From the NCBI RefSeq assembly GCF_014646055.1, contig NZ_BMMS01000016.1, positions 1-64,000 on the forward strand: a stretch of DNA of 64,000 nt. The letters are read 5' to 3'. The stretch comes from Wenjunlia tyrosinilytica. Its GTDB lineage: Bacteria > Actinomycetota > Actinomycetes > Streptomycetales > Streptomycetaceae. The position numbers and the translations under genes were made by a program. The notes under the pieces were generated by a model. It ran no database searches and was not told where the DNA came from. It was given only the letters and a program-made list of their open reading frames with translations. Position 1 is the stretch's first letter. Each line of letters opens with the position of its first letter. Shown one piece after another: positions 1 through 64,000 of this stretch.

Positions 1-159
1 CGTCAGCTCCACCACGCCCAGATTCGGCCCCAGGTGACCACCCGTCCGCGACACCGCCTCGACCAGGAACACCCGGATCTCCCGGGCAAGCTCCTCCAAC
101 TGCTCGGGGGTGAGCCGGTCGAGATCGCGCGGTTCACGAATACGGGTCAGCAGCGCCAC
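1..159 (-). CDS. dxs: 1-deoxy-D-xylulose-5-phosphate synthase, N-terminal part (cut by window edge)
   Basis: The first 53 codons on the minus strand read [14 protein letters not shown], then [20 protein letters not shown], the diagnostic DXS N-terminus with the thiamine-diphosphate-site histidine. DXS condenses pyruvate and glyceraldehyde-3-phosphate in the cytosol and is the first step of the MEP isoprenoid pathway. The GTG start at 157-159 is chosen because AGGAGG (minus strand, 165-170) lies five bases upstream. The rest of the gene lies left of the window. Recognition is secure despite the short fragment. Confidence 0.95.
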
Positions 160-234
160 CCGTGCCTCCTTCTTCGAGCTTCCCGGGACGTCGTCGCCCC
201 CTGTCGAGCAGTTCCGGCCGTGGCCGGTCCGACG

Positions 235-240
235 AGTCTA
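235..240 (-). promoter_or_regulatory. candidate -10 element for dxs
   Basis: TAGACT on the minus strand matches the Streptomyces TANNNT -10 pattern and would put the transcript start about 70 bases upstream of the dxs GTG. I see no convincing -35, so this is a suggestion only. Confidence 0.35.
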
Positions 241-295
241 ATGTTCCGTGCCCGAAACAGCCGGGTCAGGCGTGTCCCGTGTGAGTGAGCGCACG

Positions 296-338
296 CCGGT
301 GCCCGGCGCGGGAGGCGGTCCTCCCGGCCGGGCACCGG
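296..338 (-). terminator. hairpin terminator after the xyl operon
   Basis: CCGGTGCCCGG at 296-306 pairs perfectly with CCGGGCACCGG at 328-338 (11 bp stem). It lies 31 bases beyond the xylH stop in the direction of transcription. There is no U tract, as is usual in Streptomyces. Confidence 0.7.
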
Positions 339-368
339 TGTGGCACGCGCGGGGCGCGCGAGGGGTCG

Positions 369-1667
369 TCAGGCGCGTCCGGACACCTTCTGGGTACGGC
401 GGGAGATCGAGTCGATCACGGCCGCGGCCAGCAGCACCGCACCGGTGATCATGAAGTTGACCGCCGCGGCGACACCGAGCAGCGCCATGCCGGAGCTGAT
501 CGAGCCGATCACCAGGGAGCCGAGCAGCGCAGACCAGGTGCTCCCGCGTCCACCGAAGAGGCTGGTACCGCCGATGACGGCGGCCGCGATGGCGTTCATC
601 AGCAGGTTGCCCCCACCGGCGCTCTGGTTGGCCGCGGCGATCTGCGAGGCGATGAACAGACCGCCGATGGCGGCCATGCCGCCGGAGATCGCGAAGACCG
701 AGATCCGCACACGGGCGACGTTGATGCCGGAGCGGCTGGCCGCCTCCACACTGCCGCCCAGGGCGAAGATCTTGCGTCCGTAGGGGGTGCGGCGGAGCAC
801 GAACTCCAGCAGGACGATCACGGCGAGGAAGATCAGCAGCGCCAGGGGAAGGCCCTTGTACTGGTTGAGGACATAGGCGGCCAGGAAGGTGGGGACGGCC
901 AGCCCCACCGTGCGCAGGACGATCTCGCTCGTCGGGCGGCTGGGGATCGCTGCCCTGGCCCGGCGCCGGTTGTCGGAGAACGCGGTCAGGAAGTACAGCA
1001 GGACCGCGGCGGCGGCCAGACCGTAGGCCGCGCCGACATCGGTGAAGTAGTAGCTGGTCAGCTTGGCCACGAAGCCGGAGTCGTCGATGTTGATGGTGCC
1101 GCTGGAGCCGAGCACCTGGAGCATCAGGCCGTTCCAGGCGAGCAGACCGGCCAGGGTGACGACGAAGGCGGGCACACCGACTTTGGCGAAGAAGAAGCCC
1201 TGGACCACGCCGATCAACGCCCCGGAGCCGATGGCCACCAGGACCGCCTGCCACTCGGGCATGCCCTGGTTGACGTTGAGCACGGCGAAGATGGCGGCGG
1301 ACAGACCGCTGACCGAGCCGACCGACAGGTCGATCTCGCCGAGCAGCAGCACGAAGACGATGCCCACGGCGATCAGGCCGGTGCCGACGATGTTGATGGA
1401 GAGGTTGGACAGGTTCTCCGCGGACAGGAACGCGGAGTCCTTGATCTGGAAGATCGCCCAGATGATGGCCAGCCCCAGCACTACCGGCAGCGAGCCGAGC
1501 TCACCGCTGCGGAGCTTGCGCAGGGACTCGGTCAGATACCCCTTGAAGCCCTGCTGGCGGACCAGCAGGCGGGGGTCGACCGGATGCACCGCGTTGGCGG
1601 CGGCGGGCGGGGCGTCCACCGCGTGGCGGCCCTGGCCGGACGGTTCCTTGGTCATCTTGGCGCTCAC
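369..1667 (-). CDS. xylH: xylose-type sugar ABC transporter permease
   Basis: A 432-residue integral membrane protein of the BPD_transp_2 (XylH/RbsC/AraH) family. After a roughly 60-residue cytoplasmic N-terminus it has about ten hydrophobic segments, including the conserved stretch LLLGEIDLSVGSVSGL, the signature of this permease class. It forms the channel of a xylose importer with the XylG ATPase and XylF binding protein. Its GTG start overlaps the xylG stop as GTGA, and GGAGG sits seven bases upstream, so the two are translationally coupled. Xylose as substrate is inferred from the family and from the neighbouring ROK regulator. Confidence 0.9.
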   Translation of the reverse strand: MSAKMTKEPSGQGRHAVDAPPAAANAVHPVDPRLLVRQQGFKGYLTESLRKLRSGELGSLPVVLGLAIIWAIFQIKDSAFLSAENLSNLSINIVGTGLIAVGIVFVLLLGEIDLSVGSVSGLSAAIFAVLNVNQGMPEWQAVLVAIGSGALIGVVQGFFFAKVGVPAFVVTLAGLLAWNGLMLQVLGSSGTINIDDSGFVAKLTSYYFTDVGAAYGLAAAAVLLYFLTAFSDNRRRARAAIPSRPTSEIVLRTVGLAVPTFLAAYVLNQYKGLPLALLIFLAVIVLLEFVLRRTPYGRKIFALGGSVEAASRSGINVARVRISVFAISGGMAAIGGLFIASQIAAANQSAGGGNLLMNAIAAAVIGGTSLFGGRGSTWSALLGSLVIGSISSGMALLGVAAAVNFMITGAVLLAAAVIDSISRRTQKVSGRA

Positions 1668-2443
1668 TTCGAAGCCTCCGGGCTGCGGGCCCTGCGACGG
1701 GTCACGGCGTTGTCCGTGGCGCCGGTGATGGCCGCGATGATCTCTTCCTGAGAGGTGGACCGGACGTCGAAGAAGCCGTTGTTCCGGCCGAGGCGGAGCA
1801 CGCCCACCCGGTCGGCGACGGCCTTGACGTCCGCCATGTTGTGGCTGATGAGGATCACGCCGAGGCCGCGCTCGCGCAGCCGCTCGACGAGGTCGAGGAC
1901 CTGCGCGGTCTGCTCGACACCGAGCGCGGCGGTGGGCTCGTCGAGGATGACGACCTTGGGCTCGCCGAGCAGGGAACGCGCGATGGCGACGGTCTGCCGC
2001 TGTCCGCCCGAGAGCGAGGCGATCGGGATGCGCACGCTCGGGATCCTGATGGACAGCGTGTTCAGCAGTTCACGGGAGCGGCGCTCCATCTCGACCTCGT
2101 CCAGAACGCCGAAGCGGCGGATCTCCCGGCCGAGGAAGAGGTTCCCGACGACGTCGAGGTTGTCGCACAGAGCGAGGTCCTGGTACACGGTGGCGACGCC
2201 GAGGTGCTGGGCGTCGTGGGGCCGGGCGACCTGGACCGGCCGTCCCTCCCACTCGATGACGCCGTCGTCGGCCGGGCCGACGCCCGCGATGACCTTCACC
2301 AGGGTGGACTTGCCGGCACCGTTGTCGCCCACCAGGGCGACGACCTCTCCGGCATGGATCTCCAGTTCGACATCGGTGAGCGCCTGTACGGCACCGAACC
2401 GCTTGGAGATCCCGCGCAACGCCAGCACGGGCGTAGCGGACAC
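1664..2443 (-). CDS. xylG: xylose-type ABC transporter ATP-binding protein
   Basis: A single-domain ABC ATPase of 259 residues, half the size of the two-domain E. coli XylG, as is common in actinomycete members. Walker A is GDNGAGKST, the signature LSGGQRQ and Walker B VVILDEPTAALG, followed by the H-loop ISHN. An in-frame ATG nine bases further upstream directly abuts AAGGAG and cannot be used. The GTG at 2441-2443, nine bases after AAGGAG, is therefore the better start. It powers the XylH channel and overlaps xylH by four bases. Confidence 0.88.
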   Translation of the reverse strand: MSATPVLALRGISKRFGAVQALTDVELEIHAGEVVALVGDNGAGKSTLVKVIAGVGPADDGVIEWEGRPVQVARPHDAQHLGVATVYQDLALCDNLDVVGNLFLGREIRRFGVLDEVEMERRSRELLNTLSIRIPSVRIPIASLSGGQRQTVAIARSLLGEPKVVILDEPTAALGVEQTAQVLDLVERLRERGLGVILISHNMADVKAVADRVGVLRLGRNNGFFDVRSTSQEEIIAAITGATDNAVTRRRARSPEASK

Positions 2444-2542
2444 GTTGACCATCTCCTTCGCCGCCTGACCGGCGGGGGATGCCCGCGCGCTCTGGGAGGC
2501 GCGGAGGCTATGCAGATGCAGTTGGTGTGAACTTGGTCGACC

Positions 2543-2598
2543 GTCCGGCGCCCCTCCCCCGGCAGCGGGGTATGAAAGGTGGGGGCGAGGCGCCGGAC
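2543..2598 (-). terminator. intercistronic hairpin between xylF and xylG
   Basis: GTCCGGCGCC at 2543-2552 pairs with GGCGCCGGAC at 2589-2598 (10 bp perfect stem, with partial inner pairing between C-rich and G-rich stretches). It lies in the 209-base gap after xylF. Such hairpins commonly stabilise or partly terminate the binding-protein message, giving more binding protein than ATPase; that role here is inferred. Confidence 0.6.
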
Positions 2599-2652
2599 AG
2601 CTTTCAGGGGGGTCCTGCCGCGTACGGCGGCCTGGAGGGCGGCCGGCGCGGC

Positions 2653-3765
2653 CTACTTCAGACCGATCTTGTCGCAGGCGGACTTGTACTTGGCGGTGCA
2701 GATCTCGTCGATCGTGTAGAGACCGTCCTTGACCACAGTGTCCTTGATGTTCTTCTGCGTCAGGGCGATCGGCGCGATGACGACCGCGGGGATGCCCTTG
2801 GTCGTGTCGCTGTCGACCGTGTCCTTGGCGACCGTGTCGAGCTTCTGGCCGCGGGCGGCGGCGACGGCCATCTCGGCGGCGGCGTCTGCCTCCGGCTGGT
2901 ACGGCTTGTAGATGCTCATGTACTGCTCACCGGTGACGATGCGCTGCACACCCGCGAGCTCGGCGTCCTGGCCGGTGACCGGGGGGAGCTTGGAGTAGCC
3001 GGCCGCCTTGAGGGCGGTGATGATGCCGCCGGCCATGCCGTCGTTGGCCGAGTAGAAGCCGACGATGTTGTTCTTGCCGAGGGAGGAGATGGCGCCCTTG
3101 GCGTTCTTGTTGGCCTCGTCCGGGGCCCAGCCGACGGTGTCGTACTCCTTGCCGATCTTGACCTTGCCGTCGAGCTCGGAGTGCGCGCCGCGCTTGAAGA
3201 AGGCGGCGTTGGGGTCGCCCTTGTCGCCGTTCACCATGACGATCTGGCCCTTGGAGGCGTTGGCGCCGAGGGCCTCGAGCAGGGCCTTGCCCTGGACCTT
3301 GCCGACCTGCTCGTTGTCGAAGGACGTGTAGCCCTTGATCGGGCCCTGAGCCAGGCGGTCGTACGCGATGACCGGGATGCCCGCGGCGTCGGCCTTCTTC
3401 ACGGAGCTGGCGATGGACTTGAAGTCCACCGAGTCCAGGATCAGGGCGTTGACCTTCTTGGTGATCATGGTGTCGACCTGCTGCTGCTGGGCCGAGGCGT
3501 CCTGCTTGGCGTTGGCGTACAGGACCTTGCAGTCCGGACACAGCGACTTGATCTTCTTCTCGATCAGCGGCCGGTCGAACTTCTCGTAGCGCGCGGTCTG
3601 GTTCTCCGGGAGGAGCAGGCCGATGGTCAGCGCCTGGTCCTTCTTGTCGCCGGAACCGTTTCCGGTGTTGCTGCCCGACTCCTTGGCGCTACCACAGGCC
3701 GCAAGACCGGCGGCCATGGACACCGCCGCCACAACGAGCGCGGCACGACGCATATGGGTGTTCAC
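2653..3765 (-). CDS. xylF: xylose-type sugar-binding lipoprotein
   Basis: A 370-residue periplasmic-binding-protein-1 type lipoprotein. The N-terminus has two arginines, a hydrophobic run and a lipobox LAAC (cysteine near residue 24), so it is anchored outside the membrane. The mature part resembles XylF, with the inner stretch KKVNALILDSVDFKSI and the ligand-site segment IPVIAYDRL. The GTG at 3763-3765 is the start because GGGAGG lies about ten bases upstream; an in-frame ATG 12 bases on lacks a site. First gene of xylFGH, preceded by a candidate operator. Confidence 0.9.
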   Translation of the reverse strand: MNTHMRRAALVVAAVSMAAGLAACGSAKESGSNTGNGSGDKKDQALTIGLLLPENQTARYEKFDRPLIEKKIKSLCPDCKVLYANAKQDASAQQQQVDTMITKKVNALILDSVDFKSIASSVKKADAAGIPVIAYDRLAQGPIKGYTSFDNEQVGKVQGKALLEALGANASKGQIVMVNGDKGDPNAAFFKRGAHSELDGKVKIGKEYDTVGWAPDEANKNAKGAISSLGKNNIVGFYSANDGMAGGIITALKAAGYSKLPPVTGQDAELAGVQRIVTGEQYMSIYKPYQPEADAAAEMAVAAARGQKLDTVAKDTVDSDTTKGIPAVVIAPIALTQKNIKDTVVKDGLYTIDEICTAKYKSACDKIGLK

Positions 3766-3840
3766 GAACGAGGACCTCCCTGACTGGGCCGCTCCGTCGC
3801 GGCCGAGGTTGCAGCGAAGTCAACTCCGCCCTCCACCATG

Positions 3841-3868
3841 GCGTCAAGAAGTAAAAACTTAACGACGC
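3841..3868. promoter_or_regulatory. AT-rich inverted repeat upstream of xylF, candidate ROK operator
   Basis: Arms GCGTCAAGAAGT and ACTTAACGACGC flank a four-A centre, with 9 of 12 positions pairing and a perfect AAGT/ACTT core. It is the most AT-rich stretch of the 172-base xylF leader, 76 bases before the start. ROK repressors of sugar genes bind AT-rich inverted repeats, and a ROK gene lies immediately upstream. Binding by that protein is inferred. Confidence 0.5.
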
Positions 3869-3937
3869 GGAAACGAGCTGATTCGTTATCTACCTGAAGA
3901 CATCCTCCAGCCACCCTCCCCCGGACGCGAACATCCG

Positions 3938-5173
3938 CTAGGGGAGCGCCTTCAGGGCACCTTGCCGCCGATGTCCTGATTGTGCCTCGGGAACGGGCTC
4001 TCCGGTCGATTCAAGAAGCGTGGAATCGCCCATTTCGCTCAATACCAGAGCCAAAGCACCCAGAACCTCGGCGCGACTGCCCAGCGCTCCGGGCACGACC
4101 GAGAGCTGCCGCGCCGCGCTCGGGATGGCGTAACGGGCCACGGACTCCCTGATCGGGGCGAGCACCAGTTCCCCCGCCTCGGCCAGATCGCCGCCCAGGA
4201 TGACACGCCGGGGATTGAGCAGGTTGCACAGGTTCGCCACCCCCATGCCGATGTGGCGCCCGGCGTCGGAGATGACCCTGCGGCACCCCGGATCGCCTCC
4301 GGCGGCCAGCTGCACCACCTTGGGCACGGTCAGGCCGGGGCCGTGGCTCTCCCCCAGCAGGCCCAGCATGTGGCGGGCCGCGGTGAACGTCTCCAGGCAG
4401 CCCCGGTTGCCGCAGCGGCACACCGGCCCGGACTCGTCCAGCGTGATGTGCCCTATCTCCCCGGCGGTGCCGCCGGGGCCCCGGTAGATGCGCCCACTGA
4501 TCACCAGTCCGGCGCCGACACCGCTGGCGACCTTGATGTACGCCAGGTCCTTCAGCCCCCGACCGCTGCCCCACACCAGCTCGCCCAGCGCCCCCAGGTT
4601 GGCGTCGTTGTCCACGTGGACGGGCATGCCGAGCCGGTCGGCGAGCTCCTCGCGCGGATTGATACCGCCCCAGCCCGGCAGGATCGCCGTGGAGCCGATG
4701 ACGCCGGATTCCACGTCGATGGGGCCGGGGACGCCGAGACCGACGCCCAGTACCTTCTCCGGACCGATGCCGCTGTCCTCGATCAGCTGCGCGACCAGCC
4801 GTTCCGCCCGGTCGAAGCCCTGTGCGGCCGAGGCGTCCACGTCGATGGGCTCGGCCTGCTCGGCGAGCACCTGGTGGGCGAGGTTGCCTACGGCGACGCG
4901 CAGGTGGGAGTGGCCGAAGTCGACCCCCACGACGATGCCGGCATCCCCGCTCAGCGAGACGCTGCGGGCCCTGCGGCCGCCCGACGAGGTCGGCGTGACG
5001 TCCACGGTCCCGGTGTCCTTGAGCTCCCGGACGATATTGGAGACCGTGGCCGCGGACAATCCCGTCGAACGGGCGATCTCGGCCTGCGTCAGCGAACCGG
5101 ACATACGCACCGCGCGCAGCACCCGTTCCAGGTTCGCCCGGTGCAGGGACGACTGCGAGCCCGGAGTCTCCAT
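3938..5173 (-). CDS. rok7B7: ROK-family transcriptional regulator, Rok7B7-like
   Basis: About 411 residues. An N-terminal winged helix-turn-helix (SLTQAEIARSTGLSAATVSNIVREL) is followed by a ROK domain with the phosphate-loop-like VGVDFGHSHLRVAVG, the sugar-site segment VDNDANLGALGE and the zinc-binding CRCGNRGCLE. Position between xylFGH and ngcEFG matches S. coelicolor Rok7B7, which from published work as I recall affects xylose uptake, carbon catabolite repression and antibiotic output. The open frame extends to a TTG nine bases upstream; an adjacent GTG is also possible, so the start is not certain. Candidate -10 TAGACT at 5245-5250. Confidence 0.88.
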   Translation of the reverse strand: METPGSQSSLHRANLERVLRAVRMSGSLTQAEIARSTGLSAATVSNIVRELKDTGTVDVTPTSSGGRRARSVSLSGDAGIVVGVDFGHSHLRVAVGNLAHQVLAEQAEPIDVDASAAQGFDRAERLVAQLIEDSGIGPEKVLGVGLGVPGPIDVESGVIGSTAILPGWGGINPREELADRLGMPVHVDNDANLGALGELVWGSGRGLKDLAYIKVASGVGAGLVISGRIYRGPGGTAGEIGHITLDESGPVCRCGNRGCLETFTAARHMLGLLGESHGPGLTVPKVVQLAAGGDPGCRRVISDAGRHIGMGVANLCNLLNPRRVILGGDLAEAGELVLAPIRESVARYAIPSAARQLSVVPGALGSRAEVLGALALVLSEMGDSTLLESTGEPVPEAQSGHRRQGALKALP

Positions 5174-5334
5174 CACGGTCAACCCACTCCAACCTCATTG
5201 GACGAAGCCGCGCCCTTTGAGGCTCCGTCGTCTACAACATGTGAAGTCTAAGCTGAGCCGTCGGAGTGATGTTCCGTCAAGGGGCCAGGGCAATTCACCT
5301 CCGAAATGGGGCCCGGAGGATCAGATCGGACATG

Positions 5335-5378
5335 CAGAATGCGACAAATGAGGCCTATGCCCCATTTGTCGCATTCTG
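5335..5378 (-). terminator. strong hairpin terminator after ngcG
   Basis: CAGAATGCGACAAATG (5335-5350) and CATTTGTCGCATTCTG (5363-5378) form a perfect 16 bp stem with a 12-base loop, 12 bases after the ngcG stop. It separates the ngc operon from the ROK gene transcribed in the same direction. Confidence 0.85.
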
Positions 5379-5389
5379 TGGTGTGAAGA

Positions 5390-6331
5390 CTACTTGAGCG
5401 TCCCGGCAGTCAGACCCGACTGCACCTGCCGCTGGAAGGACAGATAGACGACGAGCACCGGCACCATGGCGACGGTCATACCGGCGAAGAGCGCCGGGGA
5501 GTCACCCGAGTAGCCCTGCTGGAGAGCGAGGTTCACCAGGCCCTGGGCGAGCATCGACCGGTCCGGGTCGCCGCTCTTCTGCTGCTGCATGAGGGTGACC
5601 GGGAGGATGTACTGGTTCCACTGGCCCAGCACATTGAAGATGCCGACGCTGATCAGGCCGGGCTTGGCCATCGGCACCATGACCTGGAAGAACGCCCGGG
5701 TGTGCGAGCACCCGTCGATCACCGCCGCCTCGTGCACCGCCGTGGGCAGCGTTCTGAAGAACGAGTGCAGGAAGAAGACGGTGAAGGGCAGCGAGTAGGC
5801 GACGTAGACCAGGATCAGGCCGATGTAGCTGTTGAGCAGCCCCATGCGGTTGACCATGAAGAACAGCGGCACCAGCGCCAGGTACACCGGGAACATCGCG
5901 CCGGCCACGAAGATGTAGTACAGCGCCCGGTTGCCCGGGAACTCGTACCGCGCCAGGACGTACGCGGCCATCGAGCCGAAGAGCATGGTCAGGGTGACCG
6001 AGCCGCACAGGACGACGAGGGTGTTGACGAAGAAGTCGCCGATGCCCTTGTCCCAGGCCCGGCTGAACGCGTCGAACGACCAGTGGGACGGCCAGCTCCA
6101 GGCGCTTCCGCCGATCTGCTTGTCGGTCTTGAACGAGCTCAGGACGACCCACAGCAGCGGGAAGACGATCATGAGCGCCCAGAGGATGAGGAAGCCGTGC
6201 GAGAAGGCGTTCAGAACGCCGCCGCCCTCGGCGAAGCGCTCCTCCTTCCGCGGCTTCCTCGGGCGTGCGCCGACCGGTGTGGACACCTTTCCCACCGGGA
6301 CGGGGGTGGGCTCCTTGATGGGTGTGGTCAT
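5390..6331 (-). CDS. ngcG: carbohydrate ABC transporter permease (MalG type), NgcG-like
   Basis: 313 residues with six predicted membrane segments and the EAA loop EAAVIDGCSHTRAFFQVMVP that docks on the ATPase. A basic, proline-rich N-terminus of about 40 residues precedes the first segment. Last gene of a three-gene importer operon without its own ATPase. In Streptomyces such importers usually use the shared ATPase MsiK. The location next to a Rok7B7-type gene matches the S. coelicolor ngcEFG locus for N-acetylglucosamine oligomers; the substrate is inferred from that. Confidence 0.82.
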   Translation of the reverse strand: MTTPIKEPTPVPVGKVSTPVGARPRKPRKEERFAEGGGVLNAFSHGFLILWALMIVFPLLWVVLSSFKTDKQIGGSAWSWPSHWSFDAFSRAWDKGIGDFFVNTLVVLCGSVTLTMLFGSMAAYVLARYEFPGNRALYYIFVAGAMFPVYLALVPLFFMVNRMGLLNSYIGLILVYVAYSLPFTVFFLHSFFRTLPTAVHEAAVIDGCSHTRAFFQVMVPMAKPGLISVGIFNVLGQWNQYILPVTLMQQQKSGDPDRSMLAQGLVNLALQQGYSGDSPALFAGMTVAMVPVLVVYLSFQRQVQSGLTAGTLK

Positions 6332-6344
6332 CGTGCGTCCCCGC

Positions 6345-7277
6345 TCAGAACTCGATGCGCTCGCGCCGGGTGATCCGGAGCGTGATGGCGGACAGGATCA
6401 GGGTGAGCAAGAGGATCACAACGCCCATCGCACAGGCGTAGCCGCTCTTGCCGTAGGTCAGGAAGTTGCGCATCAGGTAGGTCGCCATGACCTCGCTGTG
6501 GAAGTCGGGGCCGCCGCCGTAGTAGGCGCCCGGGGTCAGCGTCGCCACGAGCGCGAAGACGTCCATGGCGGCGATGGCCAGGTACACCCAGGCGGTCTGG
6601 ACGCTGTCCCACAGCAGGGGCAGGGTCACCCGGAAGAAGGTCTGGCCGCGGCGGGCGCCGTCGAGCAGCGCCGCCTCGTAGATCTCCTTGGGGATGGACT
6701 GCATGGCCGCCGAGAACAGCACCAGGTAGAAGCCGACGCCGGCCCAGATCAGCACGCCGATGATGCACCACAGCACCAGGTCGGGACTGTTCAGCCACTC
6801 GATGGGGTGCTGCTTGTCCTCCAGTCCCAGCTTGACCAGGACACCGTTGAACAGTCCGCCCTCGTCACTGCGGTACACGGCCTGGAAGAGCACCGTGAGG
6901 ATCGCGATGGACAGGACCTGGGGGAAGAAGAAGACGATCTTGTAGATGCCTGCGCCCCGCACTCCCTGGACCGCCCCGGCGCGGCCGCGCCCGCCCACGT
7001 TCAGCATGAAGGCGAAGAACAGCGCGAGCAGGATGGTGATCACCGGCAGGAAGACCAGGATCAGCATGTTGTGGACGAGGGCCTTCTTGAACACACTGTC
7101 GGAGAACAGCTTGCTGTAATTGTCGAACCCGACGAAGTTCATGGTCTGCGACTGGCCGGACCAGTCGGTCAGGGAGTACCCGAAGGTCTGGATGTACGGC
7201 CAGATCACAAAGACCGCGTACAGCACCACTGGGACGAAGAGGAATCCCGCGATGAACGGGTACTTGCGGTGACGCAT
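6345..7277 (-). CDS. ngcF: carbohydrate ABC transporter permease (MalF type), NgcF-like
   Basis: 310 residues, six membrane segments, and EAA loop EAALLDGARRGQTFFRVTLP near residue 200. It starts with the typical short basic N-terminus MRHRKYPF. It lies 13 bases upstream of ngcG and 86 bases downstream of ngcE, the intervening gap holding a hairpin. It forms the heterodimeric channel with NgcG. Family assignment is firm; the amino-sugar substrate is inferred from locus similarity and the DasR-like site upstream. Confidence 0.82.
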   Translation of the reverse strand: MRHRKYPFIAGFLFVPVVLYAVFVIWPYIQTFGYSLTDWSGQSQTMNFVGFDNYSKLFSDSVFKKALVHNMLILVFLPVITILLALFFAFMLNVGGRGRAGAVQGVRGAGIYKIVFFFPQVLSIAILTVLFQAVYRSDEGGLFNGVLVKLGLEDKQHPIEWLNSPDLVLWCIIGVLIWAGVGFYLVLFSAAMQSIPKEIYEAALLDGARRGQTFFRVTLPLLWDSVQTAWVYLAIAAMDVFALVATLTPGAYYGGGPDFHSEVMATYLMRNFLTYGKSGYACAMGVVILLLTLILSAITLRITRRERIEF

Positions 7278-7307
7278 GGCTCCTGCTCCTGCTCAAGAGG
7301 CTGGGGC

Positions 7308-7342
7308 CCACCGCGGCCGGCGGGTGGGGCCGACCGCGGTGG
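7308..7342 (-). terminator. intercistronic hairpin between ngcE and ngcF
   Basis: CCACCGCGG (7308-7316) pairs with CCGCGGTGG (7334-7342), a perfect 9 bp stem in the 86-base gap. It is probably an mRNA stabiliser or partial attenuator favouring the binding protein, as at the xyl operon. Confidence 0.55.
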
Positions 7343-7363
7343 ACCGTGTACTCAGGGCTGCGG

Positions 7364-8746
7364 TCAGCCCTTCTTGGCCTTCTCGGCTGCGGCCTTGACG
7401 CGCTTGAGCCACTCGGCGGGCTTGATGCGCTTCGCCATGAGCTCACCGCTGGCGTTCTGCACGGCGGTGTCGAACTCGCTCGCCGTGTTGGGGTAGTTGT
7501 AGTTGAAGGTGTTGGTCCCCGCCGCCTTGAGCACCTCGACGGTGGACTGGGTGCCCGGACGCAGCTTGACGTCCGAGCCGACGCCGTCCTTGAGGACGGT
7601 GAGGGAGTTGGCCGCCTGGGCGAACTTGCCCGAGGCCTCCTTGCTCAGCATGATCCGCAGGAACTCCAGGCCGCCGGCCTTGTTCTTGGCCTTCTCCGGG
7701 ACGATGAACGGCTCACCGGCACCGGCGCGGATGGCCTCGAACGGCAGCTTGGCGCCGTCCAGGGTCGGCACCGGCAGGAACTTCATGTCGAAGTCCTGCG
7801 GAGTGGACTTGAGCTGCTCGTTCTCCAGCCAGGAACCCGACGGGATGAACGCGGCCTTGTACTCGTTCCACGCGGTCTGCGACTCGATGTGGGTCATGCC
7901 GTTGGTGCCCGGCAGCAGGTAGCCCTTGTCCACGAGCTCGTAGACGGCCTCGATGCTGGACTTGGCGGCGCCTTCGCCCCACACGGTGGGGTCGAGGGAG
8001 TCGATGCGCTTGACGTACTCCAGACCACCGGTCTTGGCGATCAGGTCCATCACCAGGATGTTGATGTAGTACGGGTACTTGCCCTGGTGACAGAAGGGCG
8101 CGGTGCCGTCCTTCTTGATCTCCTTGCACAGGGCCATGAAGTCCGACCAGGTCTTCGGCGGGGTGTAGCCCTTGTCCTTGAAGAGCTTGCCGGAGTACCA
8201 CAGGCCCCAGACGGTGTAGACGTAGCTCAGGGAGTACATCTTGCCGTCGAAGGAGCCGGTCTCGATGGTGCCGGGCTGAAGAACGTCCCGGACCTTCTTG
8301 CTCGGGTCGTCGATGTACGGCGCGTCGAGCAGGGGGGTGAGGTCGGCGAGCTGCCCGTTCTTGTGCAGAACGTCGAGCTTGATCTGCTTGGCGCCCGAGT
8401 CGTCGATGACGTCCGGCGGGCTGCCGGTGTTGAAGCGCGGCTGGAGCTTGCCGGTGATGTCCTGGGTACCGAGGTGGCTGGTCTTGCCCTTGTACTTCTT
8501 CTCGTACAGCTTCTCGAACGCCCTGGCGTAGTCATCGCCGTAGCCGCCCTTGAAGATGACCACGTCGAGCCCGGCGCCGTTGGCCACGGCGAAGGGGTTG
8601 TCCTTGGTCTTCTTGCCCTTGGCGCTGCTCTCGTTGTCGCCGCCGCCGCTGGCGCACGCGCTCAGAAAGCCGGCCGCGGGGGCTGCGACCAGCCCCACGG
8701 CCACTGCCCGCTTGATCAGATCGCGGCGGTTGAAGTCGGATCCCAT
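7364..8746 (-). CDS. ngcE: extracellular sugar-binding lipoprotein, NgcE-like
   Basis: 460 residues, solute-binding protein family 1. The N-terminus combines a twin-arginine motif (NRRDLIKR) with a lipobox LSAC, predicting Tat export as a folded lipoprotein. The ATG at 8744-8746 is chosen because GAGGA lies seven bases upstream; a start 39 bases further up would precede the twin arginines without a good ribosome site. It delivers ligand to NgcFG. S. coelicolor NgcE binds N,N'-diacetylchitobiose according to published work I recall; the same ligand here is inferred. Confidence 0.82.
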   Translation of the reverse strand: MGSDFNRRDLIKRAVAVGLVAAPAAGFLSACASGGGDNESSAKGKKTKDNPFAVANGAGLDVVIFKGGYGDDYARAFEKLYEKKYKGKTSHLGTQDITGKLQPRFNTGSPPDVIDDSGAKQIKLDVLHKNGQLADLTPLLDAPYIDDPSKKVRDVLQPGTIETGSFDGKMYSLSYVYTVWGLWYSGKLFKDKGYTPPKTWSDFMALCKEIKKDGTAPFCHQGKYPYYINILVMDLIAKTGGLEYVKRIDSLDPTVWGEGAAKSSIEAVYELVDKGYLLPGTNGMTHIESQTAWNEYKAAFIPSGSWLENEQLKSTPQDFDMKFLPVPTLDGAKLPFEAIRAGAGEPFIVPEKAKNKAGGLEFLRIMLSKEASGKFAQAANSLTVLKDGVGSDVKLRPGTQSTVEVLKAAGTNTFNYNYPNTASEFDTAVQNASGELMAKRIKPAEWLKRVKAAAEKAKKG

Positions 8747-8921
8747 GCTCAAGTCCTCGCCTTCTCCAGGACTCATGCGGTGCACCGGATTCCGCCGGCC
8801 CTACCGCGCTCAGTTGATGCTGGATCATGCTGGCGTCCCCCCCGGGGACACGGAGTCCGGATGGCCTCTGGCCTGTCGGATTCCGGTCGTCCCGGCCACG
8901 TTTTCGAGGCCCGCGACGCGG

Positions 8922-8937
8922 ATAGGTATAGTCCACT
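8922..8937. promoter_or_regulatory. DasR-like (dre) element upstream of ngcE
   Basis: On the minus strand this reads AGTGGACTATACCTAT, agreeing with the DasR consensus A(C/G)TGGTCTAGACCA(G/C)T at about 12 of 16 positions, including both arm cores. It lies about 175 bases before the ngcE start. DasR is the GntR/HutC regulator of chitin and N-acetylglucosamine uptake, which suits this operon. Binding is untested. Confidence 0.45.
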
Positions 8938-9001
8938 TGAGATGCAGAAAACAAGGCCAGAGACGGTCGTGCCCCCAGTCTTTCCCGAGTTGAGACCGAA
9001 A

Positions 9002-9043
9002 CGCCGCTGGGCCGCACCCCTCGGAAGGGCTGCGGCCCAGCGG
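9002..9043. terminator. second hairpin between acnA and ngcE
   Basis: GCCGCTGGGCCGCA (9002-9015) pairs perfectly with TGCGGCCCAGCGGC (9030-9043), 14 bp. It follows the stronger acnA terminator and may act as a backup barrier. Confidence 0.65.
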
Positions 9044-9050
9044 CTTTGGA

Positions 9051-9090
9051 AGGGTGCCGGACGACCGGTTCTCATCGGTCGTCCGGCACC
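9051..9090 (-). terminator. acnA terminator
   Basis: GGGTGCCGGACGACCG (9051-9066) and CGGTCGTCCGGCACCC (9075-9090) form a perfect 16 bp stem with an eight-base loop, 10 bases after the acnA stop. Confidence 0.85.
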
Positions 9091-9100
9091 CCGGTCGGCG

Positions 9101-12031
<2,931 letters not shown>

Positions 12032-12376
12032 TCACTCGACCAGGTCGAGGGCGGCCCGGACGATGTCGTCGGCGTGGACGCCGTGGTGGCGGTGACCTCC
12101 TCCAGGGCGCCGGACTGGCCGAAGCGGCTGACGCCCAGCATGGAGACCGGCGCCTTGTTGACCGTGGCGAGGAAGGCCAGGGTGTGCGGGTGCCCGTCCA
12201 GAACGGTGACCAGCGCGGTGGCGCGGTCGGCGGGGAAGACCTGGTCGTAGACGACACCGATCGGCAGCAGCGGCTCGCCCCACCGGCTCCAGCAGGGCGA
12301 GCCCCGGATCCCCTGACGTGGTGGGAGTCCTCACGGGGGTGGGAGCCCGCGCGTTCGTCTCGACGGCATCGATCAT
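12032..12376 (-). pseudogene. transketolase/AceE-like gene remnant, internally deleted and frameshifted
   Basis: The minus strand shows a good ribosome site (GGAAGGGG) and ATG at 12376, a short N-terminus, then LALLEPVG. A frame change follows to EPLLPIGVVYDQVFPADRA and later SMLGVSRFGQSGALEEV. A second frame change leads to RHHGVHADDIVRAALDLVE and a stop. The last parts are the C-terminal domain of transketolase-like/AceE-like enzymes, normally 600-800 residues long. Only about 115 codons remain, so most of the gene is deleted. Restoring one T between GTC and ACCGCC would rejoin the last two frames, suggesting recent decay. It lies downstream of acdS in the same direction. Confidence 0.75.
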
Positions 12377-12426
12377 GGCGGACCCCTTCCGGGGGCTGGT
12401 GTTCCAGGGGTGAGGGCGTTTCGGGG

Positions 12427-12468
12427 GGACAGCGTTTCGGGGGTCGTGTCAGGAGGACAGCGTTTCGG
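12427..12468. repeat. 28-bp-period direct repeat downstream of acdS
   Basis: GGACAGCGTTTCGG occurs at 12427-12440 and 12455-12468, with a shorter relative GGCGTTTCGG just before. It lies in the 141-base gap between acdS and the transketolase remnant. No function is evident. Confidence 0.6.
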
Positions 12469-12517
12469 AGAAGCGGCGTTCCGGGGAGGCGGCGGGCGGA
12501 GGGCGGGGCGGGCCCGC

Positions 12518-13522
12518 TCAGAAGGCGCCGCTGTAGGCGTTGAGGGCGGGCTGGCCGCCGAGGTGGGCGTAGAGGACATTGGAGTCCTTGGGGATCTCGC
12601 CGCCGCGGACGAGGTCGATGAGTCCGGCCATGGACTTGCCCTCGTAGACGGGGTCGATGATCACGCCTTCGAGGCTGCCGGTGAGCCTGATGGCTTCGAG
12701 CGTGGACTCGACAGGAACACCGTAGAGGTCGCCGGCCCAGCCCTCCAGCACGGTGATCTCGTCGTCGCGCAGATCCCTGCCGAGGCCGATCAGCTCGGCG
12801 GTGCTGCGGGCGATCTTCTCCACCTGGGCGAGGGTCTCGGCGAGCTTGGCGGAGGCGTCGATGCCGATGACCCGGCGAGGGCGGTCCTGGCCCGCGAAGC
12901 CGGCGATCATGCCCGCGTGGGTGCTGCCGGTCACGCTGCACACCACGATGGTGTCGAAGAAGACGCCGAGCTCACGCTCCTGCTCCCGCACCTCATAGGC
13001 CCAGTTGGCGAAGCCCAGGCCGCCCAGCGGGTGGTCGGAGGCCCCGGCGGGTATCGCGTAGGGGGTGCCTCCGGCCGCCTTCACATCCTCGAGGGCCTGG
13101 TGCCAGCTGTCCTTGAAGCCGATCCCGAATCCCGCGCTGTCCAGACGGACGTCCGCGCCCATGATCCGGGAGAGCAGGATGTTGCCGACCTTGTCGTTGA
13201 CGGAATCGGGCCAGTCCACCCACTTCTCCTGCACCAGGACGGCCTTGAGACCGAGCCTGGCGGCGACGGCCGCCACCTGCCGGGTGTGGTTGGACTGGAC
13301 ACCGCCGATGCTGACCAGGGTGTCGGCGCCCTCGGCCAGGGCGTCGGGGATCAGGTACTCCAGCTTGCGGGTCTTGTTGCCGCCGTAGGCCAGGCCGCTG
13401 TTGCAGTCCTCCCGCTTGGCCCAGACGCGGGCGCCGCCGAGGTGGCCGCTGAGCCGGTCGAGGGGATGGACGGGACTGGGGCCGAACAGCAGGGGGAAGC
13501 GCTCGAAGTCGGCGAGGGGCAT
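12518..13522 (-). CDS. acdS: 1-aminocyclopropane-1-carboxylate (ACC) deaminase
   Basis: 334 residues, PLP fold type II. It cleaves ACC, the plant ethylene precursor, to 2-oxobutyrate and ammonia. The PLP lysine lies in [10 protein letters not shown]. The segments DPVYEGKSM and [11 protein letters not shown] keep the glutamate and leucine that distinguish true ACC deaminases (E295/L322 in Pseudomonas numbering) from D-cysteine desulfhydrases. The ATG at 13522 has AAGGAG six bases upstream; the longer open frame upstream is not used. It follows the GntR gene by 125 bases on the same strand, so it is probably co-transcribed. Confidence 0.92.
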
Positions 13523-13647
13523 CCAGGGCTCCTTGGGGTGACCGGCGGGAGTGAGCGGCGGGAGTGAGCGGCCCGGCGGGCGGTGGGAGTGACCGGTACG
13601 CGGTGGCGCCGCCGGTGGAAGCGGAAGGCGGTGGCCAGGAACGGGAA

Positions 13648-14358
13648 TCAGGGACGGGAAGGGGTACCGGCTCCGGTCTCGTCGGTGGCGGCGTCGTCGT
13701 CGTCGAGGGTGTCGAGCAGGGGCACCAGGGTCTGCCAGTTGGCACGGGTGGCGGCGACCGCGCCCTCGACGTCCCCCGCCTCGCACAGAGCGATGATCCT
13801 CTCGTGCTGCGCGACCGAGCTCCGACCGCCGAGCGAGGAGAAGCGCAGCCGCTCCACGCGCCGCAGTACCGGGGTGAACTGCTCGAGGACGGTCCGCACC
13901 GCCTGGTTGGCACTCGCTGTGACCGGTACGCCGTGGAAGTCGTCGTCGGCGGCGATGGCGGCGTCGACATCGTTGCGGCGCAGGGCGTCGGCGAAGCGCC
14001 GGTTGGCCTCGCGCATGGCGTCCAGCTCCGCGGTGGACAGATTGGGCAGTGCCTCACGGACGGCGACCTCGTGCATGGCGGCCGTCACCGACTGGGCGGC
14101 GCGCGCGGCGCGGATGTCCAGCGGGCTGACGATGGTGTAGCGGCCGGGCTTGGTGTGCACCAGGCCCGCGTGCTCCAGGCGGGTGAGCGCCTCCCGCACG
14201 GGGGTGCGGCTGACGCCCAGCCAGTTCACCAGGTCGGTGTCGTTGAGCCGCTCGCCGGGCGCGAGGGTGCCGTCGACGATCGCGTCGCGGATCGCCCGGT
14301 AGGCGTTCTCTCGGAGGAGTGACCTGGAGACGAGCCCTCGGCTCTGCGGAACTGGCAT
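13648..14358 (-). CDS. GntR-family (FCD-type) regulator of ACC deaminase
   Basis: 236 residues. The N-terminal winged helix ([30 protein letters not shown]) is followed by an all-helical FCD ligand domain carrying the Asp/His pattern DDDFHGV near its middle. It lies directly upstream of acdS in the same direction and is the likely regulator of ACC use. The ATG at 14356-14358 has no ribosome site but sits seven bases after a -10 with a TTGACA -35 at 17-base spacing, so the mRNA is probably leaderless. Palindromes over this promoter suggest autoregulation. Confidence 0.85.
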
Positions 14359-14394
14359 GCAATATATTGCACGCAGCATGACAGTGGCTGTCAA
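14358..14394 (-). promoter_or_regulatory. leaderless promoter with two overlapping palindromic operators
   Basis: On the minus strand: -35 TTGACA (14389-14394), 17-base spacer, -10 TGCAAT (14366-14371), seven bases, then the GntR start codon. The perfect palindrome TGCAATATATTGCA (14358-14371) spans the -10 to the first base of the start codon. A second palindrome, TGACAG-TGG-CTGTCA (14379-14393), fills the spacer and part of the -35. A repressor at either would block polymerase. Confidence 0.7.
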
Positions 14395-14426
14395 GGGTCG
14401 GCTCGGCCAATCCGCGTCAGGACATG

Positions 14427-14460
14427 CCGCTCGTCCGGGAGCGGGCTCCCGGACGAGCGG
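14427..14460. terminator. terminator after the DUF3761 gene
   Basis: CCGCTCGTCCGGGAGC and GCTCCCGGACGAGCGG are perfect 16-base arms separated by GG. It lies 37 bases beyond the stop of the minus-strand gene at 14498 and insulates the GntR promoter from it. Confidence 0.85.
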
Positions 14461-14497
14461 TTGAAAGGGTGTTCCGAAGGGGTTCGGCGAAGGCGTC

Positions 14498-15061
14498 TCA
14501 GGCGGGCAGGTTCTTCAACCAGACCGCGACGCCTCCATGGTGGGAGCAGGTGCCCCGGCGGTGGTGGGAGTAGGACAGCGTCCCGTCGTTGCACCGCGCG
14601 GACGCCCCGCCGGTGTTGTCCGAGCCGCCGGAGCCCCCCGAACTCGAACCGCCCGAACTCGAACCGCCCGAGACCGAGCCCGAGCCTCCCGAACTCGAAC
14701 CGCCCGAGCCGGAGCCGGAGCCCACCCCCGAGCGCGCGGTGACGGTCTTCGTCGCGGTCACCTTGACCTTGACGCTCTCGGTGGCCGTCACGGTCACCTC
14801 GGGCGCCGGGTCGGGCGAGGCGGTGACGGTCGCGGTGACCGTGGGCGCCGGGCGCGCGGACGCCGCCGCGGGCTTGGTGTCCTTGCCCTGGGACTCCCCC
14901 GACGCGCCTATGCCGACCCCCATGAGGAGGGCGAGCAAGGCGGTCAGGGGCAGGAGCACCCGGCGGCGGCCGAAACCGCGTCGGCCACCCGGCGCACCGG
15001 GAGTCCCGGGCGGCTGCGGTGGATTGCCCCACTGAGGTCCGGGCGAGTACGGATTGCTCAT
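14498..15061 (-). CDS. DUF3761 domain membrane-anchored protein
   Basis: 187 residues. A Pro/Gly-rich cytoplasmic N-terminus (SNPYSPGPQWGNPPQPPG) precedes one membrane segment (about residues 30-50), a Thr/Val-rich stretch, a serine-glycine linker, and a C-terminal DUF3761 module of the form ARCNDGTLSYSHHRRGTCSHHGGV. The linker is built from GSSSGG repeats. The topology suggests a small extracellular cysteine-stabilised module on a flexible stalk; its function is unknown. The ATG at 15061 has GGGGGA seven bases upstream. Monocistronic. Confidence 0.8.
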   Translation of the reverse strand: MSNPYSPGPQWGNPPQPPGTPGAPGGRRGFGRRRVLLPLTALLALLMGVGIGASGESQGKDTKPAAASARPAPTVTATVTASPDPAPEVTVTATESVKVKVTATKTVTARSGVGSGSGSGGSSSGGSGSVSGGSSSGGSSSGGSGGSDNTGGASARCNDGTLSYSHHRRGTCSHHGGVAVWLKNLPA

Positions 15062-15237
15062 GATCAGGTCCCCCCTGACGCGAACTGCTGTGCGGCTCCG
15101 CCCTGCGCGACTCGGTGTCCACGCGGGATCCCGCTCGCCGTCGCGAACCAAGACGGCCGGACGCTCCGGTGCAGCGGGAGGGCAGCACTGTAGAGCGGGA
15201 AGGGACTTGGTTGAAGGCTTTACGACATAAGTCCTCG

Positions 15238-15636
15238 TTATGTCAGGACGGCGATTCCGTCCAGTTCGACCAGAGCCTCCTCGTCCCACAGCCGGGTCAC
15301 GCCGATCAGGGCCATCGCCGGGTAGTCGCGCCCCGCCGAGTCGCGCCAGACGCGGCCGAGTTCGGCGGCGTGGGCGCGGTAGTCACCGGGGTCGGTGGCG
15401 TAGACCGTGACGCGCACCAGGTTCGCCGGGGAGCCGCCCGCGGCCTCCAGCGCCGTGAGGAGGTTCGCCAGGGCTCGCCGGAACTGCTCCGGCAGCGTTT
15501 CGCCGACGATCCGCCCCTCCCCGTCGAGGGCGGTCTGGCCGGCCAGGAAGACCAGGGTGCCGCCGGTGGCGGTCACGGCGTGGCTGAACCCCGACGGCGG
15601 GGCCAGCGACTCGGGGTTGACGCGCTCGACGGTCAT
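15238..15636 (-). CDS. RidA/YjgF/UK114 family protein
   Basis: 132 residues, a single RidA domain (AGQTALDGEGRIVGETLPEQ and VRVTVYATDPGDY). The classical RidA C-terminal arginine motif is replaced by MALIGVTRLWDEEALVELDGIAV, typical of Rid subfamilies tied to aromatic catabolism. Its ATG overlaps the acyl-CoA dehydrogenase stop by four bases (ATGA), so the two are coupled. RidA proteins hydrolyse enamine/imine intermediates. The 2-aminobenzoyl-CoA reductase in this cluster yields an enamine-type product, so a deamination role is proposed; this is inference. Confidence 0.85.
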   Translation of the reverse strand: MTVERVNPESLAPPSGFSHAVTATGGTLVFLAGQTALDGEGRIVGETLPEQFRRALANLLTALEAAGGSPANLVRVTVYATDPGDYRAHAAELGRVWRDSAGRDYPAMALIGVTRLWDEEALVELDGIAVLT

Positions 15637-16745
15637 GGCCGGTACAACTCCTTCGCGATGACGGTGCGCTGGACCTCGCTGGCGCCCTCGTAGATCCTCG
15701 GGCTGCGCACCTCGCGGTAGAGGTGCTCCAGCAGATGGCCCCGGCGAAGGGCCCTGGCTCCATGGATCTGCACCGAGGCGTCCACGGCGTACTGCGCGGT
15801 CTCGGTGGCGAACAGCTTGGCCATCGCCGCCCTCGCCACGATGTCGGGCTCTCCCGCGTCGTACGCCTCGGCCGCGGACATGACCAGGAGCCGGGCGGCC
15901 TCGATCCGGGTGGCCATCTCGGCGAGGGTGTGGCCGACCGCCTGAAGATCCTTCAGGACCCCGCCGAACGCCCTGCGCTCCCCCGCGTGCGCCACGGCCG
16001 CGTCGAGCGCCGCCTGTGCCATGCCGACGGCGAATGCCCCCACGCTCGGCCGGAAGAGGTTCAGGGTCCCCATCGCCACCGCGAATCCCCGGTCGGCCTC
16101 CCCCAGCAGGTCCTGCGGCCCGACGGGTACGGCGTCCAGGACCAGCCGCCCGATCGGGTGCGGCACGATCATCTCCAGATGCTCGCCCGACAGCCCCGGC
16201 CGATCGGCGGGCACGACGAACGCGCTCACGCCTCTGGCGCCCGCACCGGCCGTCGTACGGGCGAAGACCGTGTAGAAGTCCGCCTCGGGCGCGTTGGAGA
16301 TCCACACCTTCTCACCGCTGAGCCGCCAGCCCCGCCCGTCCCTTTCGGCCGCCAGACCGAGGGCGGCCGCGTCCGAGCCCGCCTCGGGTTCGGTCAGGGC
16401 GAAGGCGGGGACCGCGCGACCCGCCGTGACCCGCGGAATCCACCGGGCGACCTGCTCGTCGCTGCCGGCCTGGAGCACCGGGTAGGCGCCGAGCCCCTGG
16501 AGCGCCAAGGCGGTCTCCGCCTCCGTGCAGACCCTGGCCAGCGACTCGCGCAGCAGGCACAGGTCGACGGCGGGCGCCGCCCCCTTGTCGGGGAAGACCC
16601 GGGCCAGCAGCCCGAGGCGGCCCAGCTCCTCGATGAGGGGGCGGTTGACCTTCCCCGGCTCACCCGCCCGCGCCAGGGGCGCCAGCGCCGACTCCCCCAG
16701 CTCCCTCACGTGCGCACACCACTCTCGACGGTCCTGACGGTCCAT
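15633..16745 (-). CDS. acyl-CoA dehydrogenase
   Basis: 370 residues with the family's N-terminal helical, beta-barrel and C-terminal helical domains. FAD/substrate motifs FALTEPEAGSDAA and WISNAPEADF are present, and the catalytic-base region is YEGASEVQR with the usual Glu. The ATG at 16745 with GAGGGG upstream is preferred over an upstream GTG whose 69-base extension would overlap the promoter. It is divergent from the CoA ligase and resembles the dehydrogenase expected after ring reduction in 2-aminobenzoate degradation. The exact substrate is inferred. Confidence 0.85.
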   Translation of the reverse strand: MDRQDRREWCAHVRELGESALAPLARAGEPGKVNRPLIEELGRLGLLARVFPDKGAAPAVDLCLLRESLARVCTEAETALALQGLGAYPVLQAGSDEQVARWIPRVTAGRAVPAFALTEPEAGSDAAALGLAAERDGRGWRLSGEKVWISNAPEADFYTVFARTTAGAGARGVSAFVVPADRPGLSGEHLEMIVPHPIGRLVLDAVPVGPQDLLGEADRGFAVAMGTLNLFRPSVGAFAVGMAQAALDAAVAHAGERRAFGGVLKDLQAVGHTLAEMATRIEAARLLVMSAAEAYDAGEPDIVARAAMAKLFATETAQYAVDASVQIHGARALRRGHLLEHLYREVRSPRIYEGASEVQRTVIAKELYRP

Positions 16746-16794
16746 CGGCACCCCTCGGGTCGGAAGGTCACTGAAGCATTGATATCTCGCACCG

Positions 16795-16822
16795 TTGACT
16801 GTCGTCACCATCACGTTACTGT
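16795..16822 (+). promoter_or_regulatory. promoter of the CoA ligase with embedded operator
   Basis: TTGACT (16795-16800) and TACTGT (16817-16822) are -35/-10 candidates with a 16-base spacer on the plus strand. Overlapping them is TGACTGTCGTCACCA (16796-16810), containing the inverted repeat TGAC-TGTC-GTCA. It recurs exactly at 21844-21858 in front of the enoyl-CoA hydratase gene. It lies in a 174-base divergent region and could control both directions. Confidence 0.65.
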
Positions 16823-16919
16823 GTGGGCAGGCTCAGCAAGGCCGGACCAACCCCTCCACCGGACCTGCTCGACTCCGGGTGCCGCCCACCGCGGCCGCCC
16901 GGACAAGGGGGCGCAGCGC

Positions 16920-18566
16920 ATGAACGCCATGAAGTTGAACCCGTCCGCCCACCTCGACACCTTCGCGCGCGACAGCCTCCCGCCCGAGGACCAGTGGCCG
17001 CGGCTCGTCTTCGACCTCCCGGAGCTGCGCTACCCGGACCGGCTCAACTGCGGTGTGGAGCTGCTGGACCGGGCGGCGGAACGATTCGGCGCCGACCGTC
17101 CTTGCCTGCGCACCGCCGATGGCCAGGTGTGGAGCTACGGACAGCTGCGCGAGCGCAGCGACAGGGTGGCGCGGGTGCTGGTGGAGGACATGGGCGTGGT
17201 GCCGGGCAACCGGGTGCTTCTGCGCGGCCCCTCCACACCCTGGCTGGTGGCCTCCTGGTTCGCGGTGATGAAGGCCGGGGCGGTGGCGGTCACGGTCCTC
17301 GCCGCCCAGCGTGCCCGTGAGCTGTCCACCATCGCCGAGATCGCGGGGGTGCGGCACGCCCTGTGCGACGCGCGGTCCGCCGACGACCTGGCCAAGGCGG
17401 GGATCCCGGGCCTGACGACCGTGCTGTTCGGAGGCGAGGGCCCCGACGACCTGGTCCGGCTCGCCGAGGGGGAACCGGACGCCGCCTTCCCGGCGGTGGA
17501 CACGTCCGCGGACGATGTGTGCCTGATCGCGTTCACCTCCGGCACGACCGGACGGCCCAAGGGCTGTATGCACTTCCACCGGGATGTGCTGGCGATCGCG
17601 GACACCTTCTCGCGCCATGTGCTGCGGCCACGCGAGGACGACCTGTTCGCCGGGAGCCCTCCGCTGGGCTTCACCTTCGGGCTCGGCGGCCTGGTGGTCT
17701 TCCCGCTGCGGGCCGGGGCCAGCACCCTCCTGCTGGAGCGGGCGAGCCCGGACACACTGCTGGAGGCCGTCGAACGGCACCGGGTGAGCGTGCTGTTCAC
17801 CGCCCCCACCGCCTACCGGGCCATGCTCGGGCGGCTCGACGGGCACGGCGACGGGAACGACGGGCACGACGTCTCCAGCCTGCGCCGCTGTGTCTCCGCA
17901 GGCGAGAACCTGCCCTCCGGCACCTGGCACTCCTGGCACGAGCGGACCGGGCTGCGGATCATCAACGGCATCGGGGCCACCGAGATGCTGCACATCTTCA
18001 TATCCGCCGCCGACGAGGGCGCGAGACCCGGCGCGACGGGGGTGCCCGTCCCCGGTTACCGGGCGAGGATCGTGGACACCGACGGCCGCGAGGTCCCGGA
18101 CGGGCAGCCGGGGCTGCTCGCCGTCCAGGGCCCCACCGGCTGCCGCTACCTCGGCGATCCGCGTCAGAGCGAGTACGTGCGCGACGGCTGGAACGTCACC
18201 GGCGACACCTACGTCCGGGACTGCGAGGGATACTTCCACTACCAGGCACGGGCCGACGACATGATCATCTCCGCCGGGTACAACATCGCCGGGCCGGAGG
18301 TGGAGGAGGCGCTGCTGCGCCACCCGGACGTGCGCGAGGCCGCCGTCGTCGGCAAGCCGGACGAGGAACGCGGCCGCATAGTCAAGGCGTTCGTCGTCCT
18401 GCGGGACGGGGTGCGCCGGGACGAGGAGACCGTGCGGGCGCTGCGGGAGTTCGCCAAGGCCGAGATGACGCCGTTCAAATGCCCGCGCGAGATAGCGTTC
18501 CTCGACGCCCTGCCCCGCACGGCCACCGGCAAGCTCCAGCGCTTCCGGCTGCGCGATCCGGAGTGA
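16920..18566 (+). CDS. 2-aminobenzoate/benzoate-type CoA ligase (AMP-forming)
   Basis: 548 residues of the ANL superfamily. The AMP motif is FTSGTTGRPKGCMHFH, the aryl-binding region reads NGIGATEMLHIF, and the C-terminal domain has the hinge DDMIISAGYNIAGPEVEE and catalytic lysine region PRTATGKLQR. The GIGATEMLHIF signature is that of benzoate/2-aminobenzoate-CoA ligases. It forms an aryl-CoA thioester that feeds the 2-aminobenzoyl-CoA monooxygenase/reductase encoded convergently next door. Substrate preference is inferred from this neighbour. Confidence 0.85.
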   Translation: MNAMKLNPSAHLDTFARDSLPPEDQWPRLVFDLPELRYPDRLNCGVELLDRAAERFGADRPCLRTADGQVWSYGQLRERSDRVARVLVEDMGVVPGNRVLLRGPSTPWLVASWFAVMKAGAVAVTVLAAQRARELSTIAEIAGVRHALCDARSADDLAKAGIPGLTTVLFGGEGPDDLVRLAEGEPDAAFPAVDTSADDVCLIAFTSGTTGRPKGCMHFHRDVLAIADTFSRHVLRPREDDLFAGSPPLGFTFGLGGLVVFPLRAGASTLLLERASPDTLLEAVERHRVSVLFTAPTAYRAMLGRLDGHGDGNDGHDVSSLRRCVSAGENLPSGTWHSWHERTGLRIINGIGATEMLHIFISAADEGARPGATGVPVPGYRARIVDTDGREVPDGQPGLLAVQGPTGCRYLGDPRQSEYVRDGWNVTGDTYVRDCEGYFHYQARADDMIISAGYNIAGPEVEEALLRHPDVREAAVVGKPDEERGRIVKAFVVLRDGVRRDEETVRALREFAKAEMTPFKCPREIAFLDALPRTATGKLQRFRLRDPE

Positions 18567-18594
18567 CCGGGTGAACGTGCAGCACACGCCGAGC

Positions 18595-20913
18595 TCAGGG
18601 CGACGGTGGAGCCGGCCGGGGCCGCCAGCGGCGGTGGCGCGTGACGGGGGCGCCGTCGCGGATGAGCTGAAGGCGGGGTTTGGGGCCGTCGATGCGTCCG
18701 GTCTGCGGCTTGCGGCTGCCCGCCGCGTACTGGACCGGCCACAGGGCGCCCGGCCCGGTGTACCCCTGCTCGGCGGCCGCGTGCAGCGTCCAGTTGGGGT
18801 CGTACAGATGGGGCCGGGCCAGGGCGCAGAGGTCCGCACGCCCGGCCAGGACGAGGGAGTTGACGTCGTCGTAGGAGGAGATCGCGCCGACGGCCACGAC
18901 CGGGACCCCGGCCTCGTTGCGGATCCGGTCGGCGAAGGGGGTCTGGTACGAGCGCCCGTACTCCGGCCGCTCGTCCGGGGTGACCTGACCGGTCGAGACG
19001 TCGATCAGATCGGCGCCGTGCGCCGCGAACGCCCTGGCCACCTCGACCGCGTCGTCCGCCGTGAGCCCGCCCTCCGCCCAGTCGGTGGCGGAGATGCGCA
19101 CACTCACCGGCAGGTCCTTCGGCCACACCTCGCGGACCGCGTCCAGGACCTCCAGTGGAAAGCGCAGCCGGGCGGCGAGTGTTCCTCCGTAGCCGTCGGT
19201 GCGCCGGTTGGTCACCGGCGAGACGAAGCTGGAGAGCAGATAGCCATGGGCGCAGTGCAGTTCCAGGAGGTCGAAGCCGGCCCTCGCGCCCATACGTGCC
19301 GACTCGGTGAACCGGCGCTTGACCGCGGCGAGCTCGTCGACGGTCAGCTCGTGCGGCACCTGGTTGACGCCCGGCCGGTACGGCAGCGCTGAGGGGGCGA
19401 CCACCGGCCAGTTGCCCTCGGGCAGCGGCTCGTCGATGCCGTCCCACATCGGTTTCGTGGAGCCCTTGCGCCCCGAGTGGCCCAGTTGGAGGCCTATCGC
19501 CGCGCCGCTGCGCTCGTGCACGAAGTCGGTGATCCGGCGCCATGCCCTCTCGTGCTCGGAGGTGTACATCCCTGTGCAGCCGGGCGTGATCCGGCCTTCC
19601 GGGCTGACGCAGACCATCTCCGTCATCACCAGGCCGGCGCCGCCGAGGGCACGGGCGCCGAGGTGGACGAGGTGGAAGTCGTCCGGAGTGCCGTCCACGG
19701 CCGAGTACATGTCCATGGGTGAGACGACCACGCGGTTGCGCAGGGTGAGTCCGCGCAGGGAGAACGGCGTGAACATCGGCGGTGTGCCGGGAGACGCGCC
19801 GAAGGACCGTTCCACCTCCTCGGTGAACCCGGGGTCGCGCAGGCGCAGATTGTCGTGGGTGACCCTGCGGCTGCGGGTGAGGAGGTTGAACGCGAATTGG
19901 AGGGGCGGCTGCTCGGCGTACTGGGCGAGGTTCTCGAACCATTCCAGGCTTGCCTGCGCGGCCCGTTGGGTGGAGGCCACGACGGGGCGCCGCTCCTCCT
20001 CGTAGGCGGACAGGGCGGCGCCGAGCCCGTCCTGCTCGTGCAGGCAGGCGGCGAGGGCGAGGGCGTCCTCCATGGCGAGCTTAGTGCCGGAGCCGATGGA
20101 GAAGTGGGCGGTGTGCGCTGCGTCGCCGAGCAGGACGACATTGCGGTGCCGCCAGGTGTCGTTGCGCACTGTGGTGAAGTCGATCCAGCGGCTGTTGTTG
20201 CCGAGCAGGCGGTGGCCGTCGAGGACGTCGGCGAACAGCTTCTCGCAGGCTCCCACGGGGTCGGCCGCGTCCAGTCCGGCGGCCCGCCACACCTCTTCGC
20301 GCATCTCCACGATGAAGGTGCTGGCGTCGGCGCTGTAGGGGTAGCCGTGAACCTGCATCAACCCCGCCGCGGTGCGCGCGAAGTGGAAGCGGAAGGCGTC
20401 GAGGACCAGGTCGGTGCCGAACCAGATGTATTTGCAGCGGTGGCTCGTCAGCCGCGGTCCGAAGGCGTCCGCGAACGCCCCCCGGGTCGCGCTGTGCACT
20501 CCGTCGGCGGCCACCACCAGGTCGTAGGCGCCGGCCAGGTCGTGCGCCCCCGGAGCCTCCTGGCGGAAGCGCAGTTCGACGCGGAGTTCACGGCAGCGCT
20601 CCTGGAGGATGGCCAGCAGGCGTTTGCGGCTCATCGCCGCGAAGCCGTGGCCGCCGGAGGTGACGACATGGCCCCGGTGGTGCACGTCGATGTCGTCCCA
20701 CCGGGCGAACTCCGCCCGCATCCGCGCGTACACGGCCGGATCGGCGTGCTCGATACCGCCCAGCGTCTCGTCGGAGAGCACGACGCCGAAGCCGAAGGTG
20801 TCGTCGGGCGCGTTCCGCTCCCACACGGTGATCCGGTGGGCGGGGTTCAACTGCTTCATCAGTGCGGCGAAGTACAGCCCTCCGGGGCCGCCGCCGATGC
20901 ACGCGATCCGCAA
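18595..20913 (-). CDS. 2-aminobenzoyl-CoA monooxygenase/reductase (two-domain flavoenzyme)
   Basis: 772 residues. The N-terminal half is a PHBH-fold FAD monooxygenase ([14 protein letters not shown] at the start, [14 protein letters not shown] near residue 280). The C-terminal half, from about residue 385, is an old-yellow-enzyme FMN reductase ([20 protein letters not shown], then [10 protein letters not shown]). This fusion defines 2-aminobenzoyl-CoA monooxygenase/reductase of Azoarcus, which hydroxylates and then reduces the ring. The start is TTG at 20911-20913 with AGGGAG seven bases upstream and the flavin motif at residue 8; no other start fits. A related salicyloyl-CoA hydroxylase lacks the OYE half. 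Confidence 0.88.
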
Positions 20914-20991
20914 CCCTTCGCTCCCTTCAGGTGGCTTTCGGCTTCTGGCCCGGCGCCTTCGGCGGGCGGCGGCCGCGGCGGGCCGCGGCTG

Positions 20992-21819
20992 CTAGCGCCC
21001 TTCCCACTTGGGGTCGCGCCTGGCCTTGAACGCCGCGTGGAACTCCGCGTAGTCGCCGCTCTTCATCAGCAGCGCCTGGGTGACGGCCTCGAGCTCCACC
21101 GAGGCGGCCAGCGGCATGTCCAGCTCCTGGGTCAGCAGCGCCTTGGTCTGCTGGTGGGCGAACGCCGGTCCCGTGGCGAGCCGGGCCGCGAGGGCGCCCG
21201 TCGCCTCGTCCAGCCCGTCGTCGTCCACCAACTCGCTCACCAGTCCGTACCGGTCCGCCTCCTCGGCGCCGATGGTGTCGCCGAGCATGAGGAGCTTGGT
21301 GGCGTTGCCGAGCCCGACCAGGCGCGGCAGCAGGTACGCGGCGCCCATGTCCGCGCCGGCGAGGCCCACCTTGGTGAAGAGGAAGGCGAACCGGGCCGAG
21401 CGGGCCACCACCCGGAAGTCCGCGGCCAGCGCCAGCACCGAGCCCGCGCCCGCCGCGATGCCGTGGATCGAGGCGATCACGGGCAGCGGGCACTCGCGCA
21501 CCGCCTTGACCACCTGGCCGGTCATCCGGGTGAAGTCCAGCAGCTCGTCGGGGCGCATCTCCAGCGTGGCCCCGATGATCTCGTCCACGTCCCCGCCCGA
21601 GCAGAAGCCCCGGCCCTGCCCGCGCAGCACCAGCACCCGGGTGTCGCCCCGCTGGGGCAGTTCGAGCAGGAGGTCGCGCAGGTCAGCGTAGGAGTCGAAG
21701 GTGAGCGCGTTGAGCTTGTCCGGTCGGTCGAGGGTGACGGTCACGACGCCGCCCTGCCGCTCGAGGCGGAAGTGCCGCCACTCCTCGGTGAACGGGACCG
21801 ATCCTCGGTAGGGGCTCAT
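20992..21819 (-). CDS. enoyl-CoA hydratase/isomerase family protein
   Basis: 275 residues, crotonase fold: oxyanion-hole segment GQGRGFCSGGDVDE, then IHGIAAGAGSVLALAADF and GADMGAAYLLPRLVG. The usual first catalytic Glu is not evident while an Asp is kept in the second position, as in ring-modifying members of the family, so classical hydration is not assured. It is first in the unit leading to the monooxygenase/reductase 78 bases downstream. The operator copy 25-39 bases before its ATG ties it to the CoA ligase promoter. Confidence 0.85.
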   Translation of the reverse strand: MSPYRGSVPFTEEWRHFRLERQGGVVTVTLDRPDKLNALTFDSYADLRDLLLELPQRGDTRVLVLRGQGRGFCSGGDVDEIIGATLEMRPDELLDFTRMTGQVVKAVRECPLPVIASIHGIAAGAGSVLALAADFRVVARSARFAFLFTKVGLAGADMGAAYLLPRLVGLGNATKLLMLGDTIGAEEADRYGLVSELVDDDGLDEATGALAARLATGPAFAHQQTKALLTQELDMPLAASVELEAVTQALLMKSGDYAEFHAAFKARRDPKWEGR

Positions 21820-21842
21820 GAACGCGAAGGTATCACCGGGAC

Positions 21843-21858
21843 GTGACTGTCGTCACCA
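21843..21858 (-). promoter_or_regulatory. second copy of the cluster operator
   Basis: GTGAC-TGTC-GTCAC, a perfect five-base-arm inverted repeat inside the 15-mer TGACTGTCGTCACCA, identical to 16796-16810. It ends 24 bases before the enoyl-CoA hydratase start, where a bound repressor would block transcription or early elongation. Confidence 0.65.
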
Positions 21859-22030
21859 GTGCGATATAAGCCTGGCGAACGACGTGCGAGAGCCTTCGAC
21901 ACGGGCGGCGACCGCGTGGAACGCTTCCGCCACCGCTGCACCGAGCGGGAGTCCGGCCCGCTCGGGCTCTGACCCGCCCCTCGGGATGCCGCCACAGCTC
22001 GGCGCAGTCAGCGCTCGGCGCGGTCAGACC

Positions 22031-22117
22031 CCGGTCCGTCACAGCCCGGCGCGGTCACAGCCCGGTTCCGTCACAGCCGGTGCCGTCACAGCCCGGTGCC
22101 GTCACAGCCCGGTGCCG
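22031..22117. repeat. 16-bp tandem repeat running into the argF 3' end
   Basis: Five to six copies of a unit close to CCCGGTGCCGTCACAG, the last one inside the final codons of the ornithine carbamoyltransferase gene. The rest of the 282-base gap (21820-22101) holds only GC-rich sequence without a convincing gene. Confidence 0.7.
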
Positions 22118-23118
22118 TCGTCGGCGAGCGTGGCCACGAGGAGCGCCTTGATGGTGTGGAGCCGGTTCTCCGCCTGGTCGAAGACGACGGAGCGGTCGGA
22201 CTCGAAGACCTCGTCGGTGACCTCCAGCGAGGTCAGCCCGGTGCGGGCGTGGAGGTCCCGGGCGATGCTGGTGCCCAGGTCGTGGAAGGCCGGAAGGCAG
22301 TGCATGAACTTCACATCGGCGTTCCCCGTGGCGCGCAGGACGTCCATGGTGACGGCATAGGGCCGCAGAAGCCCGATGCGCTCGTCCCACACCTCCTTGG
22401 GCTCGCCGAGGGAGACCCAGACGTCGGTGTAGACGAAGTCGGCTCCGCGCACCCCGTCCTCCACGTCCTCGGTCAGGGTGACCCGGGCACCGGTCCTCGC
22501 GGCGATGACCCGGGCCTGGTCCACGACTTTCTCGTCGGTCCACAGCTGCTCGGGAGCGACGAGGCGGATGTCGAGGCCGAGCATGGCGCCGGCCACGGCG
22601 AGGGAGTTGCCCATGTTGCTGCGGGCGTCGCCGAGGTAGGCGAGCGTGACCTCGTCGAGCGGCTTTCCGGCGTGCTCGGAGACGGTGAGCATGTCGGCCA
22701 GCATCTGAGTGGGGTGCCAGGCGTCGGTGAGGCCGTTCCACACGGGGACGCCGGCGTATTCGGCCAGTTCCTCCACGACCTCCTGGTCGAAGCCGCGGTA
22801 CTCGATGCCGTCGTACATCCGGCCGAGGACTCGGGCGGTGTCCCTGGTGGACTCCTTGTGCCCCATCTGGGACCCGGCGGGATCGAGGCAGGTCACGGCC
22901 GCGCCCTGGTCGTAGGCGGCGACCTCGAAGGCGCAGCGCGTCCTCGTCGAGGTCTTCTCGAAGATCAACGCGATGTTCCGACCGGTGAGCCGCCGCCGCT
23001 CGGTACCGGCACGCTTCTCCGCCTTGAGCCGGGCCGCGAGGTCGATCAGGAAGCGGAAGTCCTCGGGAGTGAAGTCCAGCTCCTTCAGGAAGCTCCGGCG
23101 GCGCAGATCGACGGGCAT
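22102..23118 (-). CDS. arcB: ornithine carbamoyltransferase, probably catabolic
   Basis: 338 residues. Carbamoyl-phosphate motif STRTR ([13 protein letters not shown]), ornithine motif near DARSNMGNS, and the HCLP loop ([10 protein letters not shown]) are all intact. It interconverts citrulline plus phosphate with ornithine plus carbamoyl phosphate. Position directly after arginine deiminase suggests the catabolic (ArcB) role; an anabolic argF role is not excluded. A 136-base gap with a short inverted repeat and its own AAGGAG site suggest it can be transcribed separately from arcA. Confidence 0.92.
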
Positions 23119-23166
23119 GACTGGTGACTCCTTGCTGCGGAATTACTGAGACCGGAAGTCTATACG

Positions 23167-23177
23167 ATGCTCAGCAT
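23167..23177. promoter_or_regulatory. short inverted repeat upstream of arcB, possible arginine-type box
   Basis: ATGCT-C-AGCAT flanked by AT-rich TATACG and TTATATA, about 50 bases before arcB. It is the only AT-rich stretch in the gap. It loosely resembles ArgR boxes, which are AT-rich inverted repeats; regulator identity is a guess. Confidence 0.3.
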
Positions 23178-23213
23178 TTATATACAGAGCCCCCGGTCTG
23201 TCTCATCCCTCGG

Positions 23214-23259
23214 TCCTCGGGTGCCGAGGGTTCATGTCCTCGGGTGCCGAGGGTTCATG
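23214..23259. repeat. 23-bp perfect tandem duplication at the arcA stop
   Basis: Two adjacent identical 23-base units (23214-23236, 23237-23259), each beginning TCCTCGGGTGCCGAGG and ending TTCATG. The second contains the arcA stop codon (TCA at 23255-23257). Each unit folds as CCTCGG-GTG-CCGAGG, so the duplication doubles a small post-stop hairpin. Confidence 0.85.
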
Positions 23260-24481
23260 GCACGGGGTCCCGCTCGATGGGACAGCTCATGCAGCGCGGG
23301 CCGCCCCTGCCCCGGCCCAGTTCGCTGCCGGGGATCTCGATGACCTCCACCCCGCACTTGCGCAGATGGGTGTTGGTCGTCACATTGCGCTCGTAGGCCA
23401 CCACGACCCCGGGCTCGATCGCGAGGACATTGCAGCCGTCGTCCCACTGCTCGCGCTCGGCGGAGTGCACATCCTGCGTCGCGGCGAGCACCTTGATCCC
23501 GTCCAGTCCCAGCGCGGCGGCGATAGCGCGGTGCATATGCTCCGGCGGGTGGTCGGTGACCTTCAGCTCCTGCTCGCCCGCACCCGGCTCGATGGTGTAC
23601 GAGCGCAGCATGCCGAGCCCCGCGTACTTGGTGAAGGTGTCCCCGTCCACCATGGTCATCACCGTGTCCAGATGCATCAGATGCCTGGCTTTGGGCATGT
23701 CCAGCGCCACGATGCTGCGCGCCGAGCCCTGGCGGAACAACCCCCGCGCCAGCATCTCCACCGCCTGCGGCGTCGTCCGCTCGCTCATGCCGATCAGGAC
23801 CGCGCCATTGCCGATCACCAGCACATCCCCGCCTTCTATCGTGGACGGGTAGGCGTCCTGGCCCTGCGACCAGATGTTGAAGCCGGCGTCCGCGAAGAGC
23901 GGGTGGTGATGGTAGATCGCCTCGAAGTGCACGGTCTCGCGCTGGCGGGCGGGCCAGCGCATGGCGTTGATGCTCACGCCGTCGTAGACCCAGGCCGAGG
24001 TGTCGCGGGTGAACAGGTGGTTGGGCAGCGGCGCCAGCAGGAAGTCGTCCAGGTCCATGACGTGGAAGCGCACCGAGGTCGGCTCACCGGCCCGGTCCAG
24101 GAACTCCCGCTTGGTCATCCCTCCCACGAGGTGGTCGGTCAGGACGTCGGAGGGCAGTCCGGCGAAGACCTCCCGCAGATGGTCCACCGCCAGCGGTCCG
24201 TACTCGTTCTCGTCGAAGACGCGGTCCAGCACGAGATCACGGGCCTTGGGCACATCCATGGCCTCTCTCAGGAGGTCACCGAACAGATGCACCTCGATCC
24301 CGCGGTCCCGCAGGACGTCCGCGAACCCGTCGTGCTCGGCGCGGGCCCGCCGCACCCACAGGACGTCGTCGAAGAGCAGCGCGTCCTTGTTCGTGGGAGT
24401 GAGCCGCTTCAGCTCCAGATCGGGGCGGTGCAGGATCACCCGGCGCAACCGTCCGGCCTCGGAATCGACGTGGAAACCCAT
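23255..24481 (-). CDS. arcA: arginine deiminase
   Basis: 408 residues. Active-site segments [29 protein letters not shown] and the catalytic cysteine in [10 protein letters not shown] near the C-terminus are intact. It hydrolyses arginine to citrulline and ammonia; arcB downstream then yields carbamoyl phosphate for ATP under low oxygen. No carbamate kinase (arcC) or arginine/ornithine antiporter (arcD) is in view. The ATG at 24481 has AAGGA seven bases upstream; the longer open frame runs into the preceding terminator. Confidence 0.95.
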
Positions 24482-24536
24482 CTGACCATCCTTACCGGGA
24501 TCGGCTGTGCGCGGGAGACGATCAGGACACGTGTCC

Positions 24537-24562
24537 CGGGCGGCGGCCGGGGCCGCCGCCCG
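24537..24562 (-). terminator. terminator between the RNA-repair operon and arcA
   Basis: CGGGCGGCGGCC and GGCCGCCGCCCG are perfect 12-base arms around a GG centre, 12 bases after the pnkp stop. Confidence 0.75.
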
Positions 24563-24573
24563 ACTGGACCCTG

Positions 24574-27303
24574 TCACAAGCGGGGATCGACCGGCTCGGA
24601 TTCGAGTGCGAGCACGGCGAACACCGCCTCGTGGACCCGCCACAGTGGCTCGCCCGCCGCCAGTCTGTCCAGGGCCTCGAGGCCGAGTGCGTACTCGCGC
24701 AGGGCAAGCGAGCGCTTGTGGCCGAGCGAGCGGGACCGCAGCCGTGCCAGGTGCTCGGGCCGGGTGTACTCGGGACCGTAGATGATCCTGAGATACTCCC
24801 TGCCACGGCATTTGATCCCCGGCTGCACTATTCCCCGCTCACCACGGGCGAACCCCTGGAGGGGCTTGACCACCATGCCCTCACCGCCCGCGGTGGTCAG
24901 GTCGAGCCACCACTTCGTCCCGGCCGCCGTGGAGGCGGGGTCGCCGGTGTCCACCGGCAACCGCGCCGTGCGCATGAGCAGAGGCGGTCTGCCGTCGGTG
25001 TGCGCGGCGGCCCGGTCGGCCTCCACCAGCCGGTCGATCCAGGCCAGCTGCTCGTCATGGGGGCCGAGCGCCAGACTGCGCCCGGGGGCCGCCAGGAGCT
25101 GGAACGGTGCCAGGCGCACCCCGTCCAGCCCGTCGACCGTCCAGCAGTAGCGCCGGTAGGCATCCCGGAACGCCGACGCGTCCGCCTCCCGCTCACGCTG
25201 CCGCTCCAGCAGTCCCGCGACCTCGACTCCGCGCTCCGCGGCAGCCTCCAGGGCGGACAGCGCTGCCGGGAAGACCGCCCGCGCCGCCGCCCCCACGGCC
25301 GCGTACTGCTTGCGCAGCAACCCGGACGCCTTGAGCGACCACGGCAGCAACTCGGCGTCGAGCAGGAGCCAGCCGCCGGGGGCGGGCACGGCCGGGGCGG
25401 AGCCGGCGGCCGGGGCGGAGCCGGCGGCCGGGGCGGAGCCGGCGGCCGGGGCGGAGCCGGCGGCCGGGGCGGAGCCGGCGGCCGGGGCGCCCCTACCCGG
25501 GGAGCCCGGAGCCCGGTCGGCGAGCTCTCCCCAGAGGCCGGCTCCGTCGACCGCCCGGCGAAGGCGCGCCAGAACCTCCTCGGTGACCTCCGCGTCGTCG
25601 AAGAACGGTCGGCCGGTGCGCGTGTACACCGCGCCGGTCGTACCGTCCAGGACCCCGAAGCGCTCCCGTGCCGTCTCCGCGTCCCGGCACACGAGCACAA
25701 CGGCCCGCGAGCCCATGTGCTTCTCCTCGCACACCACCCTGGCCACGCCCTCGGCCCGGAAGGCCTCGAACGCCTCGTCCGGGTACTCCAGGAAGCCGTC
25801 CTCCCGCGAGGTGGCGCACGGCGCCATGGTCGGCGGGAGGTACACCAGCCACCGCGGGTCCACGGCGAAGCGGCTCATCACCTCCAGCGCCGCGGCGGCG
25901 TTCTCCTCCCGCACGGCAACGCGGCCGTGCCGCGACGTCTCGACCACGCGCCGCCCGGTCACATCGCCCAGGTCGAGGGGGCGCCCTTCGCTTCCCCCGG
26001 GCGCGTCCGGCACCAGCGGCCGTACCGGCTCGTACCAGACCTTGCGCGCGGGCACGTCGACCAGCTCACGCTCCGGCCAGCGAAGGGCCGTCATCCGCCC
26101 CCCGAAGACGCACCCGGTGTCGAGGCAGATGGTGTTGTTGATCCAGGACGTGCTCGGCACCGGCGTGTGGCCGTAGACCACCGCGGCCCGCCCCCGGTAG
26201 TCCTCGGCCCACGGGTAGCGCACGGGCAAGCCGTACTCGTCGGTCTCACCGGTGGTGTCCCCGTACAGGGCGAACGAGCGCACCCTGCCGGAGGTGCGGC
26301 CGTGGTACTTCTCCGGCAGACCGGCGTGGCAGACCACCAGCCTGCCGCCGTCGAGCACGTAGTGGCTCACCAGCGACTCGATGAACTCGGCCACCTCCGC
26401 CCGGAAACCCTCGCTCTCGACGGCGAGCTGCTCGACGGTCTCGGCGAGACCGTGCGTGTGCTGGACCTTGCGGCCCTTGAGGTAGCGGCCGAGCTTGTTC
26501 TCGTGGTTGCCCGGAACACAGAGCGCGTGCCCCTCGGCCACCATGCCCATCACCAGGCGCAGGACTCCTGGGCTGTCCGGCCCCCGGTCCACCAGGTCCC
26601 CGACGAACACGGCGGTGCGTCCGCCGGGGTGCCGGGCGCCGACCGCCCGCCGTCGCGCGTCCCGGGTGAACTCGTAGCCGAGGCGGGCGAGAAGCGCCTC
26701 CAGCTCCTCCCGGCAGCCGTGGATGTCACCCACGATGTCGAAGGGGCCGGTGAGGTGCCGAAGGTCGTTGTACCGCTTCTCCAGCACGATCTCGGCGGCC
26801 TCGACCTGCTCCACGCTCCGCAGGAGGTGGACCTTACGAAAGCCCTCGCGCTGGAGCGAGGCGATCGAGCGGCGCAGCTCGCGTCGCTGGCGCGGCAGCA
26901 CATGCCCGGGCAGGTCCGCGCGGTCGGGGCGCCCGGCATTGCGCTGCGCGCACACCTTCTCCGGGATGTCGAGCACGATGGCCACGGGCAGCACGTCGTA
27001 CTCACGGGCCAGCGCCACGAGCCGCCGACGGGACTCCGCCTGGACATTGGTCGCGTCCACGACGGTCAGCCGCCCCGCGGCGAGCCTCTTGCCCGCTACG
27101 TAGTGCAGGACCTCGAAGGCGTCCGGCGTCGCCGACTGGTCGTTCTCGTCGTCCGCGACCAGTGCGCGGAAGAAGTCCGAGGACAGGACCTCGGTGGGCG
27201 CGAAGTGGCGCAGCGCGAAGGTGGACTTGCCGGATCCGGTGGTGCCGACGAGGACCACGAGGGACAGGTCGGGCACGCCGAGGGCGGTGCGGTCGCTCGT
27301 CAT
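24574..27303 (-). CDS. pnkp: polynucleotide kinase-phosphatase-ligase of the bacterial RNA repair system
   Basis: 909 residues in three modules. A P-loop kinase at the N-terminus ([10 protein letters not shown] near residue 20) is followed by a metallophosphatase ([23 protein letters not shown]) and a C-terminal ligase adenylyltransferase with motif I EEKHMGSR and motif [11 protein letters not shown]. Bacterial Pnkp heals and seals broken RNA ends, for example ribotoxin-cut tRNA, together with Hen1. The ATG at 27303 overlaps the hen1 stop (ATGA). A five-fold six-residue Ala/Pro/Gly/Ser repeat interrupts the ligase domain before [14 protein letters not shown]. The long open frame upstream is an antisense/out-of-frame extension. 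Confidence 0.92.
25390..25489. repeat. 18-bp minisatellite inside pnkp
   Basis: Five exact tandem copies of an 18-base unit (GGCCGGGGCGGAGCCGGC) from 25390 to 25479 plus a 10-base partial. The unit length is a multiple of three, so copy-number change only lengthens the APAAGS linker within the ligase domain. Confidence 0.92.
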
Positions 27304-28907
27304 CGTGTGCCCTCCTCTCTCTTGGTGACGGGGGTGACGGGGGTGGTGGTGACGGGGGTGGTGGTGACGGTGCTGGACGGTGCGGTCGCGGAGGGTGCGG
27401 TCGTGGGTGGTGCGGTCGCGGACGGTGCTGTCGTGGACGCGTCGGAGGCGGGCCGGGTGGTCCCATCCGCCGCGGTACGGGTGAACAGGGCCATCTGCGT
27501 GGGCGGTCCTACCTCGGGGTCGTCCGGGCCCACGGGACGCAGCTCGACGCCGTAGCCGTAGCGCCGCCCCACGCGCCTGGCCCAGGCCCCGAACTGCTCG
27601 CGGTCCCACTCGAACCGGTGGTCCGCGTGCCGCACGTGCCCCGCGGGCAGGGACTCCCAGCGCACGTTGTACTCGGCGTTGGGCGTCGTGACCACGACCG
27701 TCCCCGGACGGGCGGCCTTGAACACCGCGTACTCCAGCGCCGGCAGCCTCGGCAGGTCGACATGCTCGATGACCTCGCTGAGCACCGCGGCGTCGTACCC
27801 CTTCAGCCGGGTGTCGGTGTAGGCGAGCGAGCCCTGGATCAGCCGCACCCGTGCCGCCTGCCGCTCCGGCAAACGGTCCAGGCGCAGCCTGCGCGACGCC
27901 TCCTTCAGCGCCCGCACGGACACATCCACTCCGACGACCTCGCTGAACCGGCTCTCCTTCAGCATCGCTCCGACCAGCTGCCCCTGCCCGCAGCCGAGGT
28001 CGAGCACCCTTCCGGCCCCGGCGTCGCGCAGGGCGTCGAGGATGGCCTCGCGCCTGCGCTGCGCCAGCGGGACCGGCTTCTCCTCCGTGTCGGCCGCCTC
28101 GTCCACGGCGTTGTCGAGATCGTCCGCCTCCGTGTCGTCCGCCTCGGCGAGCCGGGCCAGCTCGAGGCGCTCCATCGCCTGCCGGGTCAGCGCCCACCGG
28201 CGGGCCAGATACCGGCGGGTGATCAGCGCCTGCTCCGGGTGCTCGTCGAGCCACCCCTCGCCCGCGCGCAGCAGTTTGTCCACCTCGTCCTCCGCGACCC
28301 AGTAGTGCTTGGCGTCGTCGAGCACCGGCAGGAGCACATACAGATGGCGCAGGGCGTCGGCGACCCTGGCCCGCCCGCTGAGCACCAGCCGCACATAGCG
28401 CGACGGGCCCCACTCGGGGAACCGCTCGTCCAGCACCACGGGTTCGGCCTCGACGGCCCAGCCCAGGGGCTCGAAGAGCCGACGGGCCAGCTCCACCCCG
28501 CCCTTGGCGGGCAGCGCGGGCACCTCGATGCTCAGCGGCAGGGCACGCTCGGCGAGTTCGGGACGGGCCTCGCACCGCCCCTTGAGAGCGCTGGCGAACA
28601 CGGTCCGCAGTGCCACCGCGAGGAGCGACGAGGCGGCGTAGGGGCGGTCGTTGACGTACTGGGCGAGCGCCGAGTCGGGAGCACCGCCGCGGCCCTTGCC
28701 CTTCCCCCTGCGCACCAGGGCGACGGGATCGACGTCCAGCAACAGGGCCGCCGTGCACCGCCGCCGCGACGCCTCCGGGTAGAAGACATACGCCTCGCCG
28801 TAGGACGTGGAGAACCGCTGCGCCTTCTCCGGATGCTTGTGCAGCACGAATCCCAGGTCGGTGGCCGGACTGCTCTCATCACCCGTTGTGCTTATAGTCA
28901 GAAACAC
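27300..28907 (-). CDS. hen1: 3' terminal RNA ribose 2'-O-methyltransferase Hen1
   Basis: 535 residues. The N-terminal half (starting MFLTISTT) is the bacterial Hen1 N-terminal domain that activates Pnkp ligase. The C-terminal half is the methyltransferase with SAM motif LDLGCGQGQL, metal-binding EVIEHVDLPRL and HADHRFEWDR. It marks repaired RNA 3' ends so that the same toxin cannot cut again. The GTG start has no ribosome site, so the mRNA may be leaderless. The last 45 residues are a Thr/Ala/Pro repeat tail beyond the conserved domain, encoded by short tandem repeats. Coupled to pnkp by ATGA overlap. Confidence 0.92.
   Translation of the reverse strand: MFLTISTTGDESSPATDLGFVLHKHPEKAQRFSTSYGEAYVFYPEASRRRCTAALLLDVDPVALVRRGKGKGRGGAPDSALAQYVNDRPYAASSLLAVALRTVFASALKGRCEARPELAERALPLSIEVPALPAKGGVELARRLFEPLGWAVEAEPVVLDERFPEWGPSRYVRLVLSGRARVADALRHLYVLLPVLDDAKHYWVAEDEVDKLLRAGEGWLDEHPEQALITRRYLARRWALTRQAMERLELARLAEADDTEADDLDNAVDEAADTEEKPVPLAQRRREAILDALRDAGAGRVLDLGCGQGQLVGAMLKESRFSEVVGVDVSVRALKEASRRLRLDRLPERQAARVRLIQGSLAYTDTRLKGYDAAVLSEVIEHVDLPRLPALEYAVFKAARPGTVVVTTPNAEYNVRWESLPAGHVRHADHRFEWDREQFGAWARRVGRRYGYGVELRPVGPDDPEVGPPTQMALFTRTAADGTTRPASDASTTAPSATAPPTTAPSATAPSSTVTTTPVTTTPVTPVTKREEGTR
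27379..27438. repeat. 15-bp minisatellite in the hen1 tail
   Basis: Four adjacent 15-base units (27379-27393, 27394-27408, 27409-27423, 27424-27438) related to GGTGCGGTCGCGGAC. They are followed toward the gene end by repeats of GGGGGTGGTGGTGAC (27330-27372). They encode five-residue steps such as TTAPS and ATAPP. Confidence 0.85.
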
Positions 28908-29034
28908 ATGATCGAGTATCGCCGCCGACAGGTCGGCGCCCCAGCGATTTTCCCTCCGTTCCGTTTCCGGACGCCGGTCTCCCGTCGCCCGCCCGGCGGC
29001 GGCGAGCCTCAGAACCCCTCGAGTATCCGGGAAT

Positions 29035-29961
29035 TCACCGGTCCAGCTGTGACTGGACCTCCTGCGAGATCAGCTCCAGGTGGTCCAGGTCGTCGAGGTC
29101 GAGGATCTGGAGATAGAAGCGGCTCGCACCGGCCTCGGCATACCGCCCGATCTTGTCCACCACCTCGGCGGGAGATCCGGCCAGCCCGTTCTCCCGCAGC
29201 TCGGCGGCATCCCGGCCGATCGCCGCCGCCCGGCGGGCCACCTCGGCGTCGTCCCTGCCCACGCAGGCCACCAGCGCGTTGGAGTACACCAGTTCCTCGG
29301 GGCCGCGGCCCCGCTCCTGGACGGCCGCCCGGACACGGGAGAACTGCCGCTTGGTGTCCTCCAGCGAGGCGAAGGGGATGTTGAACTCGTCGGCGTACCG
29401 CGCCGCCAGCTCCGGGGTGCGCCTCGCCCCGTGCCCTCCGATGATCACCGGCACCGTGCCCTGGACAGGCTTCGGCAGGGCGGGTGAGTCCTTGAGGTGG
29501 TAGTACTTCCCGTCGAAGTCGAAGGTCTCGCCGACGGGGGTGCGCCACAGCCCCGTCACGATCGCGAGCTGTTCCTCCAGCCGTCCGAACTTCGCCTTGG
29601 GGAAGGGGATCCCGTATGCGGTGTGCTCCTCCTCGTACCACCCCGCTCCAATTCCCAGCTCGACGCGGCCGCCCGACATCTGGTCCGCCTGCGCCACGGT
29701 GATGGCCAGCACTCCGGGGAGGCGGAAGGTGCCCGCGGTCATCAGCGTGCCCAGCTTGATCCGCTCGGTCTCCCGGGCGAGCCCGGCCAGGGTGATCCAG
29801 GCGTCCGTCGGGCCGGGGAGCCCGTCCGCGGCGCCCATCCGCAGATAGTGGTCCGAGCGGAAGAAGGCATCGAATCCCAGGGATTCGGTCGCCTTGGCCA
29901 CGGCGAGAAGGGTGTCGTAGGAAGCGCCCTGCTGGGGCTCGGTGAAGATTCGAAGGTCCAT
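29035..29961 (-). CDS. LLM-class F420-dependent oxidoreductase
   Basis: 308 residues, luciferase-like (bacterial luciferase TIM barrel) of the TIGR03560 kind: MDLRIFTEPQQGASYDTLL at the start, SDHYLRMG, GGRVELGIGAGWYEEEH, and a C-terminal AGASRFYLQILDLDDL. Such enzymes use deazaflavin F420 in actinomycetes; the substrate is unknown. The ATG at 29961 with AGGA eight bases upstream is preferred to the ATG nine bases earlier. It follows the DUF6099-type gene by 18 bases, suggesting co-transcription. Confidence 0.85.
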   Translation of the reverse strand: MDLRIFTEPQQGASYDTLLAVAKATESLGFDAFFRSDHYLRMGAADGLPGPTDAWITLAGLARETERIKLGTLMTAGTFRLPGVLAITVAQADQMSGGRVELGIGAGWYEEEHTAYGIPFPKAKFGRLEEQLAIVTGLWRTPVGETFDFDGKYYHLKDSPALPKPVQGTVPVIIGGHGARRTPELAARYADEFNIPFASLEDTKRQFSRVRAAVQERGRGPEELVYSNALVACVGRDDAEVARRAAAIGRDAAELRENGLAGSPAEVVDKIGRYAEAGASRFYLQILDLDDLDHLELISQEVQSQLDR

Positions 29962-29979
29962 GCCTCCCATCCTGCCCCG

Positions 29980-30546
29980 TCATCCGAGCACTCCATCCAC
30001 ACGGGTCCGCGCGCCGCCGGTCTCCACACGAGGTCGCGCGCCGTCCGCAGCCTCCGCACCGCTTCGCGAGCCACCGTCCTCGGCCGCCGACTCCTCCCCC
30101 GGCACACCGGGGTCGCCCAGCAGCCGGAGCAGGTCGGCCAGCCGGTCCTTGGAGTCGTCCGCCGCGTCCACCGCGTCGATGCACTGCCAGTACACCGGCT
30201 CGTCCTCCACCGAGCAGGCGACACCGACCAGTGCCACCCCGGCCTCGTCCAGGAGCGCGCGCAGCGCCCGCAGTACGGCGGGGGGATCCTTCACCCCCGT
30301 GAGCCCCAGCGCCCTGACTCTGCCCACCCCGGTGCCCGGGTGGTGCAGCGAGCCGCATGCCTTGCTGCCCGCCTCGGACAGCGCGAACGCCGCCGCCTGT
30401 GTGCCGATCCGCCCGTGCACGGCCAGATGGCTTCCGACCGCCTCCACCAGGGCCTGCGCCTGCCATGCCTCGGCGACGACGTCCTGCACACCGCGCGCCT
30501 GCGCCAGCGCGTGCCGGCCCGCCTCCACAAGCCTCAATGCGTCCAT
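29980..30546 (-). CDS. uncharacterised Streptomyces protein (DUF6099-like)
   Basis: 188 residues, soluble and helix-rich (MDALRLVEAGRHALAQARG, then VVAEAWQAQALVEAVGSHLAV). The C-terminal third is low-complexity and rich in Asp, Gly and Glu. I recall similar proteins annotated as DUF6099 but cannot verify it. The start at 30546 fits the conserved N-terminus; the open frame extends upstream through repetitive sequence and is unlikely to be translated there. Upstream of and probably co-transcribed with the LLM oxidoreductase. Confidence 0.65.
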   Translation of the reverse strand: MDALRLVEAGRHALAQARGVQDVVAEAWQAQALVEAVGSHLAVHGRIGTQAAAFALSEAGSKACGSLHHPGTGVGRVRALGLTGVKDPPAVLRALRALLDEAGVALVGVACSVEDEPVYWQCIDAVDAADDSKDRLADLLRLLGDPGVPGEESAAEDGGSRSGAEAADGARPRVETGGARTRVDGVLG

Positions 30547-30568
30547 GGGCTTTCCTTCCCCCGTGTCC

Positions 30569-30660
30569 TTCTCCGGCAACTGCTCTCCGGCAACCGCCCT
30601 CCAGCAACTGCTGTCGGAGCAACTGCCCTCCGGCGATTGCTCTCCGGCGTTTCCCGCCGG
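30569..30660. repeat. imperfect short repeats upstream of the DUF6099-like gene
   Basis: Variants of CTCCGGCAACTG recur about six times (for example CTCCGGCAAC, CTCCAGCAACTG, CTCCGGCGATTG). They fill much of the 233-base gap 30547-30779, which otherwise shows no gene. Confidence 0.6.
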
Positions 30661-30779
30661 TGCCAACACTGACGGATCCGGACGCGACGAAAAAGCCTCG
30701 CCCGCGGATCTGTGGACAACTCCCCACCTGGGGAAAGAACCATCACTCGAACGGGTGGGAGTTCAGCGTGGCGCTGCCG

Positions 30780-31100
30780 TCACGGCGTCGGGAAGCGCCT
30801 TTCGTTCCGCTCGATCTTCGCGGTCAGCGCCTTCAGCGGATCGACTCCCAGCACCTCGCAGAACTGGAGCAGATACGCCAGGACATCAGCGACCTCGTCC
30901 TCCACCCGCCGGGCCGACTCCGGCGACTCCATGACCCGCGCGGACTCCTCCGGAGTGAGCCACTGGAAGATCTCCAGCAGCTCGGACGCCTCCACGCTCA
31001 GAGCCGAGGCCAGGTTCTTCGGTGTGTGGTAGGGCTGCCAGTCGCGGGCATCCGCGAATTCGGCCAGCCGTTGCCGCAAGTGGTTCAGATCTTCGCTCAC
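30780..31100 (-). CDS. MazG-like nucleotide pyrophosphohydrolase
   Basis: 106 residues, all-alpha NTP pyrophosphatase of the MazG-like/dCTPase (RS21-C6) type. It has the metal-binding EASELLEIFQWLT and EDEVADVLAYLLQFCE motifs (EExxE and ExxD). It probably hydrolyses non-canonical or excess dNTPs to monophosphates. GTG start at 31100. It follows the AAA ATPase gene on the same strand after an 85-base gap of tandem repeats; no functional link is obvious. Confidence 0.9.
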   Translation of the reverse strand: MSEDLNHLRQRLAEFADARDWQPYHTPKNLASALSVEASELLEIFQWLTPEESARVMESPESARRVEDEVADVLAYLLQFCEVLGVDPLKALTAKIERNERRFPTP

Positions 31101-31140
31101 CGCACCTGTCTACCGCAGGGACCGCGGACCGCGGCGACCG

Positions 31141-31180
31141 CGGGGAACCGCGGGGAACCGCGGGGAACCGCGGGGACCGC
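31141..31180. repeat. 10-bp tandem repeat
   Basis: CGGGGAACCG three times head-to-tail (31141-31170) and a fourth degenerate copy, preceded by related CCGCGGACC steps. It lies in the gap between the AAA ATPase and MazG genes. Confidence 0.85.
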
Positions 31181-31185
31181 GTGCA

Positions 31186-32322
31186 CTACCCCAGTGGCAG
31201 GGAGGCGAGCGTCACCCCCGGCAGGTCCTCCACCCAAGTCCCCGCGTGCGCGGTCGCCACCACCCGCACATGGCCGCGCTCGCACATCCGCCCGGCGAGT
31301 GCGAGGAGTTCACGCACCTGGCGGCGGTCCAGGCCCCGGTCCACGTCGTGGGCGAGCACCGTCAGCAGTTGCAGCGCGTCCGGGACCTCGGCCACGTCCA
31401 TCGCCAGGATTCCCGGCCCGGTCAGCAGGACCAGCGCGAAGGCCAGCGCTCTCAGCTCACCCTCACCCATCAGTTCCACGGGCATCAGTCCCAGCCGTCC
31501 CCGGTCCACGGCCGCCATGACGTTCCCCGACTCACCGCGCACCGCCGTCACCCGCTCGACCGGGTAAGGGCACAGCGCCCTCATGGCGTCGCCCAGCAGA
31601 CCGTGGCGGATCCGGCACTCGTTCTCGGTACGGCCCACGACCGCGGAGACATTGCGCGCGCTCGGGTGCAGAAGCCCGTCGCGGGCGGCCACCCAGCCGC
31701 GCATCGCGCCCGGCGCCGGATCGACGCCGAAGACCCCGCGCAGGCCCACCACCAGTTGCTCCGCCGCGTCCAGCACCAGCCGCTGCCCCTGCGTCTTCCC
31801 GGCCACCCGCAGCGGCAGCAGTGCCGAGGCCAGCCGGTCGTCCGGCAGGGGCGCCCTGGTGACGGGGACCAGACCGGCCGTGTGCCAGGCCGCCTGGACC
31901 GACCGGCGTCGGGGGTCCCGCAGCGCCGTCTCCAGCAGCACCTCCCCCGCTCCGGTCATCCGTTCTCCGACGATTCTCAGCTCCGGTTCGACCTGGACGG
32001 CCAACTCCAGCCGCACGGGGCCCAGCCTGCCGTCGACCGTGCAGCCGATCCGGATCCCCCGCCGCCCCTGCACGTCCGCCCCGACGCCCAGCGGTACGCA
32101 CGCCGCGGCCCCTCCGCGCACCCCGCGCAACGCGTCCGATACCGTCTCACCGTTCGCCAACTGCCCCAGTACGGCGAGTGCTTCGAGCGCGTTGGACTTG
32201 CCCGCACCCGCCCCACCGGCGAGCACCGTCAAAGGCCCCAGGCGCAGCCGTGCCCCTCGGAAGGACTTGAAGGACGACAACCGCAACTCGGTGACCGCAG
32301 GACGCGCGCACTCCCCATTCAT
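31186..32322 (-). CDS. AAA/ABC-type ATP-binding protein (RecF/SMC-like)
   Basis: 378 residues. N-terminal ITELRLSSFKSF-like start (TELRLSSFKSFRGARLRLGP), Walker A GGAGAGKSN, and C-terminal LMGEGELRALAFALVLLTGPG with Walker B-like ILAMDVAEVPDAL. This matches AAA_15/AAA_21 type ATPases of the RecF/OLD neighbourhood. The usual Walker B Asp-Glu is MDVAE, so catalysis may be weak. No partner nuclease is adjacent, so it does not look like a complete OLD or defence system. Its role is unknown. Confidence 0.75.
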   Translation of the reverse strand: MNGECARPAVTELRLSSFKSFRGARLRLGPLTVLAGGAGAGKSNALEALAVLGQLANGETVSDALRGVRGGAAACVPLGVGADVQGRRGIRIGCTVDGRLGPVRLELAVQVEPELRIVGERMTGAGEVLLETALRDPRRRSVQAAWHTAGLVPVTRAPLPDDRLASALLPLRVAGKTQGQRLVLDAAEQLVVGLRGVFGVDPAPGAMRGWVAARDGLLHPSARNVSAVVGRTENECRIRHGLLGDAMRALCPYPVERVTAVRGESGNVMAAVDRGRLGLMPVELMGEGELRALAFALVLLTGPGILAMDVAEVPDALQLLTVLAHDVDRGLDRRQVRELLALAGRMCERGHVRVVATAHAGTWVEDLPGVTLASLPLG

Positions 32323-32462
32323 GTTCGGCAGCCAAGCGCACGAATTTCAGCCGAAGCGTTACGTCACGCGGTAGTTCGCCCGTACCGGGGAATGCTGAGA
32401 TCCGGCTCCGAGGCCATTCATCCGCTCGCGCGGGAACGCAGGGAAATGAGGAGAGACGCACG

Positions 32463-33395
32463 ATGGAATCCGCGACCACTGCGGGCAAGGCCCCCGCGGC
32501 CCCCTACACAACAGAGGTCGCCCCCGGCGTCCACGCCTTTGTGCAGCCGGACGGCGGCTGGTGCCTGAACAACGCGGGTTTCGTCACCGGCTCCGGCGCC
32601 ACGATCCTCATCGACACCGCCGCCACCGTCGCCCGTGCGGAGCACCTGCGTGACACCGTCGCGGCCGCCGGGGCTCCGGCGCCCCGCCTCGTGATCAACA
32701 CCCACTACCACGGCGACCACACGTACGGTAACTGCGTCTTCACTCCCGAGGCGACCGTCGTCGGGCACGCGGGCTGCCGCCGCGAGGTGATCGCGGCCGG
32801 CCTGGACCTGCCCGGCCTGTGGCCGAATGTCACCTGGGGCGATGTACGGGTCAGCCCGCCCACCGTCACGTACACCGACCGGCTCGTCCTGCACGCGGGC
32901 GAGACCGAGGTCGAGCTGATCCACCCGGGCGAGGCGCACACCACGGGCGACTCCATCGTCTGGATCCCCGAGCACCGCGTCGTCTTCACCGGGGACCTGG
33001 TCTTCTCCGGTGGAACGCCGTTCGTCCTGATGGGGACGGTCGAGGGCTCGCTGCGGGCACTGGACCAGCTGCGCGAGCTCGGTGCCACGACCGTCGTTCC
33101 CGGCCACGGCCCGCTGTGCGGACCGGAGGTGTACGACACGTGCGAACGCTATCTGCGGTTCGTCACGGAGCTGGCGGCCCGAGGCCACGCCCGGGGGCGC
33201 GCTCCGCTGGATGTGGCCCTGGAGACCGACCTCGGGGAGTTCGCCGCCCTGGGGGAGCGGGAGAGGCTCGTGGGCAATCTCCACCGCGCCTACGCCGAGC
33301 TCGACGGGCTGCCCCCGGGCGCGCCCATCGACTACATCGCGGCGATCACGGACATGGCGGCGTTCTCGGGCGGCGACATCCCCTGCCGCGCCTGA
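32463..33395 (+). CDS. MBL-fold metallo-hydrolase
   Basis: 310 residues, metallo-beta-lactamase fold with the metal motif [22 protein letters not shown] and [10 protein letters not shown], then [10 protein letters not shown]. All metal ligands are present. The overall form resembles cyclase-type hydrolases that act on esters or lactones; the substrate is unknown. Good ribosome site GAGGAGA eight bases before the ATG. Divergent from the AAA ATPase gene across 140 bases and upstream of dapD, with an 86-base gap. Confidence 0.88.
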
Positions 33396-33468
33396 TCCGC
33401 GTTGCTGAGCCCGCGAGGGTGGGGCGGGCCAGGGGTGGCCCGGTTCGGCATCCCGGCATGCCATTGAC

Positions 33469-33484
33469 TAGCGTGCGGGGTGTG
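33469..33484 (+). promoter_or_regulatory. leaderless promoter at dapD
   Basis: TAGCGT (33469-33474), seven bases, then GTG (33482-33484), with no ribosome site in between. This is the geometry of a -10 box whose transcript begins at the start codon. Confidence 0.5.
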
Positions 33485-34474
33485 ACCACTGACAACACCG
33501 CCCCCCGCAAGGCAGGTGCCAGCGCTTCCGGTCTCGCCACCGTGGCAGCCGACGGCACCGTTCTCGACACCTGGTTCCCCGCTCCGTCCCTGGTCGAACA
33601 GCCGGGGCCGGCCGGCACTGTCCGCCTGACGGCCGAGGAAGCCGCCTCGGAGCTCGGCGAGGCCGCCTCCCGCGCGCTGCGCAAGGACCCGCGCCGTGAC
33701 GTCGAGATCGTGGCGGTCCGCACCGTCATCTCCTCCCTCGACGACAAGCCGCTGGACGCGCACGACGCCTACCTGCGACTGCATCTGCTCAGCCACCGCC
33801 TGGTGCGGCCGAACGGCCAGAGCCTGGAGGGGCTGTTCGGCCTCCTGGCCAATGTGGCCTGGACGAGCATCGGACCGTGCCCGGTCGACCGGCTCGAGCA
33901 GGCCCGCCTGCTCGCCCGCGCCGAGGGACTGCACCTGTCGGTGTACGGCGTGGACAAGTTCCCGCGCATGACGGACTACGTGGCACCCTCCGGTGTACGG
34001 ATCGCGGACGCCGACCGGGTCCGTCTGGGTGCCCATCTGGCTTCCGGCACCACGGTCATGCACGAGGGCTTCTGCAACTTCAACGCGGGCACCCTCGGCA
34101 CCTCCATGGTCGAGGGCCGCATCAGCCAGGGCGTCGTGATCGGCGACGGCTCCGACGTGGGCGGCGGCGCCTCGATCATGGGCACCCTCTCGGGCGGCGG
34201 CAAGGCGATCGTCTCGGTCGGCGAGCGCTGCCTGCTCGGCGCCGAGTCCGGCATCGGCATCTCGCTGGGTGACGACTGCATCGTGGAGGCGGGCCTCTAC
34301 GTCACCGCGGGCACCCGGGTGACCACCCCGGACGGCAAGGTGGCCAAGGCGGCCGAGCTGTCCGGCCAGTCCAACCTGCTCTTCCGCCGCAACTCCCAGT
34401 CCGGCACGGTCGAGGTCCTGACCCGCTCGGGCTCCTGGGGCGGCCTGAACGCGGACCTGCACAGCCACAACTGA
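33482..34474 (+). CDS. dapD: 2,3,4,5-tetrahydropyridine-2,6-dicarboxylate N-succinyltransferase
   Basis: 330 residues, actinobacterial DapD. The N-terminal domain ([29 protein letters not shown]) is followed by a left-handed beta-helix of hexapeptide repeats ([20 protein letters not shown], then [16 protein letters not shown]). It transfers succinyl from succinyl-CoA in the meso-diaminopimelate/lysine pathway. An in-frame ATG 24 bases upstream has no ribosome site. The GTG with TAGCGT seven bases upstream suggests a leaderless mRNA, and the resulting N-terminus (MTTDNTAP) is sensible. Confidence 0.93.
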
Positions 34475-34497
34475 GCCAACGAGTCGGCACGACCGCT

Positions 34498-34535
34498 CCG
34501 GCCCCGCCCCCGCCGCGTGCGGGTGGCGGGGCCGG
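34498..34535 (+). terminator. dapD terminator
   Basis: CCGGCCCCGCC (34498-34508) pairs perfectly with GGCGGGGCCGG (34525-34535); flanking ACGAC/GTCGT can extend it. It lies 24 bases after the dapD stop. Confidence 0.75.
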
Positions 34536-34673
34536 TCGTCGTTGCGGACCGGGAAGACCGCGGTGCGCCGCCAACGGCGCCGATCGCGGTGCCCGCGAAA
34601 AAGCGGCGATGGCGGTGCCCGCGCCGACCGCGCGCCGACCGCCATCCTTCGGCGGCGGCCTCGCGCCCCTCGC

Positions 34674-36062
34674 TCAGTGCGACGCCCCGCGCCACCCCCG
34701 GGGGTCGACGCCGCCGGGCACCGGCGCCGCGGGAGCGTACGGCTTGCGGGTGAAGACGAAGGTGCCCAGGTCGAGGTGGCCGACCCGGCCGTCGGGGCTT
34801 TGGACCACCCGCAGCACCTCCCCCGCGTAGTAGCCGTCGAGCCCGGTCCAGGTGCCGTCCGGCTCGGCGCGGAAGCGCGAACCGCGTCCCTTGCCGTCCA
34901 TGGGTTGCAGCTCGAGGCTGCGGTCGGCCTTGAGCCGCAGGACGAATGGGCTCGCGCCCCAGTACCAGGGACCGGTCAGGTCCAGCAGCCGGGTGTCCAC
35001 GTCCTCCAGCGGCCGCCACTCCTCGGGGATGCGCGGCTCGCGTTCGGCGACGACGGCCACCAGGTCGGCGGCGAGCGCCGCGGCCGCGAGCCCCGACGTC
35101 GCATTCGCCAGCGCGATCCCGGCGAGCCCGTCCGCCGTGCTCAGCCACAGCGTCGCCACGAATCCGGGCATGGAGCCGCTGTGCCCCACGAGCTGCCGCC
35201 CGTCCACGCAGGTGGTCTGCAGACCGAGGCCGTACCCGGAGGCCGGGGTGCCGGGGTCGGACGGGGCGGCGGGTTCCCGCATCCGCGCCACCGTGTCGGC
35301 GGACAGCACATCCGGGTGCCCGGCGGCGAGGAAGGCGGCCCATCGGCTCAGATCCTCGGCCGTGGACCACAGCTGCCCCGCCGGGGCCATCCGACCCGTC
35401 TCCTGCACGGCCTCGGCCAGCAGGACGTCCGCCCATGGGTGAACGGCCCACCCCTCGGCGTGCGGGGGCCGGGGCTTGAGCGAGGTCCGCCGCATCCCGA
35501 GCGGTTCCAGGACCTCGCGGCGCAGCACGCCGGCCCAGTCCTCGCCGCGTACGTGTTCCACGAGCGCTCCCAGCAGGGCGTAACCCGGGTTGGAGTAGTG
35601 GAACCGCCGTCCCGCAGGGTGGGGCGCCGGGCCTTCGGGGACGACGTCCTCCAGCCGGGGCCGCAGCTCCCCCGGGGTGCGCTCCCACCAGGGCCCCGGC
35701 GCTTCGGCCGCGAGCCCCGAGGTGTGGGAGAGCAGTTGGTGCGCGGTCGCCCGGCCCACTCCGTCCCTCAGCTTTGCGCCGGTGTCGGGCAGATACCTCA
35801 CGACGGGCTCGGCGAGGTCCACCAGTCCTTCGTCACGCAGCCGCATCACCATCACGGCGACGAAGGTCTTCGTCAGTGATCCGATGCGGAACTGCGTGTC
35901 CCCGGTCGGCCGCTGCCCGTGGACCGTTCCCCGGGCGTCCAGCCAGACGGGACGTCCGTCGCGGACGACGGCTCCGACCAGTGCGGGGGCGCGCCCCTCG
36001 GCCTGAACGGTGGCGATCCTGTGCAGCAGGGCTCGGCGGGTCTCGGGCAAGAGCTCTTCCAT
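34674..36062 (-). CDS. serine hydrolase (class C beta-lactamase/DD-peptidase family)
   Basis: 462 residues. The N-terminal beta-lactamase-like domain has the catalytic SLTK (SxxK, near residue 62), YSN (YxN, near 155) and HSG in place of KTG (GHSGSMPG, near 310). A C-terminal beta-rich domain of about 110 residues follows (TGPWYWGASPFVLRLK onward). No signal peptide is seen, so it is probably cytosolic, acting as an esterase or peptidase; the substrate is unknown. The ATG start lies at the end of the open frame with no rival. Confidence 0.88.
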   Translation of the reverse strand: MEELLPETRRALLHRIATVQAEGRAPALVGAVVRDGRPVWLDARGTVHGQRPTGDTQFRIGSLTKTFVAVMVMRLRDEGLVDLAEPVVRYLPDTGAKLRDGVGRATAHQLLSHTSGLAAEAPGPWWERTPGELRPRLEDVVPEGPAPHPAGRRFHYSNPGYALLGALVEHVRGEDWAGVLRREVLEPLGMRRTSLKPRPPHAEGWAVHPWADVLLAEAVQETGRMAPAGQLWSTAEDLSRWAAFLAAGHPDVLSADTVARMREPAAPSDPGTPASGYGLGLQTTCVDGRQLVGHSGSMPGFVATLWLSTADGLAGIALANATSGLAAAALAADLVAVVAEREPRIPEEWRPLEDVDTRLLDLTGPWYWGASPFVLRLKADRSLELQPMDGKGRGSRFRAEPDGTWTGLDGYYAGEVLRVVQSPDGRVGHLDLGTFVFTRKPYAPAAPVPGGVDPRGWRGASH

Positions 36063-36130
36063 GGCCCCCGATCATGGCAGCCGCGGACGGCGCCCGGCGA
36101 CGGCGAGCCCACGGGGCCTTGGCGAGCTCG

Positions 36131-36301
36131 CCGGGCCACGGACAGCAGAGTGCGGTGATGGGTCGGAGTGTCGATCTCGTCGAGGAGGGCGGTGGCCAGG
36201 TCAGCGTGCGGGATACGGCCCACGCCCTCGGCGTGGGCGAGGAGCGTCGTACCCCCGGTCCGGTAGCGGCCGGTACGCGGGGCCCGCCGCATCAGTTCCA
36301 T
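36131..36301 (-). pseudogene. C-terminal remnant of an NAD(P)-binding (NmrA/epimerase-like) gene
   Basis: About 57 codons read GTGRYRTGG-type text and then LAHAEGVGRIPHADLATALLDEIDTPTHHRTLLSVA, the usual end of NAD(P)H-binding epimerase-like proteins (SxxDxAxALLDExExPxH). A stop codon lies seven codons upstream and no Rossmann GxxGxxG motif precedes it, so the first 150 or more residues are missing. It is probably a degraded gene; no ribosome site supports the short ORF as such. Confidence 0.55.
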
Positions 36302-36376
36302 CGGATTCCATCGGAGGGACTACGGCCGGCCGGTCAACGCCGGCCCCGAAGCGGTGAGCACGCCGAGCTCGGTCAC

Positions 36377-36422
36377 GTCGGACTTGGTTCACGTCGGACT
36401 TGGTCGGACTTGGTCGGACTTG
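36377..36422. repeat. 10-bp tandem repeat GTCGGACTTG
   Basis: Three head-to-tail copies (36393-36422) and one more at 36377-36386, followed by GTCACGGCGAGCTCG-type steps that also recur nearby. The gap 36302-36574 otherwise contains only the promoter of the next gene. Confidence 0.85.
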
Positions 36423-36574
36423 GTCACGGCGAGCTCGCTCACGTCGAGCTCGGCCACGTGTGCCCGGACGGTGGCCACGGGGGTGCCGGTCACTTCACCG
36501 GTTGCTTCAACGGTGTCGGGCGCCCGCTCCGGGGAATCGGAGCGCTGTCGGTGGGCTGGGTTATCGTCGGCGGT

Positions 36575-36850
36575 GTGACCGAACCGCTCAGTCCTGTGCT
36601 CACCGAGGCCTTGCGGGCGATGGAGCGCGACGGGCCGGTGATCCGGACCGCGTCCGAGGAGAGTCCGCCGCGGGCGGAGTACGAGCCGACCGCCCTCGGG
36701 CGCTCGCTTCCCAACCCTTTGGCGGCCGCCCGCGATCGGGCGCGTGAGCGTCCCGCGGAGATGGCCCAGGCTCGTGAGGCCCACGAGCGCCGTGCGGCCG
36801 GGACGGCGCCTCACCGCAGCGGTGATCCGGAAGGCGCGCTGCCCCGATGA
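36575..36850 (+). CDS. small uncharacterised protein upstream of DUF3052 gene
   Basis: 91 residues, charged and Arg/Glu-rich (VTEPLSPVLTEALRAMERDG, then AAARDRARERPAEMAQ). I do not recognise a domain. Support for being real: its stop overlaps the next ATG (ATGA), and TATCGT lies exactly seven bases before the GTG, the same leaderless geometry as at dapD. Third-position GC is high. Probably co-expressed with the DUF3052 protein. Confidence 0.6.
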   Translation: MTEPLSPVLTEALRAMERDGPVIRTASEESPPRAEYEPTALGRSLPNPLAAARDRARERPAEMAQAREAHERRAAGTAPHRSGDPEGALPR

Positions 36851-37260
36851 CGTCGGCCGGATACTCGGCGACGCCGCTCGCCAAGAAGCTCGGCATCAAG
36901 GCGGGCCATGAGGTGGTGCTCGTGCACCGGCCGCAGGACTGGCGCATTCCCGAGCTGCCCGCGGATGTGACGGTCCATGGGACCGAGCGGGGGCGGGCGG
37001 CGGATGTGACCGTCGCGTTCTTCCGTACGCACGCCGATCTCGAGCGCGACGCTCCCGGGCTGGTCTCCTGCCTTCCGCCTGCCTCCTCGCTGTGGATCGC
37101 GTGGCCGCGCCGGGCGGGGGGCCATGAGTCGGACATCACGGAGAACGACCTGCGGGAGCTCCTGCTGCCCACCGGGCTGGTGGATGTGAAGGTGGCAGCG
37201 CTCGGCGAGCACTGGTCGGGCCTGAAGTTCTCCTGGCGCAGGGAGAACCGCCCGCGGTAG
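36847..37260 (+). CDS. DUF3052 family protein
   Basis: 137 residues, actinobacterial DUF3052: ATPLAKKLGIKAGHEVVLVH, a middle VTVAFFRTHADLE, PPASSLWIAWPRRAGG, and a C-terminal GLVDVKVAALGEHWSGLKF. Function unknown; these small soluble proteins are conserved across actinomycetes. Translationally coupled to the preceding small ORF and convergent with the RNA methyltransferase gene two bases away. Confidence 0.88.
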   Translation: MTSAGYSATPLAKKLGIKAGHEVVLVHRPQDWRIPELPADVTVHGTERGRAADVTVAFFRTHADLERDAPGLVSCLPPASSLWIAWPRRAGGHESDITENDLRELLLPTGLVDVKVAALGEHWSGLKFSWRRENRPR

Positions 37261-37262
37261 CC

Positions 37263-38585
37263 TCAGCGGCCCTCTTCGACCGGTTCAAGGATCGCCACAC
37301 ACTCCACGTGGTGCGTCATCGGGAAGAAGTCGAAGGCGCGCAGTGAGGCGGGACGGTAGCCCTTGTCCGCGAAGAAGGACAGGTCGCGGGCGAGGGCCGC
37401 CGGGTCGCACGCCACGTAGGCGATGCGGCGGGCGTCCAGGCCCGAGAGATGGGAGACGACCTCCCTGCCGGCGCCGGCGCGAGGGGGGTCCAGGACGATC
37501 AGGTCGGTCTCGGTGATGCCGGTGCGCGGCAGGACCTTTTCGACCTTGCCCTGCTCGATGCGGACGTTGTCCATGTCCCGCAGGTTGTGGCGGGCGTCGT
37601 CGACCGCCTGGCGGGAGGACTCGATGCCGAGGACGGCGCGCACATTCTGGGCGAGCGCCCCCGCGAAGAGACCGACGCCGCAGTAGAGGTCGATCGCCGT
37701 GTCCCCCGGCTTGGGGGCGAGCCCCTCCAGCACGGCGAAGACGAGGGTGTCGGGGGCCGCGGGGTGGACCTGCCAGAAACCGCCCGAGCTGACCCGCCAG
37801 GTGCGGTCGGCGGCGCGTTCGCGCACGAACGGGCGGCCATGGGTGCGGTGGGCACCGCCCTGGTCGTCGATGCGCAGCACCGAGACCGGCCGGTCCAGTC
37901 CGACGAGCGGCAGCCGCCCGCCGGGCCGCGGGGTGATGAGCACTTGGCGGTCGTTCGACCCGGTGGCCGTGATGGCCTCGACGGCGGCGGTGTCCGGCCA
38001 CTGCCGTGACTCCACGCCCAGCTCCTGGATGCCGGGGGCGGCGATCAGGCAGCGGTCGACGGGTTCGACGTCGTGGCTGCGGTGGCGGCGCAGTCCCGCA
38101 CGGCCGGAGTCGTCCACGGTGTACTGCACCCGGGTGCGCCACGCGGGGACCTGCCCGGCCGGGACCTTGTCCCCGGGGTGCGGCTCGACGCTGCCGTCCC
38201 ACCCGGCCTCGGCCGGGGTGAGCCCGGCGAGGCGCTGGAGCTGCTCGGTGATGACCTCGGCCTTGAGCCTGCGCTGGGCGCCCGGGGTCGCGTGCTGCCA
38301 GTCGCAGCCTCCGCACCTGCCGGGGCCGGAGAACGGGCACGGGGCCTCGATCCGGTCCCGGGACGCCTCGATGACCTCGACCGCGTCGGCACGCAGGAAG
38401 CGGGAGCTCTCGGTGCCCTCGGTGACGAGCGCTACGACGCGCTCCCCCGGCAGCGCGTGGCGCACGAACAGCACCCGGCCGTCGTGGCGGGCGACGCAGT
38501 GCCCGCCGTGGGCGACCGGCCCCACCTCGACCTCGTACCGTTCGCCGGCCAAGGCGGCGGAGTCGTCCTGGGGGTGGGTTCGCAC
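37263..38585 (-). CDS. TRAM-domain class I SAM-dependent RNA methyltransferase (RumA/TrmA family)
   Basis: 440 residues. An N-terminal TRAM RNA-binding domain (YEVEVGPVAHGGHCVARHDG) is followed by the iron-sulfur cysteines CPFSGPGRCGGCDWQH, a Rossmann methyltransferase with DLYCGVGLFAG and LDPPRAGAG, and the catalytic-cysteine loop VACDPAALARDL. It makes 5-methyluridine in rRNA or tRNA; which site cannot be told. The GTG at 38585 with AAGGAG ten bases upstream is the likely start; the longer open frame adds a basic tail overlapping the APC gene end. Confidence 0.88.
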   Translation of the reverse strand: MRTHPQDDSAALAGERYEVEVGPVAHGGHCVARHDGRVLFVRHALPGERVVALVTEGTESSRFLRADAVEVIEASRDRIEAPCPFSGPGRCGGCDWQHATPGAQRRLKAEVITEQLQRLAGLTPAEAGWDGSVEPHPGDKVPAGQVPAWRTRVQYTVDDSGRAGLRRHRSHDVEPVDRCLIAAPGIQELGVESRQWPDTAAVEAITATGSNDRQVLITPRPGGRLPLVGLDRPVSVLRIDDQGGAHRTHGRPFVRERAADRTWRVSSGGFWQVHPAAPDTLVFAVLEGLAPKPGDTAIDLYCGVGLFAGALAQNVRAVLGIESSRQAVDDARHNLRDMDNVRIEQGKVEKVLPRTGITETDLIVLDPPRAGAGREVVSHLSGLDARRIAYVACDPAALARDLSFFADKGYRPASLRAFDFFPMTHHVECVAILEPVEEGR

Positions 38586-38628
38586 GGGGGACTTGCTCCT
38601 TGATCGGACTCGCGGCAGACGTGTCAGT

Positions 38629-40668
38629 CTACGTGCGCTCGGGCGCGCGCCGCTTCGGGCCCGAGTCGGCCCGGGGCTCACCGCGGCGCACCGAGCCCGG
38701 CGCGTTCCAGTCGCGGGGCTGCCTGCGCCGCTCGGAGGAGGCCAGCTGCCAGGGCACGGAGGTGACCATCACACCGGGCTTGAACAGCAGGCGGCCCTTG
38801 AGCCGCAGGGCGCTCTGGTTGTGCAGCAGGTGCTCGTACCAGTGGCCGACGACGTACTCGGGGATGTAGACGGAGACGACGTCGCGGGGGCTGGTCCTGC
38901 GCAGGTTCTTGACGTAGTCGACGACCGGGTCGGTGATCTCGCGATAGGGCGAGTCCAGGATCTTCAGCGGTACGTCGATGCCTCGGTCCTCCCACTCCCG
39001 CTGGAGCGCCTTGGTCTCGGCCGGGTCGACATTGACCGTGATCGCCTCGAGGGTGTCGGAGCGGAAGAGCTTGGCGTAGGCCAGGGCGCGCAGGGTCGGC
39101 TTGTGGAGCTTGGAGACGAGGACGATCGAGTGGACCCGGGAGGGCAGTACGTCGTCGTCCGCCGCCTCGGCGGAGGCCAGCTCGTCGGCGACGCGGTTGT
39201 AGTGACGCCTGATGCCGGTCATGATCGCGTAGAACATCACCATGCCCAGCACCGCCACATAGGCGCCGTGCGTGAACTTGGTCAGGAGCACGACGACGAG
39301 CACCATGCCGGTGAAGAACGCGCCGAAGGCGTTGATCGCCCGGGAGCGGACCATGTGGCGGCGCTTGGCCGGGTCGGTCTCCTGGGCGAGGTGGCGGTTC
39401 CAGTGCCGCACCATGCCGGTCTGGCTGAGGGTGAACGAGACGAAGACGCCCACGATGTACAGCTGGATCAGCCGGGTGGAGTCCGCGCCGTAGGCGTAGA
39501 CGAGCAGCGCCGCGAACAGGGCGAGCAGGACGATGCCGTTGCTGAACGCCAGGCGGTCGCCGCGGGTGTGCAGCTGGCGCGGCAGGTAGCGGTCCTGGGC
39601 GAGGATCGAGCCGAGGACCGGGAAGCCATTGTACGCGGTGTTCGCCGCGAGGAACAGCACCAGCGCGGTGACGGCGGCGAGGAAGATGAACGGGATCGAG
39701 TTGTGCCCGAAGACCGCCGAGGCGACCTGGGCGATCACCGGGTCCTGGGTGTATCCGGGTCCGGCCGGCTTCCCGTCGATCAGGATGTCCGTCGCCGGGT
39801 GGTCGGACATGCGGACCTTGGTGTTCAGGGCCAGCGCGATGATGCCGCAGAACATGGTGACGGCGAGGCCGCCCATGAGGGCCAGGGTGGTGGCGGCGTT
39901 CTTCGACTTCGGCTTGCGGAAGGCCGGGACGCCGTTGCTGATCGCCTCGACGCCGGTGAGGGCGGCACATCCGGAGGAGAACGCGCGCAGCAGGAGGAAG
40001 ACCAGGGCGAAGCCGCCGATGCCGGAGACCTCCTGGTGCACCTCGTAGTGCGCGGTGGGCGCGAGCATGTTGTCGCCCGAGGCGAGGCGGATGATGCCCC
40101 ACCCGATCATGATCATGACTCCGGCGACGAAGGCGTAGGTGGGGATCGCGAAGATCGACCCGGACTCGCGGACACCGCGCAGGTTCATCAGCATCAGCAC
40201 GACGATCATGCCGATGGCCGAGAGCACCTTGTGCTCGTTGAAGAAGCCGATGGCGGAGCCGAGGTTCTCCACTCCGGAGGCGACCGACACGGCGACGGTG
40301 AGCACGTAGTCCACGAGCAGGGCGCTGGCCACGGTCAGGCCGGCGCGGGGGCCGAGGTTGGTCGTGGCCACCTCGTAGTCGCCGCCGCCGCTGGGGTAGG
40401 CGTGGACGTTCTGCCGGTAGGACGCCACCACGGTGAACATGAGCACCACGACGGCGACCGCGATCCACGGGCTGTAGTGGTAGGCGGAGACCCCTGCCAC
40501 GGAGAGCACGAGCAGCACTTCGCCCGGCGCGTAGGCGACGGACGACAGCGGGTCGGACGCGAAGACGGGGAGCGCGATGCGCTTGGGGAGAAGGGTCTCT
40601 CCCAGGCGGTCGCTGCGAAGCGCCCGGCCGATGAGGATTCGTTTCGGCAGGTCGGTCAGTTTGGACAC
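38629..40668 (-). CDS. APC-superfamily amino acid/potassium-type permease with C-terminal cytoplasmic domain
   Basis: 679 residues. Twelve predicted membrane segments (conserved start FASDPLSSVAYAPGE) occupy about residues 30-460. A cytosolic region with a USP-like fold (VHSIVLVSKLHKPTLRALAYAK) and a basic tail follow. Members of this DUF/APC group are annotated as amino-acid permeases and resemble KimA-type potassium importers. KimA-like function is a guess, though TrkA and KdpDE genes lie nearby. GTG start at 40668 preceded by TACGAT and seven bases, with no ribosome site: probably leaderless. Confidence 0.85.
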   Translation of the reverse strand: MSKLTDLPKRILIGRALRSDRLGETLLPKRIALPVFASDPLSSVAYAPGEVLLVLSVAGVSAYHYSPWIAVAVVVLMFTVVASYRQNVHAYPSGGGDYEVATTNLGPRAGLTVASALLVDYVLTVAVSVASGVENLGSAIGFFNEHKVLSAIGMIVVLMLMNLRGVRESGSIFAIPTYAFVAGVMIMIGWGIIRLASGDNMLAPTAHYEVHQEVSGIGGFALVFLLLRAFSSGCAALTGVEAISNGVPAFRKPKSKNAATTLALMGGLAVTMFCGIIALALNTKVRMSDHPATDILIDGKPAGPGYTQDPVIAQVASAVFGHNSIPFIFLAAVTALVLFLAANTAYNGFPVLGSILAQDRYLPRQLHTRGDRLAFSNGIVLLALFAALLVYAYGADSTRLIQLYIVGVFVSFTLSQTGMVRHWNRHLAQETDPAKRRHMVRSRAINAFGAFFTGMVLVVVLLTKFTHGAYVAVLGMVMFYAIMTGIRRHYNRVADELASAEAADDDVLPSRVHSIVLVSKLHKPTLRALAYAKLFRSDTLEAITVNVDPAETKALQREWEDRGIDVPLKILDSPYREITDPVVDYVKNLRRTSPRDVVSVYIPEYVVGHWYEHLLHNQSALRLKGRLLFKPGVMVTSVPWQLASSERRRQPRDWNAPGSVRRGEPRADSGPKRRAPERT

Positions 40669-40742
40669 GCTGAGGATCGTAAGGGCTGAAGGTGGAAGAC
40701 ACACACTCGCTGCCCGAACACTTGACCAAACCGGAGCACTGA

Positions 40743-41480
40743 ATGGGTGTCCGATCGGGGCGGGCGGGCGTGAGGAGGTATGAGGTTTCCCGGTTTTCTC
40801 CGCCGCGCCCGGGGCACCCGTGGACCGTGTTCCTGCTGAAGCCACCCGGGGTGTACTCCCCGCAGGCCGACACCGACCTGCTCGCGCAGGCTCTGCGCCG
40901 CGAGGAACGGGTGCCGGGGGCGCGCGTCCTCGACATCGGCACGGGTACCGGCGCCCTGGCGGTGGTGGCCGCCCGTGAAGGAGCCGCGAGCGTCACCGCC
41001 GTCGACATCTGCCCCAGGGCGGTGCTGGCGGCGCGCCTCAACGCGATGCTGCGCGGCCTGGAGATCCGGGTCCTTCGCGGCGACCTCACCCGCCCCGTCC
41101 ACGGCCGGTCCTTCGACGTCGTCCTGACCAACCCGCCGTACGTGCCCTGCGCGACGGAGTGGCTGCCCCGCAGGGGCCCCGCGCTGGCCTGGGACGCGGG
41201 GCAGGACGGCCGGGCGGTGCTGGACCGGGTGTGTGCCCAGGCCCCGCCGCTGGTGGCACCCGGCGGGGTCCTCCTGATGGTCCACTCGGGGCTGTGCGGG
41301 GTGGCCCCTACCCTGGCGCGCCTGGAGGGCGCGGGGCTGCGGGGGACGCTCGTCGGCCGCCACCGGGTCCCCTTCGGCCCGGTGCTGCGGGCGCGGGCGT
41401 CGTGGCTGGAGGCACGCGGCCTGATCCAGCCGGGGGAGCGCACGGAGGAACTGGTGGTGATCCGTGCCGTCCGCCCCTGA
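40743..41480 (+). CDS. HemK2/MTQ2-type protein methyltransferase
   Basis: Up to 245 residues, Rossmann methyltransferase with VLDIGTGTGALAVVA and the NPPY motif (VLTNPPYVPCATEW) typical of N5-glutamine methyltransferases of the HemK/MTQ2 type. The substrate is unknown; it may modify a translation factor or small molecule. Homology begins at KPPGVYSPQADTDLL, so the true start could be the GTG at 40827-40829; neither start has a convincing ribosome site. It overlaps the CDGSH gene and is divergent from the APC gene. Confidence 0.8.
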   Translation: MGVRSGRAGVRRYEVSRFSPPRPGHPWTVFLLKPPGVYSPQADTDLLAQALRREERVPGARVLDIGTGTGALAVVAAREGAASVTAVDICPRAVLAARLNAMLRGLEIRVLRGDLTRPVHGRSFDVVLTNPPYVPCATEWLPRRGPALAWDAGQDGRAVLDRVCAQAPPLVAPGGVLLMVHSGLCGVAPTLARLEGAGLRGTLVGRHRVPFGPVLRARASWLEARGLIQPGERTEELVVIRAVRP

Positions 41481-41718
41481 GAACCGGCGAGGATCCGCCC
41501 CTGAGATCCGGCGAGGAACGGACGAGCCCCGGAGGGTCAGGCTGGTGCCCGGGGGCCCGATGCTCGTGGAGGGCCCGGTGGAGATCGTCCTGGAGGACGG
41601 CAGCACGGTGGTCTGCGACCGCTTCCAGGTGGCGGTGTGCACCTGTCGCCGCAGCAGGGCGTACCCCCTGTGCGACACCAGCCACCGCCGCCGCAGGCAC
41701 ACGGCGCACGAGGAGTGA
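41464..41718 (+). CDS. CDGSH iron-sulfur domain protein
   Basis: 84 residues. The C-terminal half carries the 2Fe-2S CDGSH-type motif CTCRRSRAYPLCDTSH with three Cys and one His ligands. Upstream VRLVPGGPMLVEGPVEIVL is the conserved lead-in. Possible electron or cluster carrier. GTG start at 41464 lies inside the methyltransferase gene, so the two overlap by 17 bases. A 24-base tandem duplication lies between start and domain, expanding a non-conserved region. Confidence 0.85.
   Translation: MPSAPENRRGSAPEIRRGTDEPRRVRLVPGGPMLVEGPVEIVLEDGSTVVCDRFQVAVCTCRRSRAYPLCDTSHRRRRHTAHEE
41470..41517. repeat. 24-bp tandem duplication over the methyltransferase stop
   Basis: Two adjacent 24-base units (41470-41493 and 41494-41517) beginning TCCGCCCCTGAGA and ending CCGGCGAGGA, differing at one base. 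The methyltransferase stop is in the first unit. In the CDGSH frame it adds eight residues. Confidence 0.9.
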
Positions 41719-41736
41719 GGGCGCGGACGGCGCCGG

Positions 41737-42786
41737 TCAGGATGTGGCCGGCTGCGGCAGGGGCCGACGCAGGCAGGTCCGGTCCTTGTGCCAGTTGGTG
41801 AGGATGTGCTCGGCCAGGCGGGCTTCCACGAAGTCCGTGGCCCTGATGCCCAGCACCACGTCCTGGGCGAGAGCCGGTTCGTGGTCGAGGAGGTCGGCCA
41901 TGACCTCGTTCCGCACGACCTGCTCGTGGACCGCGTCCGCTTCCACGTGCTCGGTGTAGAAGAAGGCGCCCCTCGGCCCGGCGCCCAGCCGCTGGAGCGC
42001 CTTCGCCATCCGGAACGCGCTGGGCGAGGAACTGGTCTCGGCGGCGGCGAAGTGGCCCACCAGCGCGCCGCGCAGCGACCGGTGGAGGCCGAACAGGGAC
42101 ATCATGTTGACCACGGCCAGCATCGGGGTGGGCGCCGCGTCCAGGTAGCGGCCGTACGCCGGGTCCAGCCCCGCCTGCGCCATCATGTCCGCGAACAGCC
42201 GGGCGTGCAGGCGCTCACCGCGTCCGCCCCCGAACTCGTCGAACTCCACCGCGACGAGAGACGCCTTCGCCTGCCCCTGGAGCCGGGGGATCACCCAGGC
42301 GTGCGGGTCCGCCTCCTTCAAGTGGTAGACCGAACGCAGGGCGAGGTATTCGCGCATCTGCCACCACTCGCCCTTGCCGAGCAGGTGGTGCGAGACCCCG
42401 GTGCCCTCCACCGGCTCCTCCAGGAGCGGTTCCAGGGCCGCCGTCGCATCGCTCCCCGGCTCGGTGCCCGCACGCAGCGCCGCCAGGAAGGCGCGCTCCC
42501 ACGTGCCCCGCAGGCTCAGCAGGCCGGCGTCCCACTCCCACTCCGCGTCCACCCCGGCGAATCCCCGGTAGTGCAGCTCGTAGCAGAGGTACAGGGCGAG
42601 CTGCGCGTCGTCACCCAGCGGGTCCGCGGCGCGGACGTCCACGGGCGGCGGGGCGAGGGAGCCGGGTTCGCCCCGCAGTGCGGCCATCACGTGAGCGGAC
42701 AGCGGGCCGCGGGCACCGGGGAGGGCCGGCTCGGCCGCGTCACGGGTGGCGGTGGCGGTGCCGTCGCTGGAAGTGGCGGAGGTCAT
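41737..42786 (-). CDS. iron-containing redox enzyme family protein (heme-oxygenase-like diiron)
   Basis: 349 residues. The C-terminal two thirds is the all-helical heme-oxygenase-like fold with metal-ligand clusters EFDEFGGGRGERLHARLF and EHVEADAVHEQVV. The latter HxxxDxxH-type segment suits a diiron oxidase/oxygenase. Its reaction is unknown. The ATG at 42786 has GTGGAG seven bases upstream. It follows the carboxylate-amine ligase gene on the same strand by 56 bases; this pairing suggests a small modification pathway, which is inference. Confidence 0.85.
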   Translation of the reverse strand: MTSATSSDGTATATRDAAEPALPGARGPLSAHVMAALRGEPGSLAPPPVDVRAADPLGDDAQLALYLCYELHYRGFAGVDAEWEWDAGLLSLRGTWERAFLAALRAGTEPGSDATAALEPLLEEPVEGTGVSHHLLGKGEWWQMREYLALRSVYHLKEADPHAWVIPRLQGQAKASLVAVEFDEFGGGRGERLHARLFADMMAQAGLDPAYGRYLDAAPTPMLAVVNMMSLFGLHRSLRGALVGHFAAAETSSSPSAFRMAKALQRLGAGPRGAFFYTEHVEADAVHEQVVRNEVMADLLDHEPALAQDVVLGIRATDFVEARLAEHILTNWHKDRTCLRRPLPQPATS

Positions 42787-42842
42787 GACATGGCTCCACT
42801 TCGTAGGGCTCGGATCCGTCCGTGTGCCCTCGACCGCGCCGG

Positions 42843-44054
42843 TTATGCGCCCGCCTTCCTCCCCCACTCCCCCGCCTGGCCGGGCGAGGTGGACTCCGCC
42901 AGCAGGTCCAGGACCGCCCGGATCCCTCCCCCGGCGGCGGCCGTGCGCTGCCGCAGGGCACCCGTGCCTGCCCCGGTGACGGCGCCGAGCAGCGCGCGTG
43001 CCTCCTCCAGGTCGCCCAGCTCCTCCAGCGCGGGCCGGATCCAGGCGAGCAGGTCCCTCACCAGCCACACCGCCGGGACCTGCCGCTCGTGGACCGCGTC
43101 CACCCCGGGCCCGTCCAGCCCGTACCTGGCCGCCGACCAGAGCGCCGCGTCGGCGATCACGTCCCGCACCACCGGCTCCGGCCGCCCCTCCCGGTGTTCC
43201 GCGAGCGCGGTGCGCACCATCGCCCGGGTCAGCAGCGCCTGGAGGACCGCCTCGTCGACGGTCAGTGCCGCGTCGGCCGCGCGTACCTCGACGGTCGGCA
43301 GGTGGCCGGACGGGCGCGCGAGCCAGAACGTCATCCGCTCGTCCATGAGCACACCGCATTCCACGAGAGCGCCCAGCCGACCGTCCCACTCCTTCTGCGA
43401 GCCCGTCCACGGCGGCACTCCCCCGCCGGGGAACCGGCTCTGCGCCACCATGCGCCAGCTGTGGCAGCCGGTGTCGCGTCCCCGCTCGAACGGCGAGTTC
43501 ACCGAGATCGCGAGCAGGGTGGGCAGCCAGGGGCGCAGCCGGTTCACCACCGCCACCGCGCTCTCCCGGTCGGGCACGCCCACGTGCACATGGCACCCGC
43601 ACGCCTGGTAGTCGGCGACGACCCCGGCGTAGACGTCCGAGATGCGCTCGTACCGGTCTGTGGGCGTGGTCGGCGGTGGCGGTCCCTCGAGGACGGGCAT
43701 GCCCACGGACAGCAGCCTGGCGCCCTCGGCGGCGGCGACCTCCGCGAGGCCGCCGCGCGCCGTGGCCAGGTGTTCTCGCAGCTCGTCCGAGCGGGTGCAG
43801 ATACCGGTGGCGGCCTCGATCTGCGTGGTGAGCATCTCCGCTTGGCGCGCGGCCCCCGGGGCGGGCGGCCCCTGAGCGGACGCGCGCGCGAGTACCCGCG
43901 GCGCCACGGCGGCCGGGCGCCCGGTGTCGGCGGCGACGAGCAGGAACTCCTCCTCGACCCCGAAGGTGCGCCCCGCCGTGTCCGTGTCCCCCTCTGCCTG
44001 GTCCCCCTCTGCCTGTCCCACAGCATCCTCCGGTTCGCGTCGGGCGGCCGTCAT
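42843..44054 (-). CDS. glutamate-cysteine ligase-like carboxylate-amine ligase (YbdK/GCS2 family)
   Basis: 403 residues, GCS2 family: FGVEEEFLLVAADTGRP near the N-terminus, ACGCHVHVGVPD (metal/nucleotide site) and SVNSPFERGRDTGCHSWR. These proteins ligate a carboxylate to an amine with ATP. E. coli YbdK has weak gamma-glutamylcysteine synthetase activity. Streptomyces make mycothiol and ergothioneine, so a role in ergothioneine or another thiol or peptide is possible but unproven. No good ribosome site precedes the ATG at 44054. Confidence 0.85.
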   Translation of the reverse strand: MTAARREPEDAVGQAEGDQAEGDTDTAGRTFGVEEEFLLVAADTGRPAAVAPRVLARASAQGPPAPGAARQAEMLTTQIEAATGICTRSDELREHLATARGGLAEVAAAEGARLLSVGMPVLEGPPPPTTPTDRYERISDVYAGVVADYQACGCHVHVGVPDRESAVAVVNRLRPWLPTLLAISVNSPFERGRDTGCHSWRMVAQSRFPGGGVPPWTGSQKEWDGRLGALVECGVLMDERMTFWLARPSGHLPTVEVRAADAALTVDEAVLQALLTRAMVRTALAEHREGRPEPVVRDVIADAALWSAARYGLDGPGVDAVHERQVPAVWLVRDLLAWIRPALEELGDLEEARALLGAVTGAGTGALRQRTAAAGGGIRAVLDLLAESTSPGQAGEWGRKAGA

Positions 44055-44106
44055 CCGTGGTGCACTGGAAAGGTCAACGACGCCATGGTCGCATCGCCGG
44101 GAGGGA

Positions 44107-44122
44107 CCGGTAGCGTTACCGG
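44107..44122. promoter_or_regulatory. palindrome in the divergent region upstream of trkA genes
   Basis: CCGGTA-GCGT-TACCGG, perfect six-base arms, containing a TAGCGT -10-like hexamer. It lies 53 bases beyond the GCS2 start and 115 bases before trkA. It could be an operator for either direction. Confidence 0.4.
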
Positions 44123-44236
44123 CGGCGGCGACACGAAGTCCCCGCCGCCACAGGGTCAGCCCTTTGCCGACGGAAGGAAGATGAACGGTGTCTGCGCAGG
44201 TCGGAGCACTAGGGAAAGGTGCGAGGTAGAGACCTC

Positions 44237-44902
44237 ATGCACATCGTCATCATGGGCTGCGGCAGGGTGGGCTCCGCCCTCGCGCAGACCCTGGAACAGC
44301 AGGGACATACCGTCGCCGTCATCGACCAGGACCCGACGGCGTTCCGGCGGCTCGGCTCCGGGTTCACCGGGCGCCGGGTGACCGGTGTCGGCTTCGACCA
44401 GGACACGCTGCGCGAGGCGGGGATCGAGGAGGCCGGGGCCTTCGCCGCGGTCAGCAGCGGCGACAACTCCAACATCATCGCGGCGCGGGTCGCCCGCGAG
44501 ATGTTCGGCATCGAGAACGTGGCCGCGCGCATCTACGACCCCCGGCGCGCCGAGGTCTACCAGCGCCTGGGCATCCCCACCGTCGCGACCGTGCGGTGGA
44601 CCGCGGACCAGATGCTGCGGCGGCTGCTGCCGTCCGGCTCGGAGCCGCTGTGGCGGGACCCGAGCGGAGGGGTCCAGCTCGCCGAGGTGCACACCTCCCC
44701 GGCGTGGGTGGGCGAGCGCGTGAACAAGCTCCAGGAGGAGGCGGGTGTGCGCGTCGCCTTCGTCACCCGATTGGGCGAGGCGGTCCTGCCGACGTCGTCC
44801 ACCGTCCTCCAGGAGGGCGACCTGGTGCATGTGATGATGCGCTCGGACGAGGTCGAGCAGGTGGAGGCGGTCTTCGCCAAGGGCCCTGAGGAGAAGTACT
44901 GA
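44237..44902 (+). CDS. trkA: TrkA-type potassium-channel NAD-binding protein (first of pair)
   Basis: 221 residues: RCK N-terminal Rossmann domain (HIVIMGCGRVGSALAQTLEQQGH) and a C-terminal TrkA-C domain. It regulates a Trk/Ktr potassium channel by NAD(H) binding; no channel gene is in the window. ATG at 44237 rather than the GTG 18 bases earlier because the Rossmann strand begins immediately. GAGGT-AGA-GACCTC just before the start could fold over the ribosome site. Overlaps the next gene (TGATG). Confidence 0.88.
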   Translation: MHIVIMGCGRVGSALAQTLEQQGHTVAVIDQDPTAFRRLGSGFTGRRVTGVGFDQDTLREAGIEEAGAFAAVSSGDNSNIIAARVAREMFGIENVAARIYDPRRAEVYQRLGIPTVATVRWTADQMLRRLLPSGSEPLWRDPSGGVQLAEVHTSPAWVGERVNKLQEEAGVRVAFVTRLGEAVLPTSSTVLQEGDLVHVMMRSDEVEQVEAVFAKGPEEKY

Positions 44903-45579
44903 TGAGGGTCGCTATTGCTGGTGCCGGGGCGGTGGGCCGCTCCATCGCGGGCGAACTGCTCGAGAACGGTCACGAGGTGCTTCTCGTCGACAAGGCCCCT
45001 TCCGCCATCTCCGTGGAGCGGGTCCCGCAGGCCGAGTGGCTGCTGGCCGACGCGTGCGAGATCACCTCGCTGGACGAGGCCGCGCTGCAGCGCTGCAATG
45101 TGGTGATCGCCGCGACCGGCGACGACAAGGTCAACCTCGTGGTCTCGCTCCTGGCGAAGACCGAGTACGGGGTCCCCAGGGTCGTGGCGCGGGTGAACAA
45201 CCCGAAGAACGAGTGGCTGTTCAACGAGGCCTGGGGCGTGGATGTGGCCGTGTCCACACCGCGTCTGATGTCGGCGCTGGTCGAGGAGGCCGTGAGCGTA
45301 GGCGACCTGGTGCGGCTGCTGCGGTTCAGCCAGGGTGACGCCAACCTCGTGGAGCTCACCCTCCCGCCGGACGCCGCCCTCGTCGGCACACGTGTGGGGG
45401 ATGTCAGCTGGCCCGAGGACACCTCGCTGGTGACGATCATCCGCGGCCGCCGGGTGCTCACACCGAGCAAGGACGACGCCCTGGAGGCCGGTGACGAGCT
45501 GCTGTTCGTGGCCGCCCAGGCGCGTGAGGAGCAGTTGGAGGACCTGCTGTCGGTGCAGCGCGAGGACGTGCGCGACTGA
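44902..45579 (+). CDS. trkA: TrkA-type potassium-channel NAD-binding protein (second of pair)
   Basis: 225 residues, again RCK_N (MRVAIAGAGAVGRSIAGELL) plus RCK_C (LPPDAALVGTRVGDVSWPED). Paralogue of the preceding protein; such pairs can form the heteromeric gating ring of one channel. Translationally coupled to its partner. A strong bidirectional terminator follows. Confidence 0.9.
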   Translation: MRVAIAGAGAVGRSIAGELLENGHEVLLVDKAPSAISVERVPQAEWLLADACEITSLDEAALQRCNVVIAATGDDKVNLVVSLLAKTEYGVPRVVARVNNPKNEWLFNEAWGVDVAVSTPRLMSALVEEAVSVGDLVRLLRFSQGDANLVELTLPPDAALVGTRVGDVSWPEDTSLVTIIRGRRVLTPSKDDALEAGDELLFVAAQAREEQLEDLLSVQREDVRD

Positions 45580-45638
45580 CCCGGCCCGTACGCGGGCCGG
45601 TACACGCCCAGTACGGGGCCAGTACAGGCCAGTACACG

Positions 45639-45677
45639 CGCGAGGGTCCCGGGAGCGGTGCTCCCGGGACCCTCGCG
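45639..45677. terminator. bidirectional terminator between trkA pair and DUF3159 gene
   Basis: CGCGAGGGTCCCGGGAGC (45639-45656) and GCTCCCGGGACCCTCGCG (45660-45677) form a perfect 18 bp stem with a three-base loop between two convergent genes. The right arm plus GTTGTGG is then repeated once (ACCCTCGCGTTGTGG). CAGTAC steps precede the left arm. Confidence 0.9.
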
Positions 45678-45709
45678 TTGTGGGGACCCTCGCGTTGTGG
45701 AGACTGCCG

Positions 45710-46513
45710 CTAGAGATTCTTCCCGGCGGTGTCGCGCCGCCCGTCCTCGTCGTCGAGGACGACCTTCACGGGCGGTGGCGCCTTGGCGAGGATCAACCAG
45801 GTGAGGTAGACCGCGAGCAGGAACGGCGGGATGCCCAGCGCCACCTTCAGCCAGCCCAGCAGGGTCACATCATGGGTGAAGTAGACGGGGAAGAGGATCA
45901 GCGGCTTGATCGCCATGATCCCCGCCCAGACCCAGGTGGCCTTCAGATAGGCCTTGTACCGGCCCGGGTTGTTCCTCTTCCACGTGAGGTTCTCGCCGAG
46001 GATCGGGCCGAGCAGCACGCCGATCAGCGGCCAGCGCACCACCGCGGAGACGATGAAGGCGATCACGTAGCCGACGCTGTAGATCAGCCCCGGCAGGTAG
46101 AAGTTCTCGGCCTTGCCCGACTTCGTGGCGATGAACGCGCCGATCGCGACACCGAAGACACCGCTGAGCGCGTGCTGGAGCGTCTCGCGGCGGAGCAGGC
46201 GGACGAGGGCGAACGCCGCGGTGAGGCCGAACGCCGACCACGCGGCCGGGGCGACCTTGTGCGTGATGGTGAAGACGACGACGAAGACCAGCCCCGGCAA
46301 GGTGGTGTCGACCATGCCGCGAACGCCGCCGAAGGCCTTGATCAGCGTGGCCGCGGCCTCGCGGTTGGCCTCCTCGTGGGCCGCCCGGCGCTCCTCCTCC
46401 GTGGGCTGCGCGGCCTCATCCGCGGTCCGGCGGACCATCCCGTCGAGGGGGCGCCCGAGCGCCTCGTCCACGTGATGATCCATCGCGGTGGTGTCCTCGG
46501 GGGCGTCTGCCAT
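45710..46513 (-). CDS. DUF3159 family membrane protein
   Basis: 267 residues. A charged N-terminus of about 60 residues (TEEERRAAHEEANREAAAT) precedes five to six hydrophobic segments with conserved VRGMVDTTLPGLVFVVVFTI and KRNNPGRYKAYLKATWVW. The latter resembles a conserved loop of septation/intracellular-septation-type membrane proteins. Function unknown. Its ATG is two bases after the OB-fold gene's stop, so they form an operon. Confidence 0.87.
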   Translation of the reverse strand: MADAPEDTTAMDHHVDEALGRPLDGMVRRTADEAAQPTEEERRAAHEEANREAAATLIKAFGGVRGMVDTTLPGLVFVVVFTITHKVAPAAWSAFGLTAAFALVRLLRRETLQHALSGVFGVAIGAFIATKSGKAENFYLPGLIYSVGYVIAFIVSAVVRWPLIGVLLGPILGENLTWKRNNPGRYKAYLKATWVWAGIMAIKPLILFPVYFTHDVTLLGWLKVALGIPPFLLAVYLTWLILAKAPPPVKVVLDDEDGRRDTAGKNL

Positions 46514-46515
46514 GC

Positions 46516-46914
46516 TCACTCCTGACCGACCGGTCGCAGCTCGTACTTGGGATTGAACAGCACCGGACGTCCCCGGTTCATGGAGACCCGGCCCGATGCG
46601 ATGAGCTTGCGGCCAGGTTCTATACCGGCGATGGCGCGGCGGCCGAGCCACACCACGTCGAGGGCGGCGGAACCGTCGAACAGCTCCGCCTCGAGGGCGG
46701 GCACGCCCGCGCGCGGACGCAGGGTGACGGTGCGCAGCGTACCGGTGACGGTGACGATCTGCCGGTCGCCGCACGTGGCGATCGGTGTGCACCCGGCATC
46801 GGCCGCGTCCTGCTGCAACTCCTCGGCCTGCAGCTCCTCCTGCGTGGACGCGAGCCTGCCCAGCATGCGGCGCAAGCGCCCCTGAGGACGTTTGTTCCCG
46901 GTGGCACCAGTCAT
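46516..46914 (-). CDS. OB-fold nucleic-acid-binding domain protein
   Basis: 132 residues, a single OB fold: VTVTGTLRTVTLRPRAGVPALEAELFDGSAALDVVWLGRR and GRVSMNRGRPVLFNPKYEL. The form is that of the small tRNA-anticodon/RecG-wedge-like OB proteins found beside DUF3159 genes in actinomycetes. The binding partner is unknown. ATG at 46914. Confidence 0.85.
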   Translation of the reverse strand: MTGATGNKRPQGRLRRMLGRLASTQEELQAEELQQDAADAGCTPIATCGDRQIVTVTGTLRTVTLRPRAGVPALEAELFDGSAALDVVWLGRRAIAGIEPGRKLIASGRVSMNRGRPVLFNPKYELRPVGQE

Positions 46915-47008
46915 GCGGGAAGGGTACCCGGATGATCCGGCCGATCGGAGACCTCGCAGATCGGGCCCCCGGGGTGCGGCGCTCGGACGCGGCGCCGAAA
47001 CGCGGGAC

Positions 47009-47685
<677 letters not shown>

Positions 47686-47689
<4 letters not shown>

Positions 47690-50241
47690 ATCGAGTCCTT
47701 TCCACGGGGGGCCGGGGCACCCGAGGGCGTGAGGCTGCCGAAGGCGGCGGCCCTGAGCGTCAGCACCATGGTCAGGCCTCCGCCGGGAGTGTCCTCCGCG
47801 ACGAGCGTTCCGCCCATGGCTTCGGCGAAGCCGCGCGCCACCGCGAGCCCCAGGCCGACCCCGCTGCCGCGCGGGACGTCGCCGTAGCGCTGGAAGGGTT
47901 CGAAGATCCCGTCCTTGGCCGCGTCGGGGACACCCGGGCCCTGATCGACCACCCGCAGCTCCACCCGGTCCCCGAGGGCGCTGCCCGACAGGAGCACGGG
48001 CTCGCCGTCGGGGCTGTACTTGACGGCGTTCTCCACGACGTTGGCGACGCTGCGCTCCAGCAGTCCGGGGTCGGCGGCCACCATGGGCAGGGACTCGGGG
48101 ATGTCGAGGACCACGCTGCCGTCCGGGACCCCGCCCAGCGCCACCGGGACGACCTCGTCCAGGTCCACCTCGCGCACCAGCGGGGTGACGGTCCCCGTCT
48201 GCAGGCGGCTCATGTCGAGGAGGTTGCCGACGAGGTGGTCGAGGCGGTCCGCGCCCTCCTCGATCCCGGCGAGCAGTTCGGCCTCGTCCTCGGGCGACCA
48301 GGCGACATCGTCGGAGCGCAGGGAGGAGACAGCGGCCTTGATGCTCGCCAGCGGGGTGCGCAGGTCGTGGGAGACGGCGGCGAGCAGGGCGGTGCGGATG
48401 CGGTTGCCCTCGGCGAGCTCGCGGGCCCGCTCAGCCTCGCCGACCAGGCGCTGGCGGTCCAGGACGACGGCGGCCTGCGTCGCGAACGCCCCGAGCACCC
48501 TCCGGTCCTCGGCGGGCAGCACCCGGCCCCTGAGGGCGAGCGCCAGGCGGTCCCCGACGGGGACGTCCACATCGGCGTCGTCGGGGCGGCGCACCGGATC
48601 ACGGCCGACACTGCCGACGCACGACCAGGGCGCGAGGTCGCTCTCCCGCTCCAGCAGGGCCACGGACTCCATGGCGAACGTCTCGCGGACCCGTTCCAGG
48701 AGGGCGGGCAGCGCCGTCTCGCCGCGCAGGACGCTTCCGGCGAGGAAGCCCAGCGTCTCGGCCTCGGCGCGCAGCCGGGCGGCCTGCTGGGTCCTTCGGG
48801 CGGCGACGTCGACGACGGAGGCCACCGCCGCCGCCACCAGGATGAAGATGCCGAGCGCCAGCACATTCTCGAACTGGGAGATCGTGAAGGTGTGGGTCGG
48901 CGGGGTGAAGTAGTAGTTCAGCAGCAGGGAGCCGATGACCGCGGCTGCCAGGGCGGGGAAGAGGCCGCCGAGCAGCGCCGCCGCCACCGTGCAGGTGAGG
49001 AAGAGCAGCATGTCGGTGGCGAGGCCGCTGTCGGTGTGCGTCAGCAGCAGGGTGAGCAGGGCGGGGCCGGCGACCCCGGTCAGCCCGCCCGCGACCACCC
49101 GGGAGCGGCCCAGCCGGGCACCGCGCCCGATGGGCAGGCCGCGTCCCTTGGCGGCGTGCTCGTGGGTGACGATGTGCACGTCCACGTCGCCCGACTCACG
49201 GGCCACGGTCGCCCCGACCCCGGGCCCGCCGAGCATGTACTGCCAGGGGGAGCGGCGGCTGCTGCCGAGGACGATCTGGGTGGCGTTGACCCCTTTGGCG
49301 AACTCCAGCAGGGCCCTGGGGACGTCCTCGCCGATCACCGAGTGGAACGTTCCGCCGAGGTCCTCCACCAGTGCCCGCTGGACGGCGAGCTCCTTGGGAG
49401 ACGCCCCGGTCAGGCCGTCGCTGCGGGCGATGTAGACGGCCAGGAGCTCGCTGCCGGAGCCCTTGGCCGCGATCCGGGCGGCACGGCGGATGAGAGTGCG
49501 GCCCTCCGGCCCTCCGGTCAGGCCGACGACGATCCGCTCCCTCGCCTGCCAGGTGGAGGAGATGTCGTGCTCGGCGCGGTACTCCTGGAGGTACTCGTCC
49601 ACGCGGTCGGCGGTCCACAGCAGGGCCAGCTCGCGCAGGGCGGTGAGATTGCCCGGGCGGAAGTAGTTCGACAGGGCGGCGTCGACCTCGTCGGGGGCGT
49701 AGATGTTGCCGTGGGCCATCCGGCGGCGCAGCGCCTGGGGGGACATGTCCATGAGCTCGATCTGGTCGGCGCGGCGGACCACCTCGTCAGGGACGGTCTC
49801 CGGCTGGCGAACCCCGGTGATGGACTCCACGACGTCGCCGAGCGACTCCAGGTGCTGGATGTTGACGGTCGATATGACGTCGATCCCCGCGTCGAGGAGT
49901 TCGTCGATGTCCTGCCAGCGCTTGGTGTTGCGGGAGCCGGGGACGTTGGTGTGGGCCAACTCGTCCACGAGGGCCACGGCGGGCCGACGGGAGAGCACGG
50001 CGTCCACGTCCATCTCGGTGAACGCGGCGCCCCGGTACTCCAGCGTGCGTCGCCGCACGGTCTCCAGGCCGTCCAGCAGGGCCTGGGTGCGGGCGCGGTC
50101 GTGGTGCTCCACGAAGCCCACCACGAGATCGGTCCCCCGCTCGGCACGGCGGTGCGCCTCGGAGAGCATGGCGTAGGTCTTTCCGACGCCGGGCGCTGAT
50201 CCGAGGTAGATGCGCAGCTTGCCGCGGGCCATGGGTCCCAT
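47686..50241 (-). CDS. kdpD: KdpD-type osmosensitive potassium sensor histidine kinase
   Basis: 851 residues: the KdpD N-terminal domain with Walker A GSAPGVGKTYAML and VDELAHTNVPGS, a universal-stress-like domain (about 250-370), four membrane segments of DUF4118 (about 400-490), a GAF-like region, the HisKA box AVSHDLRTPLASIK, and the ATPase with VENAVKYSPDG and GVGLGLAVARGFAEAMGG. It senses potassium and phosphorylates KdpE. No kdpFABC genes lie upstream in the window, although that is their usual place. An alternative ATG three codons in is possible. Confidence 0.92.
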
Positions 50242-50474
50242 TCTCTTCTGCCGTATCGCGTGTTCGCAGGTCAGACCTTACGACTCCTACTTCGGACATA
50301 ACGGATGCAGGAGCCGTTCCGCCGCTGTCTTGGCGCGGCCTTGACGCGTTGGCCGACGCCTCGGCCCACGCCTCGGCCCACCCGTTGGCGGGGCGTTGGC
50401 GCTTCGCGCAGTTGTCACGACCGTGCAATACGCCGTGCATGGATCGGCCCGCGCCGCGTTGCCAGGATGGATCC

Positions 50475-50567
50475 ATGCCCACCGCAGCGCTCTGCTCCCG
50501 CCGCCATATCGACCTGTGTCGTGTGGCCGCCGCGCTGTGTGCCCGCGGGCGCCGCGCGGCGGCCTGA
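50475..50567 (+). CDS. leader peptide of the RRHxD class upstream of the ROK-TauD unit
   Basis: 30 codons with ATG preceded by AGGA seven bases upstream. It contains LCSRRHIDLCRVAAALC, three cysteines around an RRHID(L)xR core. I recall Streptomyces genomes carrying many ORFs annotated as putative leader peptide with this RRHVDLxR core, often before sulfur or ABC-transport genes, where cysteine codons suggest attenuation. A hairpin follows within five bases of the stop. The nearest downstream genes in the same direction are a ROK regulator and a TauD-family dioxygenase about 750 bases on. Confidence 0.75.
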   Translation: MPTAALCSRRHIDLCRVAAALCARGRRAAA

Positions 50568-50571
50568 GCCG

Positions 50572-50587
50572 GGGGCCGTCCGGCCCC
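50572..50587 (+). promoter_or_regulatory. hairpin directly after leader peptide, possible attenuator
   Basis: GGGGCCG-TC-CGGCCCC, perfect seven-base arms, beginning four bases after the leader stop. A ribosome stalled in the leader would affect its folding. Confidence 0.45.
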
Positions 50588-50748
50588 GCCGGACGCCGGA
50601 TCCAGTCGACCGTTCGCTCCGGCCCGCCCAACCGGGTTCTCGGATGCGCACGGGGCGCGGCGACAGCGCCTCGGCCGCCGGCCGCTCGGCCAGGCGGGCG
50701 CTCGATTCCTCGGCCGACCGCAGTCCCGGACGCGCGTGCAGCGCCGGG

Positions 50749-51130
50749 GGCAGCGGCTGCACCGCTGGGGCGGGGATGGAGGCTCGACCGGTCGGCCGTT
50801 CGGTCCACAGGACGATTCCGGCTCCCACCGGAGTCCCCGAAGGCGCGAGGCACGCCGCGGCAGCGGCTGCACCGCTCGGCCCGACGCGACGCTCGACCGG
50901 GCGGCCGTTCGGTCCACCGCGACAGTTGTCCGGCTCCGACCGGAGTCCCCGGACACACGCGCCACGCCCGGGACGGCTCGGCCGGGCGGGACGCTCGATC
51001 CCGGCCCCTCGGGCCGACCGACGTCCCCGGATGCACGCGTCGCAGCCGGGGGCAGCGGATGCACCGCTCGACCGGGCGGCCGTTCGGTCCACCGCGACAG
51101 TTGTCCGGCTCCGACCGGAGTCCCCGGACA
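50749..51130. repeat. diverged long tandem repeats forming hairpins
   Basis: GGCAGCGGCTGCACCGCT (or one-base variant) begins units at 50749, 50859 and 51051. A 65-base segment is identical at 50891-50955 and 51066-51130, beginning GCTCGACCGGGCGGCC and ending CCCCGGACA. Each copy ends in a hairpin (TGTCCGG ... CCGGACA around CTCC/GGAG). Weaker half-units extend the array to about 50690-51180. The 50568-51319 stretch has no convincing gene on either strand. Confidence 0.8.
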
Positions 51131-51319
51131 TGCGCGCCGCGCCGGGGGCGGCGGCTCGGCGTTGGATCCGCTCGGTCCGGCCCCCGGCTCCGACCGGGGG
51201 CTCGGGCAAGGGCGGGGCGGCGGGCACGCCGCCCAGCGCGCAGGCCGCCCCGCATTAGTTGCTCACCGTGAGAAAAGCACGTCCCGCCCCGAAGTCCGGC
51301 CCCCACGGGAGGACATCTC

Positions 51320-52663
51320 ATGCTCCACCGCATCGGACCCGTCGGCGACGGGCGCCGTCAGGCGAACACCGCGGCCGTCCTGCGGGCCGTCCTCGACAAC
51401 GGACCGGTCTCGCGCAGCGAGGTCGCCCGGCTCACCGGCCTCAGCCCGGCCTCGGTAACCCGGCAGTACGCCGAACTCGCCCGTCTGGGCCTGGTACGGG
51501 AACTGCCGCCCATGACGAGCACACGCGTCGGCCGCCCCCAGGTGCCCATCGACGTGGCCGCCGCCGCGGACGGCGACGGCCCGGTCGTCGCCGGGGTGCA
51601 CCTCGCCGTACCGGGCACGCGCCTGGTCCTGGTCGATCTGCGCGGGCGGGTGCTCGCGCAGGAAGTGCTCGAACGCGAGCGGCGCGATCCCCCGTTCGTG
51701 CTGGGGCAGGCCACGGAACGGCTCCCCGGCTTCCTCGAGGAGCACCTGGGCAGTCGGCGGGCGCTGGCTCTCGGGGTCGCCGTGGGCGGCTGGGTCGATC
51801 CCGGCCGGGGCGTCGTCGTCGAGCATGTGCCGCTGGGGTGGAACGGCGTCCCGGTGCGGGAGTTGCTGGGTGCCGCCGGGCTGCCGGTCCATGTGGACAG
51901 CCACTCCCGCGCACTCGCCCACGCCGAAGTCCTCTTCGGCGACCCGAGGGCACGGCGCAGCCTCGTCCATCTGTTCGTGGGCAATGTGGTCGATGCCGCA
52001 CTGGCCACGGGCGGCACTGTCCACCACGGTCCCCGTGCGGGCGCGGGCGATGTCGCGCATCTGCCCCTGGGCGAGGCGTCGGTGCGATGTCCCTGCGGGC
52101 GCACCGGCTGTTTCCAGGCCGCGGTCTCGGAGGCCGCTGCCGCCAACCGGGCGGCCGACCTGGGGATCGTTCCCGCACCGGACTTCAACGATCTCCTGGA
52201 CGCGGCGGCAAGCGGCGACCGGCGTGCCGACGCCCTTCTTCGCCGTCGCGCCCGGCTCACCGGCCGCGCCGTGGCCCTCCTGCTGGACGTGGTCAATCCG
52301 GAGGTGCTGGTCCTCACCGACCAGAGCCTGATCCTCTCGCCGCACTACCTGCCCGAGGTGCACGAGGAGGTCCGTGCCCACTCGCACGTGTGCGACGACC
52401 CGGAGGAGGTGGTCGTGCCGTCGAGCTTCGGGACGGATGTCCTGGGCGTCGCGGCCGGAGCCGTCGTCCTCGCCGATCTCTACCAGCGCCCGCTGACCCT
52501 GCTCGATTCACCGCTCAACCCACAGCCCAGCTCACAACCCAACTCACAACCCGATTCGCTGCCCGCTCCACCCCCCGCTGCACCGCTCGACCCACCACTC
52601 GATTCGCACCTCGGTCCACCGCTTTCCTCACCATCCCAACTCCCCCAAGGAGCCCTGCCATGA
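51320..52663 (+). CDS. ROK-family transcriptional regulator
   Basis: 447 residues. Winged helix-turn-helix (VSRSEVARLTGLSPASVTRQYAELARLGLV), then a ROK domain keeping the zinc motif CPCGRTGCFQ. The kinase-type DNDAN segment is replaced by DSHSRALAHAEVLFG, so it is not a sugar kinase. The last 55 residues are a Pro/Ser/Gln repeat tail of Asn/Gln-Pro-Ser-type steps beyond the fold. GGAGGA lies seven bases before the ATG. Its stop overlaps the TauD start (ATGA), so it is probably the local regulator of that enzyme. Confidence 0.85.
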   Translation: MLHRIGPVGDGRRQANTAAVLRAVLDNGPVSRSEVARLTGLSPASVTRQYAELARLGLVRELPPMTSTRVGRPQVPIDVAAAADGDGPVVAGVHLAVPGTRLVLVDLRGRVLAQEVLERERRDPPFVLGQATERLPGFLEEHLGSRRALALGVAVGGWVDPGRGVVVEHVPLGWNGVPVRELLGAAGLPVHVDSHSRALAHAEVLFGDPRARRSLVHLFVGNVVDAALATGGTVHHGPRAGAGDVAHLPLGEASVRCPCGRTGCFQAAVSEAAAANRAADLGIVPAPDFNDLLDAAASGDRRADALLRRRARLTGRAVALLLDVVNPEVLVLTDQSLILSPHYLPEVHEEVRAHSHVCDDPEEVVVPSSFGTDVLGVAAGAVVLADLYQRPLTLLDSPLNPQPSSQPNSQPDSLPAPPPAAPLDPPLDSHLGPPLSSPSQLPQGALP

Positions 52664-53577
52664 CCACCGCCCTGTCCCTCACCGTCTCCAAGGTCGCCGG
52701 AAACATCGGCGCCCGCATCGACGGCGTGGACCTCGCCTCCGACCTGGACGACTCCGTGATCGCCGCCATCCGCGCGGCCCTGCTGGAGCACAAGGTCGTC
52801 TTCTTCCGCGGCCAGAACCTGGACGCCGACTCCCAGGAGGCGTTCGCCCGGCGCTTCGGCACCCCGACCACCGCGCACCCCACCGTCCCCGCCCTGGAGG
52901 GTGCCCCGGCCGTCCTGGACCTGGACTACGGCCGCACGACCGGGCGGGCCAACCACTGGCACACCGACGTCACCTTCGTCCAGCACCCGCCGCTCGGCTC
53001 CCTGCTGCGTGCCGTCACCATCCCTCCCGCGGGCGGTGACACCGTATGGGCCGACACCGCCCGCGCCTACCAGAGCCTGCCGCCGGAGCTGCGCGAACTC
53101 GCCGACCGCCTGTGGGCGGTGCACTCCAACGCCTACGACTACGTCGCCGACGCCAAGCCCGGGGACGACACCGAGGACGCCAGGCGGCACCGCGAGGTCT
53201 TCACCTCGACCGAGTACGTCACCGAGCACCCCGTGGTGCGGGTCCACCCGGAGACCGGCGAACGGGTCCTGGTCCTGGGCGGATTCGTTCGCCGCTTCGT
53301 CGGCTGGACCGGTGAGGACTCGCGTGACCTGCTGCGCATCCTGCAGAACCACGTCACCCGGCTGGAGAACACGGTGCGCTGGCAGTGGGCACCGGGAGAT
53401 TTGGTCTTCTGGGACAACCGGGCGACCCAGCACTACGCGATCGCCGACTACGGCACCGACCCGCGGCGCGTGCAGCGCATCACGCTGGCCGGGGACGTCC
53501 CGGTGTCGGTGACAGGAGAGCGAAGCCGCTCGATCACGGGCGACGACACGCACTACAACACGGCGCTGGCGTCCTGA
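52660..53577 (+). CDS. TauD/TfdA family Fe(II)/2-oxoglutarate dioxygenase
   Basis: 305 residues, TauD fold. Iron facial triad HTD (NHWHTDVTF) and distal His in NRATQHYAI; 2-oxoglutarate arginine in RRVQRITLAGD. This family oxidises taurine, alkylsulfonates, alkylsulfates or 2,4-D to release sulfite, sulfate or phenol. The cysteine-rich leader upstream supports a sulfur-scavenging role, but the substrate cannot be read from sequence. AAGGAG site present; coupled to the ROK gene. Confidence 0.9.
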   Translation: MTTALSLTVSKVAGNIGARIDGVDLASDLDDSVIAAIRAALLEHKVVFFRGQNLDADSQEAFARRFGTPTTAHPTVPALEGAPAVLDLDYGRTTGRANHWHTDVTFVQHPPLGSLLRAVTIPPAGGDTVWADTARAYQSLPPELRELADRLWAVHSNAYDYVADAKPGDDTEDARRHREVFTSTEYVTEHPVVRVHPETGERVLVLGGFVRRFVGWTGEDSRDLLRILQNHVTRLENTVRWQWAPGDLVFWDNRATQHYAIADYGTDPRRVQRITLAGDVPVSVTGERSRSITGDDTHYNTALAS

Positions 53578-53624
53578 ACGCTGTTCGAGCGCCCGCGCGC
53601 GAGCAGCCGGCGAGTACCGACTGG

Positions 53625-53649
53625 GCCGGGCACCCCCGCGGTGTCCGGC
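53625..53649. terminator. terminator between convergent TauD and methyltransferase genes
   Basis: GCCGGGCACC (53625-53634) pairs with GGTGTCCGGC (53640-53649) with one G-U pair. Confidence 0.6.
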
Positions 53650-54426
53650 TCAGGCGGGTTTGCGGGCGAGGCCGCCGACCATCAGGCGCTGGGCGATCGT
53701 CAGGGGGCGGCGCACTCCGCCTTCCGGGCGCCACTGGGGCAGGTGGACCACACCGGGCGGCACGAGGTCCAGCCCGTCGAAGTACGCCGCTATCTGCTTG
53801 GTCGAGCGGAAGCGCCCGGTGCCCAGGCCCGACAGCAGTGCCTGTTCCAGGGCCAGTGCCTCGGGTGTCCCGGCGCAGAAGTGGGTGAGGAACAGATGGC
53901 TGCCCGGCGCGAGGGCGTTCGTGTACGCGCGCACGATCCCCGTGGGGTCCTCGTTGTCGTTGAGGTAGTGGATCACGCTCACGAGCATCATTCCCACGGG
54001 CCGGTCGAAGTCGATGGCGGCCCGCAGATCGGGGTGGTCCAGCACCGCCTTGGGCCGGCGCAGGTCCGCGGTGACCACCGTTGTCCGGTCGTTCTCCGCG
54101 AGCAGGGCCCGGCCGTGGGCCGAGACCACCGGGTCGTTGTCGACGTAGACCACCCGGGTGTCGGAGGCGACGCTCTGGGCGACCTCATGGGTGTTCTGCG
54201 CGGTGGGCAGGCCGGAGCCCAGGTCGACTAACTGGCGGATGCCCGCCTTCACCATGTAGCGCACGGCGCGGCCGAGCATCGCCCGGTTGTCGCGGGCGAC
54301 ATCGCGGATCTCTGGAACGATCCGCTGCGTCTGCGCGGCCACGGCCCGGTCCGCCGCGTAGTTGTCCTTCCCTCCGAGGATGGCGTCGTAGACACGCGCG
54401 ATGTTCGGCCTTGTGTGGTCGATCAC
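53650..54426 (-). CDS. SAM-dependent methyltransferase (DUF574 family)
   Basis: 258 residues of the actinobacterial PF04672 (DUF574) class: PNIARVYDAILGGKDNYAAD at the start, VDLGSGLPTAQNTHEVAQ (SAM site) and VVYVDNDPVVSAHGRALL. Streptomyces carry many paralogues of unknown target, often developmentally controlled. Monocistronic; no clear ribosome site. Confidence 0.88.
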   Translation of the reverse strand: MIDHTRPNIARVYDAILGGKDNYAADRAVAAQTQRIVPEIRDVARDNRAMLGRAVRYMVKAGIRQLVDLGSGLPTAQNTHEVAQSVASDTRVVYVDNDPVVSAHGRALLAENDRTTVVTADLRRPKAVLDHPDLRAAIDFDRPVGMMLVSVIHYLNDNEDPTGIVRAYTNALAPGSHLFLTHFCAGTPEALALEQALLSGLGTGRFRSTKQIAAYFDGLDLVPPGVVHLPQWRPEGGVRRPLTIAQRLMVGGLARKPA

Positions 54427-54589
54427 TGATGAGCCCCCCGGAACCCCTCGATTCCTTACGGTAGGTCAGCTTATGTGACGGACCGCCATGTTGAGCAGGA
54501 GCGTTGCACATCTGAACGCCTATGCACAGCAAGAATCGGTTTCGACTCGTCATTGGCGCCGCGCGAGCGGTGCCGCCCGTGGACAGTGC

Positions 54590-54629
54590 GACGGCGGGCG
54601 GCCCCTGGGGCAGGGAGCCGCCCGCCGTC
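54590..54629 (-). terminator. terminator downstream of the IPNS-like gene
   Basis: GACGGCGGGCGGC (54590-54602) pairs perfectly with GCCGCCCGCCGTC (54617-54629), 13 bp. Between it and the stop, GTCGCGCTCGG(G/C)CCC recurs three times (54675-54721), the last copy covering the stop codon. The remainder of the gap (54427-54589) shows no gene. Confidence 0.8.
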
Positions 54630-54713
54630 GAGCCCGGCGCGCTTCCGGCTCGGCCCGCCCCGCGCTCCCCCCGCGTCGCGCTCGGGCCCCTGTCGCGCTC
54701 GGCCCCGTCGCGC

Positions 54714-55736
54714 TCAGCCCGAGGCGGCCGCCAGCCCCGTGTCGATCAGCTCGGCGTGGTGGCGGCGGGCCACCGCGGGGTGCGCGCGGACCCAGCCCTT
54801 GATCTCGTTGCGCCCGTACTCGGCGAACAGCGGGTTGGCCGGGTCCTCGGTGACACCGGGAGCGAGGTGGGCGTGCGGGAAGGGCACGGGCTCGATACGG
54901 GCGTCGAGCCGGGGGTTGTAGAAGAACGGCACGGAGAAGCGCTCCCGGCTGCCGGGCGGGCTCACGACCCGGTGGTTGGTCGCCTTGAGGTAGCCCCTGG
55001 TGGCAACCTCCAGCAGTTCGCCCAGATTCACCACGAACGCCCCCGGCATCGGCGGCACATCGAGGAACGAGCCGTCCCGTGTCTCGACCTGGAGGCCGCC
55101 GACCCCGTCCTGGAGGAGCAGGGTCAGGAAGCCGTAGTCCTTGTGGGCGCCCACGCCCTGTCCGGCGCCGTCGGGGGCGCTGCCCGGGTACCGGACCAGC
55201 TTCAGGTGCAGATGGGGGCGCTCGGCGAACGCACCGTCGTAGAAGGTCCGCGGCGCGCCGATCGCGGCCAGCAGCTCCCGCAGAAGCCTACGGGCCACCG
55301 CGCTCAGCCGGTCGACCCAGCCGAGGGCGGCGGTGCGCAGCTCGGGCAGGGAGGCCGGCCACTGGTTGGGACCCTCCAGCCACCAGTATCCGGGTTCGTC
55401 GGGGCCGGGGACTCGAGCGGCGCGCTCGGCGCCTATGTCGAGCTGGTCGCGCCAGTCCTGGCTGCCGCCCGTGCGCTCGTCGCCGACGCGGGTGTAGCCG
55501 CGGAAGTGCGGTGAGTTCAGATTGCTGATGGCGAAGCGCTCGGCCTCGGGAAGGGCGAAGAAGGCCCGGACGGCCCGCATGAGCGCGTCGGTCTCGGCGG
55601 CGCGGACGCCGTGGCCGACGAGGTGGAAGAAGCCGACATCGCGGGCGGCGGAATGCAGCGAGTCACGCAGACGGGCACGGGCTTCGGGATCACCGGTGGC
55701 CGCTGCCAGGTCGATGAGGGGGAGCTCATTGGTCAT
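54714..55736 (-). CDS. isopenicillin-N-synthase-family Fe(II)/2-oxoglutarate oxygenase
   Basis: 340 residues. DIOX_N domain (ELPLIDLAAATGDPEARARL, FFHLVGHGV) and the 2OG-FeII_Oxy domain with iron ligands in GAHKDYGFLTLL and TNHRVVSPP, and the RxS 2-oxoglutarate pair in ERFSVPFFYNP. The substrate is unknown; no beta-lactam or other biosynthetic genes adjoin. The ATG at 55736 is the start; the long upstream open frame is spurious and crosses a leader peptide in another frame. Leader and hairpin upstream imply attenuation. Confidence 0.88.
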   Translation of the reverse strand: MTNELPLIDLAAATGDPEARARLRDSLHSAARDVGFFHLVGHGVRAAETDALMRAVRAFFALPEAERFAISNLNSPHFRGYTRVGDERTGGSQDWRDQLDIGAERAARVPGPDEPGYWWLEGPNQWPASLPELRTAALGWVDRLSAVARRLLRELLAAIGAPRTFYDGAFAERPHLHLKLVRYPGSAPDGAGQGVGAHKDYGFLTLLLQDGVGGLQVETRDGSFLDVPPMPGAFVVNLGELLEVATRGYLKATNHRVVSPPGSRERFSVPFFYNPRLDARIEPVPFPHAHLAPGVTEDPANPLFAEYGRNEIKGWVRAHPAVARRHHAELIDTGLAAASG

Positions 55737-55775
55737 GGGGTTTCCACAGCCTCCACAGCTTGAGGAACCGGTCCG

Positions 55776-55793
55776 GTCCAGCGGTGGCTGGAC
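55776..55793 (-). promoter_or_regulatory. hairpin between leader peptide and IPNS-like gene
   Basis: GTCCAGC-GGTG-GCTGGAC, perfect seven-base arms, 40 bases before the oxygenase start and 92 bases after the leader stop. Candidate attenuator. Confidence 0.45.
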
Positions 55794-55885
55794 GGCCCGC
55801 GGTCGCGCAGGGTGAGGCGGCAGCCGCGGTGGCCGGATGGATGGCGAGGGTATGCCTGGCCCGGAAACGGGCGAAAGGGGGAGAA

Positions 55886-55960
55886 TCAGCCGATGCGGAG
55901 ACAGGACATGCTCGTGACGCGGACGAAGTCCACGTGGCGGCGGCTGACGAGCATGGTCAC
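55886..55960 (-). CDS. leader peptide of the RRHxD class upstream of the IPNS-like oxygenase
   Basis: 24 codons from GTG (55958-55960), containing VSRRHVDFVRVTSMSCLRIG. It has the RRHVD core and C-terminal Ser/Cys of Streptomyces putative leader peptides. No ribosome site precedes it, but TACGAT (plus-strand 55968-55973 reversed) lies exactly seven bases upstream, so the message probably begins at the GTG. An ATG two codons in is an alternative. The oxygenase gene begins 149 bases downstream on the same strand. Too short for standard gene finders. Confidence 0.75.
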   Translation of the reverse strand: MTMLVSRRHVDFVRVTSMSCLRIG

Positions 55961-56124
55961 GCGGGAAATCGTAGGTCATGGGTGCGAATGGGCCAGCATT
56001 CGGGCCCCGGGGGGCGGCCGGACGGTGGCCCCGCGGTGGCCCCGGGGCGGGTGGGGCGGGTGGGTCGGCGGTCCGCGGCGCAAACCCGTGGCCGCTGTCA
56101 GTGGTGGGTGCCACACTCGGTCGC

Positions 56125-56712
56125 ATGTCACGGAAAGTAGTGGATCAGCTGCCCGAGCCCCGTTCCGTCGCCGAGCTGACCGCCGCGGTGGCCGGGGACC
56201 CCGGGCTGGAGTACCTCCTGTTCTGGGGTCATCGTCCGCAGCGGGACGGCAGTGTCGGGCCCGGGTGCCTGAGCCAGTGGTGGCCGTCGCCGTTCGAGGT
56301 GGAAGGGACGAGGTACGCCACGGCGGAGCACTGGATGATGGCGGGCAAGGCGCGCCTGTTCAGGGACGAGGAGGCACTGGGGCGCGTCCTGGAGGCTCCG
56401 CATCCGGGGGCGGCGAAGAGCGAGGGCAGATCCGTCCGCGGCTTCGACGAGCAGACCTGGCGCGCCCACCGGTACGAGCTGGTGGTGCGGGGCAGCGAGG
56501 CGAAGTTCGCCGCGCGTCCGGAGCTGAGGGCCTTTCTGCTCGGGACCGCTCCCCGGGTACTGGTCGAGGCCAGTCCCGTGGACCGCATATGGGGGATCGG
56601 GCTGGCGGCGGACGACGAGAGGGCGAGTGATCCGCAGCGCTGGCGGGGGCTCAATCTGCTGGGCTTCGCCCTCATGGAGGCCAGGGCACGTCTGGCCGCC
56701 GCCGGGGAATGA
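56125..56712 (+). CDS. NADAR family (YbiA-like) protein
   Basis: 195 residues, NADAR fold: LEYLLFWGHRP, GCLSQWWPSPFEVEGTRYATAEHWMMAGKARLF and IWGIGLAADDERASDP. YbiA-like members hydrolyse the N-glycosidic bond of early riboflavin-pathway intermediates or ADP-ribose adducts, limiting damage. NADARs also occur in NAD/ADP-ribose conflict systems, but here none is adjacent. ATG at 56125 without a ribosome site, with CACACT seven bases upstream. The gap 55961-56124 shows no other gene. Confidence 0.88.
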   Translation: MSRKVVDQLPEPRSVAELTAAVAGDPGLEYLLFWGHRPQRDGSVGPGCLSQWWPSPFEVEGTRYATAEHWMMAGKARLFRDEEALGRVLEAPHPGAAKSEGRSVRGFDEQTWRAHRYELVVRGSEAKFAARPELRAFLLGTAPRVLVEASPVDRIWGIGLAADDERASDPQRWRGLNLLGFALMEARARLAAAGE

Positions 56713-56844
56713 CGGGCGGCGTGCGCTGGTGCATGCGCTTCGTCGCGGGCGGCCCGCGGTTCACGGGCATGCCGCCGTTCACGGCGCCGTGACTTCGCGG
56801 CGTCGTGACCGCGGCTGCCGCCGACGCGGTGGCAGACTGCCCGG

Positions 56845-57363
56845 GTGACCTTGATCGAGACACCGAGACTCAAGCTGCGGCGCTTCCGCGAGGAGGACCT
56901 GGACTCCTTCGCCCGGATGTGCGCCGACGCCGAGGTGATGCGGTACCTCGGCGGTCCCGCCGACCGGGACGAGGCATGGCGGGCCATGGCGCTCTTTCTG
57001 GGCCATCAGGATCTGCGCGGCTACTCCGTCTCGGCCGTCGTGGAGAAGTCCACCGGACGGCTGGTCGGGCGCGGCGGCCTGTGGCGGCCGCAGGGCTGGC
57101 CAGGTCTCGAGGTCGGCTGGGTGCTGGAGCGGCAGTCGTGGGGCAGGGGGTACGCCACCGAGCTTGGGCTGGCCTCCCGGGACTTCGCGTTCAACGAGCT
57201 GGGGGCCGCGGATCTGTGCTCGTTGATCCACCCGGCCAACCGGGCCTCGATCGCCGTCGCCGAGCGCATCGGCCATCACCTGCTCGGGGAGATCCAACTC
57301 CTGGGCCGCACCACGCTGATGTACGGCCAGGAGGCGCCGACGTACGGCCGGCAGACGCCATGA
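56845..57363 (+). CDS. GNAT family N-acetyltransferase (RimJ/RimL type)
   Basis: 172 residues, Acetyltransf_3 type: MTLIETPRLKLRRFREEDLD, acetyl-CoA loop LERQSWGRGYATE (Q/RxxGxG/A), and FNELGAADLCSLIHPANRASIAVAERIG. The substrate is unknown. GTG at 56845. Ends 195 bases before the conflict cassette; that gap (57364-57558) contains only short inverted repeats and no gene. Confidence 0.88.
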   Translation: MTLIETPRLKLRRFREEDLDSFARMCADAEVMRYLGGPADRDEAWRAMALFLGHQDLRGYSVSAVVEKSTGRLVGRGGLWRPQGWPGLEVGWVLERQSWGRGYATELGLASRDFAFNELGAADLCSLIHPANRASIAVAERIGHHLLGEIQLLGRTTLMYGQEAPTYGRQTP

Positions 57364-57558
57364 GCGGTGGCGCCGGGCGGACACGCGAGCCCGATGGAAG
57401 CTCATGGATGCACGCCGGGCGCGCCGGGCGCACGCCCGTCTCACCGCACTTCACAGCGGTAAGGCTGCCTGTTCGATCAAGGAGTGCGATGCCTCACAGG
57501 GGTGGTGCTGACCGGAAAAGCCGCTGATCGGAGGCGAGTTGATCGGCAGAATGGTGAC

Positions 57559-57981
57559 GTGCCGCACTTCGCCGAGATCCTTCTTGCCGACGAGACCTCC
57601 GTCCGCCTCGAGTTGGCGCCGGTGGGGGACGCCCCCGTCGTCCCGACCACGGTGCCCGGCGGTTCCGACGACCTTCCCGACGACCTTCCCGACGGGTTCG
57701 CGGGGGTGGCACCGGTGGCCCGCGGCTCCGGCGCGCCGGCCGTCGCACTGGACACCCTGCGCGCCGTCCTGCGCCCCCTCGGCCCCTTGCTCCAGGAGGT
57801 CCACGACGCCGTGGCGGCGACCCCGGACCGGCCCCAGGAGATGAATGTCTCGTTCGGCGTGCAGATCGGGCAGGACCTCAAACTGGGCATCGTGGGTACG
57901 AACGGCCAGGCCAGCCTGACGGTCTCGGCCACATGGCAGCTACCGGCGCACGATGGCGCCACCGCTTCGGGGGCGCGCTGA
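57559..57981 (+). CDS. Trypco1-type (CU044_2847 family) protein
   Basis: 140 residues. It starts VPHFAEILLADETSVRLEL and ends in a beta-rich stretch MNVSFGVQIGQDLKLGIVGTNGQASLTVSATW. This is the pattern of the trypsin-co-occurring domain (Trypco1/CU044_2847 family), a small all-beta module encoded beside trypsin-like proteases in actinobacterial conflict systems. GTG start at 57559; the upstream open frame is not conserved. Only three bases separate it from the trypsin-VMAP gene. It is likely a sensor or adaptor for the protease. Confidence 0.78.
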   Translation: MPHFAEILLADETSVRLELAPVGDAPVVPTTVPGGSDDLPDDLPDGFAGVAPVARGSGAPAVALDTLRAVLRPLGPLLQEVHDAVAATPDRPQEMNVSFGVQIGQDLKLGIVGTNGQASLTVSATWQLPAHDGATASGAR

Positions 57982-57984
57982 GCG

Positions 57985-60180
57985 ATGGTCTGGTTCGGGC
58001 GGGTCGGCGACAGCGGTGATGACGGCGCACGTGCGGCGCTGGTCGGGGTGGTCCACCAGGACGGCAGCCGTACCGCGGGCGCCGGGGTCTACCTGTCCGG
58101 GCGGACCCTGCTGACCTGCGCCCATGTCGTCAACGACGCGCTCGGCCAGGGGATGTTCCATCAGGTCCACCCCGGCGAGGTCACCGTGAAGGTCACCTTT
58201 CCGGGCAGCGGCACGGGCACCAGGCACCCCGCCCGGCTGATCCTGTGGGTCCCTCCGGGCGGTGACGAGGGCGCGATGGAGTGGAGCGGCGATGTCGCGC
58301 TGCTGGAGCTCGAGAGCGACCCTCCCCCGGCCGTGCGCCCCGTTCCATGGCTGGAGATGGCGGACGGCCAGCAGGTGCGCGCGTGGTACGGCGGCGGGCA
58401 GCGCTTCACCTACGCCCAGGCCCGGGTGGGCTCGTGCGACGGGCGCATCGGCTACCTGGACGGGCAGTTGTCGGGAGCGGCCATCGGCCCCGGCTACAGC
58501 GGGGGCCCGCTGTGGTCCGAGCGGGACGGCGCCGTCGTGGGGCTCGTCGCCGGGCAGGCCACGGCTCCGGCGGGAGCGTTCACTCCGCGGCATGTCGTCC
58601 GGCGCAGCTGGGGCATCGCGCTGCAGGCCGTGCGCCACGAGCTGGAGCGGGCGGGTGCCGCCCATCTGCTGTCCTCGAGGCGGCCCGCGCCCGCGGTGGA
58701 CGAGGGGTTGCGGCACCGGCTGCTCGGGGCGCTCACCGCTCTGCTCGGCGACCCTTCCCTGCGCGCCGACCGGGCCCGCGCGCTCGCCGCCAGGTGCGGG
58801 CTGCGGGCCCCGGACGACAGCTCGGCCCCGACCCTGGAGGAACTGGCCGATGTGCTCGTGGAGGTGGACCGGGCGCTGCCGACCCTCGCCGAGTCGCTGG
58901 TCCCGGCGCTCGGGGACGCCCGCGCGCGGGAGGCGCTGGACCAACTCCTGGCCGTGGGCCGCCTGCTCGCCCCCTCGCACCTGCTCTCGCACACCGAGCA
59001 CAACCGGCTGCTGACCCGGCTGGTGAGCCTGGCCGAGCAGGACTCCGGCTCACTGCCGCGGGCCGTGCGCGGCGCGCTGCCCTACGTGGAGCTGCCCTCC
59101 GCGCTGCGTCTGCCGCAACTGCCCCCGGTCCGGGTCGAGGAGGCGGTGGCCTCGCTGGAGCAGTTCACCGGCGACAGCACCCCCGTCCCTTACGGCACGG
59201 CCCGGGTGCCCGCTCTGCTGAGGGTGGTCGAGTATCTGGCCGCGGGTCTGGGCGAGCCGGTGCGCGAGGAGCTGCGCCAGTGGTGCCAGGACGTGGCGGT
59301 CAGGCTGGGGATCCACCGCTCCGCGCTGGCGGAGCGCCGTTCCGACGCCGTCGCCTGGGCCGAACAGGCGGGCGCACGGCAGCGGTCACGGGTGGTGGTG
59401 GAGCTGTCGACCCGCTTCGGGGATCCCGAGGACACCTACCGCTGCACGGTGTGGCAGGGCCGCCCGGACGGCTCGGCGGCACGGGTCTCGATCGGCGAGG
59501 ACCGCCCCCGGCCGCCCCAGGAGATCGCCCGCCTGGTGCGCGACGTCGAGGAGGGCGTCCAGAGCGGCAGCGGGGCGAGCGGTGTGCCGTCGGTGGCGTT
59601 CGTCGTGGACCGCTCGGGTCTGCAACTGCCCGTGGACGAGTGGGACAGCGCCGACTCCGACGCGATCATGCCCGAGGTGCTGGGTGAGGACTGGCATGTC
59701 GTGCTGCGCTGCCCGGAGCTGCGCCGCAGGTCACGCACGGGAGAGGCGGATCTGACCCGGCGCTGGGCGGAGCGCGGCCGCTCCGCCCCGCTGGTGGTGG
59801 ACCAGCGGTTCTCCGATGCCCGCCAGGTCATCGCGGAGTTGAAGACCGAGTGCCGGGACTGCGGCCATGTGGTGCTGCACGGGCCCCGGGAGCACCGCGG
59901 CAAGCTGCTCGAGGTGTGCCTGGCGATGGGTGTGCCCGTGGTGCTGTGGGACCGCGAGGCCGATGGGCACGAGCAGGCGGACCTGCTGGACCCGGTGAGC
60001 CCGACCGGACCGCCGGACGGGCTGCCCGAACGGGTCCGCTTCTTCCGTGTCAAGGCATACTCGGCGCCGCGCTCGCACCAGGCCAGACCCGCACTGGTGT
60101 GGGAGGACGCCGCGCAGTCACTGCCCGGCGAGCTGTGGCTGGCCGACCCCGACAGCAGGCAACGAACGGAGACACGATGA
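57985..60180 (+). CDS. trypsin-like protease fused to VMAP (vWA-MoxR-associated protein)
   Basis: 731 residues. Residues 1-195 are a chymotrypsin-fold protease with an intact triad: His47 (TCAHVV), Asp103 (SGDVALLELE), Ser172 (GPGYSGGPLW). A helical middle region follows (about 230-450). The C-terminal 300 residues begin at RSRVVVELSTRFGDPEDTYRCTVW and include FVVDRSGLQLPVDEWD and VVLRCPELRRRS, as expected of the VMAP-C domain. In the ternary systems VMAP couples an N-terminal effector to a MoxR ATPase and a vWA protein. Its stop overlaps the MoxR start (ATGA). Confidence 0.82.
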   Translation: MVWFGRVGDSGDDGARAALVGVVHQDGSRTAGAGVYLSGRTLLTCAHVVNDALGQGMFHQVHPGEVTVKVTFPGSGTGTRHPARLILWVPPGGDEGAMEWSGDVALLELESDPPPAVRPVPWLEMADGQQVRAWYGGGQRFTYAQARVGSCDGRIGYLDGQLSGAAIGPGYSGGPLWSERDGAVVGLVAGQATAPAGAFTPRHVVRRSWGIALQAVRHELERAGAAHLLSSRRPAPAVDEGLRHRLLGALTALLGDPSLRADRARALAARCGLRAPDDSSAPTLEELADVLVEVDRALPTLAESLVPALGDARAREALDQLLAVGRLLAPSHLLSHTEHNRLLTRLVSLAEQDSGSLPRAVRGALPYVELPSALRLPQLPPVRVEEAVASLEQFTGDSTPVPYGTARVPALLRVVEYLAAGLGEPVREELRQWCQDVAVRLGIHRSALAERRSDAVAWAEQAGARQRSRVVVELSTRFGDPEDTYRCTVWQGRPDGSAARVSIGEDRPRPPQEIARLVRDVEEGVQSGSGASGVPSVAFVVDRSGLQLPVDEWDSADSDAIMPEVLGEDWHVVLRCPELRRRSRTGEADLTRRWAERGRSAPLVVDQRFSDARQVIAELKTECRDCGHVVLHGPREHRGKLLEVCLAMGVPVVLWDREADGHEQADLLDPVSPTGPPDGLPERVRFFRVKAYSAPRSHQARPALVWEDAAQSLPGELWLADPDSRQRTETR

Positions 60181-61127
60181 CGGGCACCGGCGACTGGCGG
60201 CTCTTCCGGGGCGACGGCGCCGCCCGGCGGGTGGAGTTCCCCGAGGCGCCCCCGTGGCGCAGCTTCTCCTCCGGCGAGGGCCGATCGGGGCCGTGGGAGC
60301 GCCCCTACCTGATCGAGCGGCGGCACGCCGACGTCGTCAACGCCGCCCTGCACCTGCGCCGTCCCCTGCTGGTGACGGGGCACCCGGGGACCGGCAAGTC
60401 CTCGCTGGCGCACGCCGTGGCGCACGAGCTGACGCTGGGCCGGGTCCTGCGCTGGCCGGTCAACAGCCGCTCCACCCTCCAGGACGCGCTCTACCGGTAC
60501 GACGCGATCGGGCGGCTGCGCGAGGCCAACCTCCACCGCGGCAACGGGGAACAGGAGCCCGGCATCGGCAGCTATGTTCGCCTCGGCCCGCTGGGCACGG
60601 CGCTGGCGGGCACCGGGAGGCCCCGGGTACTGCTGGTCGACGAACTCGACAAGGGCGATGTGGACCTGCCCAACGACCTGCTGACGGTCTTCGAGGAGGG
60701 CGAGTTCGAGATTCCGGAGCTGGCCCGGCTGCCCGAGGAGCAGTCCCAGGTGTCGGTGCTGACCGCCGATCCGGGTGAAGAGGCGCTGGTGCACCGCGGG
60801 AGAGTGGACTGCCGGGAGTTCCCGGTGGTGGTCATCACCAGCAACGGCGAACGGGACTTCCCTCCCGCGTTCCTGCGCCGCTGCATCCGCCTGGACCTGC
60901 CCGACCCGGACGAGCGCCAGTTGCGCGACATCGTCTCGGCGCACCTGGGCGACAGCTCGATGGCCGCGGTGGACGGGCTGATCCAGGCCTTCCTCAACCG
61001 CCGCGCTCCGGGCGAACTGGCCACCGACCAGCTCCTCAACGCGGTGTTCCTGCGCATGAACGGGGTCGACATGAACGCCGAGGGGCTGCTGGAGGCCGTG
61101 CTCCACCGGCTGGGCGGAACGGTCTGA
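60177..61127 (+). CDS. MoxR-type AAA+ ATPase of the VMAP system
   Basis: 316 residues. Walker A GHPGTGKSS (68-76), Walker B VLLVDELDK (152-160), sensor-1 VVITSNGERD (219-228) and arginine finger region PAFLRRCIRL (231-240) are intact. The inserted segment IPELARLPEEQSQVSVLTAD is typical of the branch found in vWA-VMAP systems. It probably acts as a nucleotide-driven chaperone switch for the vWA and protease components. Coupled to both neighbours (ATGA overlap upstream, two-base gap downstream). Confidence 0.9.
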   Translation: MTGTGDWRLFRGDGAARRVEFPEAPPWRSFSSGEGRSGPWERPYLIERRHADVVNAALHLRRPLLVTGHPGTGKSSLAHAVAHELTLGRVLRWPVNSRSTLQDALYRYDAIGRLREANLHRGNGEQEPGIGSYVRLGPLGTALAGTGRPRVLLVDELDKGDVDLPNDLLTVFEEGEFEIPELARLPEEQSQVSVLTADPGEEALVHRGRVDCREFPVVVITSNGERDFPPAFLRRCIRLDLPDPDERQLRDIVSAHLGDSSMAAVDGLIQAFLNRRAPGELATDQLLNAVFLRMNGVDMNAEGLLEAVLHRLGGTV

Positions 61128-61129
61128 CG

Positions 61130-64000
61130 ATGCCGCAGCGGCTGGTCCGCGTCCTGCGCGACTGCGGAGTGGAGCTGTCGGCGCACGAGTTGGTGGACGC
61201 GCTGTGGCTGGCGTCGCGGCTGCCCGAGGGCGCGGCGGCTCCCCTGGCGCATGCCCTGGGGCCCGTAGCCGCTCCCACCGGGGGCGAGGCCGCTCGGCAG
61301 GGCGCCGCTACGGGCGGCGACACGGGACAGGGGGCCACCGACCCCGAGCGGGCCGACTCCCCCGGCTCGGGCGGGACCGCGCGGACGTCACGGGTCGAGG
61401 GCGGCTCCGCCTCGGCCCTCCACGCGGCCGCCGGGGACCACCGCCCCGGACCGCGCGGCGCCACCTCCCGCTCCGCCCTCGCGCTGCGGGTGCCGGAGGA
61501 GAAGGCGCTCACCGCCGAGCTGGGGCTCGGACGGGCGCTGCGGGCGCTCAAGCAGCACCGGGCCGGTGCCCGACAGGACGAGATCGACGAGGATGCCACC
61601 GCCTCGGCCATGGCGGAGACCGGTCTGCCGGACGTGGTGCTGCGCCCTGGCCGGGAGCGCTGGCTCGATCTGGCCCTGGTCGTCGACGACGGTGTCTCGA
61701 TGCTCTTGTGGCGGCGGCTGTGCGCGGAGCTGCGGGCCCTGCTGGAGCGGCTGGGGGCCTTCCGCAATGTGCGGGTGTACGGGCTGTGCAGCCGAGGCCC
61801 GGGACGCCCGAGGCTGTCGGCCCGGCCGTTCGGCGGGGAGGAGGCGATGCTGGATGCGGCGACCGCGGCCGACCCGTCGGGGCACACCCTGGTGCTCGTG
61901 GTCAGCGACGGCGTCGGGGCGATGTGGCGGGACGGCAGGATGCACTCGGCGCTGGAGCGCTGGGCCGGGTGCGGGCCGACGGCCGTGGTGCACGCGCTGC
62001 CGCTGAGGATGTGGCCCGGCTCCGGCATCCGCGCCGAGGACTGGCAGGTGACGGTGCGCCAGGCCGGTTCGGCGAACGACACCTGGCAGGTGGCCGATCC
62101 GGTGCTTCCGCCGGAGCTGGCGATGTTCGAGGGTGTCCCCGTTCCCGTGCTGGAGCCCGAGCCGTCCGCCGTGGCCTCCTGGGCGCGGCTGGTGGCCTCC
62201 GAGGGGGACAGCGCCATGCTGCCCCTGCTGGCGCCGCCCGCCTCCGCGGGGCGGATCAGCGCCCAAGCGCCGGGCGTTTCAGCACCGCCCGTGCCCGTGC
62301 CGTGCGCGCCCTCCGCGGACGCGTCGGCACCACGTTTGCCCGAGGCGGGCGCGTCCGGGGCGGGCCCGTGCGGGGCAGGCGGGTCCGGGGCGGCCGATCC
62401 CGTGCTCCGCTTCCGTGACGTGGCCTCCCCCGAGGCGTACCGGCTGGCCTCCCATCTCGCCGCCGTCGCCCCGGTCTCGGTGCCCGTGATGCGCCTGGTT
62501 CAGCTCTCGGTGCCGTGGCGGGCGCAGACCGCGCACCTGGCGGAGGTCTTCCTCGGCGGACTGATGCGCCGCAGCGACCACGACGGCCATGAACTGCCGC
62601 CCCAGCACCGCAGCTTCGACTTCGACGAGTCGGCGCGGGCCGTCCTGCTCGACGCCGTACCCGCGGCGGAGCTGCTGAGCACCGGGCGGGCGATCGCGGA
62701 CCGGCTGACCCGGCTGGTGGGCCGCTCCCCCGACTTCCCGGCATGGCTCGCCCACCCCGACGGCACCAGGGAACTCGACCCGGCGGCCCGCCCGTTCGCC
62801 TGGGTCGGAGCGCCTCTGCTGGCCCATCTGGGAATAACGCCCGAGAAGCCGGAGCCGACGTCGGCGGAGGAGGCCGACGACGCCGACTCCCCTTTGATGT
62901 CCCCGCGGGTGCTGCGCGGCGCCGCCACCTCCTGGCAGCCCCTGCGCGGATCGGACCCGCCCTCCGTCGGCCGGTACGGGCTGGTGGCCCGCAACGACGC
63001 GGGAGCGAACGCGCTGTCGTTCAGCGCTGTGACGCCCGGCTCGGCACGTGTGCTGGTCAAGCTCGCCCGCGCCCGCGGATACTCCGCCGCCTGGGCGATG
63101 CTGTCGACCGAGCAGCGGGCGCTGCGGCGGATGGCGGGCCGGCACGCACCGCGGCTCATGGACGCGGACTCGCACGGCGCACCGCCCTGGCTGGCCACCC
63201 GGCTGGTCAGGACCCGCGCCGGGTCGCCCGCGCCCACCCTGCGGGCCCTGGACCGGGTGCCCGACTGGCGCTGGCCCAAGCACTCCTTCACGCGGTTCGG
63301 CCATCAGCTGGCCGAGGCGGTGAGCGTCTGCCACCGGGAGCGGATGGTGCACCGGGCGCTGAGCCCGGACACGGTCCTGGTGACCGAGGACCAGGTGACC
63401 GTCGTGGGCTGGATGGCGGCGCTGATCGACGGCGAGGACAGGGACGGCGGGCAGGCGGTCCTGGGCGGCGGGCCGTACCGGGCCCCGGAGGTGGCGGACC
63501 CCGGCACGCACACCGAGGCGAGCGATGTGTACTCCCTCGGCGCGACGCTCCTCATGGCGTCACGGAACCGGCTGGCGCAGCCCCTGGACGCCGATCTCGA
63601 GTCGCTCCTGCGGCGCTGCGTCGATCCCGACCCTGCCCTTCGGCCGACCGCCCGGGCCGTCGCGGACGCCTTCGCTCTGCGCCTGCCGCCCGAGCGTGGA
63701 AAGGCCGCCCCGGCCCGCCCCGAGGCGAGCACACGCCGACCGGCCCGCCACATCACCGTCATCGACTTCTCCAGCAGGCAGGAGCGCGGAAGCACCACGG
63801 CGCTGCTGGGCATACTGCTCGCCGAGCGGGGAGACGGCGAGGTGCTGGTGATCAACGGGGCCTCGGCCGTCACGGCGCTGGACAACCGGATGCGCTACTC
63901 CGCGGACGGCCCCCGGCGCGCCCACCGCCTCGACTTCGCCGGAGCGCGGGCGTTCGTGTCGAGGCACCGCTCCGGGCTCGACGTCCTGACCTACTCCCCC
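61130..64000 (+). CDS. SAV_2336-type multidomain protein: vWA-like, pseudokinase, ParA-like (cut by window end)
   Basis: At least 957 residues, still open at the right edge. An N-terminal helical domain (PQRLVRVLRDCGVELSAHELVDALWLAS) is followed by a low-complexity linker and a vWA-like domain near residue 180 in which the MIDAS DxSxS is DDGVS. Then comes a linker, a helical region, and a protein-kinase-like domain (about 610-845) keeping the ATP lysine (VLVKLAR, residue 644) and APE (783-787) but with HRD changed to HRA (741-743) and no DFG. A ParA/MinD-like domain starts at about 873 with a Walker A lacking its lysines (SSRQERGSTTALL). It fills the vWA slot of the cassette. Confidence 0.8.
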   Translation, partial: MPQRLVRVLRDCGVELSAHELVDALWLASRLPEGAAAPLAHALGPVAAPTGGEAARQGAATGGDTGQGATDPERADSPGSGGTARTSRVEGGSASALHAAAGDHRPGPRGATSRSALALRVPEEKALTAELGLGRALRALKQHRAGARQDEIDEDATASAMAETGLPDVVLRPGRERWLDLALVVDDGVSMLLWRRLCAELRALLERLGAFRNVRVYGLCSRGPGRPRLSARPFGGEEAMLDAATAADPSGHTLVLVVSDGVGAMWRDGRMHSALERWAGCGPTAVVHALPLRMWPGSGIRAEDWQVTVRQAGSANDTWQVADPVLPPELAMFEGVPVPVLEPEPSAVASWARLVASEGDSAMLPLLAPPASAGRISAQAPGVSAPPVPVPCAPSADASAPRLPEAGASGAGPCGAGGSGAADPVLRFRDVASPEAYRLASHLAAVAPVSVPVMRLVQLSVPWRAQTAHLAEVFLGGLMRRSDHDGHELPPQHRSFDFDESARAVLLDAVPAAELLSTGRAIADRLTRLVGRSPDFPAWLAHPDGTRELDPAARPFAWVGAPLLAHLGITPEKPEPTSAEEADDADSPLMSPRVLRGAATSWQPLRGSDPPSVGRYGLVARNDAGANALSFSAVTPGSARVLVKLARARGYSAAWAMLSTEQRALRRMAGRHAPRLMDADSHGAPPWLATRLVRTRAGSPAPTLRALDRVPDWRWPKHSFTRFGHQLAEAVSVCHRERMVHRALSPDTVLVTEDQVTVVGWMAALIDGEDRDGGQAVLGGGPYRAPEVADPGTHTEASDVYSLGATLLMASRNRLAQPLDADLESLLRRCVDPDPALRPTARAVADAFALRLPPERGKAAPARPEASTRRPARHITVIDFSSRQERGSTTALLGILLAERGDGEVLVINGASAVTALDNRMRYSADGPRRAHRLDFAGARAFVSRHRSGLDVLTYSP

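Follow-up and report, generated by a model that had tools for sequence, protein, structure and literature searches.

What do two short open reading frames, both encoding an SRRH(I/V)D motif and lying about 5 kb apart near two oxygenase genes, control, and to what signal would they respond? The 64,000-nucleotide stretch of Wenjunlia tyrosinilytica DNA analyzed here (the window) carries leader 1 on the plus strand upstream of a ROK-TauD gene pair, and leader 2 on the minus strand upstream of a gene for an isopenicillin N synthase (IPNS)-like oxygenase. A first-pass annotation had proposed that both oxygenase genes are under the same small-peptide control in response to a common signal, perhaps sulfur or cysteine supply. 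The coordinates, strands and translations which it gave for the two micro-ORFs proved correct (Table 1). Judging from sequence comparisons, we consider it likely that leader 2 is a cysteine-responsive leader which governs the IPNS-like oxygenase through Cys-tRNA-dependent ribosome stalling.

Table 1. Positions of the two leaders, their associated elements and neighboring genes in the window
Feature	Coordinates	Strand	Details
Leader 1 weak -10-like hexamer CAGGAT	50463..50468	+	6 nt 5' of ATG; relaxed nAnnnT pattern only
Leader 1 micro-ORF	50475..50567	+	ATG start; 30 aa, MPTAALCSRRHIDLCRVAAALCARGRRAAA and stop; NF042934 29.6 bits
Leader 1 conserved Cys codon TGT	50538..50540	+	
Gap between leader 1 and ROK gene	50568..51319	+	752 nt, with imperfect repeats; ROK-TauD link uncertain
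ROK-family regulator gene	51320..52663	+	Pfam ROK 96.7 bits
TauD-family dioxygenase gene	52660..53577	+	Overlaps ROK stop codon; Pfam TauD 233.3 bits
IPNS-like 2-oxoglutarate/Fe(II) oxygenase gene	54714..55736	-	Proposed leader 2 target; Pfam DIOX_N and 2OG-FeII_Oxy
Linker from leader 2 to oxygenase start	55737..55885	-	149 nt; C 0.44, G 0.27; no terminator-like site found
Leader 2 micro-ORF	55886..55960	-	GTG start; 24 aa, VTMLVSRRHVDFVRVTSMSCLRIG and stop; NF042936 28.3 bits, NF042934 23.9 bits
Leader 2 conserved Cys codon TGT	55901..55903	-	Proposed stall codon; TGT in 79/79 orthologs
Leader 2 -10-like hexamer TACGAT	55968..55973	-	7 nt 5' of GTG; suggests leaderless transcript

Both micro-ORFs resemble a family of actinobacterial leader peptides

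The likeness between the two peptides, SRRH(I/V)D followed by R-V residues, exceeds chance by a genome-wide count. Searching the 8.49-Mb genome with a degenerate DNA pattern that encodes RRH(V/I/L/M)D(L/F), with arginine as CGN only, gave 10 matches against 3 for the backwards control; at the density of these ten, about 0.08 matches would be expected per 64 kb. Leaders 1 and 2 account for two of the ten, and one more is the leader L008/L028. Both peptides also match NCBIfam leader-peptide models, sharing the 19-position motif of NF042934 (cis_reg_atten, putative leader peptide). Leader 1 scores above the NF042934 cut-off of 27 bits, also in the genome scan (28.7 bits). Leader 2 falls 3 bits short of that cut-off (23 bits in the genome scan) and also below the 45-bit cut-off of NF042936, and is therefore classed as a close relative rather than a strict NF042934 member; one of its orthologs (L208, in genome G012) reaches 32.9 bits. 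The two micro-ORFs thus appear to belong with, or in the case of leader 2 to stand close to, the cysteine-responsive leader peptides of actinobacteria.

The first-pass annotation had suggested searching for further leaders and for the class of the gene which follows each. The genome holds 13 leaders, seven above the NF042934 cut-off and six, including leader 2, below it, as counted at a loose limit of E<=10 at which 10 of 14 control genomes gave matches too. Recognizable sulfur or cysteine genes lie downstream of eight of the 13, the downstream gene being the closest long ORF to satisfy a GC-frame filter rather than one assigned from a mapped operon. The nearest genes include those for CysH, CysD, a nitrite/sulfite reductase-like protein, a ThiS-like protein with cysteine synthase, a sulfurtransferase-like protein, an OAH/OAS sulfhydrylase, SsuE, an NtaA/DmoA-type monooxygenase and a second TauD. 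One leader (L007) precedes a gene for a cysteine dioxygenase-like protein, which is odd for a cysteine-starvation regulon. Given the NCBIfam family names and these downstream genes, cysteine or sulfur supply is the most likely shared signal, as first supposed.

The idea of common small-peptide control of the two oxygenases stands insofar as both leaders appear to be of the same class, but a special pairing of the two was not borne out. This genome has three leader pairs whose members are no more than 5.5 kb apart. Five other proteins of the window (ROK, TauD, KdpD-like, methyltransferase and NADAR) were sought within up to 3 kb on either side of the IPNS-like gene at 80 loci, and none had a match at E<=1e-10. 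Leaders 1 and 2 are a sample of a regulon and not a private circuit, and their proximity is not conserved.

Leader 2 is conserved upstream of IPNS-like oxygenase genes

Leader 2 had been assigned to the IPNS-like gene, with loss of the RRHxD codons at orthologous loci named as an outcome that would count against a function. The assignment is well supported: leader 2 precedes all 29 orthologs in one set and 79 of 80 in another, the exception being L123, while the reverse strand upstream of the same genes yielded no leader in either set. Among more distant IPNS-like homologs (51-55% identity), none of seven had a same-strand leader 2. A search of a plasmid collection with leader 2 returned three weak matches only.

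All 79 leader 2 orthologs have a TAnnnT hexamer 6-7 nt 5' of an in-frame start, compared with 0 of 395 in the control, and leader 2 is therefore probably leaderless. Across the wider family the strict -10 hexamer was found at 49 of 101 leaders (control 5/505), and at five of the 13 leaders in this genome. A second TAnnnT-like element, TACCCT, lies within the linker and could drive leader-independent transcription.

The target of leader 1 is uncertain

Leader 1 is probably functional too. Its nearest candidate target is the ROK-TauD pair, and the best-scoring solved relatives of the TauD-family protein are chains of the alkylsulfatase AtsK (1oih, E 8.3e-110); the TauD gene lies beyond the 752-nt gap and the ROK gene. 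The claim that leader 1 controls ROK-TauD did not fare as well as that for leader 2. No family leader was found in the KdpD-ROK gap at three syntenic loci (L262-L264; the KdpD label was read off the sequence), nor within 1.5 kb upstream of the ROK homolog at any of 29 loci scanned. Together with the length of the gap and the imperfect repeats packed into it, these absences suggest that leader 1 may be a displaced or orphan leader rather than a control element of ROK-TauD, a reading whose probability we place only a little short of even. Against it, no ORF passing the GC-frame filter separates leader 1 from the ROK gene, one further ROK homolog (L260) is preceded by a leader at about 200 nt, and leader 1 itself has kept the conserved UGU codon and passes the family cut-off. 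In a search of the genome, the repeat region (50600-51200) matched itself and, at 77%, one segment of 68 nt.

The conserved cysteine codon is almost invariably UGU

In 93 of 94 distinct leaders the conserved Cys position is encoded by UGU, whereas elsewhere in these peptides only 24 of 124 Cys codons are UGU. For this comparison 94 of 101 leaders were retained, after removal of three identical sequences, of two leaders in whose frame, as read, the motif was absent (L252, L253) and of two with a stop in place of the conserved Cys codon (L204, L211). The contrast gives a Fisher p of 2e-37, a value which does not count independent events because the leaders are related by descent. The sole exception is L217, where the codon is TGC and the next one is TGT; the background share of TGT is 0.125-0.149. 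Within this genome alone the contrast is weak, with TGT at 13 of 13 conserved positions and at four of the nine Cys codons found elsewhere in those 13 peptides. Near-invariant UGU at one position and mostly UGC elsewhere suggests that the actinobacterial cysteine leader may be a codon-specific sensor. UGU is presumably read by wobble.

It is also possible, if on balance less probable, that sensing involves the peptide as well as the codon, with RRHxDLxRVxSxxC itself interacting with the ribosome tunnel and so setting the stall at or near the Cys codon. Among 43 leaders found by profile, the motif residues are retained almost throughout (R in 42, H in 40, D in 43, L in 41, R in 42 and C in 43), while third codon positions vary (Val as GTC, GTG, GTA or GTT; Asp as GAC or GAT; Arg as CGC, CGT, CGG or AGG). 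The spacing from His to Cys is identical in all 43, the conserved UGU of leader 2 standing 11 codons after the His, and RNA structure within the ORF fails to explain the motif (see below). However, the peptide cannot account for the use of UGU over UGC, and A or F replaces H in some members. A more specific proposal joins the two, with UGU at a fixed distance after RRHxDLxRV serving as a combined codon and nascent-chain arrest element and the IPNS-like oxygenase recruited to the cysteine regulon in Streptomyces and related genera; we advance this tentatively, as rather unlikely in its entirety. If it were true, the IPNS-like oxygenase would be predicted to be an unrecognized sulfur-salvage enzyme.

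RNA structure probably does not explain the conserved stretch

Each leader had been described as followed by a short hairpin, a description for which the support is weak. For the region around the end of leader 1, folding did not exceed that of its shuffles (z 0.46). The leader 2 stretch does fold better than shuffles (z -2.45), with its longest stem inside the ORF rather than after it, and folding of the window's leader 2 ORF is no better than that of synonymous recodings (z -0.77). Terminator-like sites were absent from the results of a consensus scan at both leaders, where a classical terminator-attenuator would have an intrinsic terminator. What is conserved is not a hairpin after the leader.

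A common hairpin within the ORF was considered as the cause of the RRHxD motif but was not supported, as the 43 profile-found leaders had a mean z of -0.37 against 0.06 for coding controls. Leader 2 orthologs gave a similar result, with a mean z of -0.50 against synonymous recodings over 56 distinct sequences, none at p<=0.05 (coding controls 0.00). RNAalifold, applied to 22 sequences, paired a leader GUCC with a GGAC before the start codon, and no pair in this helix was changed on both sides. Duplexes of the leader with the 25 nt that precede the start codon gave -19.2 kcal/mol against -17.0 (sd 4.2) for shuffles, only modestly better than these or than reversed sequences; energies were calculated for the window and 75 of the 79 orthologs, 76 sequences out of 80, the four in which no start codon was found being dropped. 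The window contained no Rfam match at the gathering threshold.

These results bear on whether the conserved stretch is an RNA structure or DNA operator whose translation is incidental. Codon choice is fixed elsewhere in the leader 2 group as well (GTG in 79/79, ACG in 71/79) and a stem can be drawn through the ORF, yet the orthologs do not fold significantly beyond their recodings, most stem pairs are invariant, some are disrupted in between 20 and 35 of the 65 sequences, and the paralogs keep their amino acids as third positions vary. We regard this explanation as improbable. GC-rich DNA commonly holds short ORFs, but that both micro-ORFs are chance ORFs devoid of function is barely credible given the retention of leader 2 at its orthologous loci and the presence of an over-cut-off NF042934 match in every one of 200 sampled family genomes, against 0 of 14 control genomes with a match at E<=0.001.

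A proposed mechanism and its relation to known systems

In the mechanism we favor, that of a cysteine-responsive leader, transcription would begin at the leader start codon and the ribosome would translate a leaderless ORF. When Cys-tRNA is plentiful the ribosome would pass the UGU codon and terminate, and the downstream gene would be poorly expressed. When Cys-tRNA is scarce it would wait at UGU, altering folding of the linker RNA or blocking Rho, and the oxygenase would therefore be made. The output could be translational, through masking of the Shine-Dalgarno sequence, or Rho-dependent.

Cysteine-responsive regulation by leaderless short ORFs is described or cited for M. smegmatis in the sections consulted of PMC9031893, PMC9094748 and PMC13236596. 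The leaderless polycysteine ORFs of mycobacteria (Canestrari et al. 2020, as represented in citing papers) are likewise short and furnished with Cys codons, and they lie, as several leaders of this genome do, before sulfur-metabolism genes; leader 2 is probably leaderless like them. Leader 2 differs from them in having a single UGU Cys codon and no Cys run; leader 1 has three Cys codons, none adjacent. According to the parts of PMC4633059 consulted, mycobacterial cysA2 is preceded by a small, conserved ORF that contains Cys codons, shows ribosome occupancy and was proposed to be an attenuator, but its Cys codons are clustered. The actinobacterial cys-operon leaders, as excerpted from PMC1262725, are also short ORFs that contain Cys codons and precede cys genes, and they lack conserved terminator hairpins, with Rho weakly suggested; they differ in carrying Cys-codon runs and in their hosts (Mycobacterium, Propionibacterium acnes and Bifidobacterium longum). 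In the alpha-proteobacterial Rhodobacterales, uORFC-8-2 before cysS likewise uses upstream-ORF Cys codons as an attenuator, but these are tandem and mainly UGC and an intrinsic terminator is present (PMC8632094, in extracts). A reannotation of S. lividans reports eight leader peptides, none for cysteine in the portion consulted (PMC8079986). We recognized no paper on the leader in Streptomyces or on its UGU preference, an absence that is unproven as most subscription papers lay outside the search. NF042934 is a protein-level model and cannot record the UGU rule. The rule is a simple, testable one on cysteine sensing, and could help to find leaders and pair them with genes across actinobacteria.

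The leader also offers a clue to the function of a widespread, uncharacterized oxygenase, as nearly all of the close ortholog loci examined carry a cysteine leader. The best-scoring solved chains for the IPNS-like protein are 9ovh and 6jyv. Of the 200 family genomes sampled, 117 gave a match to it at E<=1e-60, and in six of these 117 the sole match is a 51-54% homolog.

The two leaders match a known leader-peptide family

Both RRHxD leader ORFs claimed in the first-pass annotation were found; they are a known kind of element, whose small-peptide class that annotation named correctly. Leader 1 scored 29.6 bits against NCBIfam NF042934 (putative leader peptide, cut-off 27); leader 2 scored 23.9 bits against the same model and 28.3 bits against NF042936 (Ms4527A family Cys-rich leader peptide, cut-off 45), in each case below the cut-off. 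The degenerate pattern RRH(V/I/L/M)D(L/F), with CGN arginine codons, matched 10 places in the 8.49 Mb genome and its backwards control matched 3; leaders 1 and 2 are two of the 10, and the leader at L008 holds a third. A family search of this genome returned 21 places at E<=10, seven of them over the cut-off. At E<=10, 10/14 control genomes also matched, none over the cut-off, and none of the 14 matched at E<=0.001. At least one over-cut-off match was present in 200/200 sampled family genomes, and such matches occurred in 78/118 genomes of the class sample, eight of the 118 being from the organism's own family. The hairpins proposed to follow each ORF fared less well: folding around the leader 1 end gave no support (z = 0.46), leader 2 gave negative values (z = -2.45 for 131 nt from the leader start, -2.34 for the linker), and the evidence overall is weak. 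A consensus scan found no terminator-like sites at either leader.

Coordinates of features in the window
Feature	Position	Strand
Leader 1	50475-50567	+
Leader 1 conserved Cys codon	50538-50540	+
Imperfect repeats	50600-51250	
IPNS-like oxygenase gene	54714-55736	-
TACCCT in leader 2 linker	55847-55852	-
Leader 2	55886-55960	-
Leader 2 conserved Cys codon	55901-55903	-
Leader 2 GTG start, preceded by TACGAT	55960	-

The conserved cysteine codon is fixed as UGU

The conserved Cys was encoded by TGT in 43/43 leaders of a broader set, the 13 counted in this genome among them, and in 79/79 leader 2 orthologs. With identical sequences removed, 93/94 leaders carried TGT at this position, as did 24/124 of the other Cys codons of those peptides; as background, TGT has a share of 0.125 among coding ORFs of the window and of 0.144-0.149 across the loci. 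The search relied on a protein-level model, which is blind to codon choice. At the other conserved residues the third codon position varies, a pattern suggesting that the peptide is under selection at those residues and the codon itself at the Cys. This fixed UGU is worth following. In two loci from two genera (L204 and L211), whose leaders are of the LLVxRxHxDLCRLASA type, TAG occupies the conserved-Cys position at locus position about 1500.

TGT usage at conserved and other Cys codons
Set	Conserved Cys	Other Cys
Own genome (counted at E<=0.03 with motif and TGT)	13/13	4/9
Best family matches	28/28	2/26
Five other genomes	26/27	5/30
Class	26/26	13/59

Genes behind the leaders

Recognisable sulfur or cysteine genes lie behind 8/13 leaders of this genome, and the first-pass annotation was most likely also right in proposing a cysteine or sulfur signal. 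The 13 comprise the two window leaders, the ten whose downstream genes are tabulated below, and L011. Three pairs of leaders lie <=5.5 kb apart (contigs C16, C28 and C42), against about 0.1 expected by arithmetic estimate if 13 leaders were spread evenly; the leaders therefore cluster. The special two-oxygenase circuit suggested earlier is not borne out, the window pair being one of these three. At L007, a cysteine dioxygenase-like gene follows a cysteine leader, which is unexpected if cysteine shortage switches the leader's genes on.

Nearest genes downstream of leaders in this genome
Locus	Downstream gene
L004/L269	Nitrite/sulfite-reductase-like protein, then CysH and CysD
L002	ThiS-like protein and cysteine synthase
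L003	Rhodanese protein, sulfurtransferase-like
L012	O-acetylhomoserine/O-acetylserine sulfhydrylase
L006	SsuE
L001	NtaA/DmoA-type monooxygenase (slightly below its family cut-off)
L008	TauD-family dioxygenase
L007	Cysteine dioxygenase-like protein (PF05995)
L013	Transporter permease
L009	PAP2-domain protein

Leader 2 is conserved with the IPNS-like oxygenase

The IPNS-like protein had an E<=1e-60 match in 117/200 sampled family genomes, six holding only a 51-54% homolog. Leader 2 was present in 29/29 fetched IPNS-like loci besides the window's own, 166-347 nt ahead of where the protein match begins, and was absent from their reverse strands and from the downstream control (0/29 each). It was likewise present in 79/80 named loci, a set that shares genomes with the 29, L122 and L042 being one and the same locus; L123 is the single exception, and no leader lies on the reverse strand (0/80). 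Searches of the flanking DNA fetched for the 80 loci, reaching up to 3 kb, gave no match to the window's ROK, TauD, KdpD-like, methyltransferase or NADAR proteins. This conserved association of an uncharacterised oxygenase with a cysteine leader is worth following. Among seven distant homologs (51-55% identity), none has a leader on the same strand as the gene; at three, from a single genus (L273, L274 and L276), a TSMAC-type leader on the opposite strand points away from the homolog.

Since 79/79 leader 2 orthologs have a TAnnnT hexamer 6 or 7 nt ahead of an in-frame ATG/GTG (0/395 control positions; TACGAT in the window), the leader 2 start is probably leaderless. In a broader collection of 101 leaders, 49 have the strict hexamer (control 5/505) and 78 a relaxed form of it (control 24/505). 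Cysteine attenuation from a leaderless leader is the best reading, by analogy with Mycobacterium smegmatis, for which such attenuation is described in papers citing Canestrari et al. 2020 (PMC9031893, PMC9094748, PMC13236596). The leader 2 ortholog linkers average C 0.48 and G 0.25 (C 0.38 and G 0.36 in the region upstream of the leaders), a C-rich, G-poor composition of a kind that Rho would favour. No such bias is present in the leader 1 gap (C 0.40, G 0.38). The leader shows modest pairing with the sequence ahead of the start codon. The TACCCT in the leader 2 linker, within a GCATACCCT stretch shared with several close relatives, is a possible second -10 element bypassing the leader. Directly before RRH, the leader 2 orthologs (L092-L171) carry rare codons, GTT/GTA in 44/79 and CGA in 27/79 (background shares: 0.04 among Val codons, 0.02 among Arg codons), perhaps reflecting an unstructured 5' end.

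Leader 1 and the ROK-TauD genes

Leader 1 carries the conserved UGU, exceeds the family cut-off and has a weak -10-like hexamer, and it lies 752 nt from the ROK gene. ROK matches occurred in 96/200 genomes, and the 29 ROK homolog loci that were scanned contained no leader within 1.5 kb upstream. Among seven larger regions fetched, a leader lies about 200 nt before a ROK homolog in one (L260) and after the ROK gene in another (L261). Three loci have a KdpD-like gene adjoining the ROK homolog (L262-L264), two of them with an adjoining TauD at 80% identity; none of the three yielded a family leader in the KdpD-ROK gap. The best-scoring solved structure for the window TauD protein is the alkylsulfatase AtsK, a likeness that fits a possible role in sulfur scavenging. 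The imperfect repeats between leader 1 and ROK include two 95-nt copies (92% identity) and 37-nt copies able to fold as hairpins; outside this region they have a single weak genomic match, of 68 nt. In the ROK-TauD interval of L263 and L264, a different candidate micro-ORF, MD(A/V)TGRAAARDAAGREAVNAFRAHHFAGLGCRPTG..., precedes TauD; it is without the RRHxD motif and has one TGT Cys codon.
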